Origin: a virus | Length of the DNA stretch: 44,606 nucleotides | Direction: 5' to 3' (one strand) | Virus record (IMG/VR): IMGVR_UViG_3300023239_000238 | Location: 1 to 44,606 of that record | In this document: positions 1 to 44,606 of the stretch, piece after piece | Numbering within the stretch: the first letter of the stretch is position 1 | Layout: every line of letters starts with the position of its first letter | Program-made: the position numbers and the translations under genes | Notes under the pieces: generated by a model | Told to the model about the DNA's origin: nothing | Seen by the model: only the letters and a program-made list of their open reading frames with translations | Databases searched by the model: none

Positions 1-42
1 ATACATATTAGCCCCTTGCTGTTACTAGTTAATATACTACGT

Positions 43-71
43 ATTATAGATGTTTTTGGACAAGCCGTCAA
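43..71 (-). promoter_or_regulatory. sigma-70 early promoter reading off the left edge
   Basis: The -35 box TTGACG (66-71) and the -10 box TATAAT (43-48) are separated by 17 nt. Transcription should start near 36. A ribosome site AAGGGGC precedes an ATG at position 6, so a gene starts here and leaves the window at once. The spacer contains TTGTCCAAAA, which recurs in the promoters at 35330 and 35775. Confidence 0.8.
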
Positions 72-127
72 CCAAAACTATACGTCATTGTATACAAAGA
101 CTTTTTGGAGTGTTTTTAGAGTGGTTT

Positions 128-145
128 CAGCCCAGGATTGGGCTG
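128..145. other. perfect hairpin in the non-coding stretch 72-168
   Basis: A 7-bp stem (CAGCCCA/TGGGCTG) with a 4-nt loop lies between the end of the 169-396 gene and the promoter at 43-71. It has no clear U-tract on either side, so it is not a convincing intrinsic terminator. It may be an mRNA 3'-end structure for the minus-strand genes. I see no gene in 72-168. Confidence 0.5.
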
Positions 146-168
146 TTTGGTGTCACTTTGTTGTGGTT

Positions 169-396
169 TTAGTGCAGGGTAATGTCGTTATTAAACTGTT
201 CAAGGTCAGTAACATCCAACAGTTTCATAATTTGTTTGATAATTTTCGGCGGATTATTGTCAAAAATTGCTTCTGGGACAAAGGCATACTTCAAGTTGCC
301 GTCTGAATCAAATACAAAGCCATAGTCTTCTGCATCTATGTCTTGCTCTTGTTGCGCTTCGATTACTTCAAAATCATCTGCAATAGGCTTGCTCAT
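169..396 (-). CDS. small acidic hypothetical protein
   Basis: This 75-aa protein is not recognised. It is strongly acidic in its N-terminal half, has no Cys, no signal peptide and no membrane segment, and ends in a short amphipathic stretch. The start is supported by an AAAGGAT ribosome site 6 nt before the ATG. It lies 11 nt downstream of the cytochrome c gene in the same direction, so the two probably share a transcript from the late promoter at 856-863. No function can be inferred beyond this co-expression. Confidence 0.65.
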   Translation of the reverse strand: MSKPIADDFEVIEAQQEQDIDAEDYGFVFDSDGNLKYAFVPEAIFDNNPPKIIKQIMKLLDVTDLEQFNNDITLH

Positions 397-407
397 TCTA
401 CTATCCT

Positions 408-839
408 TTATTCCGGGAAGACCATCTGTTCTTGCACAATGTATGGATCTTTAATTTCACCAGACTCAATTCTGCGTCTTTCTTCTGACCGTAAGTAAGT
501 TACAATAGCAACTATATCCATACCGTCAATGGTTGTACCAAATGCACCCATTGTGCCGCCTAAACTCTGATTGGTAATGCCCACACTAATGGTTGTGAAT
601 ATACCCATGTTGGTATTTGAACTGTATGTAAACTTGCCACATGTTAAGCAAGGACCTTTGCCACCTTTGCCTTGGCTACCATGACAGAAGGAACAACGTC
701 TGTCGTACCACTCTCGACCATTTTGTACTGTGTCTGAGTTCGTAATATCTAGTGCCAGATCATTTTCGTTCATCTGATGAAGATCAGCTGAGAATAACAA
801 TGTGGGAATAAACAATAGAAAAAATAAAATCTTTGACAT
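408..839 (-). CDS. secreted c-type cytochrome (class I-like), phage-encoded
   Basis: This 143-aa protein has an N-terminal signal peptide (hydrophobic residues 4-16, cleavage likely after Ser17-Ala18), so the mature protein should be periplasmic. It has one haem-binding motif CSFCH (residues 49-53) in a Gly/Lys-rich loop typical of small class I cytochromes c. Met97 in GTMGAFG is the likely distal haem ligand. A second Cys pair (Cys64, Cys67) lies just after the haem motif and is unusual. A good GGAGG ribosome site precedes the ATG, and an AATAAATA late-type promoter lies at 856-863, so expression is probably late, next to the lysin. It could pass electrons in the host respiratory or alcohol-oxidation chain; the partner is unknown. 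The family call is firm, the role is not. Confidence 0.9.
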   Translation of the reverse strand: MSKILFFLLFIPTLLFSADLHQMNENDLALDITNSDTVQNGREWYDRRCSFCHGSQGKGGKGPCLTCGKFTYSSNTNMGIFTTISVGITNQSLGGTMGAFGTTIDGMDIVAIVTYLRSEERRRIESGEIKDPYIVQEQMVFPE

Positions 840-855
840 ACTAAACCTCCAATAG

Positions 856-863
856 TATTTATT
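856..863 (-). promoter_or_regulatory. late-type promoter box AATAAATA
   Basis: AATAAATA matches the phage late -10 consensus (NATAAATA) in the minus orientation. It is followed by a short leader with a GGAGG ribosome site and the cytochrome c ATG at 839. Confidence 0.65.
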
Positions 864-882
864 TGGCTACTATGTTAGCAGT

Positions 883-1509
883 TTAGTTTTGGCTGTTTCT
901 ATCACCGTAAAATATGTGTGTGCCTATTTTAGCCAATTTAGGATAACGCCAGACAGGGCTAACATAATCTGCATGATAGAATACTGCTTGTTTTAAGCCA
1001 GGTAATCTTTTGCCTTCAATTAATACCTGTCTGGCTACTTCATAGCAACGGTCAAAGATAGTTTGATTAACTGACGAAATGCGATCTGATTTACCATCAC
1101 AGTACCAACTGAATTGGCAACGATGTTTTACAGGATAATATACACTCTTGTCTTTCCAGGATGCTTTGGTTGGGCCTTGATATACCACATCACATATATC
1201 ATCAGGGAAACTGTTGTGTGCCACTCGGTTAAGAGTGACCTGTGCCACAGCAATCATACCTTCAACTGGCTCACTACGAGCTTCCCAGTATATGTTCCTA
1301 GCAAGGCAATCCAATTCTCGCCTAACCTGTCTCATGTCAACAGGCGATTGCTTTACTGCTGTGTTAATAATTTCGATAGTTTCTGCGCCCACTGCTTGGT
1401 TTGCTGGCGCTTTAACATTACTAGTGACTGCAATAATTGCATATACTACCAGCCACGTTCCTAGAAAAAATGTTACTAATCTTGACCATTTGGTTAGATC
1501 TTGCTTCAT
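883..1509 (-). CDS. membrane-anchored SleB/CwlJ-type cell wall hydrolase (lysin)
   Basis: This 208-aa protein has an N-terminal membrane segment (about residues 9-30) followed by a linker and a Hydrolase_2 (SleB-like) domain from about residue 65 to the end. The signature YWEAR (residues 74-78) carries the expected catalytic Glu76, followed by VAQVTLNRV, and a Cys-rich QFSWYCDGK stretch marks the family. It should cut peptidoglycan, acting from the inner membrane or as a signal-anchor-release endolysin at lysis. A ribosome site AGGAG precedes the ATG. Upstream lie a sigma-70 promoter (1574-1602) and a late-like box (1537-1544). It is the only lysis enzyme visible in the window; no clear holin is seen beside it. 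Confidence 0.9.
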   Translation of the reverse strand: MKQDLTKWSRLVTFFLGTWLVVYAIIAVTSNVKAPANQAVGAETIEIINTAVKQSPVDMRQVRRELDCLARNIYWEARSEPVEGMIAVAQVTLNRVAHNSFPDDICDVVYQGPTKASWKDKSVYYPVKHRCQFSWYCDGKSDRISSVNQTIFDRCYEVARQVLIEGKRLPGLKQAVFYHADYVSPVWRYPKLAKIGTHIFYGDRNSQN

Positions 1510-1536
1510 GTTTTTCTCCTATCTTACCGCATCCAG

Positions 1537-1544
1537 TATTTAAA
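1537..1544 (-). promoter_or_regulatory. possible late box TTTAAATA for the lysin
   Basis: TTTAAATA in minus orientation departs by one base from the late consensus. It sits 27 nt before the lysin ATG with a ribosome site between. Confidence 0.35.
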
Positions 1545-1573
1545 AGCGAGTCGGATGTAAGTTAACAACTGCT

Positions 1574-1602
1574 ATTATACTATAATAGTGGGGTATAATC
1601 AA
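1574..1602 (-). promoter_or_regulatory. sigma-70-type promoter upstream of the lysin
   Basis: The -35 box TTGATT (1597-1602) and -10 box TATAAT (1574-1579) are 17 nt apart, in minus orientation. The leader to the lysin ATG is about 60 nt. The same interval holds the plus-strand late promoter of the PAAR gene. Confidence 0.5.
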
Positions 1603-1611
1603 ATTTTTTGG

Positions 1612-1619
1612 TATAAATA
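1612..1619 (+). promoter_or_regulatory. late promoter TATAAATA abutting the PAAR start
   Basis: This perfect T4-type late -10 box lies on the plus strand with only 6 nt between the box and the ATG at 1626. T4 late transcription starts about 6 nt after the box, so the mRNA should be leaderless or nearly so. No ribosome site is present. Confidence 0.85.
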
Positions 1620-1625
1620 CATATT

Positions 1626-1931
1626 ATGCCAGCAATATGTAGAGTAGGTGACACACTAACAACCGGACATGGATGTGATACCACAACAACCATTGCTTCG
1701 CCAAACAACGACGGCACTGTTCATGCTAACGGTATTGACATTATAGTAGTTGGTGCTCCGACAGTATCTCACCTAATACCCAGTGGAGATTCATGCGTAC
1801 CTCACGTGGCATTTTTAAATGCTGGTTCAGGTAGTGTTTTCCTCAATGGTATTGGAGTAGGTAGAATAGGTGATAGTGCCGACGCCGGTGCTATGATAAG
1901 CGGATCACCTACTGTGTTTGCCGGCGGCTAG
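1626..1931 (+). CDS. PAAR-domain spike-tip protein
   Basis: This 101-aa protein is built almost entirely of the Gly-rich PAAR repeat fold: PAICRVGD at the start, HANG at 33-36, GSGSVFLNGIGVGRIGD at 67-83 and a terminal SGSPTVFAGG. Candidate zinc ligands are His15, Cys17, Cys57 and His60. PAAR proteins cap the central spike of contractile tails (T4 gp5.4 type) and sharpen it for membrane penetration. The gene is one of only two plus-strand genes here and has its own late promoter 6 nt upstream. It ends one base before the converging 1932-2228 gene, with no terminator between them. Confidence 0.92.
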   Translation: MPAICRVGDTLTTGHGCDTTTTIASPNNDGTVHANGIDIIVVGAPTVSHLIPSGDSCVPHVAFLNAGSGSVFLNGIGVGRIGDSADAGAMISGSPTVFAGG

Positions 1932-2228
1932 TTAAGGCCTAACAATTTCCAACCCAGTTGTGGTCTTGATATAGTGTGTTTTGATTTGATCAATGCATTC
2001 AGCAATCATAACAACATGATTTTTTTGAATAGACGCACTGGTATGTGGATCTGCTGTGAACAGTGCTTGAATTAATCCAACACCTTGCTGACCAGGTACT
2101 ACATTGCATGCCTTCTCGACGTTGTAGTGATCTGCTGTTTCGCTGGTAATCTTTGCAACTATCTCTTCCCCAGTGATTAGTTTTAGTGCGCAGATCTGTC
2201 CTTCCCATTTACTATTTTCTAATAACAT
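1932..2228 (-). CDS. small conserved phage-type protein, possible Sm-like barrel
   Basis: This 98-aa protein starts with WEGQICALKLITGEEIVAKI, a strand-turn-strand pattern reminiscent of Sm/Lsm small barrels, where a short peptide carries a loop with GEE. No catalytic motif is visible. The Sm-like idea is an inference from the pattern only. An AGGAGAG ribosome site supports the start. It lies 1 nt downstream of the glutaredoxin gene, so it belongs to the early transcript that starts at the grx promoter. Confidence 0.65.
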   Translation of the reverse strand: MLLENSKWEGQICALKLITGEEIVAKITSETADHYNVEKACNVVPGQQGVGLIQALFTADPHTSASIQKNHVVMIAECIDQIKTHYIKTTTGLEIVRP

Positions 2229-2229
2229 G

Positions 2230-2475
2230 TTAACTCTCCTTGAGCTTATCGAAAAATTCAGTTGTTTGATCTGCTAACCCATTGTATCCTCCAGGTAGCA
2301 GTTGTTCATTGATATAAATCTGAGGTACTGTACGCAAGCCAGCGTCAACGATGCGTTTCCTTGCATCTGCATCTTGTTCAATGTTTACTTCGGTGTACTT
2401 TATACCTTTGATCTCTAGTAGTGCTTTGGCCTTTGTGCAAAAAGGACAATTGTTTTTTGAATATATTGTAATCAT
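2230..2475 (-). CDS. glutaredoxin
   Basis: This 81-aa glutaredoxin has the dithiol active site CPFC (Cys10, Cys13), the cis-proline motif TVPQIYI and the Gly-Gly glutathione-binding stretch near residue 62. It should re-reduce the phage ribonucleotide reductase encoded upstream, the usual pairing in T4-like phages. It has its own sigma-70 promoter (2483-2510) although the nrd genes lie upstream in the same direction. The -10 box ends 7 nt before the ATG and no ribosome site is present, so the transcript is probably leaderless. Confidence 0.96.
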   Translation of the reverse strand: MITIYSKNNCPFCTKAKALLEIKGIKYTEVNIEQDADARKRIVDAGLRTVPQIYINEQLLPGGYNGLADQTTEFFDKLKES

Positions 2476-2482
2476 ACGCTTA

Positions 2483-2510
2483 ATTATACTTGTTAAAAAT
2501 TATTTGTCAA
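2483..2510 (-). promoter_or_regulatory. sigma-70 promoter of glutaredoxin, leaderless type
   Basis: The -35 box TTGACA (2505-2510), a 16-nt spacer and the -10 box TATAAT (2483-2488) are all clear. The predicted start is at 2475-2477, which is the ATG itself. Confidence 0.8.
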
Positions 2511-2585
2511 ACCCCGATTAGTCCTAATTAGTTGATCTGGTACCAAGCTGTAGCCACCTACGTATATTCCTCTGTCTATTTTCAT

Positions 2586-3716
2586 TTATGTTCTAGTAGC
2601 TGTTAAGTCTTCTAACTTCCAACCTTTAGTTTTGCCTTTTTTTGGAATACCCCATTTCTTTTCAATTTGCATTTTAAGAGTACTCCAACTTAAATTATGT
2701 GTTTTACAGAAATCAGTAGATTCACCGCCGTATAATATGTGCTCATCCCCTGTTGGAGATGTTAGTCTGTAAGTGTGGCTATTTTTATTTTTTTTACCGA
2801 TTCGCAACTTTGCTTTTTTGCTAATTAATGCCTTGGTACTTTCTTTTTGTGTTTTACCGTACATTGGGTTTCCGGCACCAGAATTTAATTCACTAAATCG
2901 TTTTCGTGTTTCGATGCTGTGTTGCTTAGGGCCATATCCACCTCTCTCTTTCTGAAGGCGTGATCTTAATTCTCGTTGTTGCTTTGCTTTGTTAACCCCG
3001 TATATTTCTTCGTATGTTCTACCTTTCTGATTAGGTGGGCGGGCATCAGGACATATATTGGTTAATATGCCATTCTTGTCATATCCTTTTCTACCATACT
3101 TTTTAATTGCAGTGGCCTCGATATCATACGCTAATTCCTCGTCTAATATGTTTTCAGCAATGTATTCAATTACTGGCTCTGCTCCGGACTTTCTTATACT
3201 CGCGATTTTATTTTCTTTGTAAACATTTCTAGTGTCGGACACAGTCCGTAAATGTGTTGTTGCTCTGTCACCTGTACCTTTGCCGATATAAAATGGTTGG
3301 TTATTTCTCGGATCCACTATTTGATATACATAATACATTCGGTCACTCTCCTGTTTTAAATATTTAGCAAGAGACTGAGAGTAACAGTTAGGTATCGAGT
3401 AATCGTTGGATTGGTCTGAACTTAACGCAAAAATAATGTGTTCTCTGTTATCTTTATATGGTGTTACGTCTACTAACGTGTTATCTTGCCATACACTGTG
3501 TCTTATGGCCTGCACAACATTGAACCCCTTTATAAAATAATAGCCAATTACTTTCTTGCCGCCGTATATACTAGAGTGTATTCTAACATTGTTATGGCAG
3601 TTATTATACTCGTATGCAGACTGTGCGTTAACTTTAACTGCTCCTACCCAATTACAATCGAGAGCTTTTGCCATAGACATAATCTCATTGTCAATTGTAA
3701 CTGGGTTACTCCACAT
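2586..3716 (-). CDS. GIY-YIG homing-type endonuclease with an extra N-terminal domain
   Basis: This 376-aa protein has three parts. Residues 1-115 form a domain with Cys40 in NNCHNN, His73 in IRHSVW and Asp83 in VDVTP; this Cys-His-Asp order resembles small papain-like or NlpC-like folds, but no activity is proved. Residues 127-230 are a GIY-YIG nuclease (YVYQIVDP, then FYIGKG at 142-147 and Arg151). Residues 280-376 carry NUMOD3-like DNA-binding repeats (NPMYGKT, SKKAKLRIGKKN) and a helical tail. Such free-standing nucleases spread by cutting alleles that lack them, and RNR loci are common targets. Its ATG follows the nrdB stop directly (TAAATG), so translation is coupled to nrdB. Confidence 0.88.
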   Translation of the reverse strand: MWSNPVTIDNEIMSMAKALDCNWVGAVKVNAQSAYEYNNCHNNVRIHSSIYGGKKVIGYYFIKGFNVVQAIRHSVWQDNTLVDVTPYKDNREHIIFALSSDQSNDYSIPNCYSQSLAKYLKQESDRMYYVYQIVDPRNNQPFYIGKGTGDRATTHLRTVSDTRNVYKENKIASIRKSGAEPVIEYIAENILDEELAYDIEATAIKKYGRKGYDKNGILTNICPDARPPNQKGRTYEEIYGVNKAKQQRELRSRLQKERGGYGPKQHSIETRKRFSELNSGAGNPMYGKTQKESTKALISKKAKLRIGKKNKNSHTYRLTSPTGDEHILYGGESTDFCKTHNLSWSTLKMQIEKKWGIPKKGKTKGWKLEDLTATRT

Positions 3717-4844
3717 TTAAAGAGTAAAGCCACTGAACGTGTTTGAGTCCACGTCTTGTTTGGTTCCACCAATTATATATGATGATATTTGAGTTTGCTG
3801 TGGTGCCACCTGCACTTCTGCCCCAGCAATCCACTTTTGTGTCCACGGCAACGGATTGCTACCTGTTTTAATACCACAACTAAGCCCAACTGCTGTCATA
3901 CGCTTGCAGGTCAACCAATCAATGTACTGACACAATAATACTGTGTTTAGTCCAATCATACTACCGTCTTTGAACAAGTATTGTGCCCAATCTCTTTCCT
4001 GCTTGGCGGCATTAAGGAACATTGTTTCACATTCCTCTTTAGTTTCTTCGCGGATCTTTGCAAAGTCCTTGTCGTCTGACGGTAATATTTTAAGTAGTGT
4101 TTGTGTACTGCCCAAGTGAACATTTTCATCACGTGCAATCAGTTTAATAATCTTAGCATTGCCTTCCATCTTTTTAAGTTCAGCAAATGCCCAACTGCAT
4201 GCAAACGAAACATAAAAACGTATACCTTCTAACGCATTAACATTGTTTAAGCATAACCATAGTTTACGTTTTAACTCGTAACGATCAACTATAACTTCCT
4301 TGCCGTTAACCTTGTGCTTGCCTACGCCAAGTAGATTATAATACTGCACAGCTTTAATCAAGTCATCATAGTAGTGACTAATGTCTTTGGCACAATCTGC
4401 AATCTCTTTGATATCGTGTAGTCCATCAAACACTGTACTCGGATCGCTGTACACATTACGAATAATATGTGTATAACTACGACTGTGTATTGTTTCATTA
4501 AATGCCCAAGTTTCTATCCAAGTTTCCAACTCTGGGATGGTAGCGATAGGCAAAAATGCTAGATTAGGTGAGCGTCCTTGTACACTGTCCAGTAGTATCT
4601 GTCTTTTAAGATTACTGGTGAAGATATGCTTTTCATACTCAGTAAGTTCCTTAAAGTCTTTTGCATCACGCAATACATCAACTTCTTCAGGTCTCCAAAA
4701 GAAACCTAACTGCTTGTCTGTCAACTTGTCAAATTGACGATACTTTAGTGTGTCGAATCTCTGTATTGCCGGAGTACCTGCTTCGTCTAGGAACGCAAGT
4801 GACTTGGTATGATCTTTATTATTTTTAATATTGAATACGCTCAT
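3717..4844 (-). CDS. nrdB: class Ia ribonucleotide reductase, beta subunit
   Basis: This 375-aa di-iron subunit houses the tyrosyl radical that starts ribonucleotide reduction in the alpha subunit. [12 protein letters not shown] carries an iron-ligand acid. [13 protein letters not shown] holds the Glu and His ligands and the radical Tyr, in the E. coli-like order. [13 protein letters not shown] and RDENVHL carry the remaining ligands. The C-terminal tail [10 protein letters not shown] is the peptide that docks on NrdA. Length is normal for the family. The ribosome site is AGAGAGA. It lies 10 nt after nrdA and runs straight into the homing-type endonuclease. Confidence 0.97.
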
Positions 4845-4854
4845 GTTTTCTCTC

Positions 4855-7158
4855 TTAAATTACACAACTTTCGCAATCATCTTGATCTTCGTAGTCTTCA
4901 AGCTCTTGCTGTTTTGCTTCACCTAGTGCTTCTACTATGTATTCACCTTGTCCATCATATGTATTAAAGTAGTACAACTGCTTTAATCCATACTTGTAAC
5001 ACATCAACAAGTGTTGTAACATTGATGACATTGGAATCTTTTCGTCCTCGTAGTGCTGAGGATTGTAAGATGTGTTTACACTAATACCTTGATCAATGTA
5101 CTTTTGAAGTACGCCACACAGTTTAATATATCCCTCCGGGGTAGTCTGATCCCACAGTAGTTCATAACGGTTCTTTAACCGCCTATATTCAGGCACAACC
5201 TGCTTTAATTGGCCGTGCTTTGACCCCTTAACGCTTACAAAACTTCGCGGTGGCTCTATACCATTAGTAGCATTACTGATCTGCGCACTTGTTTCTGCAG
5301 GCATCAATGCCATTAGTGTTGCATTACGCTGACCAGTCCGTTTTATTTGTTCTCGCAGATCATTCCATGGCATACGCTCTTGATGCTTGACCAACTCGTC
5401 AACATCCTGCTTATACGTATCAATGGGTAAACGACCTTGCGCAGATTTTAAATCGTTCCATCTGGTGCATGCACCTTGTTCTTCCGCTAAGTCTGCAGAA
5501 GCCTTGATCAAATAGTAAGACCAGGCTTCTGCGTACTCATCTACCAGTGGCAACGCCGCTGGGTCACTGTAACTTACATCATTCTTAGCCAAGAAATAAG
5601 CAAAGTTAATGATGCCTATACCTAACGGTCTAAACTCTTCTGTTGCTTTACGTGCGGCTTTAATTGGATAACCTTGGTAACTCAACAGTGCATCTAGGCC
5701 GCGTACTGCCAACTTGCACATTTTCTCAAAGTCATGTGGGCTTTTTACATTGCCCCAATTGATCGCTGATAAAGTACACAGGGCGATCCTACCATCCTCG
5801 TCATTGACATCTTTCAATGGTACAGTTGGTAAATCTATTTCTGCGCAAAGGTTACTCATCTTCACAGGCGCGATCTTTTCATCGAACGGTGAGTGCGTAT
5901 TAGCATGATCCACGTTCTGTAAATAAATTCTTCCAGTGTCTTTGCGTTCCTGCATAAACCTACTAAACAGATCTGCTGCCTTGTAGGTCTTCTTCCTCAG
6001 TTTAGTATTGCGTTCTGCTCTCTCGTATAGCTCTTTGAATTTGTCTTGATCATTGAAGAACGCTTCATACATCTCTGGTACATCATGCGGACTAAACACA
6101 GTGATGTCTCCATTTGTGATTAGTCTTTCATACATTAACTTATTAAATTGTACGCCATAGTCCATTTGACGCACACGATTATCCTCTGTGCCTTTGTTGT
6201 TTTTAAGGACCAAGAGGTCTTCGATTTCATAGTGCCATATTGGATAGTAAAGTGTTGCGGCACCATTTCTTACACCTCCCTGACTACAACTACGTGTAGC
6301 AGATTGGAATAACTTGTAAAAAGGAGTTACGCCTGTGTGAAAAGCATCTCCTTTGCGTATAGGTGCACCTAATGCACGTATACGTCCTGCACCAATGCCA
6401 ATGCCTGCTTTTTGTGACACGTACTTAACAATACTTGCGGCTGTTGCATTGATACTGTCTAAACTGTCGTCTGTTTCAATCAGCACACAACTGCTGAACT
6501 GTTTTTGTGGTGTGCGCACACCTGCCATAACCGGTGTAGGCAAACTTACATCAAAATTACTGATTGCGTCATAGTAATCACGTACCCATTTGAGTCTAAT
6601 ATCTTTAGGGTAGTCTTGGAATAGTGTCGCGGCTATTAACATGTAAGCCATTTGTGGAGTCTCAAACATCTCACCAGTAACACGATTTTGTACAAGATAC
6701 TTGCCACGCCATTGTTCCATAGCAACATAGGTGAATGTTTCATCACGATCATGTTTAATATAACTATCTAATTTCTCCCACTCATCTGTATCGTATGCTT
6801 CTAATAGGCCGCGATCGTAAAAACCACTTTCGACATTGTGTTCTACCAGTTTTAACAATGGCCAAGGTGCATAGTCCCCATATACTTGTTTACGTAGATG
6901 ATAGTTAATTAGTCTGCCAGCAACATACTGATAGTTTGGAGCTTCTTCTGAAATCAAATCAGCGGCACTTTTAATAAGTGTTTCTTGTATGTCTACTGTT
7001 TTGATCCCAGTATAAAATTGGATGTGGCTTTTTAGTTCTACTTCACTGGCACTTACACCTGTAATACCTTCAGTTGCCCACATAACAACCTTGTGCATTT
7101 TTTCTATGTCTAGTTCTTCTTTGATTCCATCTCTCTTGATTACTTGAATCTTTGTCAT
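4855..7158 (-). CDS. nrdA: class Ia ribonucleotide reductase, alpha subunit
   Basis: This 767-aa catalytic subunit reduces NDPs to dNDPs. The N-terminal ~95 residues are an ATP-cone ([10 protein letters not shown], then a helical bundle), so dATP control may be kept. The active-site set is present: [11 protein letters not shown] with the first redox Cys, NLCAEI with the thiyl-radical Cys and its Asn/Glu partners, and [13 protein letters not shown] with the second redox Cys. The radical-transfer tyrosines lie in [10 protein letters not shown]. The tail ends in CESCVI, the shuttle pair re-reduced by glutaredoxin. No intein or intron is visible. nrdB and glutaredoxin follow downstream. Confidence 0.98.
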
Positions 7159-7174
7159 TCGTGCCCCATCATTA

Positions 7175-7621
7175 TTATTCTAACGTTAGTTCTGTTGCGT
7201 CATAGCAACGTTTCAATGTTAATGTTTCTGCAATATCAGTTTTATTTAATACCTGATTGTCAATCAAATTAAGTACATATTTTCCTTGATTCAAATAGGC
7301 TACACAATATTGATACCCTGTGTTTGAATCAACATACACATGTACTTCAAGTTCTAAATTCGTTCCGTGCTTGCTATGATATAAAGTATACACTATTCCC
7401 AGGACTTTAGCAAGATCACAATAGTAGTTATCTATAATTAAATCCCAGGCATTTGGCCAACTTTCGGGATTGTCTAAATCTAAATAAAAGGCAGTCCAAG
7501 GACAGGGCTGCCAGAAATCTATTGTTTCTTGTAATGCTTCTTCAAAAGGAAGTTGGTTGATCTTGAATCTAAAATTTTTCCAGCACTTCAATCTAGAAGC
7601 ACTAGTGCGTAACTTGAACAT
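7175..7621 (-). CDS. conserved-looking hypothetical protein
   Basis: This 148-aa protein is not assigned. It is rich in aromatic residues, with the distinctive segments IDFWQPCPWTAFYLDLD, WPNAWDLIIDNYYCDLAKVL and VYTLYHSKH, which look like a compact globular domain. There is no signal peptide or membrane segment. It starts immediately after the tail-spike gene stop (3-nt gap) and is followed by nrdA 16 nt further on. The position after the spike could mean a spike-associated or assembly role, but its resemblance to any known chaperone is not clear. Confidence 0.7.
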   Translation of the reverse strand: MFKLRTSASRLKCWKNFRFKINQLPFEEALQETIDFWQPCPWTAFYLDLDNPESWPNAWDLIIDNYYCDLAKVLGIVYTLYHSKHGTNLELEVHVYVDSNTGYQYCVAYLNQGKYVLNLIDNQVLNKTDIAETLTLKRCYDATELTLE

Positions 7622-7624
7622 CTT

Positions 7625-8995
7625 TTAACTAATAAATTGATTGATTGCGTATTTAAATGTGCCTGTGCCTGATTCTAATGTGACGGTTAAACTAGTGGCA
7701 TTGGCGAATAAGTTTGCTTTAACACCAACTCCATTTTCCACATGTTGATCATGAAACTCTGAACTTGTTCCATCTGTACTGAATTGGTATGTACCAAAAC
7801 GTTTTGCTGAACTGTTACTGATTTGATACTTTATTTCGCCTGCTGTGTTAGCAACGAATGTTGCAATAACCGGCGAAGCAGTACTAATTGACGCACTACG
7901 TGCTACTCCGTATCTTAGATTACCTAGTTGCATACCAGTAGTCAGTGCGCTTCCGTTAGTATGTACTTCACCAAAGGAAACAAAACTAGTTGCGCCTGCA
8001 GTAGTTTTTCTTGTGCCAACAGTTCCGAAGTAGTTGTTAATACTACTAACACTATCAACACTGTTCAATACTATTGCAGTATTGCTGATACCATCAAACT
8101 CAGAATTAAGTATGTTAACAAACTTTGTAGTAGATCCCATGTTTACAATACCGTTACCACCACCTAATATTTTGACTTTGTCTAACGTAATATTTTGTGT
8201 ACTGGTGCTGGTACTTAATATTTCAATTACGTTAGGGTAATAAGTTCCTGCTTTGATATTAGACTGAAAAGCTGTGTTTGTTATTCTAACATTACTAGCA
8301 CTATCGATGTTTAGCAAAGGATACTGAACGTCTGCAGATACGTTTTGGAACGTTAATCCGCTTATATCGATTTGATCAGGTAGTACTGCACTGCCTGTCC
8401 CAATTGTTGCTCCACTTTGGAATGCGCTGTCTGACAAATTTGCTACAGTTAAATTACCATAAGTTAACTTAATTGTACTGCTAGACGGTCCGTCACCTTG
8501 TAAACTTGTGTTAGGCGGAATGCTAATAACATTACTGGTTAAGTATGTTCCTGCAGGAATATAAATTGTTCTTCGTGTGCGAGTATCGAAATTATTTTCT
8601 GATTCTTTATATATCTGTTCGATTGCACGACGGATCGATGCCGTATCATCCGCAACACCGTCACCTACTGCGCCAAAGTCTCTAATATTAACAAAGTCAT
8701 CAAATTTCTGTTGGAAACTGCGTACTGTTGGATTAAGGATACTACTGCCAGTTTCGACAGTATACTCTGTAACATTTCCCTTAAAAGTATACGAACCAAT
8801 CAATGCCGCTAAGTCAGTGTATTGTGTTAACACTTCTGTAATACCAGTAGCTGGTGCACCTTCTGCTACGGTACCGTTACCGATATATAATTTACGTGTG
8901 TCTACACTCCAGCCGAGCTCTGCGCCAGCAAGTTGTGGTAGGTCTTGATTAAGACCTCGTCTATGTTGAATTCTACTTATTTGGGTAACAGCCAT
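7625..8995 (-). CDS. tail spike/fibre with pectate-lyase-like beta-helix
   Basis: This 456-aa virion protein has two parts. Residues 1-60 hold the RIQHRRG...AELGWSVDTRKLYIGNG attachment repeat common at the start of marine phage tail proteins. From about residue 103 (IRDFGAVGDGVADDT) it has the Pectate_lyase_3 signature, followed by a long right-handed beta-helix of Asn/Ser/Ile-rich coils and a beta-sandwich-like tip. Such spikes bind or cleave host surface sugars. A GAGGAT ribosome site precedes the ATG and a CATAAATA late box lies at 9018-9025. The catalytic residues of a lyase cannot be placed, so binding only is possible. Confidence 0.9.
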   Translation of the reverse strand: MAVTQISRIQHRRGLNQDLPQLAGAELGWSVDTRKLYIGNGTVAEGAPATGITEVLTQYTDLAALIGSYTFKGNVTEYTVETGSSILNPTVRSFQQKFDDFVNIRDFGAVGDGVADDTASIRRAIEQIYKESENNFDTRTRRTIYIPAGTYLTSNVISIPPNTSLQGDGPSSSTIKLTYGNLTVANLSDSAFQSGATIGTGSAVLPDQIDISGLTFQNVSADVQYPLLNIDSASNVRITNTAFQSNIKAGTYYPNVIEILSTSTSTQNITLDKVKILGGGNGIVNMGSTTKFVNILNSEFDGISNTAIVLNSVDSVSSINNYFGTVGTRKTTAGATSFVSFGEVHTNGSALTTGMQLGNLRYGVARSASISTASPVIATFVANTAGEIKYQISNSSAKRFGTYQFSTDGTSSEFHDQHVENGVGVKANLFANATSLTVTLESGTGTFKYAINQFIS

Positions 8996-9017
8996 CTATT
9001 AAATCCTCATTATTTTG

Positions 9018-9025
9018 TATTTATG
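9018..9025 (-). promoter_or_regulatory. late-type promoter box CATAAATA
   Basis: This minus-orientation late box overlaps the 3' end of the nuclease gene. It lies 22 nt upstream of the tail-spike ATG with a GAGGAT ribosome site between. Confidence 0.65.
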
Positions 9026-9719
9026 CGGTTTCGTAGTATAGCTCAACTCTCTTCATCCACTGCTCGCTCCAGTGATCAAATTCGTCTGCTTCTAATATAA
9101 ACTCCTGATATTGCGGAGTATCATCTTTAGACTCGGGCTTTGCGCACATTAAAATAACACCTGTGTTAATATCTGTACCGTGCATTTCGTTGTGTGCTTG
9201 TGCATACGCTGTTAACTGCAAGAAATAATCGCCGATCCACTCACGTTTCTTAGGTTTGTTGGTTTGTTTAAAGTCAATTATAGCAGGCCTACCGTTCCAC
9301 ACACCAACACAGTCAGTTGTGCCTGCATATAATCCATCGTAGTAAACTGGTACTTCACAACCCCAGTATTCATTCTCACTATCCATTCCTTTCAACACGA
9401 CTTGTGCGGCCATAAACCATGCAGTCTGTGCATACGGGTTAGTAGGAAACGCACCCAAGTCGTCTTCTTTTACAAAACGTTCAAGATAAGCATGCATACG
9501 TGTTCCGCGGCTTGCGGCTTCAGTTACAATTTCCTGTGCTTTCTTTTCGCCTACACGCTTCTTCCAATTACGTAGAGCTTGCTTTTGTTCTTCAGGCTTG
9601 GTGCGATCTAGTATTGTGGTTACGCTGGGCAACTTATTGCCTGTGGGTGTTGCATAGTATCTTTTACCACCAACATTAACTCTGTCAATGGGTTTGTATT
9701 CATATCGTTTAGTTATCAT
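9021..9719 (-). CDS. PD-(D/E)XK (RecB/Cas4-like) nuclease
   Basis: From the preferred ATG at 9719 the protein is about 232 aa. The core has a helix with RGTRMHAYLE, EVPVYYDGLYAGTTDCVGVW and the catalytic strand PAIIDFKQ, giving the Glu/Asp-Asp-Lys order of PD-(D/E)XK exonucleases. QLTAYAQAHN is the following conserved Gln-Tyr helix. It probably trims DNA ends during recombination-dependent replication. An in-frame start at 9746 would add 9 residues but deepen the overlap with the upstream gene from 11 to 38 nt, and I see no better ribosome site there. Confidence 0.87.
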   Translation of the reverse strand: MITKRYEYKPIDRVNVGGKRYYATPTGNKLPSVTTILDRTKPEEQKQALRNWKKRVGEKKAQEIVTEAASRGTRMHAYLERFVKEDDLGAFPTNPYAQTAWFMAAQVVLKGMDSENEYWGCEVPVYYDGLYAGTTDCVGVWNGRPAIIDFKQTNKPKKREWIGDYFLQLTAYAQAHNEMHGTDINTGVILMCAKPESKDDTPQYQEFILEADEFDHWSEQWMKRVELYYETA

Positions 9720-10329
9720 GTGTTTCGATCCATGCAGATAGTTCATCTGCTATTCGTTGATGACCCTGGTGATCTGGATGATCTCCTTGAGGAATGTTTG
9801 CTCCACTTATTTCATGAAGTGACTTGTTATAAAATAGTTCAGTAGGTAGTAGTTTTATTCCTGTCATTGCAGGGATGCTTTGCAACGGTACGGTCCAATT
9901 GTAAACAAACAGACATGTTACGCCTAGAGTTTTACACAATCCATATACCATTAGTAGATCCTTAATGGCGTTAGCGTGAGCTAAATCTTGACTGTAAATA
10001 TATTTGTAGTATTTCGACCCAATCGCATGATTTGAGTTGGCCGGGTGTAGTTCCATTGGGTATCCGTTTTCCCAATACCAACTCCTGTCAGGATTAGTAA
10101 TACAAAATAGTACTATGTCTCCTTTTCTGATCGATTTACGCTCAACTGCTTTAACAAACTGCCAAGTTGCTTGTTCAAGAGATGTGGCTGCTTGACTTAG
10201 ATTGTCTAATAGATAATTATTTTCCTGTGCAACAAGATACGGAAATCCTTGTTTCACTACGTCATGTAGGTCCACACCTGCAGGCCAACTATCACCAAAT
10301 ACATAAAGGGTTTTGTCTTTAATGCTCAT
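9709..10329 (-). CDS. SGNH/GDSL-hydrolase-like protein
   Basis: From the ATG at 10329 (ribosome site AAGGA) the protein is 206 aa. The N-terminal strand TLYVFGDSWPAG matches block I of SGNH hydrolases with the nucleophile Ser. The C-terminal GDHPDHQGHQRIADEL matches block V with the Asp-x-x-His pair. It may remove acyl or acetyl groups from a glycan or lipid, but no substrate can be read. The start overlaps the radical SAM stop by 11 nt, so the two are translated together. A longer start at 10365 is possible but lacks support. Confidence 0.8.
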   Translation of the reverse strand: MSIKDKTLYVFGDSWPAGVDLHDVVKQGFPYLVAQENNYLLDNLSQAATSLEQATWQFVKAVERKSIRKGDIVLFCITNPDRSWYWENGYPMELHPANSNHAIGSKYYKYIYSQDLAHANAIKDLLMVYGLCKTLGVTCLFVYNWTVPLQSIPAMTGIKLLPTELFYNKSLHEISGANIPQGDHPDHQGHQRIADELSAWIETHDN

Positions 10330-12031
10330 GGTGCATCCTTCTATAGATTTGTTTTGCATAATCATTGCGCTTACTGCTGGACGATGCTGAAATATGTTGT
10401 AATGTCCATTTAAGAAACTGTCCGTTAGTGTTCAACTTCGAAGTCATGTCTGACACTGCCATAGAACATGCAGTGATCGGCTTCGCTGTGGGTGTACGAT
10501 CCAGTTCAGTTGTAAAATAGAACTTGTTGTGTATTAACCAGTTTTCAGCCAAATTGTCTCTTAGAATCTGATAAAGATCACTTACTAAGAATAAGTCTAC
10601 TATCTTATCTGCGTCAAAGCTAATATAGTCCATTAACTTTCCTACTTTGTACACTTTGTAAAAATTTATAGTTGCATGTATTAAACTTAGCATTGTCATC
10701 TCTATAAAGTCGTGTTGAGTGAATGACACACAACTTTGCGTAAAAGGACTACTGAATTCACTTTGTCCGTGGAAGTCCCATCTTAGGGAGTTACTGTACT
10801 CAAACTTCCATTTATTAATATACTCGTTACTTCTGGCTGCCGGACTTGCAGATAGCAGTTCGCTTACATATACAAATGGTATTACATGTTCGTTGGCCAT
10901 GTCAGACAAGGTTTGTCTCCAGGAATCAACTGTCTGTCCGGGTAGTCCTTGTATTAACTGTACTGCTGATGGTAGGTGCGGGTATAACTCTCTAAGTTCT
11001 CTTATATGACTAGTGTGTACATCCCACCCGACGTCGGGTCTATCTATGTTCTCAAGTATTGTTGGATTATTATCTTGTACACTTATTACGAAATGTCTAC
11101 ACAGATTTGCTTTTGCCATAGTATGGAATATTTTTATGTTGTTATCTTTTCGTAATTTGCTTACTGTGTAATCTAATCTAAAACTTGCATTTTCGTTTAG
11201 ATTCTTATCTGCCATATACTCTATTAGATCAACATCCTCTTGGTACTGACCCAGGTTTGCGTCTGCCATGAATAAACTTTTTACTCCAACTGCTTGGAAT
11301 AAATCAATTTCATCTTTGTAACTGTCTTTCCTGCGTGTTGTTTTGTTTCCGTAACCGCTATTCCAATCACAAAAAGTACATGCGTAAGGACATCCCCTAG
11401 TCAGTTCGTACGAAATAATTGGTTGCAGTTTTTTCTCGTACATGTCGTCAACCATGGCTTTGAACATTTCTGCATTATGTAAGTATGGACTTATTTTAGA
11501 TTGCGGAACATATTCGTATTCGGCTACAATTGCACCCCTATTAGAATCAGGCCACGCCATGTTTGTAAGTTCTTCTTTTACTAAAGGTTTGTTAAGCACC
11601 ATCCTCTCAATGAACTCAGCAAATGCTTTCTCGCCTGGCCCATAAAATGCATAATCAACAAATTTATGTTCTAAGAAGTAATTTGGATTTATATTAACGT
11701 CTACACTAGGGCCCCCTGTAACAAACAGTATGCTAGAATCTACTCGAGGTCGGATTCTGTCTAACTGTGCTAGTATTGCTATGTAGTTCCAGATATAATG
11801 AGTAGTGCAGAACATATCTGGTTTTTCTTGTTGGATCAGACTTACTAGCTCATCGTCAGATAACTTAACTTGTTGTGGGATCGCCCATTCCAACTTCTTG
11901 GCTATTTGTGGTTTTTTAATTTCTATATATGTCTTAAGGTAAAGACTAGTTGATTTCACAAAAACGCTGTCATTAGGATGTACAACGTCATGGAATAGTT
12001 TATCTTCAGAATGGTAGAATAATATTTTCAT
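10319..12031 (-). CDS. B12-binding-type radical SAM protein
   Basis: This 570-aa protein has an N-terminal Rossmann-like cobalamin-binding region (about residues 55-145, with FVTGGPSVD and YGPGEKAF), but the classical DxHxxG His is not seen. The radical SAM core from about residue 205 has the cluster motif RGCPYACTFC (Cys214, Cys218, Cys221). The C-terminal ~200 residues are helical and unassigned. Enzymes of this class do methylations or C-C chemistry on unactivated carbons. It is translationally coupled to the SGNH-like gene, which may act on the same molecule. I see no RiPP precursor beside it. Confidence 0.9.
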   Translation of the reverse strand: MKILFYHSEDKLFHDVVHPNDSVFVKSTSLYLKTYIEIKKPQIAKKLEWAIPQQVKLSDDELVSLIQQEKPDMFCTTHYIWNYIAILAQLDRIRPRVDSSILFVTGGPSVDVNINPNYFLEHKFVDYAFYGPGEKAFAEFIERMVLNKPLVKEELTNMAWPDSNRGAIVAEYEYVPQSKISPYLHNAEMFKAMVDDMYEKKLQPIISYELTRGCPYACTFCDWNSGYGNKTTRRKDSYKDEIDLFQAVGVKSLFMADANLGQYQEDVDLIEYMADKNLNENASFRLDYTVSKLRKDNNIKIFHTMAKANLCRHFVISVQDNNPTILENIDRPDVGWDVHTSHIRELRELYPHLPSAVQLIQGLPGQTVDSWRQTLSDMANEHVIPFVYVSELLSASPAARSNEYINKWKFEYSNSLRWDFHGQSEFSSPFTQSCVSFTQHDFIEMTMLSLIHATINFYKVYKVGKLMDYISFDADKIVDLFLVSDLYQILRDNLAENWLIHNKFYFTTELDRTPTAKPITACSMAVSDMTSKLNTNGQFLKWTLQHISASSSSKRNDYAKQIYRRMHHEH

Positions 12032-12048
12032 AATATACAGTCAAGAGT

Positions 12049-12054
12049 ATTATA
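12049..12054 (-). promoter_or_regulatory. possible -10 box in the 12032-12099 gap
   Basis: TATAAT lies 17 nt before the radical SAM ATG. A TTGACA at 12077-12082 is 22 nt away, too far for a normal spacer, so the promoter is uncertain. Confidence 0.3.
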
Positions 12055-12099
12055 CTACACTATCATGTGCATACATGTCAAATTTATTTAAGTACAGTA

Positions 12100-12561
12100 T
12101 TATAGATTAGGTCGAGCTTTTGCGGCACGTTTGGCCATCGAATCAACTTTCTTCTCAGGCGCTGTTTTAGGAGCAGTATCTTGTTCTGTATCAAGATCCA
12201 AATCTTCATCATTTACTGGGTTAATATACACGTACTTTACTAGTTCGCCACCTTGCCCCAATGTAACCTTGTTGTCTTTACTTTTAACTGTTACGTCCTT
12301 GACATCTTTAATTAGGCTTTTAGCATTTTCGTTGTTCTTCGAAATGTTTAGTAGCGTTTGATAATTAAACTGTGGGAAACCAGCGGCCTGCACAAGATTA
12401 ATTAAGCTATCAGCACGTATGCGTGGCTGTTTGTGGGTGTCAGCCGCTCTGTTTTGTAGATAAGATAAGATAGTTAATAATGCACCGTTTTCGTGATCCG
12501 TTGCATCATCTTCAAGCATGTCGTCGATGACGTTCTCAACAACAATATCATTGACTTTCAT
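12100..12561 (-). CDS. hypothetical late-region protein
   Basis: This 153-aa protein is unassigned. The N-terminal half is acidic and helical; the middle has QFNYQTLLNISKNNENAKSL and a VKYVYINP strand. The C-terminal ~35 residues are a charged, disordered tail rich in Asp, Lys and Ala that ends in arginines. It is followed by no terminator and overlaps nothing. It lies 3 nt downstream of the 12565-13248 gene in what looks like a late cluster behind the promoter at 14313. A structural or internal head protein is possible but not shown. Confidence 0.7.
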   Translation of the reverse strand: MKVNDIVVENVIDDMLEDDATDHENGALLTILSYLQNRAADTHKQPRIRADSLINLVQAAGFPQFNYQTLLNISKNNENAKSLIKDVKDVTVKSKDNKVTLGQGGELVKYVYINPVNDEDLDLDTEQDTAPKTAPEKKVDSMAKRAAKARPNL

Positions 12562-12564
12562 TTA

Positions 12565-13248
12565 CTAGTCTCGCTTTTCGCGACCAACTTCATCTGCACC
12601 CACAGCTGGTTCTGTAGCATCAAACTCATCACCAACTTCAACATCAACTTCGCCGGCATCAACTGGAGGAGCCATGTCTGCTTCTGGACTGCCCATTGCC
12701 ATGTCCATTGGTTGGTCTGTTTGCTCACCTGCCAATGCACGAGCTGCCATATCCATCTGTTCACGTGATGAACTGATTGCGGCTTGAAGAGTTTCTAGTA
12801 TACCGCCAACACTGCCTTTGAAGTTTTCTGCTTCAGTCATGCCAATTTGATCACGTATTGTGTCAAGTAGTGCTGGCATCTGCTCGTTAGCCATTTCGCT
12901 AACATCTTCAAGCATGTCTTGTACGCTGTCAACCATATCTTTAGCGGCTAGTATAGCCTGGCTACGACCCATTTCACTTTCTTGAATTAGTTGTTGTTTG
13001 TTCTCAACCATCCATTTGTGAATTCCTTCACGTACCATCAACAAGTGCATGTATTTTGGATTTGTTTCTGCTTTGTGTATACCATGACTGTTTTTAATCT
13101 TGTCAAGGCTTTCTGTCAGAGCATTAGCAAGACCGTATGCCTTACTAAAGTCTAGTTTGCTGTAGTTAATCTTTTTGCCAAAACGGCTTTCCATAACTTT
13201 ATTAATCTTAGTTGCTGACGGTTTAGTGTTCATTTCAGATAGTTTCAT
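12565..13248 (-). CDS. helical hypothetical protein, possible head/scaffold component
   Basis: This 227-aa protein is mostly alpha-helical: a basic N-terminus, helices at about residues 30-100, then Met/Gln-rich helices to 175. It ends in a low-complexity acidic tail (PMDMAMGSPEADMAPP, then DVEVGDEFD). The composition resembles scaffold or internal head proteins of large phages, which is only an inference. The ribosome site AGGAAT is present. Its 5' end overlaps the upstream gene by 14 nt. Confidence 0.75.
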   Translation of the reverse strand: MKLSEMNTKPSATKINKVMESRFGKKINYSKLDFSKAYGLANALTESLDKIKNSHGIHKAETNPKYMHLLMVREGIHKWMVENKQQLIQESEMGRSQAILAAKDMVDSVQDMLEDVSEMANEQMPALLDTIRDQIGMTEAENFKGSVGGILETLQAAISSSREQMDMAARALAGEQTDQPMDMAMGSPEADMAPPVDAGEVDVEVGDEFDATEPAVGADEVGREKRD

Positions 13249-13768
13249 TGTTCATATTCCTAAAGTTATTGTATTTAGCCGAGTTAATTGTTTTCTGTAA
13301 ATTGATTATGGCATGTTCCTGCTGTAGTTTGGCGTCAATGTATCTGTTGGTAAACATTTCTTTCTTATCAATGTCTCCCCGACCCTGCTCTATCTTAATG
13401 TGTCTTGCATAATATACCAAATCAGTGGTTAAATTACCCAATCTGCTGTCCCATTTTTTAATTTCACAAGATTGCTGATATTGATCTCGTGTGCAACCGA
13501 TACAATACAGCATTGCGTTTAGTTTTGATAAGAAGTTGTGTATATACTGCCCGTCTCTGGTTACTTCCCAACAGTCTTTGTGTATACCTTTGACTTCGTA
13601 CGGACCAATAAAAAACCTGTAATTACCAACCGGAATAACTACAGGTTTGTTTTTAAATTTATTAAGCTCTTTGTTTGTGAATCGTTTGATGTACGCAACT
13701 CCCATGTTGAGTACTATGTCAGTTAATAATGCCTTTTCTTGCTTTGTAGATAATCTTGCCTTCTTCAT
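13235..13768 (-). CDS. hypothetical protein
   Basis: This 177-aa protein is basic. It has a central beta-rich part (VVIPVGNYRFFIGPYEVKG, then CWEVTRDG) and a helical C-terminus. There are several Cys (CIGC, SCEIKKW) but no complete zinc-binding set. It overlaps the genes on both sides (50 nt with 13719-13940, 14 nt with 12565-13248). That tight packing supports it being real and co-transcribed. No function can be assigned. Confidence 0.7.
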   Translation of the reverse strand: MKKARLSTKQEKALLTDIVLNMGVAYIKRFTNKELNKFKNKPVVIPVGNYRFFIGPYEVKGIHKDCWEVTRDGQYIHNFLSKLNAMLYCIGCTRDQYQQSCEIKKWDSRLGNLTTDLVYYARHIKIEQGRGDIDKKEMFTNRYIDAKLQQEHAIINLQKTINSAKYNNFRNMNNETI

Positions 13769-13940
13769 TTGTTTGTCTTAGTAATATGTCTTTATTAACA
13801 AGTGAGTTTGCTAATTCTTGTTCTCGTTCGTTCAGTTCAGCTTTTCTAATTACAGGCTTTTCCTGAAATTGACCTAGTACATCTGATTCTTCATTTGTAA
13901 TAGGCAGGCTAACTTTATTTACTAGTTCTATTATCTTCAT
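13719..13940 (-). CDS. small hypothetical protein
   Basis: This 73-aa charged protein has a predicted helix RKAELNEREQELANSLV. It has no Cys, no membrane segment and no signal. It overlaps the downstream gene by 50 nt and lies 2 nt after the coiled-coil membrane protein gene. Its role is unknown. Confidence 0.6.
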   Translation of the reverse strand: MKIIELVNKVSLPITNEESDVLGQFQEKPVIRKAELNEREQELANSLVNKDILLRQTNEEGKIIYKARKGIIN

Positions 13941-13942
13941 TA

Positions 13943-14236
13943 TTATTTTATGGTTAGTTGAACAACAGTGGCAATTAAACCTGCGAGCAGTGCCGCACCC
14001 ACAGCAGTCATTACACCAATCAGTGTTTTATTGGATTCATTGCTTGCTAATTGACCCAGGGATTTGAATTCGGACAATTTTGCCCGTACATATATAATAT
14101 GCTCTTCGACACCATTGAGTCTTGCTTCAACATTGTCTAGTTTTTTGTGCAACGTTTTGTACCTTTCAGCGCATAAATCAACGTGCGCTTCAAGGTCTTT
14201 TCTTTCACTCTCTGCCATTTCTGTTTCCATTTTCAA
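13943..14236 (-). CDS. coiled-coil protein with C-terminal membrane anchor (XhlA-like architecture)
   Basis: This protein of up to 97 aa has a heptad-rich coiled coil (about residues 25-65) and one C-terminal transmembrane helix (IGVMTAVGAALLAGLIATVV, 72-91) ending in a short basic tail. This architecture is that of XhlA-type hemolysin/holin partners in other phages, but also of small inner-membrane exclusion proteins. The longest frame starts with TTG at 14236; ATG codons at 14230 and 14218 are alternatives and none has a clear ribosome site. The late promoter at 14313-14320 lies 77 nt upstream. Confidence 0.7.
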   Translation of the reverse strand: MKMETEMAESERKDLEAHVDLCAERYKTLHKKLDNVEARLNGVEEHIIYVRAKLSEFKSLGQLASNESNKTLIGVMTAVGAALLAGLIATVVQLTIK

Positions 14237-14312
14237 ATTTGATCGTGCTCTACAATACTACAGGGTTCTGTTACTTGCCGTGAGAGTGTGCCAATGAATG
14301 CCGTTAATATAC

Positions 14313-14320
14313 TATTTATA
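14313..14320 (-). promoter_or_regulatory. late promoter TATAAATA
   Basis: This perfect late box overlaps the end of the 14316-14741 gene. It probably drives the genes from 14236 down to 12100. Confidence 0.75.
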
Positions 14321-14741
14321 GTGTTATACGTTGATCAATAAAGTGTATGTTTTTAATAGCACCATGTGGGTAAAATATAGGCAACATAAACCTTGCTGTT
14401 TCATCTAGTCCTTGTATGATTGGTACTTCTGCAAAGTCATCGTACAACCGCCCAACAGTGTCTTTTCCTTTAGTAAAAACGCTGTGTGCTTCCACGCCAA
14501 AACTAAAATACCAAACAGTGTGCAATCCCCTATACATTTCTCCAAAGATACTATCGCCTGACAGTTCATAACTACTGTCAATCGGACCGTTGATCTCAAG
14601 TGGTTGGGTTCTCAGACTGAGAACTTGGATCAGTGTTTCCCAGTTACGCTGTTGGTTACGCACGTGATCGTTGCCGGTACGACTACGTGTTACTCCGGTA
14701 TTAGTTATGTCGACTAGTGTAAATCCCGTATAGTACTGCAT
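14316..14741 (-). CDS. conserved-looking late virion-type protein
   Basis: This 141-aa protein begins YYTGFTLVDITNTGVTR and has no catalytic motif. The composition (Gly, Thr, aromatic, beta-rich) and the late promoter 5 nt before the ATG suggest a structural or assembly protein. It ends PHGAIKNIHFIDQ with a C-terminal strand. There is no ribosome site; the late box at 14747-14754 would start transcription on the ATG. It lies downstream of three tandem paralogous late genes. Confidence 0.75.
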   Translation of the reverse strand: MQYYTGFTLVDITNTGVTRSRTGNDHVRNQQRNWETLIQVLSLRTQPLEINGPIDSSYELSGDSIFGEMYRGLHTVWYFSFGVEAHSVFTKGKDTVGRLYDDFAEVPIIQGLDETARFMLPIFYPHGAIKNIHFIDQRITL

Positions 14742-14746
14742 ACAGA

Positions 14747-14754
14747 TATTTATA
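14747..14754 (-). promoter_or_regulatory. late promoter TATAAATA, leaderless type
   Basis: The box is followed by exactly 5 nt (TCTGT) and then the ATG at 14741. With T4 late spacing, +1 is the A of the ATG. Confidence 0.8.
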
Positions 14755-14759
14755 ACAGT

Positions 14760-15107
14760 CTAGGATACAGTAAAACTTGTTCCTTCAGTTACTGTAGTTG
14801 TTCCAAGGTTTACCGCACCTTTCGATGTTCCGATGGCCTGTATTTGTTGTTGCAAAGGCACAGCATCCAAGCAACTGTGTGCTTCAACACATACATGCAC
14901 GGTTCCGGTTGCACCAACTGAACTAACTGCTAGTAAACCCGGAATGGCTTGCAGTATTGCTTCATACGCTTCATCAGACCCATCGTCTTCGAACCGTAGA
15001 TCAACGCCCGTGTCAATCTTAAAGAAACGTACACTTCCGCCAAAACGGTATAGTGTGTCTGTTGATCCTGCAAATTCGTAGCCCGAACTTCTTGATATTC
15101 CTGCCAT
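14760..15107 (-). CDS. small late structural-type protein, paralogue 1 (MAGISR family)
   Basis: From the ATG at 15107 (ribosome site GGAGAT) the protein is 115 aa. It starts MAGISRSSGYEF and shares its plan with the two upstream genes: an MAG(I/L) start, a FFKID/FFTID-type strand, a helix with EAILQAI, a β-rich middle and a helix (QQQIQAIG) before a final TVT strand. These are probably copies of a small virion surface or decoration protein. It has its own degenerate late box GCTAAATA (15126-15133) just downstream of the terminator at 15137-15160. The longer frame to 15125 has no ribosome site of its own. Confidence 0.75.
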   Translation of the reverse strand: MAGISRSSGYEFAGSTDTLYRFGGSVRFFKIDTGVDLRFEDDGSDEAYEAILQAIPGLLAVSSVGATGTVHVCVEAHSCLDAVPLQQQIQAIGTSKGAVNLGTTTVTEGTSFTVS

Positions 15108-15125
15108 AGTGTATATCTCCACCAA

Positions 15126-15133
15126 TATTTAGC
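15126..15133 (-). promoter_or_regulatory. degenerate late box GCTAAATA
   Basis: This minus-orientation box lies 18 nt before the ATG at 15107, immediately after the terminator of the previous gene. Confidence 0.5.
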
Positions 15134-15136
15134 CAC

Positions 15137-15160
15137 AAAAAAAGGTGCCGGAGCACCTTT
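15137..15160 (-). terminator. intrinsic terminator after the 15184 gene
   Basis: The stem AAAGGTGC/GCACCTTT with a tetraloop is followed on the minus strand by seven T. It closes the transcript of paralogue 2. Confidence 0.9.
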
Positions 15161-15183
15161 CTTGTTACTCTTAATTACTATTA

Positions 15184-15528
15184 TTACAAAGCGATGTAAA
15201 AGTCTTTTGCTGTTACAGTTGCTGAAGCTAAGTTAACACTGTCAACAGTACCTAATGCTCTGATTGCCGCTTGTAATGTACCAACTACAACTGCGGCACC
15301 ACCTTCGGTCATGAAAGTCTGTTCTGTGTTTGAGTTACCCAATGTACCAGCGGCAAGAATTGTAGCTGTACCCATGATTGTTTCTAAAACTGCTTGTTGT
15401 GCGCCTTCTGGTCCAGCTGAACCATTAATTGCGTTAATATAGTCAATTGTAAAAAACTGTGCTTCTTTACCGATTACTTCATATCCTAGCGTAGTTGCTG
15501 TAGGATTTGCTCTTGTTAAACCTGCCAC
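15184..15528 (-). CDS. small late structural-type protein, paralogue 2 (VAGLTR family)
   Basis: The best start is the GTG at 15528, with an AGGAGAT ribosome site, giving 114 aa beginning MAGLTRANP. A longer frame to 15555 begins at TTG and overlaps the promoter, so it is rejected. It shares with its neighbours FFTIDYINAI, the helix QQAVLETIM and a final VTAKDFYIAL strand. The composition is Ala/Gly/Thr-rich with no Cys, as in decoration proteins. It is an isolated unit: late box AATAAATA (15557-15564) upstream, terminator downstream. Confidence 0.8.
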   Translation of the reverse strand: MAGLTRANPTATTLGYEVIGKEAQFFTIDYINAINGSAGPEGAQQAVLETIMGTATILAAGTLGNSNTEQTFMTEGGAAVVVGTLQAAIRALGTVDSVNLASATVTAKDFYIAL

Positions 15529-15556
15529 TTTAAATCTCCTAAATAGTATATGCAAG

Positions 15557-15564
15557 TATTTATT
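15557..15564 (-). promoter_or_regulatory. late promoter box AATAAATA
   Basis: This minus-orientation box lies 28 nt before the GTG at 15528. It sits directly after the terminator of the 15626 gene. Confidence 0.7.
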
Positions 15565-15572
15565 AATAAGCC

Positions 15573-15600
15573 AAAAAAAAGCAGACCGAAGTCTGCTTTT
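15573..15600 (-). terminator. intrinsic terminator with a UUCG loop
   Basis: The stem GCAGAC/GTCTGC closed by the C(TTCG)G tetraloop is followed on the minus strand by eight T. It ends the transcript of the 15626-16057 gene. It is symmetric enough to act in both directions. Confidence 0.93.
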
Positions 15601-15625
15601 TGTTTACTGCTGTTAGTTAAGTTAA

Positions 15626-16057
15626 TTAACTAGCTAGTCTAATACCAACTTTACGAACATCCATTGTGGTTGTGGTCATAGGACCGTTAGCACCAATGTT
15701 TGCTGCCAAGTCCGCACGTAATGCAGTCTGCATTGCGAGTGCGCTTTCCCATGAACTACGCTCTAGAACAACACTAACTTGTGAGTTAGCGACTGTAGCG
15801 CCAAGGTCAACCTGATATGCTACCACGGTTGCGTTGTTACTAATTGCGTTCAATACTGTTTCAACAGCACCTGCTGTTCCGTTTGTACCGCGACGTAATT
15901 CGCCTGCGATGTTACCAGCCACAAACTGAATGTTGTATGCGTCAATTGGTGATGCAATACCAGTGTTGATGATTACTGAGTTTGCGTTTTGAACTAGCGA
16001 ATCGCCAACGTTAACTACAACTTGACTATCACCGTGTACTTTTGTTAATCCTGCCAT
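15626..16057 (-). CDS. late structural-type protein, paralogue 3 (MAGLTK family)
   Basis: This 143-aa protein starts MAGLTKVHGDSQVV and shares the paralogue plan (a helix with VETVLNAI, a strand near VVAYQVD and a helix ALAMQTALRADLAA). It has an inserted strand region (SVIINTGIASP) absent from the other two. It is Ala/Asn/Val-rich, lacks Cys and is probably a virion decoration or minor structural protein. It has a full AGGAG ribosome site, its own perfect late promoter (16098-16105) and a terminator, which suggests high expression. The mRNA 5' end would start with the hairpin at 16078-16091. Confidence 0.8.
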   Translation of the reverse strand: MAGLTKVHGDSQVVVNVGDSLVQNANSVIINTGIASPIDAYNIQFVAGNIAGELRRGTNGTAGAVETVLNAISNNATVVAYQVDLGATVANSQVSVVLERSSWESALAMQTALRADLAANIGANGPMTTTTMDVRKVGIRLAS

Positions 16058-16077
16058 TTTAATTCTCCTAATATTAG

Positions 16078-16091
16078 TGCGAAATATCGCA
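16078..16091 (-). promoter_or_regulatory. 5' leader hairpin of the 15626-16057 mRNA
   Basis: TGCGA/TCGCA with a 4-nt loop begins at the predicted late start (about 16092). Such 5'-end hairpins protect abundant mRNAs. Confidence 0.55.
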
Positions 16092-16097
16092 TGCTAA

Positions 16098-16105
16098 TAT
16101 TTATA
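16098..16105 (-). promoter_or_regulatory. late promoter TATAAATA
   Basis: This perfect late box in minus orientation lies 40 nt before the ATG at 16057. Confidence 0.85.
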
Positions 16106-16127
16106 CAGATTTAAAAAAAATTAAGAG

Positions 16128-17975
16128 TTACTTGGCAAAATTTGCGGCGCTGAAGCCGGCGCGATCGACTACTTTAACTAGTCCTTGTGGGGTGGGGAAA
16201 ACAAAACCTTCGCCTGCAGGTTTATTGTTTACAAATTGTCCAAATCCTTGGATTTGTGAATCTAACTGATCATGTAGATTTTGTTTGTACTGCAATATAG
16301 CACTGAATATGGTATTAATTCCGTTGTATCCTGGACTAGCAACGGTCTTACCTTGTGCATCTTTAGCAAATAATAACCCACTATAATCATCACCTACTAA
16401 ATTTTGATATTGTTTGGCACTGGTGTTACTTTCCAACCATGTGTAAAGTGGTTGTTTTGTTTGCCCTGTTACAAATTGATTAAAGTAACGTTGTATCTGC
16501 TGTATTGTACTTGCAGGTATTTGTGCCAACAATGCATCTACTGCTGTACCATGCTGTTGTATTGTGGCAGTGGCACGTTTAGCTAACTGTACAGGCTGTT
16601 TTAACTCGAAGCGTAGTCCTGCACTTGGTGTTAACACTGCTACACCACCTGGAACATTTTCAAGGCCTTTACCGTCCCATTGAGTACTGGCACCACCTAG
16701 CTCTGAGAACTTTTGATGTACTACTATACCACCTATACTATTACCTACTATTTTTCCTAGATTACTGTTAACCGGTATACGATACTCAACGGTATTTGGT
16801 TTAAAATTGTATGATCCACCCTGCGGGTCTAACTTACCAGAATATAGCAAGTCTCCCCAATAAAACCCAGGACTCTTCGTAGCCGCATCCAACCCTGGCC
16901 AAATCTGTGCTAGTTTGTCGTATAAGTCACCACGCAACCCGCCCGATGCTTTGGTGCTGTCGTACTGCTTCCACTCATCTACATTCTTGGCTAGTACGCC
17001 TTTGTTCCACATATACTTGTCCATTACTGCAAGTTTACCGTCTGCAGGATCTCTACCAAATATAAGTGCAGGGAACCCGTCCCACTTGATAGTTAAATTG
17101 TTAGGATTTGCTACTAGTGCATTAAGTCCTGCTAACTGTTGTTTTGCCGCGGCACTGCCTGAGAATATAGCATCCTCTGGATGCGGAGTACGACCTTTTG
17201 TGTTTTCTGTTAGGCTTTTTACAAAACCAAACTTGCTACTTTCTGCCATGCTGTTGAACCAAGCACCTGTGCCCGGCAGTGGTGCAGACTCTGGTAACTG
17301 TATATCTGACTTTTCTAATGTTTCTCTTGCTCTGCCAATCAGTTGTTCGTAATTGCTTGACCCTTTAATAGCGGCAACTATATCATCTGCTGAGCTGAGT
17401 TTTGCTACAGGAATGCCAGTTACCTTGCTTAGTGTAGCCGGACTCTTGCCGTTCTCATAAGGTTGGTTGGTATCTCTAAAAACCAATCCGTTTTTATAAC
17501 TCCACTTTAGATTAGGCTGTAGTTCAGCAACAATACTGCTTAGTATAATGTGTCTTGCCATACCTGGTAGTACACTGCCTTCACCACTGCCTGCCATAGC
17601 AAAGGATTGCCAGGCTGGGTCATCTGTAAACATCAAATCTGCTTGTGCAAATCCGTTAGCAGAGTTGCCTGCTATAGGTGCTTTAACGTGTACACTATCA
17701 CCGGACTTTTTGATGTCTGTTTTAGCAACACCTGCGGCTAATAGTATTTGTACCAGTGTGTCTTTGTCTGTGGTGTTGGCATCTACCTGTAAGTCAAGGT
17801 CACCTGATGTGTCTTTTTTGCCTGTACTTCCCAACCAAGTGTTTGTGGGGAATGGTAGTCCGGAAACTTTTTCAAGCCAGGCTACAGTGGCAGGAATATC
17901 CTCACGTTTGATACGTTGTGTTAAAGGTTGCTTGTCTGCACCTTTAAATATATTTCCGCCTTCGAGTATTATCAT
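16128..17975 (-). CDS. Pol-beta-type nucleotidyltransferase fused to a KWDG ligase-like domain
   Basis: This 615-aa protein appears to carry two nucleotidyl-transfer folds. Residues 35-165 match the Pol-beta superfamily: GS at 49-50, then SGDLDL with Asp59 and Asp61, and a third acid Asp113 in QADLMF. Residues 290-470 resemble ATP-dependent ligases and capping enzymes: motif I KWDG (Lys297), a motif III-like FYWGDLLY (371-378), a motif IV-like GGIVVH (415-420) and a motif V-like FELK (456-459). The C-terminal ~140 residues are helical. A Lys-AMP or Lys-GMP intermediate plus nucleotide addition would suit RNA or DNA end repair, but it could equally be a structural relic. The start overlaps the 17972-18607 stop by 4 nt (ATGA); no ribosome site is needed. 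Confidence 0.75.
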   Translation of the reverse strand: MIILEGGNIFKGADKQPLTQRIKREDIPATVAWLEKVSGLPFPTNTWLGSTGKKDTSGDLDLQVDANTTDKDTLVQILLAAGVAKTDIKKSGDSVHVKAPIAGNSANGFAQADLMFTDDPAWQSFAMAGSGEGSVLPGMARHIILSSIVAELQPNLKWSYKNGLVFRDTNQPYENGKSPATLSKVTGIPVAKLSSADDIVAAIKGSSNYEQLIGRARETLEKSDIQLPESAPLPGTGAWFNSMAESSKFGFVKSLTENTKGRTPHPEDAIFSGSAAAKQQLAGLNALVANPNNLTIKWDGFPALIFGRDPADGKLAVMDKYMWNKGVLAKNVDEWKQYDSTKASGGLRGDLYDKLAQIWPGLDAATKSPGFYWGDLLYSGKLDPQGGSYNFKPNTVEYRIPVNSNLGKIVGNSIGGIVVHQKFSELGGASTQWDGKGLENVPGGVAVLTPSAGLRFELKQPVQLAKRATATIQQHGTAVDALLAQIPASTIQQIQRYFNQFVTGQTKQPLYTWLESNTSAKQYQNLVGDDYSGLLFAKDAQGKTVASPGYNGINTIFSAILQYKQNLHDQLDSQIQGFGQFVNNKPAGEGFVFPTPQGLVKVVDRAGFSAANFAK

Positions 17976-18607
17976 TTTTGGTAACTGGTAATTAACTCGT
18001 CTAAGCTGCCATTAGGATTGACGTATGCTTTGTAATCGTCACTCCACCATCCTGCAGGTGTAAGGTTAAATCCTACATTCCCTCTGAGTCCTGTTCCGTC
18101 TCGCCCTAGTGCTTCCATCCACTTGGATAACGGCATTGTCACACTGGCACTGTAGTTGCTTACATGTGGCGGAGTTGCTTTGATATAAACTTCACTAGGG
18201 TCTGTATTAGCAAACTTGTTAGGATCAACATAAACGTCTACGCTATCAATATACTGCCGTTCTGCGTCAGTAATTCTGCCACTTTGTAGTACACCTTGCT
18301 TGACCAAGTAATCAACTTTGCGTTTGATGTTAGCATTAACCTTTTCCATTTCTGTATCAATTGGATCGGATGTTGGGCCAGGTTGCTGTGTGTCTTGTGG
18401 TTGGTCAGGTTGCGGTGTATCTGTGGTTGTATCTGTGGTTGTATCTGTGGTTGTATCTGTGGCTGTATCAGTATCGTCTGCCTCGGGATCTGCCGGGGGT
18501 GCGATCCCTCTGTAATTGGACCACTTGGTAAAATCCGATCCCGAACCAGCGGCAACTCTATTGCGAATTACGTCCATTATTCCTTCAGTTATTTCTTTAA
18601 TCTTCAT
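17972..18607 (-). CDS. hypothetical protein with a TDTT low-complexity linker
   Basis: From the ATG at 18607 (MKIKEITEG start) the protein is 211 aa. Residues 40-85 are a disordered Asp/Thr/Pro/Gln linker encoded by a 12-bp tandem repeat (18417-18476). The helical stretch EKVNANIKRKVDYLVKQGVL precedes a β-rich C-terminal domain with many aromatic residues (LTPAGWWSDDYKAYVNPNG). No known domain is recognised. It overlaps the upstream gene by 11 nt and the NTase gene by 4 nt, so all three are co-translated. A longer start at 18646 is possible. Confidence 0.7.
   Translation of the reverse strand: MKIKEITEGIMDVIRNRVAAGSGSDFTKWSNYRGIAPPADPEADDTDTATDTTTDTTTDTTTDTPQPDQPQDTQQPGPTSDPIDTEMEKVNANIKRKVDYLVKQGVLQSGRITDAERQYIDSVDVYVDPNKFANTDPSEVYIKATPPHVSNYSASVTMPLSKWMEALGRDGTGLRGNVGFNLTPAGWWSDDYKAYVNPNGSLDELITSYQK
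18417..18476 (-). repeat. 12-bp tandem repeat coding for Thr-Asp-Thr-Thr units
   Basis: The unit GTATCTGTGGTT (plus strand) occurs three times exactly, once with one change and once degenerate. It lies inside the 17972-18607 gene and keeps the frame, so unit number can change without breaking the protein. Confidence 0.95.
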
Positions 18608-18848
18608 TCTTAAGTCTCCGTATTCCGCGAGTAAACTTACTAGCATCCTGTCCCCGAATACTATTCAATAGTCGGCGTTCTAGTTCCAATGCTTTCTCAG
18701 GCTCGTAGTTTTCTTTTATATAATTAATTAAATTTATAGCACCTTGTATCACGTGGCCTGCACGACTTTCTATCAAGTTAGCACGATCACGTGTAACAGG
18801 CATTTCTGCAAGCTCTGACAAGATGCTACGAGTTTTCTTTTGCAACAT
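18597..18848 (-). CDS. small helical hypothetical protein
   Basis: This 83-aa basic protein is all-helical in appearance (LSELAEMPVTRDRANLIESR, then ALELERRLLNSIRG). No Cys, membrane segment or catalytic motif is seen. The start has a TTGGAG ribosome site and a CATAAATA late box at 18866-18873. It is the first gene of a late transcript that continues into the 17972 gene and the NTase gene. It may be an RNA-binding or assembly factor for the downstream protein, but this is only a guess from position. Confidence 0.7.
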   Translation of the reverse strand: MLQKKTRSILSELAEMPVTRDRANLIESRAGHVIQGAINLINYIKENYEPEKALELERRLLNSIRGQDASKFTRGIRRLKNED

Positions 18849-18865
18849 TTACTCCAAGTTTGTAG

Positions 18866-18873
18866 TATTTATG
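18866..18873 (-). promoter_or_regulatory. late-type promoter box CATAAATA
   Basis: This minus-orientation box lies in the gap before gp41's stop. It probably starts the 18848-16128 transcript. Confidence 0.65.
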
Positions 18874-18888
18874 TGGGCTACAGTTTAA

Positions 18889-20295
18889 TTAGCCTGCCTT
18901 ACTTTTAAGTCCAGCTAACATTTGTTTTAGTTTTGTGCTGTCTACACCAGCATTTATCTTGGCAGATTCTTGTGGCTGACTAATTGTTGTAACACTGCTG
19001 GTGCTTTTTATTTGATCCATGATAGCTGATGGCTTTTGTCCACCAAATCCACCACTTTCACTTTGTCCTTCTTCACCTGGGTCTGTAATACGCAAGCTCT
19101 CTAAGTTAAACTCTAGGTCAACTTTTTGTCCTACACCACTACTGCTTCTAGTTTTCATCAACTGTATCTGATACCTACCACGTTCACGCATTGCACGACT
19201 TGTAAAAATACCAAACACATTATCTGCTGTGTTGATCTTACTGATACCACCCGATATGTGGCTGTGGTCAAATTCAATTTCTTCAACAGCACTACGATTC
19301 AACTGCGATGCTGTAATCATTAATATTTCAAACTCTTTTGCTAGGTTACGCAACTCTTCACTTACATACTTGTCTTTAACAAACAAATCACTTGGTGATA
19401 CTTTAGCACTAACTGGCATAACCAAGTCTAAGTAATCCACCATAATAAAGTCTGCTTTTTTTCCTGTCTGTACTTCTAGTTCTTTTAAGTATGCTCTAAT
19501 CTGATTAACATTGCTCTGTGCTGGCATGTACTTGATACGCAAGTTACCTGATTTCTTGCCTACCATACGTATCTTCATTTCGAGTGTGTCAAGGTCCTTG
19601 AATATTTCTTTGGTTGCAACATTAGCAACCATTGCATCCATACGCATAGCACACAGTTCTTCACTAAGTTCCAGTGTTAAAAACACACCGTTAAGTCCTT
19701 GACTTATCCAGTTGATAGCAATGTTCTGCATGAACAAACTTTTACCACTACCACTGCCACCTGCAAAAATGTTTAGCTCGCCTCTGTTCATACCACCAAA
19801 CAAGCGTCTATCCATAGTAGGCCAGCCTGTGCTGACTTGTCCGTTGTTATCCTTGATCTTCATAAGCCTTGCTCTAGGATCTTCGAAGTAGTCTGTACCC
19901 ATGTCCTTGGTAAGACTGATCTGCACTGCGTCTTTGATCAGTTTTTCAACTGGATCATACTCGCCATTCTCAATCATGTCCGCGGCTTTGAGGATAGCAC
20001 GTTCGAGTTCGTGCCTGCGACTAAAGCCTTCAAACTCTACCATGAACCAATCATAGTGTCCTTCACCAACGTCGGGCACTTCTTTAAGATCAACTCCTGT
20101 TTGGGCCAGTATCTGTTCCTTTGTGGGCATAGTTTTATATTCACTACTATGCTCCCTTATAAACTTAGCCGCTTCACGCAGACTTCGATCAAAGTTCTCT
20201 TCATTGAAAATGTTCTGCACACGCACAAATGTTTCTGCGTCCTGCATCATCATTTCTAAAAACAATTTTTGTATTTCTGCTGAATATTCTTTCAT
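18889..20295 (-). CDS. 41: replicative DNA helicase, T4 gp41/DnaB family
   Basis: This 468-aa RecA-fold hexameric helicase unwinds DNA 5'-3' at the fork with the primase. The N-terminal helical domain covers about residues 1-140. Walker A is GGSGSGKS (179-186), Walker B is DFIMVDYLDLV, and the sensor ITASQLNRSA follows. The C-terminal ~60 residues are Gly/Ser/Gln-rich, probably the primase or gp59 contact. A TATAAT box lies 7 nt before the ATG and no ribosome site is present, suggesting a leaderless start. The SDR and radical SAM genes separate it from primase gp61. Confidence 0.95.
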   Translation of the reverse strand: MKEYSAEIQKLFLEMMMQDAETFVRVQNIFNEENFDRSLREAAKFIREHSSEYKTMPTKEQILAQTGVDLKEVPDVGEGHYDWFMVEFEGFSRRHELERAILKAADMIENGEYDPVEKLIKDAVQISLTKDMGTDYFEDPRARLMKIKDNNGQVSTGWPTMDRRLFGGMNRGELNIFAGGSGSGKSLFMQNIAINWISQGLNGVFLTLELSEELCAMRMDAMVANVATKEIFKDLDTLEMKIRMVGKKSGNLRIKYMPAQSNVNQIRAYLKELEVQTGKKADFIMVDYLDLVMPVSAKVSPSDLFVKDKYVSEELRNLAKEFEILMITASQLNRSAVEEIEFDHSHISGGISKINTADNVFGIFTSRAMRERGRYQIQLMKTRSSSGVGQKVDLEFNLESLRITDPGEEGQSESGGFGGQKPSAIMDQIKSTSSVTTISQPQESAKINAGVDSTKLKQMLAGLKSKAG

Positions 20296-20302
20296 ATAGT
20301 TA

Positions 20303-20308
20303 ATTATA
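20303..20308 (-). promoter_or_regulatory. -10 box just before gp41, leaderless type
   Basis: TATAAT is followed by 7 nt and then the gp41 ATG. No good -35 box is seen at 16-18 nt spacing, so an activator may be needed or the box may be chance. Confidence 0.45.
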
Positions 20309-20954
20309 CACTAAAATTTTGAAAATTAATATCTTTATTTCCGTCAAGATAGATTACATTGCTGTTAAGTTCGTTTGTGTCCATACCTAATATTGTATCA
20401 ACGAACACGCCTGTGCTGGTTTGATTTTGGTCAAGTTCCATTGGATTTATTCCGCAAAAACAAGCATCGCCTGTTCTACTAAAGTTCTTCATTATCAAAT
20501 AGTTCTGATACTTATTACCAATATAGTCTGCATGGTTAATGTTTGTGTGCTGGTACACAAATGCAGACAACATCCAAGCCACTCTGGAGTTTTTATTCAA
20601 TGATACAGTTTTAATTATGTGATATGGTAGTATTACGCTAACAAAATACTGTTGTGTCCAATTCTTTTCTAGTCTCCATGTATCAATTACAGGAACTTCT
20701 TGATTAAAGTTGTCATAGCTTAATGCTGACCCGTTTTGGTTAAACAGTATAAAGTCGATAGTTGGTAACAATCTCAAGAACTTCTCTATAGTGCCTTGAT
20801 TAACTGTGTTCCAATCGATAATATGTTGATATAGATTATCTTGTTCTGCTAGTTTTGTACTTGATAAACTACACACTGTCCAGCCTTTGGCTAGTAGTTG
20901 CTGTTGTACAGTTAGTCCCCACTTGGACCCACATCCTAATAGTAATGCATTCAT
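20304..20954 (-). CDS. short-chain dehydrogenase/reductase-like protein
   Basis: This 216-aa protein has a Rossmann start (NALLLGCGSKWGLTVQQQL; the Gly pattern is altered from TGxxxGxG). A strand FILFNQNGS replaces the usual NNAG, followed by VAWMLSAF with a candidate Ser and YLIMK as the YxxxK catalytic pair. It is shorter than the usual ~250 aa, with a shortened C-terminus. It may oxidise or reduce a sugar or small molecule with NAD(P). It overlaps the upstream radical SAM gene by 4 nt, so the two probably share a substrate pathway. The two sit between the helicase and primase genes. Confidence 0.75.
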   Translation of the reverse strand: MNALLLGCGSKWGLTVQQQLLAKGWTVCSLSSTKLAEQDNLYQHIIDWNTVNQGTIEKFLRLLPTIDFILFNQNGSALSYDNFNQEVPVIDTWRLEKNWTQQYFVSVILPYHIIKTVSLNKNSRVAWMLSAFVYQHTNINHADYIGNKYQNYLIMKNFSRTGDACFCGINPMELDQNQTSTGVFVDTILGMDTNELNSNVIYLDGNKDINFQNFSV

Positions 20955-22081
20955 AGTTCTGTAAAAATATCTCGCCAGTTCGCACTTATTTTATCTGCGA
21001 ACGATTCAAAGAATGGTTCGTAATCTTCTTCTTTTGAATTTTGTAATTCTCCTAAGCAATTATCCAACTGTCCAATTAAGTTTTGATTGCAAGGAAAATT
21101 ATTTTTGTGGTTAATTATTTTTTCTGCACACTTGTCTTTAAGATCCTGCGACAAATTACGGCATTGTATGTTTGTGTGTCCCATAGTAACCTGATTGATC
21201 GTGAAATCAGTTATACCGTATCCGTTATTAAAGAACTGTTGTGTGTCTGTTAAGTAAAGTGCGCTGGCTACAAAAAATACAGAATTGACCCTAATGTCGA
21301 AATGTGTGCTCTTAAGGAATTGTAGATTGTTTAGGAACTTGTGCCAATTTGCGTCACGCCTGATATATTCAAATCTACTACCTGTTGTGTCAGCACTTAT
21401 GGTTATTAACACATTTTTAAACTTTAACAGTTCTGTGATCACAGGATTGTTCTGTTCAAACATCATGTTTGTGTTTACTCTAAAAGTGCAGTCAATTGAC
21501 TTGTCCAGTTGTTTCAGCAATCGTACGTTGTGTTTAATAAGTGTAGGCTCGCCACCACTGAGATATATTTCTTTCATGTGATGTTGTCTACTTACTATTA
21601 AATCAATGATTGTATCAGCCTGTTCATCTGGCGTATGCTGAATTGGTTTACCTTGTTCTTGTGCAATTGCGCTACTTTGTTTAGCCCAACATGTAACACA
21701 CTTCAAGTTGCAAGTACTACTCCAATGCAAATCAATAGCATTCAATTGAAATGCTGTATTGTCAGAATAATCTACATCTACATCTTTAAACATAGGATTA
21801 TATAAGTCACGTAAGAACTTATATCCTGTATCGCTTTCCTGTAGACTACATGTTCTACAGTTATAATTAGGCAATTCTTTATAAGTATTATTTCGCACAT
21901 GCTGTGCAGGCCAATCGTTAACAATGTCTTGGATAGAGTTATTACCTAGACGTCCCAGTTCGTGCTGTCCATTCACACATGTAACAATTCTGCCATCTAC
22001 CTCTACCTTAACATGATTCCACGGTACAGCGCAGAAAGTTTTAGATTGCTTAAACAAATAAAATTTCTTTTTGGGATCCAT
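20951..22081 (-). CDS. radical SAM protein with an N-terminal SPASM/twitch-like cluster domain
   Basis: This 376-aa protein has the core cluster motif CNLKCVTC (Cys124, Cys128, Cys131) and the SGGEPTL motif near residue 175, both firm radical SAM marks. The auxiliary-cluster cysteines normally found after the core lie here before it: Cys17 in FCAVPW, Cys35, Cys75 and Cys78 with a LGRLGNNSIQDIV stretch. This looks like a permuted SPASM/twitch arrangement. Such enzymes modify peptides or small molecules; the target is unknown. Its ATG overlaps the primase stop (TAATG) and its end overlaps the SDR start (4 nt). Confidence 0.92.
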   Translation of the reverse strand: MDPKKKFYLFKQSKTFCAVPWNHVKVEVDGRIVTCVNGQHELGRLGNNSIQDIVNDWPAQHVRNNTYKELPNYNCRTCSLQESDTGYKFLRDLYNPMFKDVDVDYSDNTAFQLNAIDLHWSSTCNLKCVTCWAKQSSAIAQEQGKPIQHTPDEQADTIIDLIVSRQHHMKEIYLSGGEPTLIKHNVRLLKQLDKSIDCTFRVNTNMMFEQNNPVITELLKFKNVLITISADTTGSRFEYIRRDANWHKFLNNLQFLKSTHFDIRVNSVFFVASALYLTDTQQFFNNGYGITDFTINQVTMGHTNIQCRNLSQDLKDKCAEKIINHKNNFPCNQNLIGQLDNCLGELQNSKEEDYEPFFESFADKISANWRDIFTEL

Positions 22082-23112
22082 TACCTGTACAGTCTCTTCT
22101 TCTTTAATTCAATTTTCAATCTACTTGTTTCTCTTGCTTCTAGTATGCTTTTTAACACAAACAACTTACCATACTTTACTGTTGCTTCGTTTAGATCTTT
22201 ACAAGTCTCTTGCCATACAGGAAAACTCACTGTCCATCCTGCTTCGATTGCACGATCCACTAGCTTTTTTCCTGCACGGTCTGTGTCTGGTACAACTATT
22301 ACTTCACGTTGTAGCCTATCAATTAATTCAACTTGTGTGTCACTTGCTTCACTGCCCTGTATGCTAACACCGTTAACGCTCATTGCATCAAACGGTCCTT
22401 CTACCACAACAACAAACTTTGAATCTTTGTATTGCTTGTCTAAATTAAACACATAGTCCGAAGGATGATCACTCCAGTACTTGGGTGTCACTGTGTCTTC
22501 TAATGCTCTTGCACTGCTTCCTACCAGTTTGCCTTCATGGTAGTACGGTACTATTATTCTACGATTATAATTGTATGCTTTGGTGTCAGAAAAATAAAAC
22601 TCATACTTGCTGGTATTGATTGCCCTGTTGGCCAAGTACTGTACGCCTTGTGTAAGATGGGGAGGAATCAAACAGGTATCATCTTCGATCATTCTTGTCA
22701 TCCAGGACGTTAAACTTACTGCGCCAGCGGGCATCTTTCTGGGCTCAAACTTGATTTCTTCTATTTTGGTTTTTTCAAGTTCTTCAGGTGCTACAAGTTC
22801 TTTCAACCTAACAGCACTTATAACCAAATGCCTTATTGTTAAGTCCTCGGCACCCAACCAAGATAACAGTTTTCTAAATTTAAAACCTAAATGCCAACCT
22901 GGTGTGAATCCTGTGGTAAAGCCACAGTTAAAACAATGATAAGATATTCCACCTTTGGAATCGGTTTTGACTCCTCCCCTGCCTTTACGATCTGGGGTTT
23001 CACCATTGTGTGTACAGCACACTGCGTTAAATGATATCCATCCTGTTTGCTGGCTTTTTCGATTGTCCGCAGGAATTAGTTGCAACAAGGCTTGCTGAAT
23101 AGTATCTAACAT
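22081..23112 (-). CDS. 61: DNA primase, T4 gp61 type
   Basis: This 343-aa primase lays RNA primers for the lagging strand with gp41. The N-terminal zinc-binding region has Cys32, Cys33 and His35, then CFNC (60-63). The TOPRIM core has VEGPFDAMSV with the catalytic Glu and VPDTDRAGKK with the metal-binding Asp residues. It is about the length of T4 gp61. A promoter with TTGGCA and TATAAT ends 6 nt before the ATG and no ribosome site is seen, so the transcript is probably leaderless. It starts the transcript primase - radical SAM - SDR - helicase. Confidence 0.94.
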   Translation of the reverse strand: MLDTIQQALLQLIPADNRKSQQTGWISFNAVCCTHNGETPDRKGRGGVKTDSKGGISYHCFNCGFTTGFTPGWHLGFKFRKLLSWLGAEDLTIRHLVISAVRLKELVAPEELEKTKIEEIKFEPRKMPAGAVSLTSWMTRMIEDDTCLIPPHLTQGVQYLANRAINTSKYEFYFSDTKAYNYNRRIIVPYYHEGKLVGSSARALEDTVTPKYWSDHPSDYVFNLDKQYKDSKFVVVVEGPFDAMSVNGVSIQGSEASDTQVELIDRLQREVIVVPDTDRAGKKLVDRAIEAGWTVSFPVWQETCKDLNEATVKYGKLFVLKSILEARETSRLKIELKKKRLYR

Positions 23113-23118
23113 TCAGTT

Positions 23119-23147
23119 ATTATACAGGATTATCGTACAGTTGCCAA
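23119..23147 (-). promoter_or_regulatory. sigma-70-type promoter of primase, leaderless type
   Basis: The -35 box TTGGCA (23142-23147) and -10 box TATAAT (23119-23124) are 17 nt apart. The -10 box ends 6 nt before the ATG at 23112. The -35 box lies inside the end of the desaturase gene. Confidence 0.7.
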
Positions 23148-23831
23148 GCCCAATAGGCTAAAAATCTTGATGTACATCCACCCAATATCAAACTCAAACA
23201 TTCGTGCGCTAAGTTTAGCACTGGCTGGGTTTTGATGGTGATTGTTGTGTAGCTCTTCGCCGCCAATTAATATACCCCATGGAACAATGTTGTTGCTTTG
23301 ATCTTTAGTATCAAAGTTACGATAGCCATAGTAGTGACCTAGTCCATTGATTACACCAGCGGCCCAGAACGGAATCCATATCATTTGGATCGCCCATACT
23401 GCCAATCCCCATGGTCCAAACAAAGCAAGGTCGATAGCTAGCATCAAAAGAATACCTATACGACTGTGTTTGGTATATACCCTGCGTTCCACCCAATCGT
23501 CAGGTGTGCCTGCGCCATATGCTTCAACCATGGCAAAGTTTTTGCTGGCTTGATGATAGAGTCGCGCACCATCAAACAATACTTTGTGCAATCCGCATAT
23601 TACAGGGCTGTGCGGATCGCCTTCTATGTCTGTGTGCCTGTGATGTTTACGGTGTACTGCTACCCACTGCTTAGTGACCATGCCTGTGGTTAGCCAGAGC
23701 CAAAACCGCATCATATGACTTACTACAGGATGAAAGGTTACTGATTTATGTGCTTGACTGCGGTGTAAAAACAAGGTTACGCAGGCAATGGTAATATGTG
23801 TTACCACAAGTGTAAAGATTAATTCTGTCAT
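23130..23831 (-). CDS. membrane fatty-acid desaturase
   Basis: This 233-aa protein belongs to the acyl-CoA/acyl-lipid desaturase family that inserts a cis double bond with a di-iron centre. Three His boxes are present: HRSQAH (23-28), HRKHH (60-64) and ELHNNHH near residue 196. The hydrophobic segments (about 4-20, 37-52, 125-145, 150-170) fit an integral inner-membrane enzyme. It is short for the family (usually ~300) but all boxes are kept. It is likely to change host membrane fluidity during infection. It starts 5 nt after the tail gene, without a ribosome site. Confidence 0.93.
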   Translation of the reverse strand: MTELIFTLVVTHITIACVTLFLHRSQAHKSVTFHPVVSHMMRFWLWLTTGMVTKQWVAVHRKHHRHTDIEGDPHSPVICGLHKVLFDGARLYHQASKNFAMVEAYGAGTPDDWVERRVYTKHSRIGILLMLAIDLALFGPWGLAVWAIQMIWIPFWAAGVINGLGHYYGYRNFDTKDQSNNIVPWGILIGGEELHNNHHQNPASAKLSARMFEFDIGWMYIKIFSLLGLATVR

Positions 23832-23836
23832 ATTGT

Positions 23837-24322
23837 TTAGGTAATTCCGGTACCGTTGATGTACCAGGTGTTGGTGTCCACTTTCAACACTGTAGCAACA
23901 CCATAGTTTCCAACTACTCTTGCAACACTTGTGCTATTGCCTGCTAGGAATAACCCAACGTTAGAAGCCATTGGCTCAACTCTAACAACTCCGGCAGCGT
24001 TTGCAATTATCTGCATCTCTGTGCCAATTGGCAATGCTAGGTTTGCATTAAACGGAATGGTAATACTCCTAACAGTACCGTCAGCATAAAAATGCTTGCC
24101 GCGATCTGCATTGGCCAGTGTCACGTTTGAGGACAATACCGTTTGTGGTACGTCATTGCCTATTAGGAATCCACCTGCTGTGGCTCCGTCTTGCACCCTT
24201 ACTGCATTTAGGTCTGTGTCAACAACAAGCTCGCCTACTAGGCCTGTATAAGTTGAGCTTACTGATGTATTGCCTCGCTTGGCCAATAAGTGTGTAGTTA
24301 GTGTTACGTTACTGGTTGTCAT
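23837..24322 (-). CDS. tail-fibre-type structural protein
   Basis: This 161-aa protein starts with a fibre-attachment stretch (LLAKRGNTSVSSTYTGLVGELVVDTDLNAVRVQDG), the short repeat found at the base of many phage fibres and tropism determinants. The remaining ~110 residues form a β-rich tip (SITIPFNANLALPIGTEMQI, VARVVGNYGVATVLKVD). No enzyme motif is seen. It overlaps the BppU-like gene stop (TAATG), so both are made together from the late promoter at 24822. Confidence 0.82.
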   Translation of the reverse strand: MTTSNVTLTTHLLAKRGNTSVSSTYTGLVGELVVDTDLNAVRVQDGATAGGFLIGNDVPQTVLSSNVTLANADRGKHFYADGTVRSITIPFNANLALPIGTEMQIIANAAGVVRVEPMASNVGLFLAGNSTSVARVVGNYGVATVLKVDTNTWYINGTGIT

Positions 24323-24816
24323 TATATTTGTCCCGAATCTATCACAGCATTAGCGGCAAAGTTAAGCGGATCGCTTTCGTACCATCCCGGCAATACTTCC
24401 ATCTTTAATTGTGCGCCAAAGTTATCATCCACGTACAGAGGTCTGTCAATATTAGTTGTGCTGTTTGTTAGTTTAAGTGTAAGCAGATACATTCTCTGCT
24501 TTAGTGCTACTGTGGTTGCTTTAGGAATAGTTACACTGCACAAGCCAGTTGCGGCATTATCGATCGTAACAGCCAAACTTTCTACAGCACCCTTTTCGAA
24601 TGGATCTTGGATGTCCAATTGCATGGTGTTGCCGGTTAGATCAACGGCTTTCTGTTGTTGGTTTCTAACAACAATCTGTAGTGGGTTATCAATACCCTGG
24701 TATACTTTTATTGGCTGGCTGAACACGACATGTTTCCTTGGTGGCAAAAAGATTCCCTGGTCCAGAATTTGGACCCGGATAATATTATCATATAAATAAC
24801 TTTGGATTTCATACAT
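24322..24816 (-). CDS. baseplate/tail protein, BppU-like N-terminal domain
   Basis: This 164-aa β-rich protein has the pattern of BppU-type baseplate upper proteins (PLQIVVRNQ, VDLTGNTMQLDIQDP, then TGLCSVTIPKATTVAL), an immunoglobulin-like fold that links fibre to baseplate. It ends with a Pro/Asn-rich tail before the fibre gene. A late box AATAAATA (24822-24829) lies 5 nt before the ATG and no ribosome site is present, so this late mRNA is predicted to start at the ATG. Confidence 0.75.
   Translation of the reverse strand: MYEIQSYLYDNIIRVQILDQGIFLPPRKHVVFSQPIKVYQGIDNPLQIVVRNQQQKAVDLTGNTMQLDIQDPFEKGAVESLAVTIDNAATGLCSVTIPKATTVALKQRMYLLTLKLTNSTTNIDRPLYVDDNFGAQLKMEVLPGWYESDPLNFAANAVIDSGQI
24791..24798 (+). 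promoter_or_regulatory. late promoter TATAAATA for the plus-strand gene at 24838
   Basis: This perfect late box on the plus strand lies inside the first codons of the 24322-24816 gene. The predicted start near 24804 leaves a short leader to the ATG at 24838. Confidence 0.65.
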
Positions 24817-24821
24817 TAATG

Positions 24822-24829
24822 TATTTATT
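24822..24829 (-). promoter_or_regulatory. late promoter AATAAATA, leaderless type
   Basis: The box is followed by 5 nt (CATTA) and then the ATG at 24816. With T4 spacing, +1 is the A of the ATG. Confidence 0.7.
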
Positions 24830-24837
24830 GAACTTAT

Positions 24838-25215
24838 ATGGTTGACATAGACTACGAGAAACTATTAACAGATTATCCCTTCCTAACCTACTTAATATAT
24901 GGTAATAACGAATATATAGGGATAATTCAGAATGTAGATGACATAGTCACTACAATATACGATTATGGTGCCTTGAAAAGCGTTGAAGAAAAGCAAATAT
25001 TCTTAAAATTAGCTGATACATGGTGGTGGGAAAGTAATCGACTTATCCCTATAAACGTATTTTTAAAAGCAGAATGGCAGCCATTCAGAGTTGTTGTAAA
25101 AACTATGAACAGTAAAGGCGTAGAAATAAAATTTGGTCCGCAGATTAGTTTAAATTCGATATCGGCAAAACGCACAAAACGAAGAAGTATTACTCTTGTC
25201 CGGAAATTAAGTTAA
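24838..25215 (+). CDS. hypothetical late protein on the plus strand
   Basis: This 125-aa protein is not assigned. It has a helical N-terminus with aromatic residues (YEKLLTDYPFLTYLIYGNNEYIG), TWWWESNRLIPINVFLK and a strongly basic tail (SAKRTKRRSITLVRKLS). It is one of two plus-strand genes, and both have a TATAAATA late box upstream. Its last 26 nt overlap the 3' end of the converging DnaE-like gene. It could be an assembly or internal protein; the basic tail would suit nucleic-acid contact. Confidence 0.72.
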   Translation: MVDIDYEKLLTDYPFLTYLIYGNNEYIGIIQNVDDIVTTIYDYGALKSVEEKQIFLKLADTWWWESNRLIPINVFLKAEWQPFRVVVKTMNSKGVEIKFGPQISLNSISAKRTKRRSITLVRKLS

Positions 25216-25768
25216 TATTTACAGCAACCAAGTGCGCATAACTTACTGCGTGTGCTTTCTTAAAGTAATAACTATCATCAGTCGGCTTTTCCCACACAGT
25301 TTTTTCAACTCCAGCCCAGGGCTTGCCTATTAGGTGGCGTTTTGCAGGACGCATAACAGCCAAGAACATTGCCAACTTTTCAATTGCGTTGATCTTTTCT
25401 GGCATCTGCACAAGAGTGCTGTAGTGATTTCCTATGTGTATAAGTTTACTACAAAAATCTGGATCATATAAACTTTCCCAAACTGGTTCCTGTGCCATCA
25501 ATCGATCCAAGTGTGCTTCGTTTTTTATCTGTGAATACAATCCTACATTGAGAATGTCTAATTTAATGTACCCACGATCTTCTGCAGAGTCATGGTCGAT
25601 TGTAGCAAAGCCCGTAAATGGATCAACTGGAATATCAGTAAAGTATACACCTGTGTTATGTTTAACAAGACCGGTGTTACGCAATATACTAGCTGGAGTT
25701 TGTTTAAAATACTTCAGAGCTTTTACTCTATCACCTACATCGATATCAATATCACTGGTAAACTTCAT
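25190..25768 (-). CDS. miniature DnaE-like (C-family) polymerase palm domain
   Basis: This 192-aa protein matches the catalytic palm of bacterial Pol III alpha in the right order. SDIDIDVGDR (5-14) corresponds to the PDxDxDF motif with two metal-binding Asp. KHNTGVYF (36-43) corresponds to the HAAGVVI stretch, and YIKLDILNVG (67-76) to KxDFLGL with the third Asp (Asp71). A following helix MFLAVMRPAKRHL matches ALxRPG, and YYFKKAHAVSYAHL matches FNKSHAxxYA. PHP, thumb and tail domains are missing. A true polymerase of this size is doubtful; it may regulate replication or be a relic kept under selection. The start has an AGGAT site and overlaps the upstream gene by 4 nt. Confidence 0.75.
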   Translation of the reverse strand: MKFTSDIDIDVGDRVKALKYFKQTPASILRNTGLVKHNTGVYFTDIPVDPFTGFATIDHDSAEDRGYIKLDILNVGLYSQIKNEAHLDRLMAQEPVWESLYDPDFCSKLIHIGNHYSTLVQMPEKINAIEKLAMFLAVMRPAKRHLIGKPWAGVEKTVWEKPTDDSYYFKKAHAVSYAHLVAVNINLISGQE

Positions 25769-26445
25769 AATCCTGCTTCCGCTAACAAGTGTTTAGTCCA
25801 CTCTACATCACCCATGTAGTCAATAAACTTTCTATTCCAGTAGTCTGGATCAATCCAGGGGAGGATAACACTAATTTGATCATCCCCAAGAGTAGATAAC
25901 CAATCCACACCGGAAACACAATTAAACACAATCCAAGGACTAATGCGCCCGGTACTGATATGATGGCAAATCCTATTAGCATTACCATACCGAAAATAGT
26001 CTTGGAACCCCGCAAGTCCCGAACCGTTGCTTGCATAATCTTCCATGGTTTTAAGAGCACGTTCAAGAGCATCCTGTACTGCCTCCTTCTTTAAGTATTC
26101 ACGCATCCATTCATCATAAAAAACATCTTTTGTCCAGTAGTCTAGTTTCTTGTTATTTTTCAATAACCAAGTTGTGTAATTTTGTATGTTGAGGCATTTG
26201 ATGTTAACACAATGCCTGCCAAATTTTACAAATGCCTTGTAGTATGGACTGGTTATAAAGTCTGCATAACTTTTGTTTTTTGCACTGCCCTGTGTTGTTT
26301 CGAAAAACTGCAAGTAAGCTCTAAGTCCAAACTGCACACCTGTTTCTTTTTCCTGTTGCCATCGTCGCTTGGGCTCACAGAGATGTGCCGCAAGTGTTGA
26401 TTCCTTGCGATAACTCTTACTACAGTACTTACAGGTGTAACTCAT
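25765..26445 (-). CDS. C2H2 zinc-finger protein
   Basis: This 226-aa protein begins with one C2H2 finger, CKYCSKSY...TLAAHLC (Cys4, Cys7, His20; the last ligand may be Cys22). The remaining ~190 residues are helical, with aromatic residues (KFGRHCVNIKCLNIQNYTTWL, LPWIDPDYWNRKFIDYMGDVEW) and no known domain. It probably binds nucleic acid in replication or transcription. It lies directly upstream of the DnaE-like gene with a 4-nt overlap, so the two are translated together and may be partners. Ribosome site AAGGAA. A nested open frame with a strong ribosome site lies at 25803-26072. Confidence 0.8.
   Translation of the reverse strand: MSYTCKYCSKSYRKESTLAAHLCEPKRRWQQEKETGVQFGLRAYLQFFETTQGSAKNKSYADFITSPYYKAFVKFGRHCVNIKCLNIQNYTTWLLKNNKKLDYWTKDVFYDEWMREYLKKEAVQDALERALKTMEDYASNGSGLAGFQDYFRYGNANRICHHISTGRISPWIVFNCVSGVDWLSTLGDDQISVILPWIDPDYWNRKFIDYMGDVEWTKHLLAEAGL
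25803..26072 (-). CDS. possible nested gene for an 89-aa membrane peptide (doubtful)
   Basis: Inside the zinc-finger gene, in another frame, an ATG at 26072 is preceded by AAGGAGG (26082-26088) at the ideal 9-nt distance. The product would have two hydrophobic helices (about residues 28-48 and 50-67), a holin-like plan. It may also be chance, because the ribosome-site bases code for Lys-Glu-Ala in the host gene and the hydrophobicity could be a shadow of the frame. It is listed because of the exact spacing. Confidence 0.25.
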   Translation of the reverse strand: MLLNVLLKPWKIMQATVRDLRGSKTIFGMVMLIGFAIISVPGALVLGLCLIVFPVWIGYLLLGMIKLVLSSPGLIQTTGIESLLTTWVM

Positions 26446-27157
26446 GTTTCCTTATATGTGTTTCCAAGTAGTTGTTTATCCATTCGTGTGCGCCTGCCTC
26501 ACGGTGTCGCATTTCTGCTTCTATGTGTTCTTCGTCGGACATGTATGGCACTCCTGCTCTGTGTTGCTCGCGTACAGCACACCATGTAAAATCATTTACT
26601 ATGTTTTTATTACCTTTTAGTAATTTTATTCTATTAGGTGCTTTTATCAATGTATCGGGCCACCAAATGTCTGCTTGTTGATATATTATACAGTTATGTC
26701 CTCGATGTGTCAAACTATCGATCATTGCTAACATTTGGTACATTAAATTTTCTACTCTATCTACTAGAGATAGTTTTTCATACCGTTCTCTAAACAAGAT
26801 CCACTGTTTGGTTTCCCAGTCGTTCCATTCTGCTACCCATCTATTCTTACCAAAATGTTGATTTTGTGGGTTGGTCCAAGCACCTTCCCATACTTCTTGT
26901 TTGGTATGTCTATCTGTGTAGTGGCAAATGGGTAGTTCTTCCCTGCTTATAAAAGTAAACCCTATTACATATAGAGTCTTGTGCGGTGTTTCGTGACTGT
27001 GTTTGAGTGTTGTTCTAATGATCCGACTATTAGCACTTCCTGTTATGCTAATGTCATGCGGTGTTAAGTTAAATCTCTTTGCCAGATCAATATGACCGTT
27101 GCCTTGAGTATATGACGCCATGTAACTGCATCCGTTAGTAACTAGTTCAGTAATCAC
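26429..27157 (-). CDS. SGNH-like protein (short block I variant)
   Basis: This 242-aa protein begins LVTNGCSYMASY, matching the GxSY-type block I of SGNH relatives, and continues with a SGNH-type block GSANSRIIRTT. A clear block V DxxH is not found; the His-rich part EHIEAEMRHREAGAHEW may stand in for it. It resembles the other SGNH-like products at 9709 and 29918 in its opening. Function is unknown; a hydrolase of glycan or lipid esters is possible. It overlaps the zinc-finger start by 17 nt and the gp62-like stop by 4 nt. Confidence 0.72.
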   Translation of the reverse strand: MITELVTNGCSYMASYTQGNGHIDLAKRFNLTPHDISITGSANSRIIRTTLKHSHETPHKTLYVIGFTFISREELPICHYTDRHTKQEVWEGAWTNPQNQHFGKNRWVAEWNDWETKQWILFRERYEKLSLVDRVENLMYQMLAMIDSLTHRGHNCIIYQQADIWWPDTLIKAPNRIKLLKGNKNIVNDFTWCAVREQHRAGVPYMSDEEHIEAEMRHREAGAHEWINNYLETHIRKHELHL

Positions 27158-27615
27158 TTGAGTGCGTCTCTGATCTTCTTGTCTTCCCAGCCGTTCAACT
27201 TTGCTAGTTCTTTAAGTTCTTTCTTGTCGCTAATTTCTGCTAGTGTTTGCAAGTCTTCATCTGTGTAGTCTGGATAAAAGTTGCGCAAGAACTTAACCAC
27301 CTTGTTGTTGTTAACACGTTTCTTTTGTTTGATCCATTCATGCCTGTGTGTGCCCATACCTGGACTTACAGTTGTTGCCAACAACCATTGCAGTTCTGGG
27401 TACTTGCTTAAATCAAACCAATTTTTGTTTAATCGTTCATTGCAACTCATCAGATAGTATCCCTGCAATTCAGCACTGCCGCCTACTGCACTGCCCCAAC
27501 GGATCATTAAGAAGTTGCTGAACTTTTTGCGTTCCTCATCGGTGAGTTCGCTATAGAATGATCTGTTCTTCTGATCAAACTGTTTCATTTCATAAAATAT
27601 GTCTAGTTTATTCAT
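27154..27615 (-). CDS. 62: probable clamp-loader small subunit (T4 gp62-like)
   Basis: This 153-aa protein has the pattern of T4-type gp62: FLMIRWGSA, then NERLNKNWFDL and PELQWLLATTVS, followed by a basic patch RHEWIKQKKR and a helical C-terminus ending KKIRDALK. gp62 pairs with the AAA+ protein gp44 to load the sliding clamp. Its usual partners gp44 and gp45 are not next to it, so they must lie outside the window. The match is to the layout I recall of marine T4-like gp62, so it is moderate. It overlaps both neighbours by 4 nt (ATGA). Confidence 0.6.
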   Translation of the reverse strand: MNKLDIFYEMKQFDQKNRSFYSELTDEERKKFSNFLMIRWGSAVGGSAELQGYYLMSCNERLNKNWFDLSKYPELQWLLATTVSPGMGTHRHEWIKQKKRVNNNKVVKFLRNFYPDYTDEDLQTLAEISDKKELKELAKLNGWEDKKIRDALK

Positions 27616-27908
27616 ACTGGATGATGCATTGTTGGTCCGTCGTCGTCTTTCTTACTAAGTTCATACAGTACTTTAGCACGTTCTAGTGCTTCTTGCAAGG
27701 CGGGATTGCCCTTTGCGGCAGTTACAATTTTATGCCAATAGTGTGATTCTTGTATCCAGTTGTCAACTGGGTATGTTCCTATTAATACTCTTTCACTGTG
27801 TGATTTGCCAACAGGCCTACCCCAAATATTACCATATGTGTCGTTTTCGTAAATGTACTTGGTGCCTGTTTCTACTGTTTCCCATTCAATTTGATCTTTT
27901 GGATCCAT
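27612..27908 (-). CDS. small hypothetical protein in the replication operon
   Basis: This 98-aa protein has many aromatic residues (WETVETGTKYIYENDTYGNIW, then YPVDNWIQESHYW) and a helical C-terminus (ALQEALERAKVLYELSKKD). No catalytic motif or membrane segment is present. It sits between gp62-like and the PIG-L gene, overlapping them by 4 and 23 nt. No function can be given. Confidence 0.65.
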   Translation of the reverse strand: MDPKDQIEWETVETGTKYIYENDTYGNIWGRPVGKSHSERVLIGTYPVDNWIQESHYWHKIVTAAKGNPALQEALERAKVLYELSKKDDDGPTMHHPV

Positions 27909-28491
27909 CTATGTATTTCCTTGCAGGTTCTGTAACTATGTATCTACCAGTTAGCCTATCCTGGAAGCCCTCAATGACTTCACGATGCAGGGGTAGATCT
28001 TCTAGCCCATAGTCAGGCGATGTACATTCGTAGTTGGTGTTGAACGTACTAGCAAAATAAATTTGCGGTATGTCAATGTCTTTAACACACTCATGCACAA
28101 ACTTGTGGTGTAGGTGTCCATAATCACCATCTTCATTATGTGTCAGTATTAGTCTATAGCCACGTGCCAGGTACTGTATCTTTGCTTTTGCTTCTTTGCC
28201 ATCGAATCCCAACTCGCCACGCTCTACATAACTGTAGTCATCACGGTTGCCCAGGAAATACGTATCAATGTTGTGCTTGCGCCAAAATGATCTTACTTCC
28301 CGTGCTCTGTCATCCTTGTCAAAGTAGGTTAGGTATATTATATCCCATTTGAATTCGGGATGAATATGCAGGAACGGATATCCAAATATAATGCAATCAT
28401 CTGGATGTGCTACCAGCAGTAGTGCTCTACCAGCACTTGGAGTAGTCAACGATTTCACTCTGTCTTGAGATATCTTTAACAAAATATGCAC
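27886..28491 (-). CDS. PIG-L/LmbE-type N-deacetylase
   Basis: The protein of up to 201 aa has the zinc-binding motif AHPDD (28-32) and the partner motif THNEDGDYGHLHHKFVH with the third metal His, as in GlcNAc-type de-N-acetylases. These remove acetyl groups from amino sugars or related small molecules. The start is uncertain: the ATG at 28491 overlaps the upstream gene by 65 nt, whereas TTG 28449 or GTG 28458 would cut the overlap to about 23-32 nt and still keep the motif. A substrate in host lipopolysaccharide or in a modified nucleotide is possible. Confidence 0.9.
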   Translation of the reverse strand: MHILLKISQDRVKSLTTPSAGRALLLVAHPDDCIIFGYPFLHIHPEFKWDIIYLTYFDKDDRAREVRSFWRKHNIDTYFLGNRDDYSYVERGELGFDGKEAKAKIQYLARGYRLILTHNEDGDYGHLHHKFVHECVKDIDIPQIYFASTFNTNYECTSPDYGLEDLPLHREVIEGFQDRLTGRYIVTEPARKYIDGSKRSN

Positions 28492-28930
28492 ACCTTGGCT
28501 TTTTTACATTAGTATCTAAGGGTATAGCAAGTAATTGTCCCGGACGTAATTTAGGGAAATACCATTTTACATCTTGGTATATGTCAGCTATTTCTATAGG
28601 AGCAAAACTTGGTCTGTAATCGGTTAACGGATTAAAAATATAAGTGTTGAATCCTCTATCATTAATACTTGTCAACGGAACTACTTCTAGGTCTCCTACG
28701 TCCGCTTCTCCGATCAGTACATGCCAATCCACAGGCATTTTAATCTGGGCGTCACCTATACGCAATACCAGTGCCGGGCTATTAAATGATTCAAGGAAGA
28801 TCAAAGGAATGTAAAAGTAATCAGGATTACGAGGGTCGCTATTGTCTAGCACCGCAAAACGCATATCGTCTACTTCGTCAGGTATCTCATTTAGTTCATA
28901 TGCTACATTATCAAGTGTTAGTATTCTCAT
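28427..28930 (-). CDS. conserved-looking T4-like hypothetical protein
   Basis: This 167-aa protein begins MRILTLDNVAYELNEIPDEVDD and is acidic and β-rich. Striking conserved-looking blocks are YFYIPLIFLESFNSPALVL, DVKWYFPKLRPGQLLAIPL and CAYFVKDISRQSEIVDY. No membrane segment or known catalytic motif is visible. The dense aromatic and proline pattern suggests a folded domain under selection. The ATG overlaps the methyltransferase stop (TAATG) and its end overlaps PIG-L by up to 65 nt. Confidence 0.75.
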   Translation of the reverse strand: MRILTLDNVAYELNEIPDEVDDMRFAVLDNSDPRNPDYFYIPLIFLESFNSPALVLRIGDAQIKMPVDWHVLIGEADVGDLEVVPLTSINDRGFNTYIFNPLTDYRPSFAPIEIADIYQDVKWYFPKLRPGQLLAIPLDTNVKKPRCAYFVKDISRQSEIVDYSKCW

Positions 28931-29925
28931 TAGTAAGTTAATCTCCAGTTCTGAAAGCTATGGTCGTACCATATTTTTATATCGGCGTGGGGTTGTTTGG
29001 GGAAGTTTTTGTTTCTCACCCTAATTAGGACTGTTTTTGCAGGACTGCCCCATATAGTGTCTTCGACACTCATGTAAATATCATCTATCATTCTTGCTCG
29101 CCATTTTACTATTATAACAAAATTCTCATATTTACAAAAGGATGGTAAGTTTTCCTTTGGTATAGTAAAGGCAACATGATCAACACTGGTATTGGCATCG
29201 TTAAGGTCAACCACAAATGGCTCATGTTGGTATTCACAATCAAACTTTAAATCAATACCATCTGCTTTAAAGTGAGGCAATTGCTGAAACAGATTGTTTA
29301 TCATGTTGAATCTGTATAGTGTACTATCCGCGGGATGTTTTTCCTGGAATGAGTGGTTAATTGTTTTTTCGTATGCGTGGTCGATCTCAATGTCAGGTTG
29401 AAATTCAAAGGCTTCTGACTCGGCGTAGACTAAAGGTAGTATAGGATGGTTCTTGTAAATCTCTGCTGTTACTTCAATCTTTCCTGGAATAAAAGTTCCG
29501 CCCCACTGTTTAGCATGCTTGGACAGGTCAACAATATTCTCGTTAAAGATAGGATTGCCAATGGTCTCTGAAATAAAATAATCTATGTCGTCTGGAATAT
29601 CCAATCTGTTACAACGTAAGAAGTTTTTGTTAATTACCTGTATGTTTGTAATACCAAGTTTACTGATCATGTCTCTGGCATACTCTGCTCGACCTGGATC
29701 CATTTCGATGCTGTAAACTTTCTTTGCTCCGGCCTTGGCGGCTAGAATACTTAACAGTCCTGTGCCTGTACCTATGTCACACATGACACTGCCTGGTGCT
29801 ACACGTTCTATCGCGGCTTTGTATGCAATATTACGTCCAGTATCATTGATCATTGGCATGTAAATACCGTTGTTTTTGAACCAATCAAAGTCGTCTGACG
29901 ATTGTGTCAACGTATTGTCAGTCAT
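28930..29925 (-). CDS. PRMT-like class I SAM methyltransferase
   Basis: This 331-aa protein has SAM motif I CDIGTGTGLL (49-58), motif II acid Glu in YSIEMD, and a double-Glu loop SETIGNPIFNE (Glu120 and Glu129), the mark of protein arginine methyltransferases. The C-terminal ~170 residues are a β-barrel-like region (VDHVAFTIPKENLP, IVKWRARM) as in PRMTs. The target could be a host or virion protein, but a small-molecule role cannot be excluded. PRMT-type enzymes are unusual in phages. It overlaps the SGNH-like gene by 8 nt. Confidence 0.82.
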   Translation of the reverse strand: MTDNTLTQSSDDFDWFKNNGIYMPMINDTGRNIAYKAAIERVAPGSVMCDIGTGTGLLSILAAKAGAKKVYSIEMDPGRAEYARDMISKLGITNIQVINKNFLRCNRLDIPDDIDYFISETIGNPIFNENIVDLSKHAKQWGGTFIPGKIEVTAEIYKNHPILPLVYAESEAFEFQPDIEIDHAYEKTINHSFQEKHPADSTLYRFNMINNLFQQLPHFKADGIDLKFDCEYQHEPFVVDLNDANTSVDHVAFTIPKENLPSFCKYENFVIIVKWRARMIDDIYMSVEDTIWGSPAKTVLIRVRNKNFPKQPHADIKIWYDHSFQNWRLTY

Positions 29926-30733
29926 TTATGGTAAACCTGTTCCTTATAATGTCCGCATACCTATCTGCTAGATATTCTTGACTTTGTTCTGCACCATGGT
30001 ATCCTGGGTCTTCACCCGAGAACGGATATTCATTGGTTGCATACGCTGGCGTGTCTTCAAACTTGAGTGTAAAGTGTTGATCTGGTATCGAAGTAGGAAA
30101 GTGATCTCTAACCATGTCACTGGTCCATATATTACATGCCACCAACAAGAAAGGGATCTTGTAATAGTGTAACTGCATGATGCCATCACGTATGATCCAC
30201 CTGTCTTGTTGTAGTTTCCAGTTACTGTCGTACATGAAGTTAATGTATTGTCTTACTGCCTGGTTTGTATTCTTGTCTAACTGCTGACTACGGTAATGAT
30301 GATCATAGTTTTCTGCTAAACTAAAAATAGTTTCTGATATCATTCTGTAGTTGTTGTTACCCCAGTTGATATTGTTAACTCCTGCCGCTGGATCATAACC
30401 TGTGCCGTGATCAGTTTGCAGGTGTTGCTGTAGGTCACTGTTCCACCCTTTGTTTTCATTCTTAGGTGCTACATAAGGGGCGGCACCTCCTGGTATTTCC
30501 ATCCTGTCAGCGAACGTGGGTGCTACTATAGCAAAGTCTGGCTTTTGGCGTAGTATCTCATCTACCATTACACGTATGCCGCCATTGCTCATGCCTTGAC
30601 GTGCCAGGTGTACCAAATCCCAATCCAGCTTGGCCGCTAGTTTTTCACCCCAGCTGGTTCCTAGTAGTGCAGGGTCTGTACTGGGCGCACTGAAACTGCA
30701 CCCTGTGATCATTAGTTTTTTTCTTATTGCCAT
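29918..30733 (-). CDS. SGNH-hydrolase-like protein
   Basis: This 271-aa protein opens KLMITGCSFSAP (block I; Ser near residue 13), followed by LARQGMSNGGIRV (block II/III Gly and Asn). The DPGYHG near residue 242 resembles block V. It is a closer match to SGNH hydrolases than the 26429 gene. It may de-esterify a glycan or lipid made or modified by the glycan cluster. It lies between UvsW and the PRMT-like gene with overlaps of 10 and 8 nt, so it is part of the replication operon transcript. Confidence 0.78.
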   Translation of the reverse strand: MAIRKKLMITGCSFSAPSTDPALLGTSWGEKLAAKLDWDLVHLARQGMSNGGIRVMVDEILRQKPDFAIVAPTFADRMEIPGGAAPYVAPKNENKGWNSDLQQHLQTDHGTGYDPAAGVNNINWGNNNYRMISETIFSLAENYDHHYRSQQLDKNTNQAVRQYINFMYDSNWKLQQDRWIIRDGIMQLHYYKIPFLLVACNIWTSDMVRDHFPTSIPDQHFTLKFEDTPAYATNEYPFSGEDPGYHGAEQSQEYLADRYADIIRNRFTIND

Positions 30734-32178
30734 TCTGTTTTCTCCACGGCAAACGGATAGTTTGCATCTCGATAAAATGCTTTACGTTTAGTCAGGTGTC
30801 TTTTTGCGAACTTGCAGGTACTGGTTATGTCCCAGATCTGTACGAAGTCTTTGTCTTGGGCTTTACGAATACCCCTACCAATTGACTGGATAACCCGTAC
30901 AAAACTTTTACCAGGCTCAATGAGAACCAGATTAAAAATACGGGGAATGTTAATGCCAACACTAGCAACGCCATAGGTGGCGATGATGATCTTACCTTCT
31001 GCCTCTGCCACTTCGTCATAATGTTCTTTTCGCTCCAATGCTTTGGTTGCACCTGACACAAATACACTACCGGGCAAGCGTGAGTGTAGTTCTTTGCCTG
31101 AGTTTATTCTGTCTACTAGAATAAGTGTATTACCTGTGTCTGTAATTTTACTTATCATTTCTGAAATGTAGTCTAAACGATCGCTGTTCTCCAGCAGATA
31201 CTTTAACTCACTTTGGTAGTTGGTGTATTCAGTATGGTCGACTAACTGTACAACATTAACATGGCACATAGCCAGGTGTCCTGCTTCCTGTAGTTCACGT
31301 GCGCTTAGTTGTCCAATAACAGGTCCCAAGTTGCAGAATATACTCATGAATTCAAACTGCTCTTTGGGTATTGTGCCGGTTAGTCCCCAACGGATTGGGA
31401 TACATCCCATAGGTCCACTCAGCAGTGTTTTAAGTGCGTCTGCTTTAGCACCGTGTACTTCATCAACAATAACACCAACAACACCTTCTAAGAACTCGCC
31501 TATAGTAATATCTGCTTCTGCGTTCCTAGTTTGTTTAAGCATGTTGTTGAGGCTTTGCCAAGTACATATTGTGTGCAGCCGACCAAACTCTTTTCTATCG
31601 CCATAGTAAACACCAACGTCCAGGTCCAAGTTAACAAAGTCTTCTTCTGTCTGTGTAACCAAGCTCTTGTTGGGCACGATAATAATAGTGCGGCCGTACT
31701 CACCAACCTTGTCAGCAAGTGCCGCAGTCATAATAGTTTTACCTGCGCCTGTTGCTACTTCTTGTACGCACTGGGGGTTCTTTAAGAAGCCGTTAATCAA
31801 TTCAACTTGGTAGTCCCTGAGTTCTATTGGTTCACCAACCTTGGGATGATTCTTGGGCCATACTTTGTGTGAGTAACTTTGTTCATTTACTTCTGTAAAG
31901 TCAAAGTTAGTTCTGTAGTCTCTGAGGTCTTCTACTTCAAGATCGTAACCTTGTTCATCTAGATACGGAAGTATCTCTGGTAATATATTAATGTAGGTGC
32001 TACCGCCAAGATTAAAGAATGGCACTTTACCATCCCAGCGTCCTAGTCTGACTGCTGGTTGATAACGTGCGCCAGGAACATCAAACTTATACTTGCGCAC
32101 CAATGCCGTCCTGGTACCAAGTTCTAGTCCTTCGATCTTTACATTAACTTCATCTTTAATTATTAACTTGGCTTTCAA
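30724..32178 (-). CDS. uvsW: UvsW-type DNA/RNA helicase
   Basis: From the TTG at 32178 (ribosome site AAAGGAAAA) the product is about 484 aa, beginning at KAKLIIKDE. It is an SF2 helicase that rewinds forks, unwinds R-loops and drives branch migration in the switch to recombination-dependent replication. Walker A is ATGAGKT, the DExH box is VDEVHG, motif III is GLTGT, and motif VI is QSIGRGIRKA. The N-terminal ~100 residues are the UvsW DNA-binding domain (RLGRWDGKVPFFN). A longer frame to 32268 overlaps the upstream gene by 89 nt and is rejected. Confidence 0.95.
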   Translation of the reverse strand: MKAKLIIKDEVNVKIEGLELGTRTALVRKYKFDVPGARYQPAVRLGRWDGKVPFFNLGGSTYINILPEILPYLDEQGYDLEVEDLRDYRTNFDFTEVNEQSYSHKVWPKNHPKVGEPIELRDYQVELINGFLKNPQCVQEVATGAGKTIMTAALADKVGEYGRTIIIVPNKSLVTQTEEDFVNLDLDVGVYYGDRKEFGRLHTICTWQSLNNMLKQTRNAEADITIGEFLEGVVGVIVDEVHGAKADALKTLLSGPMGCIPIRWGLTGTIPKEQFEFMSIFCNLGPVIGQLSARELQEAGHLAMCHVNVVQLVDHTEYTNYQSELKYLLENSDRLDYISEMISKITDTGNTLILVDRINSGKELHSRLPGSVFVSGATKALERKEHYDEVAEAEGKIIIATYGVASVGINIPRIFNLVLIEPGKSFVRVIQSIGRGIRKAQDKDFVQIWDITSTCKFAKRHLTKRKAFYRDANYPFAVEKTEWQ

Positions 32179-32179
32179 T

Positions 32180-33337
32180 CTATTTTCCTTTGTATGTATT
32201 GTACACTTCTGTAGCAAAGAACACAACCTTTTCTGCACGTTGCAACAATAAAGTTTTTTCTGCACCATGCATCATGCCAGCACTGGTTACTAACAAAGGA
32301 ATATCCTGTGGCCAGTGTGAACGATATTTGGTAAAGTACACAACCTTTTTGTCTGTTGTGTCGATAGGTTCATTGTTACGTGGTGCAAATAATACCTCAT
32401 CTTCGTTAAAATAACCTAACACAAACTTATCGCGTAGTCTGTTACTAAGGTCTGGTTCGTATACATAAACTGGTAATCTTTCTGTAACCTGTGCATAGAC
32501 AAATAGTGCATCCAGCACTTCTTTGTTGGCATCTGGGTTGTAGTTTACATGATTACCTTTTAGTAGGTTAAACAAGCGTGTGCTTTCAAACTTTTTCAAG
32601 AACAAGTCTTCAACTTGCTGACTCACTAAGAAATAGCACACACCAGCCAGATCGATAACTTTTATTAAGTTGTTGATAGTTATGTCTCCTGCTTTCTTGG
32701 TCACAAATTCTAACAGCGATGCAGGGGCATTACGAATAACCAACTGAGTGTCCACAACATCCAACTGTACGTGTTGTGGTTTAGTCTGCGTTATCTTTTT
32801 CTCAATATCAAACAGTTGTGAGTCAATTTCAAAATCATGATGCCTCGCAATAAACATTGTAGCGGCTAAGTTGGGCTCTGTTAGTGCTATGCGCCACTGT
32901 TTGGTTTCTTCATTATGAAAACGCCAACTACCGCAACTGATCTTAGTAGCATCTCTAACCATGTCAACAATCTTAGGTTCAAAAGAAAACTGTAGTACTA
33001 TTTGGTCTTGCTCTAGCCACATCATTCGTCTGCGATCAATTGTACGCAAAGGCTTTCTGTACTGGGGATTTTCAACAGGAGCAACGTCTACTCTTTTTGC
33101 CTCCAATTGTCGTTTGTATTTTAAAATCAGTTTGCAAGCCAGTTCGGCCTGCTTGTCTGTTAACCCTTGTCCCCCGCGGACACTTGTGGCCATGCTGTTA
33201 ATTACTCTAACATCATACCTAGCCAAACTGATTATGGGCTCTATCTTCCCGAACATACCGTAGTACTTGTTGGTTACCGGATCCCTGTCACCATTTATAA
33301 TTTCTAAGTAATCTTCAACGTAGGTAAATTTTTGCAT
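32180..33337 (-). CDS. hypothetical protein with a possible HARP-like segment
   Basis: This 385-aa protein has no clear enzyme motif. Residues 108-170 (VLQFSFEPKIVDMVRD, SWRFHNEETKQWRIAL) follow the FxY..li..ik/W.f..eet..W pattern of the HARP domain that partners SMARCAL1-type helicases. This is a pattern match only. The C-terminal half has an alternating α/β layout (KKVVYFTKYRSHWPQDIPLLVTSAGMM) and ends GK. It lies directly before uvsW (1-nt gap) and has a promoter with a very short leader, so it begins the uvsW operon. Confidence 0.75.
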   Translation of the reverse strand: MQKFTYVEDYLEIINGDRDPVTNKYYGMFGKIEPIISLARYDVRVINSMATSVRGGQGLTDKQAELACKLILKYKRQLEAKRVDVAPVENPQYRKPLRTIDRRRMMWLEQDQIVLQFSFEPKIVDMVRDATKISCGSWRFHNEETKQWRIALTEPNLAATMFIARHHDFEIDSQLFDIEKKITQTKPQHVQLDVVDTQLVIRNAPASLLEFVTKKAGDITINNLIKVIDLAGVCYFLVSQQVEDLFLKKFESTRLFNLLKGNHVNYNPDANKEVLDALFVYAQVTERLPVYVYEPDLSNRLRDKFVLGYFNEDEVLFAPRNNEPIDTTDKKVVYFTKYRSHWPQDIPLLVTSAGMMHGAEKTLLLQRAEKVVFFATEVYNTYKGK

Positions 33338-33347
33338 GTTAGATATA

Positions 33348-33375
33348 AGTATACACTAGTATTAGAAGAAGTCAA
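33348..33375 (-). promoter_or_regulatory. sigma-70 promoter of the uvsW operon, inside the AAA terminator tail
   Basis: The -35 box TTGACT (33370-33375), 16-nt spacer and -10 box TATACT (33348-33353) are clear. The leader to the ATG at 33337 is only a few nt and no ribosome site is present. The -35 box overlaps the terminator T-run of the upstream gene. Confidence 0.7.
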
Positions 33376-33408
33376 AAAAAGACCTACCGGATTATTACAT
33401 CCGATAGG
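33374..33408 (-). terminator. intrinsic terminator after the AAA+ ATPase gene
   Basis: A 10-bp stem (CCTATCGGAT/ATCCGGTAGG, one wobble) with a 6-nt loop is followed by seven T on the minus strand. The uvsW-operon promoter starts right at its end. Confidence 0.85.
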
Positions 33409-33417
33409 CCCAAGGGA

Positions 33418-33450
33418 ACCGACATAAAAGGAGCTAACAAAAATGTCGGT
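33418..33450. other. second hairpin between the AAA stop and terminator
   Basis: ACCGACAT (33418-33425) pairs with ATGTCGGT (33443-33450) around a 17-nt loop. On the plus strand the loop holds AAAGGAGCTAACAAAAATG, which looks like an early gene leader, followed by a 13-codon open frame starting at 33443. There is no known plus-strand gene here. It may be a remnant or a regulatory structure. Confidence 0.4.
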
Positions 33451-33460
33451 TTACTGCTCG

Positions 33461-34498
33461 TTAAGCACTCTTCATACAAGTTGACTCTGTCATTGCTTTC
33501 CAGTTACCCGGGAAGCTCTTGTATAATTGTGCAATCTTAATCGCCATACGCAAACTCATTTCACGTAATCTGCTCTTGTTAGTATCCATAAACTCAATAA
33601 TATCATCTTGTCCACATTGTTCAATATCCATCTCAGCAAACAATGCACCACTCTTAGCAATCTGTTTGATACGCAATATTTTATCACGCATACTGTCCAG
33701 TGTAAGATCCAAGTAGTGACATCGTGACTGCAATGCATCCAAGTGATCACGTAGTTTCTGTGAGCGTACCTTGTCAAACTTCAAATTGGTGATAAAAATC
33801 ACACTGCCTTTGAAATAGAACGAGTCGGGTATGCCTTCGCTACGCAATACTCTGGATTCTGCTAACCAACTTATCTTGCGTTTCTTACCTGAGTCCAACG
33901 CACCCTTGAGCAAGTTAAGAGAAACGTCATCCAGTAGGATTGAGTCACAGTCATCAAACACAACCAAACAGTTCTTATCCGAATACTTGTAAAGTGTTTG
34001 GTATAAGCCAATTGGTGTTGCGGCACCTTTAACCACTTCTGCTCGTAGCCTGCGTCCTGCAATCTGATCAAACAGTGTAGCCTTTTCAATCTCTTTCTCC
34101 ACACCGTAACTCTTACCAACTCCTGGAGGGCCGCTAACGATCATTGCTGTAATCTCGTTTTGTGTTGCGGCTTTGGTCATGTCCTCTAGTATTTGAAAAC
34201 GCTGAGCAATCTGTTCAATACGTTCTGCGTCACCTACATTAGCATTTGGATCTGCTTCAGCCTGTGTAACCAATTGCTGTACTGCTGTGTCTGAGTCAGT
34301 TGTGAACTCGTAGTCAGCCACACTGCTTAATTTAATACGAAGTTTTTCTGGGCACCCAGGAAACTGGTTACCATTTTCTACTGTTACGAATCCACCGTTG
34401 GTGCCAGGTTGGAACTGTTTTACTAGTTGGAAGGTCTTTCCACTGACATCCATATTGCGATATGAACCGTTTTTAATTTTTATATACGCTGTAGACAT
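33461..34498 (-). CDS. early AAA+ ATPase
   Basis: This 345-aa protein has a Walker A GPPGVGKS (123-130), Walker B VVFDDCDS, sensor 1 VIFITNLKF and a C-terminal helical lid. The N-terminal ~100 residues carry a β-rich module (YRNMDVSGKTFQLVKQF) not typical of clamp loaders. A gp44 identity is unlikely because its arginine-finger SRC-type motif and length fit poorly. Remodelling of a host or phage complex is the likely role. It has its own strong TTGACA/TATAAT promoter and a terminator, so it is an independent early unit. Confidence 0.9.
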   Translation of the reverse strand: MSTAYIKIKNGSYRNMDVSGKTFQLVKQFQPGTNGGFVTVENGNQFPGCPEKLRIKLSSVADYEFTTDSDTAVQQLVTQAEADPNANVGDAERIEQIAQRFQILEDMTKAATQNEITAMIVSGPPGVGKSYGVEKEIEKATLFDQIAGRRLRAEVVKGAATPIGLYQTLYKYSDKNCLVVFDDCDSILLDDVSLNLLKGALDSGKKRKISWLAESRVLRSEGIPDSFYFKGSVIFITNLKFDKVRSQKLRDHLDALQSRCHYLDLTLDSMRDKILRIKQIAKSGALFAEMDIEQCGQDDIIEFMDTNKSRLREMSLRMAIKIAQLYKSFPGNWKAMTESTCMKSA

Positions 34499-34552
34499 AT
34501 ATTGCTCCTTTGAAAATTATAAAATTAACAGTTGTTTTCTTATTATATGTGT

Positions 34553-34581
34553 ATTATAGACTCGTTTGGTCCTTCTGTCAA
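34553..34581 (-). promoter_or_regulatory. sigma-70 promoter of the AAA+ ATPase
   Basis: The -35 box TTGACA (34576-34581) and -10 box TATAAT (34553-34558) are 17 nt apart. The leader is about 48 nt and has an AAAGGAG ribosome site before the ATG at 34498. Confidence 0.85.
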
Positions 34582-34586
34582 CCTTT

Positions 34587-34754
34587 TTAATGTACCATTT
34601 CCCTCACATCCACATCACACTCAACTACCCAATCGTTAAATTGGGTAAACTTATTAACTTCTACACCTAAACCAACTGCTTCATTTACAAAATGTTGTAG
34701 TAGCGAATTATAAAGTTCGTCTGGCATAGATTCTTCATCAAACTTAATTTTCAT
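34587..34754 (-). CDS. small early protein
   Basis: From the ATG at 34754 (overlapping the upstream stop as TAATG) this is 55 aa, acidic, beginning MKIKFDEESMPDEL. It has no Cys-rich motif or membrane segment. A longer frame to 34772 would add 6 residues and more overlap, with no benefit. It is the last gene of an early transcript starting at the promoter at 35330. Its role is unknown; small early proteins of this kind often bind host enzymes. Confidence 0.65.
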   Translation of the reverse strand: MKIKFDEESMPDELYNSLLQHFVNEAVGLGVEVNKFTQFNDWVVECDVDVREMVH

Positions 34755-35047
34755 TATAACGCTCCTGTCCATCTAATTTCAAAATCTTCTAATATGTTAC
34801 CACGTGCAAAGTTGGTTGCTGGTGCGGCATAACATGCGGCTTTAAGTATGTCACCCTTGCGAAACTTTACACCGTCCTGCTTAACAATAAAACTGTGAAC
34901 ACAGCGGTGGCTGGTAACTTTGTAATACTTCTTGCCTTCACGGATCTCAATACCGTCAGCAAACTCTTTCTGCATGTCTACATTATCGCAACGACTGTTG
35001 TAGTCTTGAATCATTTTTTGCTTTAGGATTTCTAATTGTTGTTCCAT
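34754..35047 (-). CDS. small early protein
   Basis: From the ATG at 35047 (AAGGAG site) the product is 97 aa. The N-terminal helix (MEQQLEILKQKMIQDYNSRC) is followed by a β-rich part with EIREGKKYYKVTSHRCVHSFIVKQDG. The Cys/His residues (CVHSF, AACYAAP) do not form a recognised zinc site. A longer frame to 35098 overlaps the upstream gene and is rejected. It is co-transcribed with its two small neighbours. Confidence 0.7.
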   Translation of the reverse strand: MEQQLEILKQKMIQDYNSRCDNVDMQKEFADGIEIREGKKYYKVTSHRCVHSFIVKQDGVKFRKGDILKAACYAAPATNFARGNILEDFEIRWTGAL

Positions 35048-35060
35048 TTTAATCTCCTTA

Positions 35061-35294
35061 TTATTCACAAAAGTCAAATGCGTATTCGTCAGTGTCACCG
35101 CATCTGTTCATTTCCACGTTGCCGTATACTGCACGTAGTTGGATCAGTACACTTTTCATTGCATCCATTGTCATACCATTAATAAACATTGTACCGTTGT
35201 ACCAGTTTCTCCAGTAGAACTCGTCTTTAACTACTGTATCAAGAACTGTATCAACGTCTTGCTCTACCATAAGTTCGAATGCGTTATCAGTCAT
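35061..35294 (-). CDS. small acidic early protein
   Basis: This 77-aa protein is acidic and helical at its start (FELMVEQDVDTVLDTVVKDEF), then aromatic (YWRNWYNGTMFING). It has an AAGGAGC ribosome site and a strong sigma-70 promoter at 35330-35358. It leads the early transcript that also carries the 34754 and 34587 genes. No function can be assigned. Confidence 0.7.
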   Translation of the reverse strand: MTDNAFELMVEQDVDTVLDTVVKDEFYWRNWYNGTMFINGMTMDAMKSVLIQLRAVYGNVEMNRCGDTDEYAFDFCE

Positions 35295-35329
35295 TTTGTT
35301 TAGCTCCTTACTAGTTAATATACTTACGT

Positions 35330-35358
35330 ATTATAGACGATTTTGGACAACAAGTCAA
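35330..35358 (-). promoter_or_regulatory. sigma-70 early promoter with conserved GTCCAAAA spacer
   Basis: The -35 box TTGACT (35353-35358), 17-nt spacer and -10 box TATAAT (35330-35335). The spacer holds GTCCAAAA. The stretch from the -10 box into the leader closely matches the promoter at 43-71. Confidence 0.85.
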
Positions 35359-35399
35359 CCAAAATTATAAGTTGTTTACAATCAGCTAGTTACGTGTGC

Positions 35400-35729
35400 T
35401 TACTTTTCTTTTTTAATGCTGTATATGATGCCTTGCGGTGTCTTTTGAGTAGTAATACCTTCCGCTTTCCAATGTGCATCAAGTTCAGCTAACATTTTTT
35501 TATCCGCTACCCTAGCGTTTTCTACTTTAATTGCTATTTTAGTTTTACGAAATGTTTTGTGAACTTGCTTGTGATAATAAATTAATTCAAGTGCAAGACG
35601 CATCTGTTCAGCTTTTAATTGTTGTGCTTGTGAATAATTTTGCTTGTGCATATTGCTAGTACCGACTGCGTTCATACGTGCCGCCCAAGCAAACTGTCCT
35701 GCGCTTCTGTTGTTAGTAGTATCGTCCAT
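35400..35729 (-). CDS. small early protein
   Basis: From the ATG at 35729 (AAGGAGC site) the protein is 109 aa, basic, with long helices (LKAEQMRLALELIYYHKQVHKTFRKTKIAI). It ends in a basic tail KKEK. A longer frame to 35795 begins with TTG/ATG without a ribosome site and overlaps the promoter, so it is rejected. It has its own promoter (35775-35803) and lies just before the glycan cluster. Its role is unknown; DNA or RNA binding would suit the composition. Confidence 0.7.
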   Translation of the reverse strand: MDDTTNNRSAGQFAWAARMNAVGTSNMHKQNYSQAQQLKAEQMRLALELIYYHKQVHKTFRKTKIAIKVENARVADKKMLAELDAHWKAEGITTQKTPQGIIYSIKKEK

Positions 35730-35774
35730 TTTTAGCTCCTTATTAGTATTATTAATAACTGTACTACAAGTGCT

Positions 35775-35803
35775 ATTATAGGCTATTTTGGACAAACCGT
35801 CAA
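35775..35803 (-). promoter_or_regulatory. sigma-70 early promoter with conserved GTCCAAAA spacer
   Basis: The -35 box TTGACG (35798-35803) and -10 box TATAAT (35775-35780) are 17 nt apart, with TTTGTCCAAAA in the spacer. The -35 box overlaps the stop region of the glycan cluster. Confidence 0.8.
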
Positions 35804-36972
35804 CCGTTTATTTTATTAAGTAAATTCAACAACTTAGCGGACTTATCAGATAGGAAATGCTGTTGATTGTGAAGGAGAATTTTACGCATGTCATGCTGAT
35901 CAACCATGTGTTCCGAGTGGCTCATGCGGCTGATTTGTTCTACAGTATGTAAACATTGTTTTAGACGTTGTTCCGGATCTTCTATGCTGTCATAACTTTC
36001 GTCTATATAATCCCCAAACGTCTTATAGCCCAACTCATGTAGTAATTGTAAACTACCCGATGCTCCAACAATAACAAATGGTTGTAGGTTTAGTATGGGC
36101 TTGAATGTTTTCTCAGTTAAGAACAAGTTATTGATGTGTGTTTCAACAATCACATTATAATATGCCTCCTGAAAGAAACGTGTATCTATTAGTTTGTGTG
36201 AGTTGTGTTCGTAGTCTTGTAAATCATCACAACGATATGGTGGAGTAAATCTTTCTAATACGGTATGGTCCCAAGTATCCCAATTACCAGTATCACTGTC
36301 CCTTGTTTCGTATTCAACTTGGTACTTGCGGTCTGTGTAACTAAAGTATGCGTCATCAACAAGCCCATGTTCGACTAGTGTTGCGGCAAACAATCTTCTA
36401 AATGGTTTGTCCACACGGTTAAGACAAGTAAACTTTTTGCTTCTAATATCTGTGTTAACTTGCATCACATAGCCACCATCTGCATGCAAGTACTTGTAGT
36501 AGAGTTCGTCGTCTGGAAAATAAGAATAAAACTCGCCCTCTACTAGGGCATTAGCAATAGTAAACTTGAACTGTTGATACGGTATGTTATGTTTTGTTAG
36601 TTGCTCACGTATACACCGATCAATATGCCAATCAATGTTGTCGCCTTCGCTGTAATAGAACCATATAGTGCATAAGCCTTGTCGTGCCAATTCTTTAGCA
36701 CGGTCACTTACCAATGCAATATAATCTATACTTGGGTCAAAGTAATTTAGATTTACAGGATATACACACTGTTCGGTTACATCACGTACATGTTCAACAC
36801 GGTACTTGATATTGTGTTTCCAAAGATATCGCAGGAATCTAAATTCGTAACTGTACGGCGGGGAGATAGCAAGGTCCCACCATTGCTCGCTTCTAAATTC
36901 AATAGTGTTGTCTGTAACTAAGTTTGGTAAGTAGACACCCCCACGTTCGTAGGTGTCAAATACAAATATCAT
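35800..36972 (-). CDS. glycosyltransferase-like protein, paralogue A
   Basis: This 390-aa protein shares its C-terminal part with the 38962-40095 gene: NLFLTEKTFKPILNLQPFVIVG, then LLHELGYKTFGDYIDESYDSIEDPEQRL. Such an E-K-x-F-P pattern resembles the nucleotide-sugar half of some exostosin or GT10-type transferases. The N-terminal half has no clear match. It is the last gene of the glycan operon. A sugar transferase for host or virion surface is likely; donor and acceptor are unknown. Confidence 0.7.
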   Translation of the reverse strand: MIFVFDTYERGGVYLPNLVTDNTIEFRSEQWWDLAISPPYSYEFRFLRYLWKHNIKYRVEHVRDVTEQCVYPVNLNYFDPSIDYIALVSDRAKELARQGLCTIWFYYSEGDNIDWHIDRCIREQLTKHNIPYQQFKFTIANALVEGEFYSYFPDDELYYKYLHADGGYVMQVNTDIRSKKFTCLNRVDKPFRRLFAATLVEHGLVDDAYFSYTDRKYQVEYETRDSDTGNWDTWDHTVLERFTPPYRCDDLQDYEHNSHKLIDTRFFQEAYYNVIVETHINNLFLTEKTFKPILNLQPFVIVGASGSLQLLHELGYKTFGDYIDESYDSIEDPEQRLKQCLHTVEQISRMSHSEHMVDQHDMRKILLHNQQHFLSDKSAKLLNLLNKING

Positions 36973-37328
36973 TTTTGACTATCACCAGGGCGAACCCTGT
37001 AATTATCCTCTACAGAGTCAGGTGTGCTGACTTCTATTATGGTACCTGCAACATCACAGATAATTTGGTGTGGGAGCAAAGGCACGTTGCGCCAAGTGTC
37101 GCCAGGCTTTAGTTTTATTTCTTTCTCTGAAGCGTCTTTGGTGTCAATATACTTAACGGTATACTCACCGTCCCATACATACCATGTCTCATCTTTTTCA
37201 CTATGGAAATGCATACTGAACCTTGCTCCTTGATTAAATTTCATTAGTTTACCACAGTACTTGTCGTTGGTAGCCCATATGAGTTCATGTCCCCAACCTT
37301 TTTGCACAAAGCCTTCTAGTCTAGCCAT
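36969..37328 (-). CDS. cupin-fold sugar isomerase-like protein
   Basis: This 119-aa single-domain cupin has the metal-binding pattern MHFHSEKDETWYVWDGEY (two His, one Glu) and the later His in LPHQIIC. It begins KGWGHELIWATN, which is typical of mannose-6-phosphate-isomerase or sugar-epimerase-type cupins in glycan clusters. It is too short for a full phosphomannose isomerase, so a small sugar-nucleotide isomerase or binding role is more likely. It overlaps the glycosyltransferase start by 4 nt. Confidence 0.85.
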   Translation of the reverse strand: MARLEGFVQKGWGHELIWATNDKYCGKLMKFNQGARFSMHFHSEKDETWYVWDGEYTVKYIDTKDASEKEIKLKPGDTWRNVPLLPHQIICDVAGTIIEVSTPDSVEDNYRVRPGDSQK

Positions 37329-37329
37329 A

Positions 37330-38085
37330 TCAAAAGTATGTTATGTTGTTACGTGGAAAAAAGCATTCGTTGTTTTGTAATGGTTTGATTTTCATAGTCT
37401 CCAACACTGCGGTCTTGCCTAAGCCCATTGCTAAACTGTAAGCTACACTTTGATTGCCCACAAATAGATCAGCACCTTCAATTACAGCGGCCATCTCTAG
37501 CATATCTTTTACTTCGTAGTGCTGTATAGGTCCAACCACGTTAACAAAATCTTCGTGTTCATGTTCGTTGCCTAGAAAAATAGCGTTTTCTCCCATCTTG
37601 CCATCGTGATACATTTTTTGCCACATAGCATCACCACGTTGTAAATCTCTATAACGCATGGTGCGATTGACCACAACAGGTGCTACCTTGTTGGATGCGG
37701 CTGTTAACCAAGTTTTGTCGTAATCCTCTACTTTAAATTCTATCTTGTGTGTGATACACATGGCCTGCACGTAGTTGCCTTCGAACCCTCTAAACAGCAC
37801 ACCGCGGAACTTGTCTAAATCAACATCGTGAGTACCGTCCCATACTATCACATCATCAATGTACGGCTGTGCCAACAACAACGGTTTCAGCATGTCAAAA
37901 TCTGCTTGTGTAAAGCGACCTCGGTGTGCTTCATCTACTTCTTCAGGTTTGTATGCGTAATCACTTACACAGTTTTCTATATTGTTGAGTGCAATAGCAA
38001 TAGTGCCTCCACCCATGCGTTCCACAGCAAACAAACTGTAGATCAAATCACCGAATGTTCCCGAATGTTTATATACTTTGCTCAT
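37330..38085 (-). CDS. GT-B/GT9-like transferase, short
   Basis: This 251-aa protein opens KHSGTFGDLIYSLFAVE, the Gly-Asp loop of ADP-heptose-type GT-B enzymes, and has GADLFVGNQSVAYSLAMGLGK at its end, the GT9-type acceptor/donor loop. It is short for GT9 (~340 aa). It may be a reduced heptosyltransferase, or a sugar-binding partner of the next gene. The overlap with the upstream GT9 gene is 4 nt. Confidence 0.78.
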   Translation of the reverse strand: MSKVYKHSGTFGDLIYSLFAVERMGGGTIAIALNNIENCVSDYAYKPEEVDEAHRGRFTQADFDMLKPLLLAQPYIDDVIVWDGTHDVDLDKFRGVLFRGFEGNYVQAMCITHKIEFKVEDYDKTWLTAASNKVAPVVVNRTMRYRDLQRGDAMWQKMYHDGKMGENAIFLGNEHEHEDFVNVVGPIQHYEVKDMLEMAAVIEGADLFVGNQSVAYSLAMGLGKTAVLETMKIKPLQNNECFFPRNNITYF

Positions 38086-38978
38086 AGATATTCCAATACT
38101 GCTTTTGCTATTTTGTCTGCATCAAACAGACGGCTACAACGGAAGTCTTCGGGTCCGTGTATGCAATTGATTTGTCTTACTGGTTTGGGTTGTAGTTCAT
38201 TACAACCAACACAATCAATTTCACTTTTGATTGCGGTTACTTCTTTATCCCTGGGTGCTACACGCTCCGGCAGCAAGTGTGTGTGCAGACTGACCATTTT
38301 GGTTTTACTTGCAGACGCTATGTGATATGGCCCACTGTCAATGCCTACAAAACAATCAGCACCATCCATCAACAGTTTGGTTTGCTGTAGATTTAGTTTC
38401 CCTCTTGCATCCACAAACAATGGGTGATCAACCGTGCCATCCTGCTCACTGCCAACACATACAATTTTAAAGTCTACACGTTCAGTAAACAACTTTTCAA
38501 ATACTGCATACCAAGTTTCCCAAGCCATGTTTTTCATTGCCCAGTGCCACTGTCTTATGTGTATGCAGATGTACTTGTCTAGTTCATTGTCTGTCACGAA
38601 CTGCTCAACCACAGTGTGGTCTTTTTGGGTAGGATACAGTTCGGGTTGCATGTTTTCAATGTTGCTTATGTCATTGCCAAATGCACGATAGAAGTAACAA
38701 TCAACGTAGTGCATGTCTTTAGCTAATTCGTATGCATCATCTAGATCAATATACATGTCATACGTACTGGGGTCAGGCATTGCATTGGTATGATATAAAT
38801 GACTTAGATGAGGATTGTTGTTAAACACATCCAAGAACTCTGTGGCCATGTCAACGGTTGAGCGTGGGAAACGTTTACGCAACTCACGTATAACACCGGT
38901 GGCCATAATAGCATCACCTAGTGCGGCTCTGCGTCTTACCAGTATGCGTGTTTCAGGGTACTCAAGCGGTTTTTTCAT
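38082..38978 (-). CDS. ADP-heptose-type (GT9) glycosyltransferase
   Basis: This 298-aa GT9-like protein has the N-terminal GDAIMATGVIRELRKRFP loop and the C-terminal FVGIDSGPYHIASASKTKMVSL (the family's D-x-G-P-x-H-x-A-x-A block). CVGCN...C near residues 254-275 adds Cys, possibly a metal site. It should transfer heptose or a similar sugar to the lipopolysaccharide core. It overlaps the paralogue-B gene by 17 nt. It is next to a short GT9-like gene, so the two may act in sequence. Confidence 0.9.
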   Translation of the reverse strand: MKKPLEYPETRILVRRRAALGDAIMATGVIRELRKRFPRSTVDMATEFLDVFNNNPHLSHLYHTNAMPDPSTYDMYIDLDDAYELAKDMHYVDCYFYRAFGNDISNIENMQPELYPTQKDHTVVEQFVTDNELDKYICIHIRQWHWAMKNMAWETWYAVFEKLFTERVDFKIVCVGSEQDGTVDHPLFVDARGKLNLQQTKLLMDGADCFVGIDSGPYHIASASKTKMVSLHTHLLPERVAPRDKEVTAIKSEIDCVGCNELQPKPVRQINCIHGPEDFRCSRLFDADKIAKAVLEYL

Positions 38979-40095
38979 TGTTTAAAAAGTGATCTATAGA
39001 TTGATGAAGATTTTTGCCGAAGTCGTCGTTCCTATAGAGTTCAAAATTTTGTTCTATAAGTGGTTTGCAATCATTGTAGATTTCAGCAATTTCTTCTAGT
39101 GGTTTGTTTAAAAATTCTATTAGGCTTCGGCGAGCCGCGAGCAGTCTTTGCCATGGGTGTTCTATGTCATCATAACTGGTGTCGAATACATGATCAAATG
39201 TGTTGTATCCTTTATCTCGTAAGTACTTAACAGCGTTATGTCCGCCTACATAAAAGAATATTTGTTTGTATGCGATACTATTAAAAACTTTCTCGCTAAA
39301 GAATATCCCAGGACACTCGTAAAATGTTTCAACGGTTAGTCCAACAAAAGCTCTGAGATAAAATGCGGGATCTGTCTTTTCAACCTGATCAGTTGAATCT
39401 AGCGGAGGTAACGGTACACGATGTTGCATAAAAACACAGTCGTCAATGATATGCTCTCTATTTTCAACCTTGTGTGCTATGGTTTTTACATTCGTGTATT
39501 CATCTAGGTTTTCTTCGTCATTGTACTGTGTAATATCATGAGGTATGGCTGATTCTATGCACTTGTAATTAACAAGACTATCTTCGATAATGTTGTTTTT
39601 GTACAGACCTGCAAGCATATATCTTCTCCACAGGATGTCTTTGGTGCTGGCCCAATAGAGTTTTTTGTCTCTAGGGTAGTTTATGTCTTGTGCAACATCT
39701 CGCCCAGATTCTATAGACTGCTTGTCGAATATTAGATTCGAGAACTGCGAGAACTGACATATTCTGTACAACCCAAACTTTAGTTCTGGAATATTGCGAG
39801 ATACATTACTTAGTTTTCCGTTAATTACTATAATTTTGTTGGGTATGCATTCAGCCAATGAATTTAACGGGGCTACCCATCCGACGTTTTCATCCACACT
39901 CCATGCCATGGCATTGAGTATTATCAATGTGTCGGCTGTTAATGTAGGTATGTTACTAATACTAGCAGATAGTCTCGAAATAAAATCAGCAATCCTGCTG
40001 ACGTCCAGGACGTCAAATTCTAACATTAGGTAATCATCAACAGGCAGTTCAATATCTACTTCTAGAGCATTATATACAAATTTATAATTAGCCAT
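38962..40095 (-). CDS. glycosyltransferase-like protein, paralogue B
   Basis: This 377-aa protein matches paralogue A (35800) in its C-terminal part: FFSEKVFNSIAYKQIFFYVGG, then YLRDKGYNTFDHVFDTSYDDIEHPWQRL. The first ~200 residues are divergent and β/α with no known motif. Its place in the operon supports a sugar-transfer role. It overlaps its neighbours by 17 and 8 nt. Confidence 0.7.
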   Translation of the reverse strand: MANYKFVYNALEVDIELPVDDYLMLEFDVLDVSRIADFISRLSASISNIPTLTADTLIILNAMAWSVDENVGWVAPLNSLAECIPNKIIVINGKLSNVSRNIPELKFGLYRICQFSQFSNLIFDKQSIESGRDVAQDINYPRDKKLYWASTKDILWRRYMLAGLYKNNIIEDSLVNYKCIESAIPHDITQYNDEENLDEYTNVKTIAHKVENREHIIDDCVFMQHRVPLPPLDSTDQVEKTDPAFYLRAFVGLTVETFYECPGIFFSEKVFNSIAYKQIFFYVGGHNAVKYLRDKGYNTFDHVFDTSYDDIEHPWQRLLAARRSLIEFLNKPLEEIAEIYNDCKPLIEQNFELYRNDDFGKNLHQSIDHFLNNEKTA

Positions 40096-40435
40096 TTTTT
40101 ATTTCCCTTACTGGATCATCCAGCAACTTGGCCATATGATTCTTCATTTGTATTCTTAGGTTGTTGAAATCTCTTATCTCCAACGCCCTGCGTCCAATTT
40201 CTGCAAGGTCAACGTTATCCAACTTGCATTTTTTAAAGTCATCTTCCAAGTTCCAAATAGAACTGTGAAGATCTGCTAATGCAGTTAACCAGACTGATAT
40301 CTTTTCAAAGTCAAATTCTTTCAACTGTGCTGTATAGAAATCTAGTTCTTTTTGATTTGCGCCATCAGTCCGCTTGTGTTTGACCTGTGCTATTGTGTAT
40401 CTGTCTACCAGTTCAATCAATGGAAACTTATACAA
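40088..40435 (-). CDS. small helical protein of glycan clusters
   Basis: This 115-aa, all-helical protein (FPLIELVDRYTIAQVKHKR, then WLTALADLHSSIWNLEDDFK, then IGRRALEIRDFNNLRIQMKN) resembles the small helical proteins of unknown function that sit in bacterial polysaccharide operons. No catalytic motif is clear, though the Arg/Asp/Glu-rich helices suggest a binding role. It overlaps both neighbours by 8 nt. Confidence 0.75.
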   Translation of the reverse strand: MYKFPLIELVDRYTIAQVKHKRTDGANQKELDFYTAQLKEFDFEKISVWLTALADLHSSIWNLEDDFKKCKLDNVDLAEIGRRALEIRDFNNLRIQMKNHMAKLLDDPVREIKNG

Positions 40436-41639
40436 CTTTCACCTCGGGAAAATATCTAACAAACTTGTCGTTCGGATTGTTTCTTTTTGTTAGTATTCTT
40501 GCTTTGATCTCGTCAAAGAAGTTCCATGCAAGCGGTACAAACACAACCTTGTGATTATCTGTGATGTTTTCTAATAGACTGGTCATGCTGACTACACCAA
40601 TGTCTTTGCCTGGACTGTATGTGTTTTGTTTAAGTTTATTGTCGTCAATGATTGCATCCAGTGTTGTCTCGACATAGTTTAAAAAGGTATTACCTTTTGC
40701 AGCCGCACCGTAACCGATGGCAGTGTAACCTTGATCTTGTAAATCAGTAATTGCTTTATCATATTGTTGAGCAATCTGTTTAGCACGAGTAGCCCACACT
40801 GAGTATATGTCGGGGGTATACAGTTCTTTTTCAAGTTGTTTAAGATTGTGTATGTGCTGGGGTCTGGACTGGGTAGTACTAACAACAAATACATAACTGT
40901 TGCCATGCACTGGTGTTTTTACAACATCGCATAAAAACAAACCTGCACGTTCGCACAACTTTTGCATTGAGTTGATGTTGTAAAAGTTAACATGTTCGTG
41001 ATAGATTGTGTCAAACTCGCCATTCTGTACCATTTCACTTTGACTTGTCTGTATAAACACATAGCCGGTGTCTTTAATCAATGGCTTAAGCAACTTTAAA
41101 TATTCGTCAGGATTGGGGTTATGTGCAAATGCATTTTGTGCTACAACAATATCAAATTTATTATTGCCGATCTGGTCAACTGCATGCTGATCCCAAAAAC
41201 CACAAATCATATCGTCTACTACACTGCTGTTGGTTGCATATAAGTTTTCTGCTGGGTCCACACCAAATGTTCTGTAGCCTGTTGCGCTGTACATGCTTAA
41301 TTGTGTACCGTCATTGCAACCAATGTCCAACACATTACCACGGGCTTTGCCCACATACTCCTGCGTCCACGCACTAAACCAACGCATGTATTCTACATAG
41401 GTTTGGCTAGTGCCGCTTACGTATGCGTAGTCTTTGTATATGATTTCTGGATCAACCACATCTGTTAACTGTAGATGGTAGCAATCAGTGCATCTGTTAA
41501 CTGCTAGTGGATACAGTTCGTTTTGTCCAGGTTGCTTTAAAAAATTGTTTGCTAGTGGTTGCAATCCCAGATCTAGTGTTAACTCTAAGTTGTCACTACC
41601 ACATGCAAGACACTCTGTGAGTGGTGTGCAGTTTTGCAT
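40428..41639 (-). CDS. sugar C-methyltransferase
   Basis: This 403-aa protein has the three-part plan of C-methyltransferases acting on dTDP-sugars. The N-terminal zinc-binding segment CLACG...CTDCYHLQL (residues 10-57) is followed by a SAM domain with motif I VLDIGCNDG (near residue 103) and the conserved YHEHVNFYN. A C-terminal Rossmann-like domain carries IGYGAAAKGNTFLN. The substrate is probably the 4-keto sugar made by the RmlB-like enzyme downstream in the pathway. It lies 1 nt after the transferase-like gene at 41641. Confidence 0.92.
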   Translation of the reverse strand: MQNCTPLTECLACGSDNLELTLDLGLQPLANNFLKQPGQNELYPLAVNRCTDCYHLQLTDVVDPEIIYKDYAYVSGTSQTYVEYMRWFSAWTQEYVGKARGNVLDIGCNDGTQLSMYSATGYRTFGVDPAENLYATNSSVVDDMICGFWDQHAVDQIGNNKFDIVVAQNAFAHNPNPDEYLKLLKPLIKDTGYVFIQTSQSEMVQNGEFDTIYHEHVNFYNINSMQKLCERAGLFLCDVVKTPVHGNSYVFVVSTTQSRPQHIHNLKQLEKELYTPDIYSVWATRAKQIAQQYDKAITDLQDQGYTAIGYGAAAKGNTFLNYVETTLDAIIDDNKLKQNTYSPGKDIGVVSMTSLLENITDNHKVVFVPLAWNFFDEIKARILTKRNNPNDKFVRYFPEVKVV

Positions 41640-41640
41640 T

Positions 41641-42360
41641 TTAGTTTTGTATAGGTTGTCCGTTTGGTGCTATACTTCCTTCTACACCAAGTACGGGAAT
41701 TTCGGTGACTAAGTCAGCTGGCAAGAACTTGTACAACACATGCTCTATGTCTGCATACCCACCATCTGTTACTCTTTGTGCCATGTAATTCAAACTATCT
41801 TCGTATACCTTGACAATACGCTCTGTAATGTCAGCAGGCCAACTCCAAAGCCTAGCCATGTACTGCAAATCAATTCCAGTTACCCCTGGCGGAAATTGAC
41901 TCTTGTATTTTTCGCCAATGATAATCCTGTCTGCATATTCTTCGTACAGTGGCAAACTCTCATTGAACTTTCCATTTAGAATATAGCGACCTGACATTTT
42001 GTGAATCCTATCACAACCGTCAAAGTCGCCGTCATCTAAACATAGGCGGAGTGTTTTACCAAAACACAATATCTCAGTACTGTTTTTTACAATATCCCAG
42101 TTATCAGTACCTTGATAAATCGCTTGGACTTCGGCGTCCTCACTGTAATCAATCAGTAAGTCTGAACGTTCTTCTAACAGGTCACTCTGGGAATCTGTTA
42201 GTGGTGTTCCGGTACACTCCATTACTATGATCTTTGCATCCGGGACCCAACTCTTAATAGTGCTGAGTGTGGTGATCGTTTGCTGTAGCCTAGCCGCCGG
42301 ACTATATACACCAAACTTCGAATTTACTGCACTTGTTACTACGAAACAATGTTTTATCAT
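41641..42360 (-). CDS. glycosyltransferase-like protein (unassigned family)
   Basis: This 239-aa protein has a GT-A-like flow: WVPDAKIIVMECTG at the N-terminal strand, a DGDFDG and the KMSGRYILN block that often marks a nucleotide-sugar-binding region. A clear DxD metal site is uncertain; LDDGDFDG is the best candidate. No family can be named. It sits between the dehydratase and the methyltransferase, overlapping the former by 4 nt. Confidence 0.68.
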   Translation of the reverse strand: MIKHCFVVTSAVNSKFGVYSPAARLQQTITTLSTIKSWVPDAKIIVMECTGTPLTDSQSDLLEERSDLLIDYSEDAEVQAIYQGTDNWDIVKNSTEILCFGKTLRLCLDDGDFDGCDRIHKMSGRYILNGKFNESLPLYEEYADRIIIGEKYKSQFPPGVTGIDLQYMARLWSWPADITERIVKVYEDSLNYMAQRVTDGGYADIEHVLYKFLPADLVTEIPVLGVEGSIAPNGQPIQN

Positions 42361-43391
42361 TTACGCAACCATCTGTTGTTTTCTAGCGTCCAGTGGACCA
42401 CTTGTTTTATACGTTCGCTTAGTTTAATTTTTGGCTCCCAGCCCAGTGATGCCAACAAACTACCGTCCAATGCATAACGCATGTCATGTCCCGGACGACT
42501 TGTGTGGAAGTCTGTCATTTCGTAGTTGAGTGGCTTACCTACTGCTTCAGCAATCCATTGTGCCAACTGTAAGTTGTCAACTTCTTCTGTGCCTACCAAG
42601 TTGAACTTAGGACAGTGTGCATGTCCATAGTCTCCTGTGTGTACATAATCTTTAAGACCAAGAATATGCATTAGTCCATCAGCAACGTCCTTGGCATGAA
42701 TGTACATTCTAGAGCCAGCAACTGTACGTGAAGGATCTGAATGAATTACAACCTTGTTGCCGTCACGCACGTTCTGTATGGTCATTGGAATGAACTTCTC
42801 AGGATGTTGTCGCTCACCAAACACGTTCATAGTGTGTGTAACAGTGATTGGCATCTTGTAAGTATTCTCATAGGCTACACAAAACTCTTCAGCGGCTGCT
42901 TTTGATGCACTGTATGGATTGGTACTGTTATACCTGTCATACTCTTTGTATGCTACACCCGGAGGTGCTATACCGTATATCTCATCTGTGCTAAAGTAAA
43001 CAAACTGCTCAAGATCGGGCAAGTGTTTCCTTGCGTAGTCTAGCATGTTTACGGTGCCAACAACATTGTCTTGCACAAATTCCATTGGGTATGTGATACT
43101 GCGATCTACATGACTGCCCGCGGCAAGATGTAGCACAATATCTATGTGTCCAATGTCCTGTATAATTTGGCTGTTGACTTCTGCTTTGAGATCATGAAAG
43201 ATAACTCTCATGCGATGAGCTACTTCTTTAGGATCATGCTCCTGTAGTACATCCCATAAACGGTTTAGGTTACCCGAAATATCTAGTCTGTCAAGACTTA
43301 CAATATTCCAGTCTGTTTCTCGAAGGATCTTATCTATTACGTGATGCGCAATAAAGCCCGCACCGCCAGTAATCAATACTGTCTTTGACAT
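42357..43391 (-). CDS. RmlB-like NAD-dependent sugar 4,6-dehydratase
   Basis: This 344-aa extended SDR has GGAGFIAHHVIDK (NAD-binding), STDEIYG (the dehydratase catalytic Asp-Glu pair next to Thr) and YSASK (catalytic Tyr-Lys). It resembles dTDP-glucose 4,6-dehydratase, which makes the 4-keto-6-deoxy sugar used by the methyltransferase. GDP-mannose dehydratase is a second possibility. It opens the glycan operon behind the GATAAATA box at 43419, with a GGAG ribosome site. Confidence 0.94.
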   Translation of the reverse strand: MSKTVLITGGAGFIAHHVIDKILRETDWNIVSLDRLDISGNLNRLWDVLQEHDPKEVAHRMRVIFHDLKAEVNSQIIQDIGHIDIVLHLAAGSHVDRSITYPMEFVQDNVVGTVNMLDYARKHLPDLEQFVYFSTDEIYGIAPPGVAYKEYDRYNSTNPYSASKAAAEEFCVAYENTYKMPITVTHTMNVFGERQHPEKFIPMTIQNVRDGNKVVIHSDPSRTVAGSRMYIHAKDVADGLMHILGLKDYVHTGDYGHAHCPKFNLVGTEEVDNLQLAQWIAEAVGKPLNYEMTDFHTSRPGHDMRYALDGSLLASLGWEPKIKLSERIKQVVHWTLENNRWLRK

Positions 43392-43418
43392 ATAACTCCA
43401 GTGTTGTTTGAATAAATC

Positions 43419-43426
43419 TATTTATC
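43419..43426 (-). promoter_or_regulatory. late-type box GATAAATA before the glycan operon
   Basis: This minus-orientation box lies 28 nt before the dehydratase ATG, and is one base off the perfect late box. The nine-gene glycan operon from 43391 to 35800 has no other visible promoter. Confidence 0.5.
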
Positions 43427-43434
43427 GGTGTGTA

Positions 43435-43593
43435 TTAGTCGCTTGCTGAAACCTTGGGATTAATAAAACGCTTCACACAGGTCATAACTTTACGAGGTGT
43501 GTCAAAAACATATTCGTGTGTTTCACCATCTTCTGTAGTAACTGAAACAACATAACCATTTGCTACTTTGCGTACATCGATGTTTTCAAACAT
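43435..43593 (-). CDS. small early protein (52 aa)
   Basis: This 52-aa frame starts at the ATG at 43593 with an AGAGG ribosome site and ends at the TAA at 43435-43437. It begins MFENIDVRKVANGYVVSV and carries EYVFDTPRKVM and VKRFINPKV, a strand-turn-strand and basic-tail pattern. The strong promoter at 43625-43653 drives it, so it is an early gene. No function is known. Confidence 0.75.
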   Translation of the reverse strand: MFENIDVRKVANGYVVSVTTEDGETHEYVFDTPRKVMTCVKRFINPKVSASD

Positions 43594-43624
43594 ATTAGTG
43601 CCTCTTTTAGTTGATTAGATGTTA

Positions 43625-43653
43625 ATTATAGGCTCTTTAGGGCACGTTGTCAA
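43625..43653 (-). promoter_or_regulatory. sigma-70 early promoter of the 52-aa gene
   Basis: The -35 box TTGACA (43648-43653) and -10 box TATAAT (43625-43630) are 17 nt apart. The -35 box overlaps the end of the UGDH-like gene. Confidence 0.85.
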
Positions 43654-44381
43654 GTGTTTTTTAACGTTTCGTTGTACCGCACAGCTTCTGCTACTATAGT
43701 TGCGTCTGGATGCTCGTATATTAATGCTTGGGTATCTTTAGGGAAGCAGGCTCCGCCAAAGCCACGTTCTTGTGTGACCCAACTGTGGCTGTCGCCAATC
43801 CTTGCATCTTCTGTTACGAACTTTCTAACATCTTCAAACCTAACACCCTGCTTTTGGCATATATCATACACTTGATTAAAGAATGCAACCTTGGTTGCTA
43901 GGAAAGCATTTTTAAGGTATTTGGTCAGTACCAGTGTGGGTATATCACTTTTAACAATGTATGCCTTGGCAAAGTGCCTGAAGAATACCATCTCCCAAAA
44001 GTCAACACTGCCGCCACCTATATAGATGTGTGTTTGACCAGCATAGTCCGCATCTGCTGTTTCAGCACGTAAGAACTCTGGATTAAATGTAACGTTCCAG
44101 TCTACCAGCTGATCCAGACCAGTTTGATCTATTGTGCTTTTGACCAGTATGGGTATTTGTCTGTCGTACTGTTTGACTACACTGCTGACTATTGAGAAAT
44201 CGCAACTGCCTTCTACGTTTTCTGGTGTAGGTACGCACACAATAACACCATCTGGATCTTTGTCTGTGCAGGTTTCTAGTTCAGGGTGTAGTGGATCAAA
44301 AATAGTAAAACTATCTCGTTCAGCAAACTTGTTTACTACAGCTCTACCAACGTATCCGTATCCGTGTAAATGAAAGTGCAT
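43650..44381 (-). CDS. truncated UDP-glucose/GDP-mannose dehydrogenase-like protein
   Basis: This 243-aa protein has the NAD-binding HGYGYVGRAV (6-15), VCVPTP, NPEFLRA (100-106), KYLKNAF (154-160) and the catalytic-Cys motif GFGGACFPKD (Cys212). The C-terminal UDP-binding domain of full-length enzymes (390-430 aa) is missing. It could work as a shorter dimeric enzyme of reduced type or be a relic. It starts the last early transcript behind 44426-44454 and has a TTGGAG site. Confidence 0.88.
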   Translation of the reverse strand: MHFHLHGYGYVGRAVVNKFAERDSFTIFDPLHPELETCTDKDPDGVIVCVPTPENVEGSCDFSIVSSVVKQYDRQIPILVKSTIDQTGLDQLVDWNVTFNPEFLRAETADADYAGQTHIYIGGGSVDFWEMVFFRHFAKAYIVKSDIPTLVLTKYLKNAFLATKVAFFNQVYDICQKQGVRFEDVRKFVTEDARIGDSHSWVTQERGFGGACFPKDTQALIYEHPDATIVAEAVRYNETLKNT

Positions 44382-44396
44382 AAAAACTCCAAAATA

Positions 44397-44425
44397 AAAG
44401 GGGTAGTAACAATTACCACCCCTTT
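44397..44425 (-). terminator. intrinsic terminator after the OMP-like gene
   Basis: A 13-bp stem (AAAGGGGTGGTAA pairs with TTACTACCCCTTT, one G-U) with a 3-nt loop is followed by a T-rich run on the minus strand. It lies between the UGDH-like promoter and gene. Confidence 0.85.
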
Positions 44426-44454
44426 ATTATACTTAATTAACTGTTAAATGTCAA
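44426..44454 (-). promoter_or_regulatory. sigma-70 promoter of the UGDH-like gene, overlapping the terminator
   Basis: The -35 box TTGACA (44449-44454) and -10 box TATAAT (44426-44431) are 17 nt apart. The start falls near 44419, inside the 5' arm of the terminator stem, so new transcripts cannot form the full hairpin. Confidence 0.85.
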
Positions 44455-44606
44455 TTAGAATTTAACTGCTAACCTAGTGCCAAGAATCATGTGTGTTTTA
44501 GCCCAGTCACCATCTTCACCTGCTGTTAAGTACTCAACATATGGTGTAAGTTTAACTGAACTGTTTTCGTCTGAATCTAATGTCCAGTCGTAACCAGCTT
44601 GCCATT
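44455..44606 (-). CDS. outer-membrane-barrel-like protein, C-terminal part
   Basis: Only the last ~50 residues are in the window. They read YDWTLDSDENSSVKLTPYVEYL, then WAKTHMILGTRLAVKF and a stop. The alternating hydrophobic strands and a final Phe are the mark of outer-membrane β-barrel C-termini recognised by BamA. The protein would be a phage-encoded porin or adhesin-like barrel, but the family cannot be told from this piece. The terminator at 44397-44425 ends its transcript. Confidence 0.6.
   Translation of the reverse strand, partial: WQAGYDWTLDSDENSSVKLTPYVEYLTAGEDGDWAKTHMILGTRLAVKF

Follow-up and report, generated by a model that had tools for sequence, protein, structure and literature searches.

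A PolX-like polymerase fused to a DUF6267 ligase-like domain in a phage: a candidate two-enzyme strand-break repair protein

The window analyzed here, the whole 44,606-nucleotide stretch of IMG/VR virus record IMGVR_UViG_3300023239_000238, an environmental virus fragment, carries on its minus strand a gene in which a half resembling family X DNA polymerases (PolX-like) is fused to a DUF6267 half that is predicted to be ligase-like (Table 1). We propose, with a probability of about 0.5, that the product is a two-enzyme protein for the repair of strand breaks, filling gaps and sealing nicks, that would be packaged, cut, and ejected. The predicted folds, the catalytic residues, the conserved pairing of the two enzymes, and recurrent tags resembling protease cut sites give this proposal computational support. 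The open reading frame is real and its residue pattern lies far beyond chance. Among close relatives (83% to 94% identity), dN/dS is 0.05 to 0.10 for the gene and 0.04 to 0.10 for each half, and both halves are therefore under strong purifying selection. A preliminary description of this DNA had placed a Pol-beta-type and a KxDG-ligase-type centre in one protein, which the predicted folds, conservation, and synteny now back. It recognized the fusion of two enzymes and missed that the C-terminal half is DUF6267, that the polymerase has a PolX-like thumb, and that the protein bears cut-site-like tags.

Table 1. Positions of the fusion gene, its domains and motifs, and its upstream neighbours in the window.
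Feature	Position	Strand	Remarks
PolX-like polymerase/DUF6267 ligase-like fusion gene	16128..17975	minus	615 aa, ATG start at 17975
N-terminal tag M-I-I-L-E before G6-G7	17961..17975	minus	matches T4 gp21-type [LI]xE followed by G
PolX-like palm and thumb domain, residues 6-203	17367..17960	minus	catalytic D59, D61, D113; AF2, Foldseek, VIA
Linker, residues 204-262	17190..17366	minus	[LI]xE at LPE227-229 and LTE255-257
LTE255-257, predicted prohead-protease site between polymerase and ligase	17205..17213	minus	
DUF6267 domain, residues 263-615	16131..17189	minus	predicted covalent nucleotidyltransferase (ligase) fold, helical insert before motif IV
Motif I KWDG, nucleophile K297	17076..17087	minus	conservation in 60 DUF6267 domains
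Motif III-like GDLL, G374 D375	16845..16856	minus	conservation
Motif IV EGFV (589-592), E589	16200..16211	minus	conservation, Rnl1 alignment
Motif V KVVDR (601-605), K601 and R605	16161..16175	minus	conservation, Rnl1 alignment
224-aa ORF	17972..18646	minus	alternative start 18607 (MKIKEITE followed by G)
83-aa companion gene, phrog_11854 'virion structural protein'	18597..18848	minus	
CATAAATA, one mismatch to T4 late promoter, weak	18866..18873	minus	ahead of the 83-aa gene
DnaB-like replicative helicase	18889..20295	minus	conserved upstream neighbour

As had been suggested in that description, the structures of both halves were predicted and their residues aligned. AlphaFold2, run with 36 relatives, modelled residues 1 to 203 as a minimal family X polymerase composed of palm and thumb (pLDDT 91). 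When this half was compared with the PDB by Foldseek, pol beta was the best match (E 9e-4) and family X enzymes filled the top ranks (pol mu, TdT). VIA-align superposed 178 residues of the same segment on pol lambda/mu (Z 10.1) and gave a Z of 9.6 with a minimal viral PolX, which consists of palm and thumb, so that palm and thumb both match. The GS/GT, the DxD, and the third Asp occur in the pattern expected of the palm: all 36 diverse relatives have G49, G58, D59, D61, Q111, D113, and R141, with either S or T at residue 50. No match to Pfam DNA_pol_B_palm (PF14792) was found in the window, and the Pfam PolX thumb model is touched by only 2 of the 36 members, at E 0.1; hence our term PolX-like, which refers to fold and active site and implies no membership in a described PolX family. 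A sequence search of solved structures returned nothing useful for either half, and a scan of bacterial and archaeal genome contigs with two peptide patterns confirmed no cellular relative. Judging from the model and the conserved residues, a PolX-like fold and active site in the N-terminal half is very likely.

Residues 265 to 614 match Pfam DUF6267 (PF19782) with an E of 3e-33 and 116 bits against a cut-off of 27, and the profile is matched by 60 of 60 relatives. The family, which corresponds to phrog_455, occurs in at least 410 phage records; both entries are labelled as of unknown function, and no paper naming DUF6267 was found in the literature collection searched. Modelled by AlphaFold2 with 60 relatives (pLDDT 95), this half adopts the nucleotidyltransferase fold of the RNA/DNA-ligase superfamily. 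The best 50 rows listed by VIA are all covalent-nucleotidyltransferase ligases with RNA ligases first, at Z scores of 7.6 for NgrRnl of Naegleria, 7.2 for REL1, 7.0 for T4 Rnl1, and 6.3 for Pyrococcus DNA ligase, a Z of about 7 being intermediate according to the tool itself. With Foldseek alone, this half had no significant match in the PDB (best E 0.59). In the viral-model library, the best named matches outside the DUF6267 family are annotated as RNA ligases. Relatives in the jumbo phages Atu_ph07 and Phosso have a separate ligase-like gene that overlaps the polymerase gene and carries EKLDGS...EGVV. The Atu_ph07 protein matches nearly the whole Pfam RNA_ligase model (PF09414) at E 0.002, below its cut-off, and when DUF6267 was aligned by hhalign with three KLDG ligases from jumbo phages (Atu_ph07, Phosso, and L268), the result was an E of 3.4e-7 in local and 1e-10 in global alignment, with an E of 0.74 for the reversed control. 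Direct hhalign comparisons with T4 Rnl1, Rnl2, and gp30 were not significant, the best local match to Rnl1 falling on motifs IV and V. The domain stops a few residues past motif V and no separate OB domain is seen in its predicted secondary structure; this and the rank of RNA ligases as its nearest solved folds, ahead of DNA ligases, make a standard DNA ligase less likely. No capping enzyme is among the structure matches listed, which lend no support to the earlier view of the domain as capping-like. A covalent nucleotidyltransferase/ligase fold and active site in the C-terminal half is almost as likely as the PolX-like assignment of the other half.

The active site of this predicted ligase was located by conservation among 60 DUF6267 domains. 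The motif I nucleophile K297 is present in 59 of them, D299, G300, G374, H420, and G590 in all 60, and E589 and K601 in 58 each. The patterns E589-G590-x-V592 and K601-x-V603-x-R605 are conserved, and this stretch aligns with motifs IV and V of T4 Rnl1 (EGxV...K with EGYVAV...FKI). DUF6267 thus resembles T4 Rnl1/Naegleria-type RNA ligases in the fold seen by VIA, whereas a significant direct sequence match is absent and a helical insert separates its motifs III and IV. The residue numbers of the preliminary description are correct throughout (G49 S50, D59, D61, D113, KWDG at 297, FYWGDLLY at 371, GGIVVH at 415, and FELK at 456), and its order of ligase motifs holds for motif I (K297) and motif III (GD at 374 to 375). 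Motifs IV and V had been misassigned and lie at 589 to 592 and 601 to 605, respectively. GGIVVH, the candidate for motif IV, is conserved merely as G-I-x-x-H and was replaced by EGFV, and FELK (456 to 459) is variable, with F in 10 and K in 10 of the 60 domains, so motif V cannot be placed there.

Loci L080 to L085 have the order ligase-polymerase-ligase (e.g., L083:3838-4989 and 5823-6881). In the first DUF6267 copies of L081 and L083, D375 (N or K), E589 (G or D), and K601 (R) are all lost, and the first copy of L081 is also without K297 (R). Both retain G374, F391, P393, H420, and G590, and they adjoin an intact polymerase and a second ligase copy. Because D375, E589, and K601 were lost together in paralogues that keep the fold residues, the assignment of motifs III, IV, and V is supported. 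These degenerate family members are also what would favour the view that the window protein is structural or degenerate and has no catalytic function. We consider this scarcely credible, since the window protein and nearly all of its relatives retain the full set of catalytic residues under strong purifying selection.

The RNA-ligase flavour of the C-terminal half makes RNA repair an alternative function. The Pol-beta-fold half could restore nucleotides lost from an RNA, for example a tRNA cut by a host anticodon nuclease, and the Rnl-like half could then seal it. Such a role has been proposed for the RlaP and Rnl pairs of jumbo phages, in which a Pol-beta-fold enzyme is likewise paired with a ligase (PMC7824862). 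In structure, RNA ligases come closest to the ligase half, which is also related to the RNA_ligase-type proteins of jumbo phages, and the neighbours in HTVC008M include a zeta-toxin/AAA_33 P-loop kinase and a CTP_transf_like protein. However, the polymerase half has its nearest fold in DNA polymerase X with a thumb, and the RlaP profile (PF10127), which a diverged member might escape, found no match at E<=1 in the 36 members and none in the window. Moreover, DnaB is the neighbour, no tRNA genes were found in the window, and delivery with the genome would favour a target that needs immediate repair. RNA repair is rather unlikely. Gap-fill-and-seal repair of a nucleic acid of any kind is probable, and the chances that DNA is the main substrate are about even. 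Bacterial LigD carries a gap-filling polymerase and an ATP-type ligase in one chain, and it inserts a ribonucleotide and then seals at the 3' ribose. A mixed route of this kind, in which a ribonucleotide is inserted and sealing takes place at the 3' ribose, would reconcile the DNA and the RNA readings. LigD differs in that its polymerase domain is primase-type, not PolX, and the window protein has no Ku or phosphoesterase domain.

The closest precedent is PgVPolX of Phaeocystis globosa virus, for which gap filling and nick sealing in base excision repair have been shown (PMC5537341). As in the window protein, a family X polymerase forms the N-terminal and a KxDG ligase the C-terminal part of a viral protein (PMC5537341); the ligase type, the host, and the proposed delivery differ here. 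PgVPolX, from an algal giant virus, is 1093 aa long; its ligase is of the bacterial NAD+-dependent kind, and it includes a lyase-type domain of 8 kDa (PMC5537341). The window protein comes from a phage and joins, in 615 aa, a minimal palm-thumb PolX to an Rnl-like ligase with a helical insert, in which no OB domain is seen. Its family is, in addition, frequently split into two genes and bears protease-like tags.

The fusion gene lies two genes downstream of the DnaB helicase gene, with replication genes on one side and a run of small genes on the other. DnaB is found upstream in 50 of the 63 polymerase-bearing loci that have at least 3.5 kb of upstream sequence. A homologue of the phrog_11854 companion stands upstream of the polymerase gene in nearly all relatives, jumbo phages Atu_ph07 and Phosso included, and the 224-aa ORF, which shares 4 bases with the start of the fusion gene, is found in close relatives only. 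The earlier placement of the product among late virion-region proteins is half right, the gene belonging to a cassette that adjoins DnaB. The late promoter reported upstream comes down to CATAAATA, which has one mismatch and is two genes away. Perfect T4-late-like TATAAATA motifs are all downstream of the fusion gene, among the small genes, and across the window the number of T4-late-like motifs is at chance level (82 versus 88). The small genes at 14313-16105 are adjacent, two of them are alike, and perfect TATAAATA motifs precede the ORF starts at 14313, 14747, and 16098; they are probably late virion genes.

Across loci, polymerase and ligase are fused, encoded by adjacent overlapping genes, or arranged as ligase-polymerase-ligase, and in many marine phages DUF6267 occurs alone, without the polymerase. 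On the DUF6267 tree the fused state changed at least 4 times, and the nearest relative of the window protein is a split version (L059). DUF6267/phrog_455 proteins of T4-like marine phages share with the window protein the Pfam membership and the place after the DnaB/gp41 helicase; most of them differ in being without the polymerase, and some are fused to a cytidyltransferase-like domain. In L020/L050 (~4662-4747, 5662-5747), one contig encodes the two halves of a close relative, polymerase and ligase, in separate reading frames that overlap, which is either a natural split or a sequencing frameshift.

In the window protein, [LI]xE occurs only at residues 3-5, 227-229, and 255-257, that is, in the N-terminal tag and the linker. 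E5-G6-G7 is kept in 34 of 36 relatives and jumbo relatives begin at MGG; nearly all polymerase proteins open with M-x(0-4)-[LIVF]-x-E-G-G, and the first five residues have low confidence in the AlphaFold2 model. Just before DUF6267, the linker contains [LIVM]xE in 26 of 26 distinct fused proteins against 15.7% of control windows, and the strict [LI]xE[AG] in 18 of 26 against 0.7%; these counts and those of the tag ignore relatedness, and the tag regexes were partly chosen after viewing the data. Inside the folded domains, selection against [LI]xE was considered and rejected for lack of specificity, [LI]xD being depleted to the same degree in the polymerase. Separate DUF6267 genes often start like MRAFEFLTE or MKSFKKYIAE, each followed by A, and T4 ipII/ipIII start with MKTYQEFIAE followed by A; cyanophage DUF6267 proteins are mostly without a tag. 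In T4 Alt, the gp21 cuts lie at ITE-6 and LTE-619 (PMC5694885). The window protein thus shares with Alt and the T4 internal proteins the short N-terminal [LI]xE sites, Alt being cut near both ends (PMC5694885, PMC3012670); none of these is a polymerase-ligase, and cleavage between two enzymes is a prediction made for the window protein.

These short cut-site-like tags suggest loading into the virus particle, cleavage there, and delivery with the genome. The tag was calibrated on cyanophage S-CREM2, which has a published virion proteome (PMC10665884). N-terminal [FYL]xx[FYH][LIMVF]xE was present in 6 of 16 detected non-structural/hypothetical proteins and in 3 of 146 undetected proteins (p 2.5e-5), this FxxF form having been chosen after looking and an earlier looser regex having given p 0.056. 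The DUF6267 protein of S-CREM2 (gp87) has no tag and is absent from its virion protein list. In Atu_ph07, the homologues of the polymerase (gp65), the ligase-like protein (gp66), and the companion (gp68), with numbering checked against gp123 and gp125, are located within the CDS 31-76 virion cluster, for which 29 virion proteins were detected, a count for the whole cluster (PMC6102473). A gp21-type protease is encoded by HTVC008M, Melnitz, Atu_ph07, S-PM2, and G002; Peptidase_S77 was not found in the partial record of the window nor in the 261-kb contig G003, which holds a fused protein. The packaging raised as a possibility in the preliminary description thereby gains independent support from the tags, the companion, and the cluster location in Atu_ph07. 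Judged from sequence patterns, location, and analogy, packaging of the fusion protein in this phage is slightly favoured, and the chances of cleavage in the linker are slightly less than even.

Among the virion-detected enzymes of S-CREM2 (L263 ORFs 6, 12, 13, and 14; L264 ORFs 136 and 154), a SAM hydrolase, a Cas9-annotated nuclease, a kinase, and a cytidylyltransferase have a common T4-like capsid-targeting N-terminus. Other cyanophages have a cytidylyltransferase after DUF6267; it was detected in S-SM1 virions (PMC3037559) and has a tagged homologue that was detected in those of S-CREM2.

The DnaB neighbourhood would also suit an ordinary accessory of replication or recombination that is never packaged, an extra ligase and gap filler by the DnaB fork in which [LI]xE is a chance occurrence or a remnant. 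The mostly untagged cyanophage versions and the undetected DUF6267 protein of S-CREM2 agree with this view. Against it, the tags recur on both separate proteins and in every fused linker, the companion is annotated as a virion protein, and the Atu_ph07 genes lie in the virion cluster. We regard an unpackaged accessory as doubtful. Ligase-fold enzymes are able to pass NMP to other acceptors, and the two centres might instead act, once ejected, as effectors in the manner of T4 Alt, modifying a host or phage molecule by AMPylation, nucleotidylation, or capping. The N-terminal tags do resemble those of Alt and the T4 internal proteins, and an ejected cytidylyltransferase belongs to the same cassette (PMC3037559, PMC10665884). 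However, palm and thumb of the polymerase half are those of a gap-filling PolX, the ligase half retains motifs I to V and comes closest to true ligases, and the two are constantly paired as polymerase and ligase, which makes a tagging or modifying role decidedly improbable.

For the gap-filling and sealing protein that we propose, we infer the reactions, the choice of DNA over RNA, the cleavage, the packaging, and the timing as follows. The fusion protein would enter the prohead together with the phrog_11854 companion, and the prohead protease would cut after E5 and after E257, yielding two free enzymes that would both be ejected with the genome. The PolX-type half would then add one or more nucleotides at a gap or a damaged 3' end by two-metal catalysis on D59/D61/D113, and the Rnl-type ligase half, charged with AMP on K297, would seal the resulting nick. 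The likeliest target would be nicked or gapped phage DNA as infection starts, the pair acting like LigD or PgVPolX. The full proposal, a capsid-borne repair polyprotein that is cut by a protease and injected with the genome, with DUF6267 as a new branch of nucleic acid ligases, is put forward tentatively and is less likely than not. If right, it would give an active site and a testable function to DUF6267/phrog_455, so far of unknown function. The family occurs in hundreds of marine T4-like phages, a large share of it in the neighbourhood conserved around DnaB, and would become connected with a PolX-like clade that we encountered in phages only. The proposal would also suggest that repair enzymes, besides inhibitors and ADP-ribosyltransferases, are delivered inside T4-type capsids, and would have implications for how, during the first minutes inside the cell, phage genomes cope with sunlight damage or host nucleases.

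Several other features were observed around DUF6267 and elsewhere. DUF6267 is fused to a cytidyltransferase-like domain in several phages (BFVD A0A6J5L7B8, A0A0M6VVW4), and in S-PM2 (L042, 3974-5753) this combination is split into two ORFs, T4-GC71 and T4-GC190. Beside the polymerase of Atu_ph07 (L037:5579-8195) there are tandem paralogues with MK/RWHQL-type N-termini and an LYRG motif, which look ADP-ribosyltransferase-like by eye and have no Pfam match. The ORFs preceding DUF6267 in pelagi-, methylophilales-, and cyanophages (L035:1935-2993, L036:1914-2999, and L040:2178-2957) are PD-(D/E)XK nuclease-like by eye, again with no Pfam match. The zeta-toxin/AAA_33-type P-loop kinase of the HTVC008M cassette (L035:4730-5392) is possibly an end-healing partner. 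Finally, the window encodes two radical SAM proteins (10319-12031 and 20951-22081), one with a weak B12-binding domain and the other with a QueE-like phrog match.

Follow-up and report, generated by a model that had tools for sequence, protein, structure and literature searches.

The 192 amino acid product of one gene in the window, which is the whole 44,606-nucleotide stretch of virus record IMGVR_UViG_3300023239_000238 that was analysed, is a member of an already known family, the C-terminal subunits of split minimal DNA polymerase III alpha (phrog_11778). It makes up the C-terminal half of a module of two proteins; in its relatives the gene for the other half lies elsewhere in the same genome, at some distance. 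We think it probable that the two chains constitute a minimal C-family polymerase, a small nucleotidyltransferase working at the primase-helicase end of the replication fork beside a PolB replicase, to which the 192 amino acid protein contributes the metal-binding half; the physical assembly of the pair, its catalysis and the step that it serves are what we infer from sequence, and what the data show is the homology, the split site, the conservation of residues, the co-occurrence of the halves, the gene neighbourhood and the purifying selection. A split minimal Pol III alpha was reported for T4-type jumbo phages with PolB (group 2.2) by Iyer et al. 2021 (PMC7824862). Since theirs is the same system in the same kind of phage, the presence of this gene is not unexpected, as the preliminary description had held it to be. 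What is newly added here is the split site at residue level, the division of the active site, figures for co-occurrence and neighbourhood, an estimate of selection, and the break site in the DnaE of phages phiST and BS-TP1.

The product, read from the minus strand at 25190-25768, begins with MKFTSDIDIDVGDR. A profile search assigned it to phrog_11778, annotated as "DNA polymerase" (3.5e-59, residues 4-190 of 192). With the single sequence as query, neither Pfam nor NCBIfam nor the PDB gave a DnaE match, and an hmmsearch with the family profile against the PDB missed DnaE too. Because single-sequence searches miss it, the resemblance required a stronger test; the link to DnaE is visible only via profile-profile comparison, Pfam scans of orthologues and the fold search. 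Among the orthologues of this half, two score above the curated cut-off of Pfam DNA_pol3_finger, and six of the seven matches to this domain in these genomes fall on the C-half gene, with only partial coverage of the fingers.

The preliminary description had picked out five strings in a 192 amino acid ORF, in a stated order, as counterparts of the DnaE palm motifs. All five were found again, in that order, when the translation was re-read, and a full-length realignment with hhalign places every motif identically. The family profile scored 45.2 against DnaE, represented by six full-length sequences, compared with at most 25.9 for column-shuffled controls (n=60) and 21.5 for the reversed profile. 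The DxDxD, HxxG, KxDxL, RP and FxKxHxxxY motifs are all present. In a family alignment of 44 diverse members, the farthest of which is 33% identical to the 192 amino acid protein, 15 residues are invariant in 44/44 (D6, D8, D10, H37, G40, P47, K69, D71, L73, W97, R140, P141, K143, H173 and Y177). Twelve of these 15 are conserved DnaE motif residues, corresponding in E. coli numbering to D401, D403, D405 (D6, D8, D10), H511 and G514 (H37, G40), K553, D555 and L557 (K69, D71, L73), R639 and P640 (R140, P141), and H760 and Y764 (H173, Y177); eleven are also invariant across the six-sequence DnaE alignment. For the twelve mapped residues the spacing within each motif is identical to that of DnaE. 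The sole mapped position that is not invariant is F169 (F756), which differs in two of the 44 members. D401, D403 and D555 are the active-site aspartates of E. coli Pol III alpha, and H760 is its steric gate, a role assigned by modelling (PMC8485763). The claim that the three metal-binding aspartates are kept thus extends to the whole alignment, none of the 44 members having lost one.

The fold prediction leads to the same family. The AlphaFold (AF2) model of the 192 amino acid protein has a mean pLDDT of 92.2, and every one of the best ten Foldseek matches in the PDB is a Pol III alpha-type polymerase, with a probability of 0.98-1.00 for eight and modest TM-scores by query of 0.40-0.51. High-probability matches in the viral set are, where named, DnaE-type phage polymerases. 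Profile comparison, AlphaFold model and Foldseek agree, and together point to a protein of the Pol III alpha type, all of the convincing PDB matches being of this type.

The palm is strongly shortened. About 26 residues stand in place of DnaE 406-510 and about 27 in place of 642-755, gaps which in the alignment coincide with the thumb and the fingers. The protein has only a small part of the fingers, no thumb, PHP, HhH, clamp-binding or OB region, and no Pfam match; that the PHP, thumb, β-binding and OB domains are gone had been correctly noted for this ORF. An enzyme stripped of these domains and of most of the fingers should be distributive. Also lost are the finger arginines R709 and R710 and most of the surface that contacts DNA.

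The GRGS nucleotide-binding motif is also missing from the 192 amino acid chain. Its first residue lies only five before D6 (D401), which means that the protein lacks the part of the palm that precedes it, GRGS included. This part is carried in jumbo phage CBB by CBB_328 (172 amino acids), whose C-terminal end reads ...GLGRGSSVSSYCLYLIGLHLVDSIKYELDVNEFLKW; Atu_ph07 gp316 is presumably the counterpart in that phage. The N half corresponds to phrog_11127, is about 170 amino acids long and bears the GRGS motif. It matches DNA_pol3_alpha at 2e-8 to 5e-9 and DnaE with an hhalign E-value of 3e-9, and aligns to residues 322-392 of E. coli DnaE. As the N half ends at about residue 392 and the C half begins at about 400 in DnaE numbering, one palm has been cut between these two positions. 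No fused N-C ORF occurs among 80 C-half and 16 N-half loci. The N-half model, built from an alignment of only 14 sequences, has a pLDDT of 71 and gave no significant fold match; its quality is too low for it to be used. The preliminary description of a miniature DnaE palm therefore stands with respect to the C-family catalytic palm; it is not self-contained, the GRGS-bearing half (phrog_11127) being encoded elsewhere in the relatives.

In the N half the position of DnaE R390 is occupied by Glu, and this, together with the missing R709/R710, leaves the template dependence of the split pair in doubt. Instead of copying a template, the two halves together might act as another kind of nucleotidyltransferase with a Pol beta-like site, such as an end-tailing enzyme or one that modifies proteins or nucleotides. 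Almost nothing is left of the thumb and fingers, by which duplex and template are held, while the residues of the chemistry are kept; this agrees with such an enzyme, as does the loss of R709/R710 and R390. We nevertheless judge it unlikely, since the invariant steric-gate histidine (H760), which screens the sugar of the incoming dNTP, and the replication neighbourhood favour DNA synthesis.

The two halves nearly always occur together in the phage records listed. Using tblastn, both were found in 58 of the 60 listed phage records with a C half, and a profile search raised this to 59 by adding Slicko01; the 60th is a 109-kb partial record, shorter than phages of its kind. All of the complete phage genomes listed retain the N half, and both halves also lie on eight large IMG/VR environmental contigs. 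The spacing from N to C half ranges from 11 kb (Slicko01) to 182 kb (Atu_ph07) in named phages and is approximately 85-104 kb in environmental contigs G002, G016 and G017. With the halves so far apart in relatives, an N half lying outside the 44.6-kb fragment is expected. A neighbouring gene as the missing palm half was ruled out, there being no GRGS-type ORF and no profile match within the 44.6-kb window.

The C half is a conserved working gene under strong purifying selection. The dN/dS ratio of the window gene was 0.07-0.11 against the five relatives with measurable dS, and most other informative pairs behaved alike. The protein shows 33-49% identity to members from isolated phages. Relatives are encoded in at least 600 stretches of viral contigs, and the full motif series was kept at 79 of 80 loci examined, the exception being interrupted by the end of its contig. 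An origin in living bacteria was considered and rejected, for in a bacterial and archaeal genome set of 84,980 species a relative was found on only two MAG contigs, which are likely misbinned phage. The preliminary description had seen in the protein a palm relic, or else a decoy for the host clamp. A DnaE origin and the many missing domains would suit a clamp decoy or the decaying remains of a dnaE taken from the host, but we find either hardly credible: the strong purifying selection and the invariant active site mean that this is not a relic, the relatives are numerous, no complete phage genome on the list lacks the partner half, and the clamp-binding region which a decoy would use is absent, the catalytic residues being what stays conserved.

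The gene lies among replication genes (Table 1), in agreement with the replication operon named in the preliminary description. A primase and a DnaB/gp41 helicase are found downstream of the polymerase half in the window, CBB, PA5oct and RaK2, and a helicase is annotated downstream also in Vibrio 2.275.O, SCTP-2 and Slicko01. A homolog of the UvsW-type helicase was seen at 52 loci, and in CBB, XacN1 and SCTP-2 a clamp loader lies a few genes from the N half. The tie of the split pair to the replisome through gene position is circumstantial.

Table 1. Features of the window in and around the gene for the polymerase half.
Feature	Position	Strand	Basis or remark
C-terminal (metal-binding) half of split minimal DNA polymerase III alpha, 192 aa, phrog_11778	25190..25768	-	ORF, profile and alignment
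DIDID, residues 6-10, equivalent to DnaE D401-x-D403-x-D405; contains two catalytic Asp of the three	25739..25753	-	Alignment to E. coli DnaE; codon arithmetic
KLD, residues 69-71, equivalent to DnaE K553-x-D555; third catalytic Asp	25556..25564	-	Alignment to E. coli DnaE; codon arithmetic
FKKAHAVSY, residues 169-177, equivalent to DnaE FNKSHSAAY (756-764), containing the steric-gate H760	25238..25264	-	Alignment; codon arithmetic
C2H2-like zinc finger protein (N-terminal finger), 226 aa, phrog_11058	25765..26445	-	Directly upstream; 4 nt overlap with start of polymerase half
Convergent gene, 125 aa, phrog_11637	24838..25215	+	3' end overlaps 3' end of polymerase half by 26 nt
DnaG/Toprim-type primase	22081..23112	-	Downstream of polymerase half
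DnaB/gp41-type replicative helicase	18889..20295	-	Downstream of polymerase half
UvsW-type helicase	30724..32268	-	Upstream, same replication neighbourhood; by reading and annotation of the syntenic RaK2 gene

Two genes accompany the polymerase half closely. Homologs of the zinc finger protein (phrog_11058) were present at 90 of 93 loci, at a median offset of -642 bp, and in 11 of 12 large records, and this protein is a candidate accessory subunit of the polymerase half. Homologs of the convergent gene (phrog_11637) were present at 88 of the 93 loci examined; a convergent gene occupies the same place in CBB, Atu_ph07, PA5oct, Vibrio 2.275.O, SCTP-2, RaK2 and Slicko01 and lies one gene further on in XacN1. 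Even between jumbo phages with less than 50% identity in the polymerase half, the tail-to-tail order is found again, a constancy that is unusual for two such genes.

Two further ORFs on the minus strand of this region may be mentioned. That at 23130-23831 (233 amino acids), among the replication genes, reads like a membrane fatty-acid desaturase with histidine-box motifs, and a homolog was found at only four of the loci examined. The other, at 20951-22081 (376 amino acids), lies between the helicase and primase genes, contains a radical-SAM-like CNLKCVTCW motif and was seen at only one of the loci examined.

The constant company of primase and helicase genes, together with the very small size and the lack of stand-alone processivity parts, might also suit a replisome subunit with a structural or regulatory task and no catalysis of its own, which has kept a DnaE-like fold for binding nucleotide or DNA. 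We consider this quite unlikely, as the catalytic Asp, Lys and His are all invariant even in members less than 40% identical, and a role in binding only would not normally preserve all three metal ligands.

The window was earlier assigned to a T4-type phage, and its relatives do carry a family-B polymerase. None was found on the 44.6-kb fragment; as neither the N half nor PolB is on this record, their presence in this phage is judged from the relatives. Of 29 related records, 19 have a PolB, among them each of the ten examined that come from isolated phages. Both halves, but no detectable PolB or PolA, are found on four contigs of 100-260 kb (G019, G020, G021 and G023; loci L142, L143, L144 and L141, respectively), which might reflect missing sequence or a different replicase; the company of PolB may accordingly not be universal. 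These four contigs would suggest that, in some of the phages, replication depends mainly or wholly on the split pair. Such a role appears very unlikely, however, since the four records are linear and possibly incomplete, PolB is present in all ten isolated-phage records examined, and the split pair has no processivity parts.

The system described by Iyer and co-workers, with members in CBB, RaK2, GAP32, 121Q, Atu_ph07, PA5oct and others, is like the present one in its family and, as judged from the relatives, probably also in the division into a nucleotide-binding N half and a metal-binding C half, in the distant loci and in its occurrence in PolB-type phages. The 192 amino acid protein differs in coming from a fragment of an uncultured phage, within a large environmental clade, and in having its partner gene outside the fragment. 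The passages in which CBB_328, the N-half partner, and Atu_ph07 gp316 are named "truncated DNA polymerase III alpha" (PMC5259590, PMC6102473) draw no link to a second half. The literature searched, which lay mostly outside subscription journals, yielded no later functional work and no activity or interaction data on the split pair.

With bacterial DnaE and PolC the pair has in common, in unchanged order, the Asp triad, K553, the H760 steric gate and the RP and HxxG motifs. In contrast to E. coli DnaE it comprises two chains rather than one, approximately 360 amino acids in total against 1160, and is without PHP, thumb, full fingers, HhH, clamp-binding motif, OB and CTD. The DnaE of Cellulophaga phage phiST and of Bacteroides phage BS-TP1 is broken at the same place, between FERFL and PDxDxDF, with a C-terminal piece seen for phiST only; the pieces are otherwise full-size, with PHP in the N piece and fingers and HhH in the C piece of phiST. 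In phiST (NC_020842; L184:2368-5968) two adjacent ORFs correspond to positions 5-396 and 398-883 of TIGR00594, and BS-TP1 gp3 (L099:1825-3558) is the N piece of a broken full-size DnaE. Both N pieces have an extra tail of about 60-80 amino acids that looks, on reading, as if it belonged to a split intein, but neither Pfam nor NCBIfam recognises it as one.

Returning to the two-chain polymerase that we prefer, the N and C chains would probably associate non-covalently and so rebuild a single Pol beta-like active site. The phrog_11127 partner would supply GRGS, and the 192 amino acid protein D401, D403, D555, K553 and the steric-gate His, such that the core catalytic set would combine the nucleotide-binding loop of the N chain with the metal ligands and steric gate of the C chain. 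The enzyme would then make short stretches of DNA, in primer extension, gap filling or repair, on that side of the fork where primase and helicase work, next to the main replicase of family B. More tentatively, judging from sequence, the pair may be an active, template-dependent C-family polymerase of two chains and about 360 residues, with no thumb, hardly any fingers and a size below that of all others in its family, which would start or finish pieces of DNA in jumbo phages replicating with PolB; it may descend from a DnaE first broken between FERFL and PDxDxDF by a phiST-like split element.

With the exact split site and the assignment of residues, two small proteins suffice for testing. 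If active, the pair would define the minimum machinery of a bacterial-type replicative polymerase, with one replicase active site shared by two separately encoded proteins, in giant phages that pair a bacterial-type with an archaeo-eukaryotic-type polymerase.
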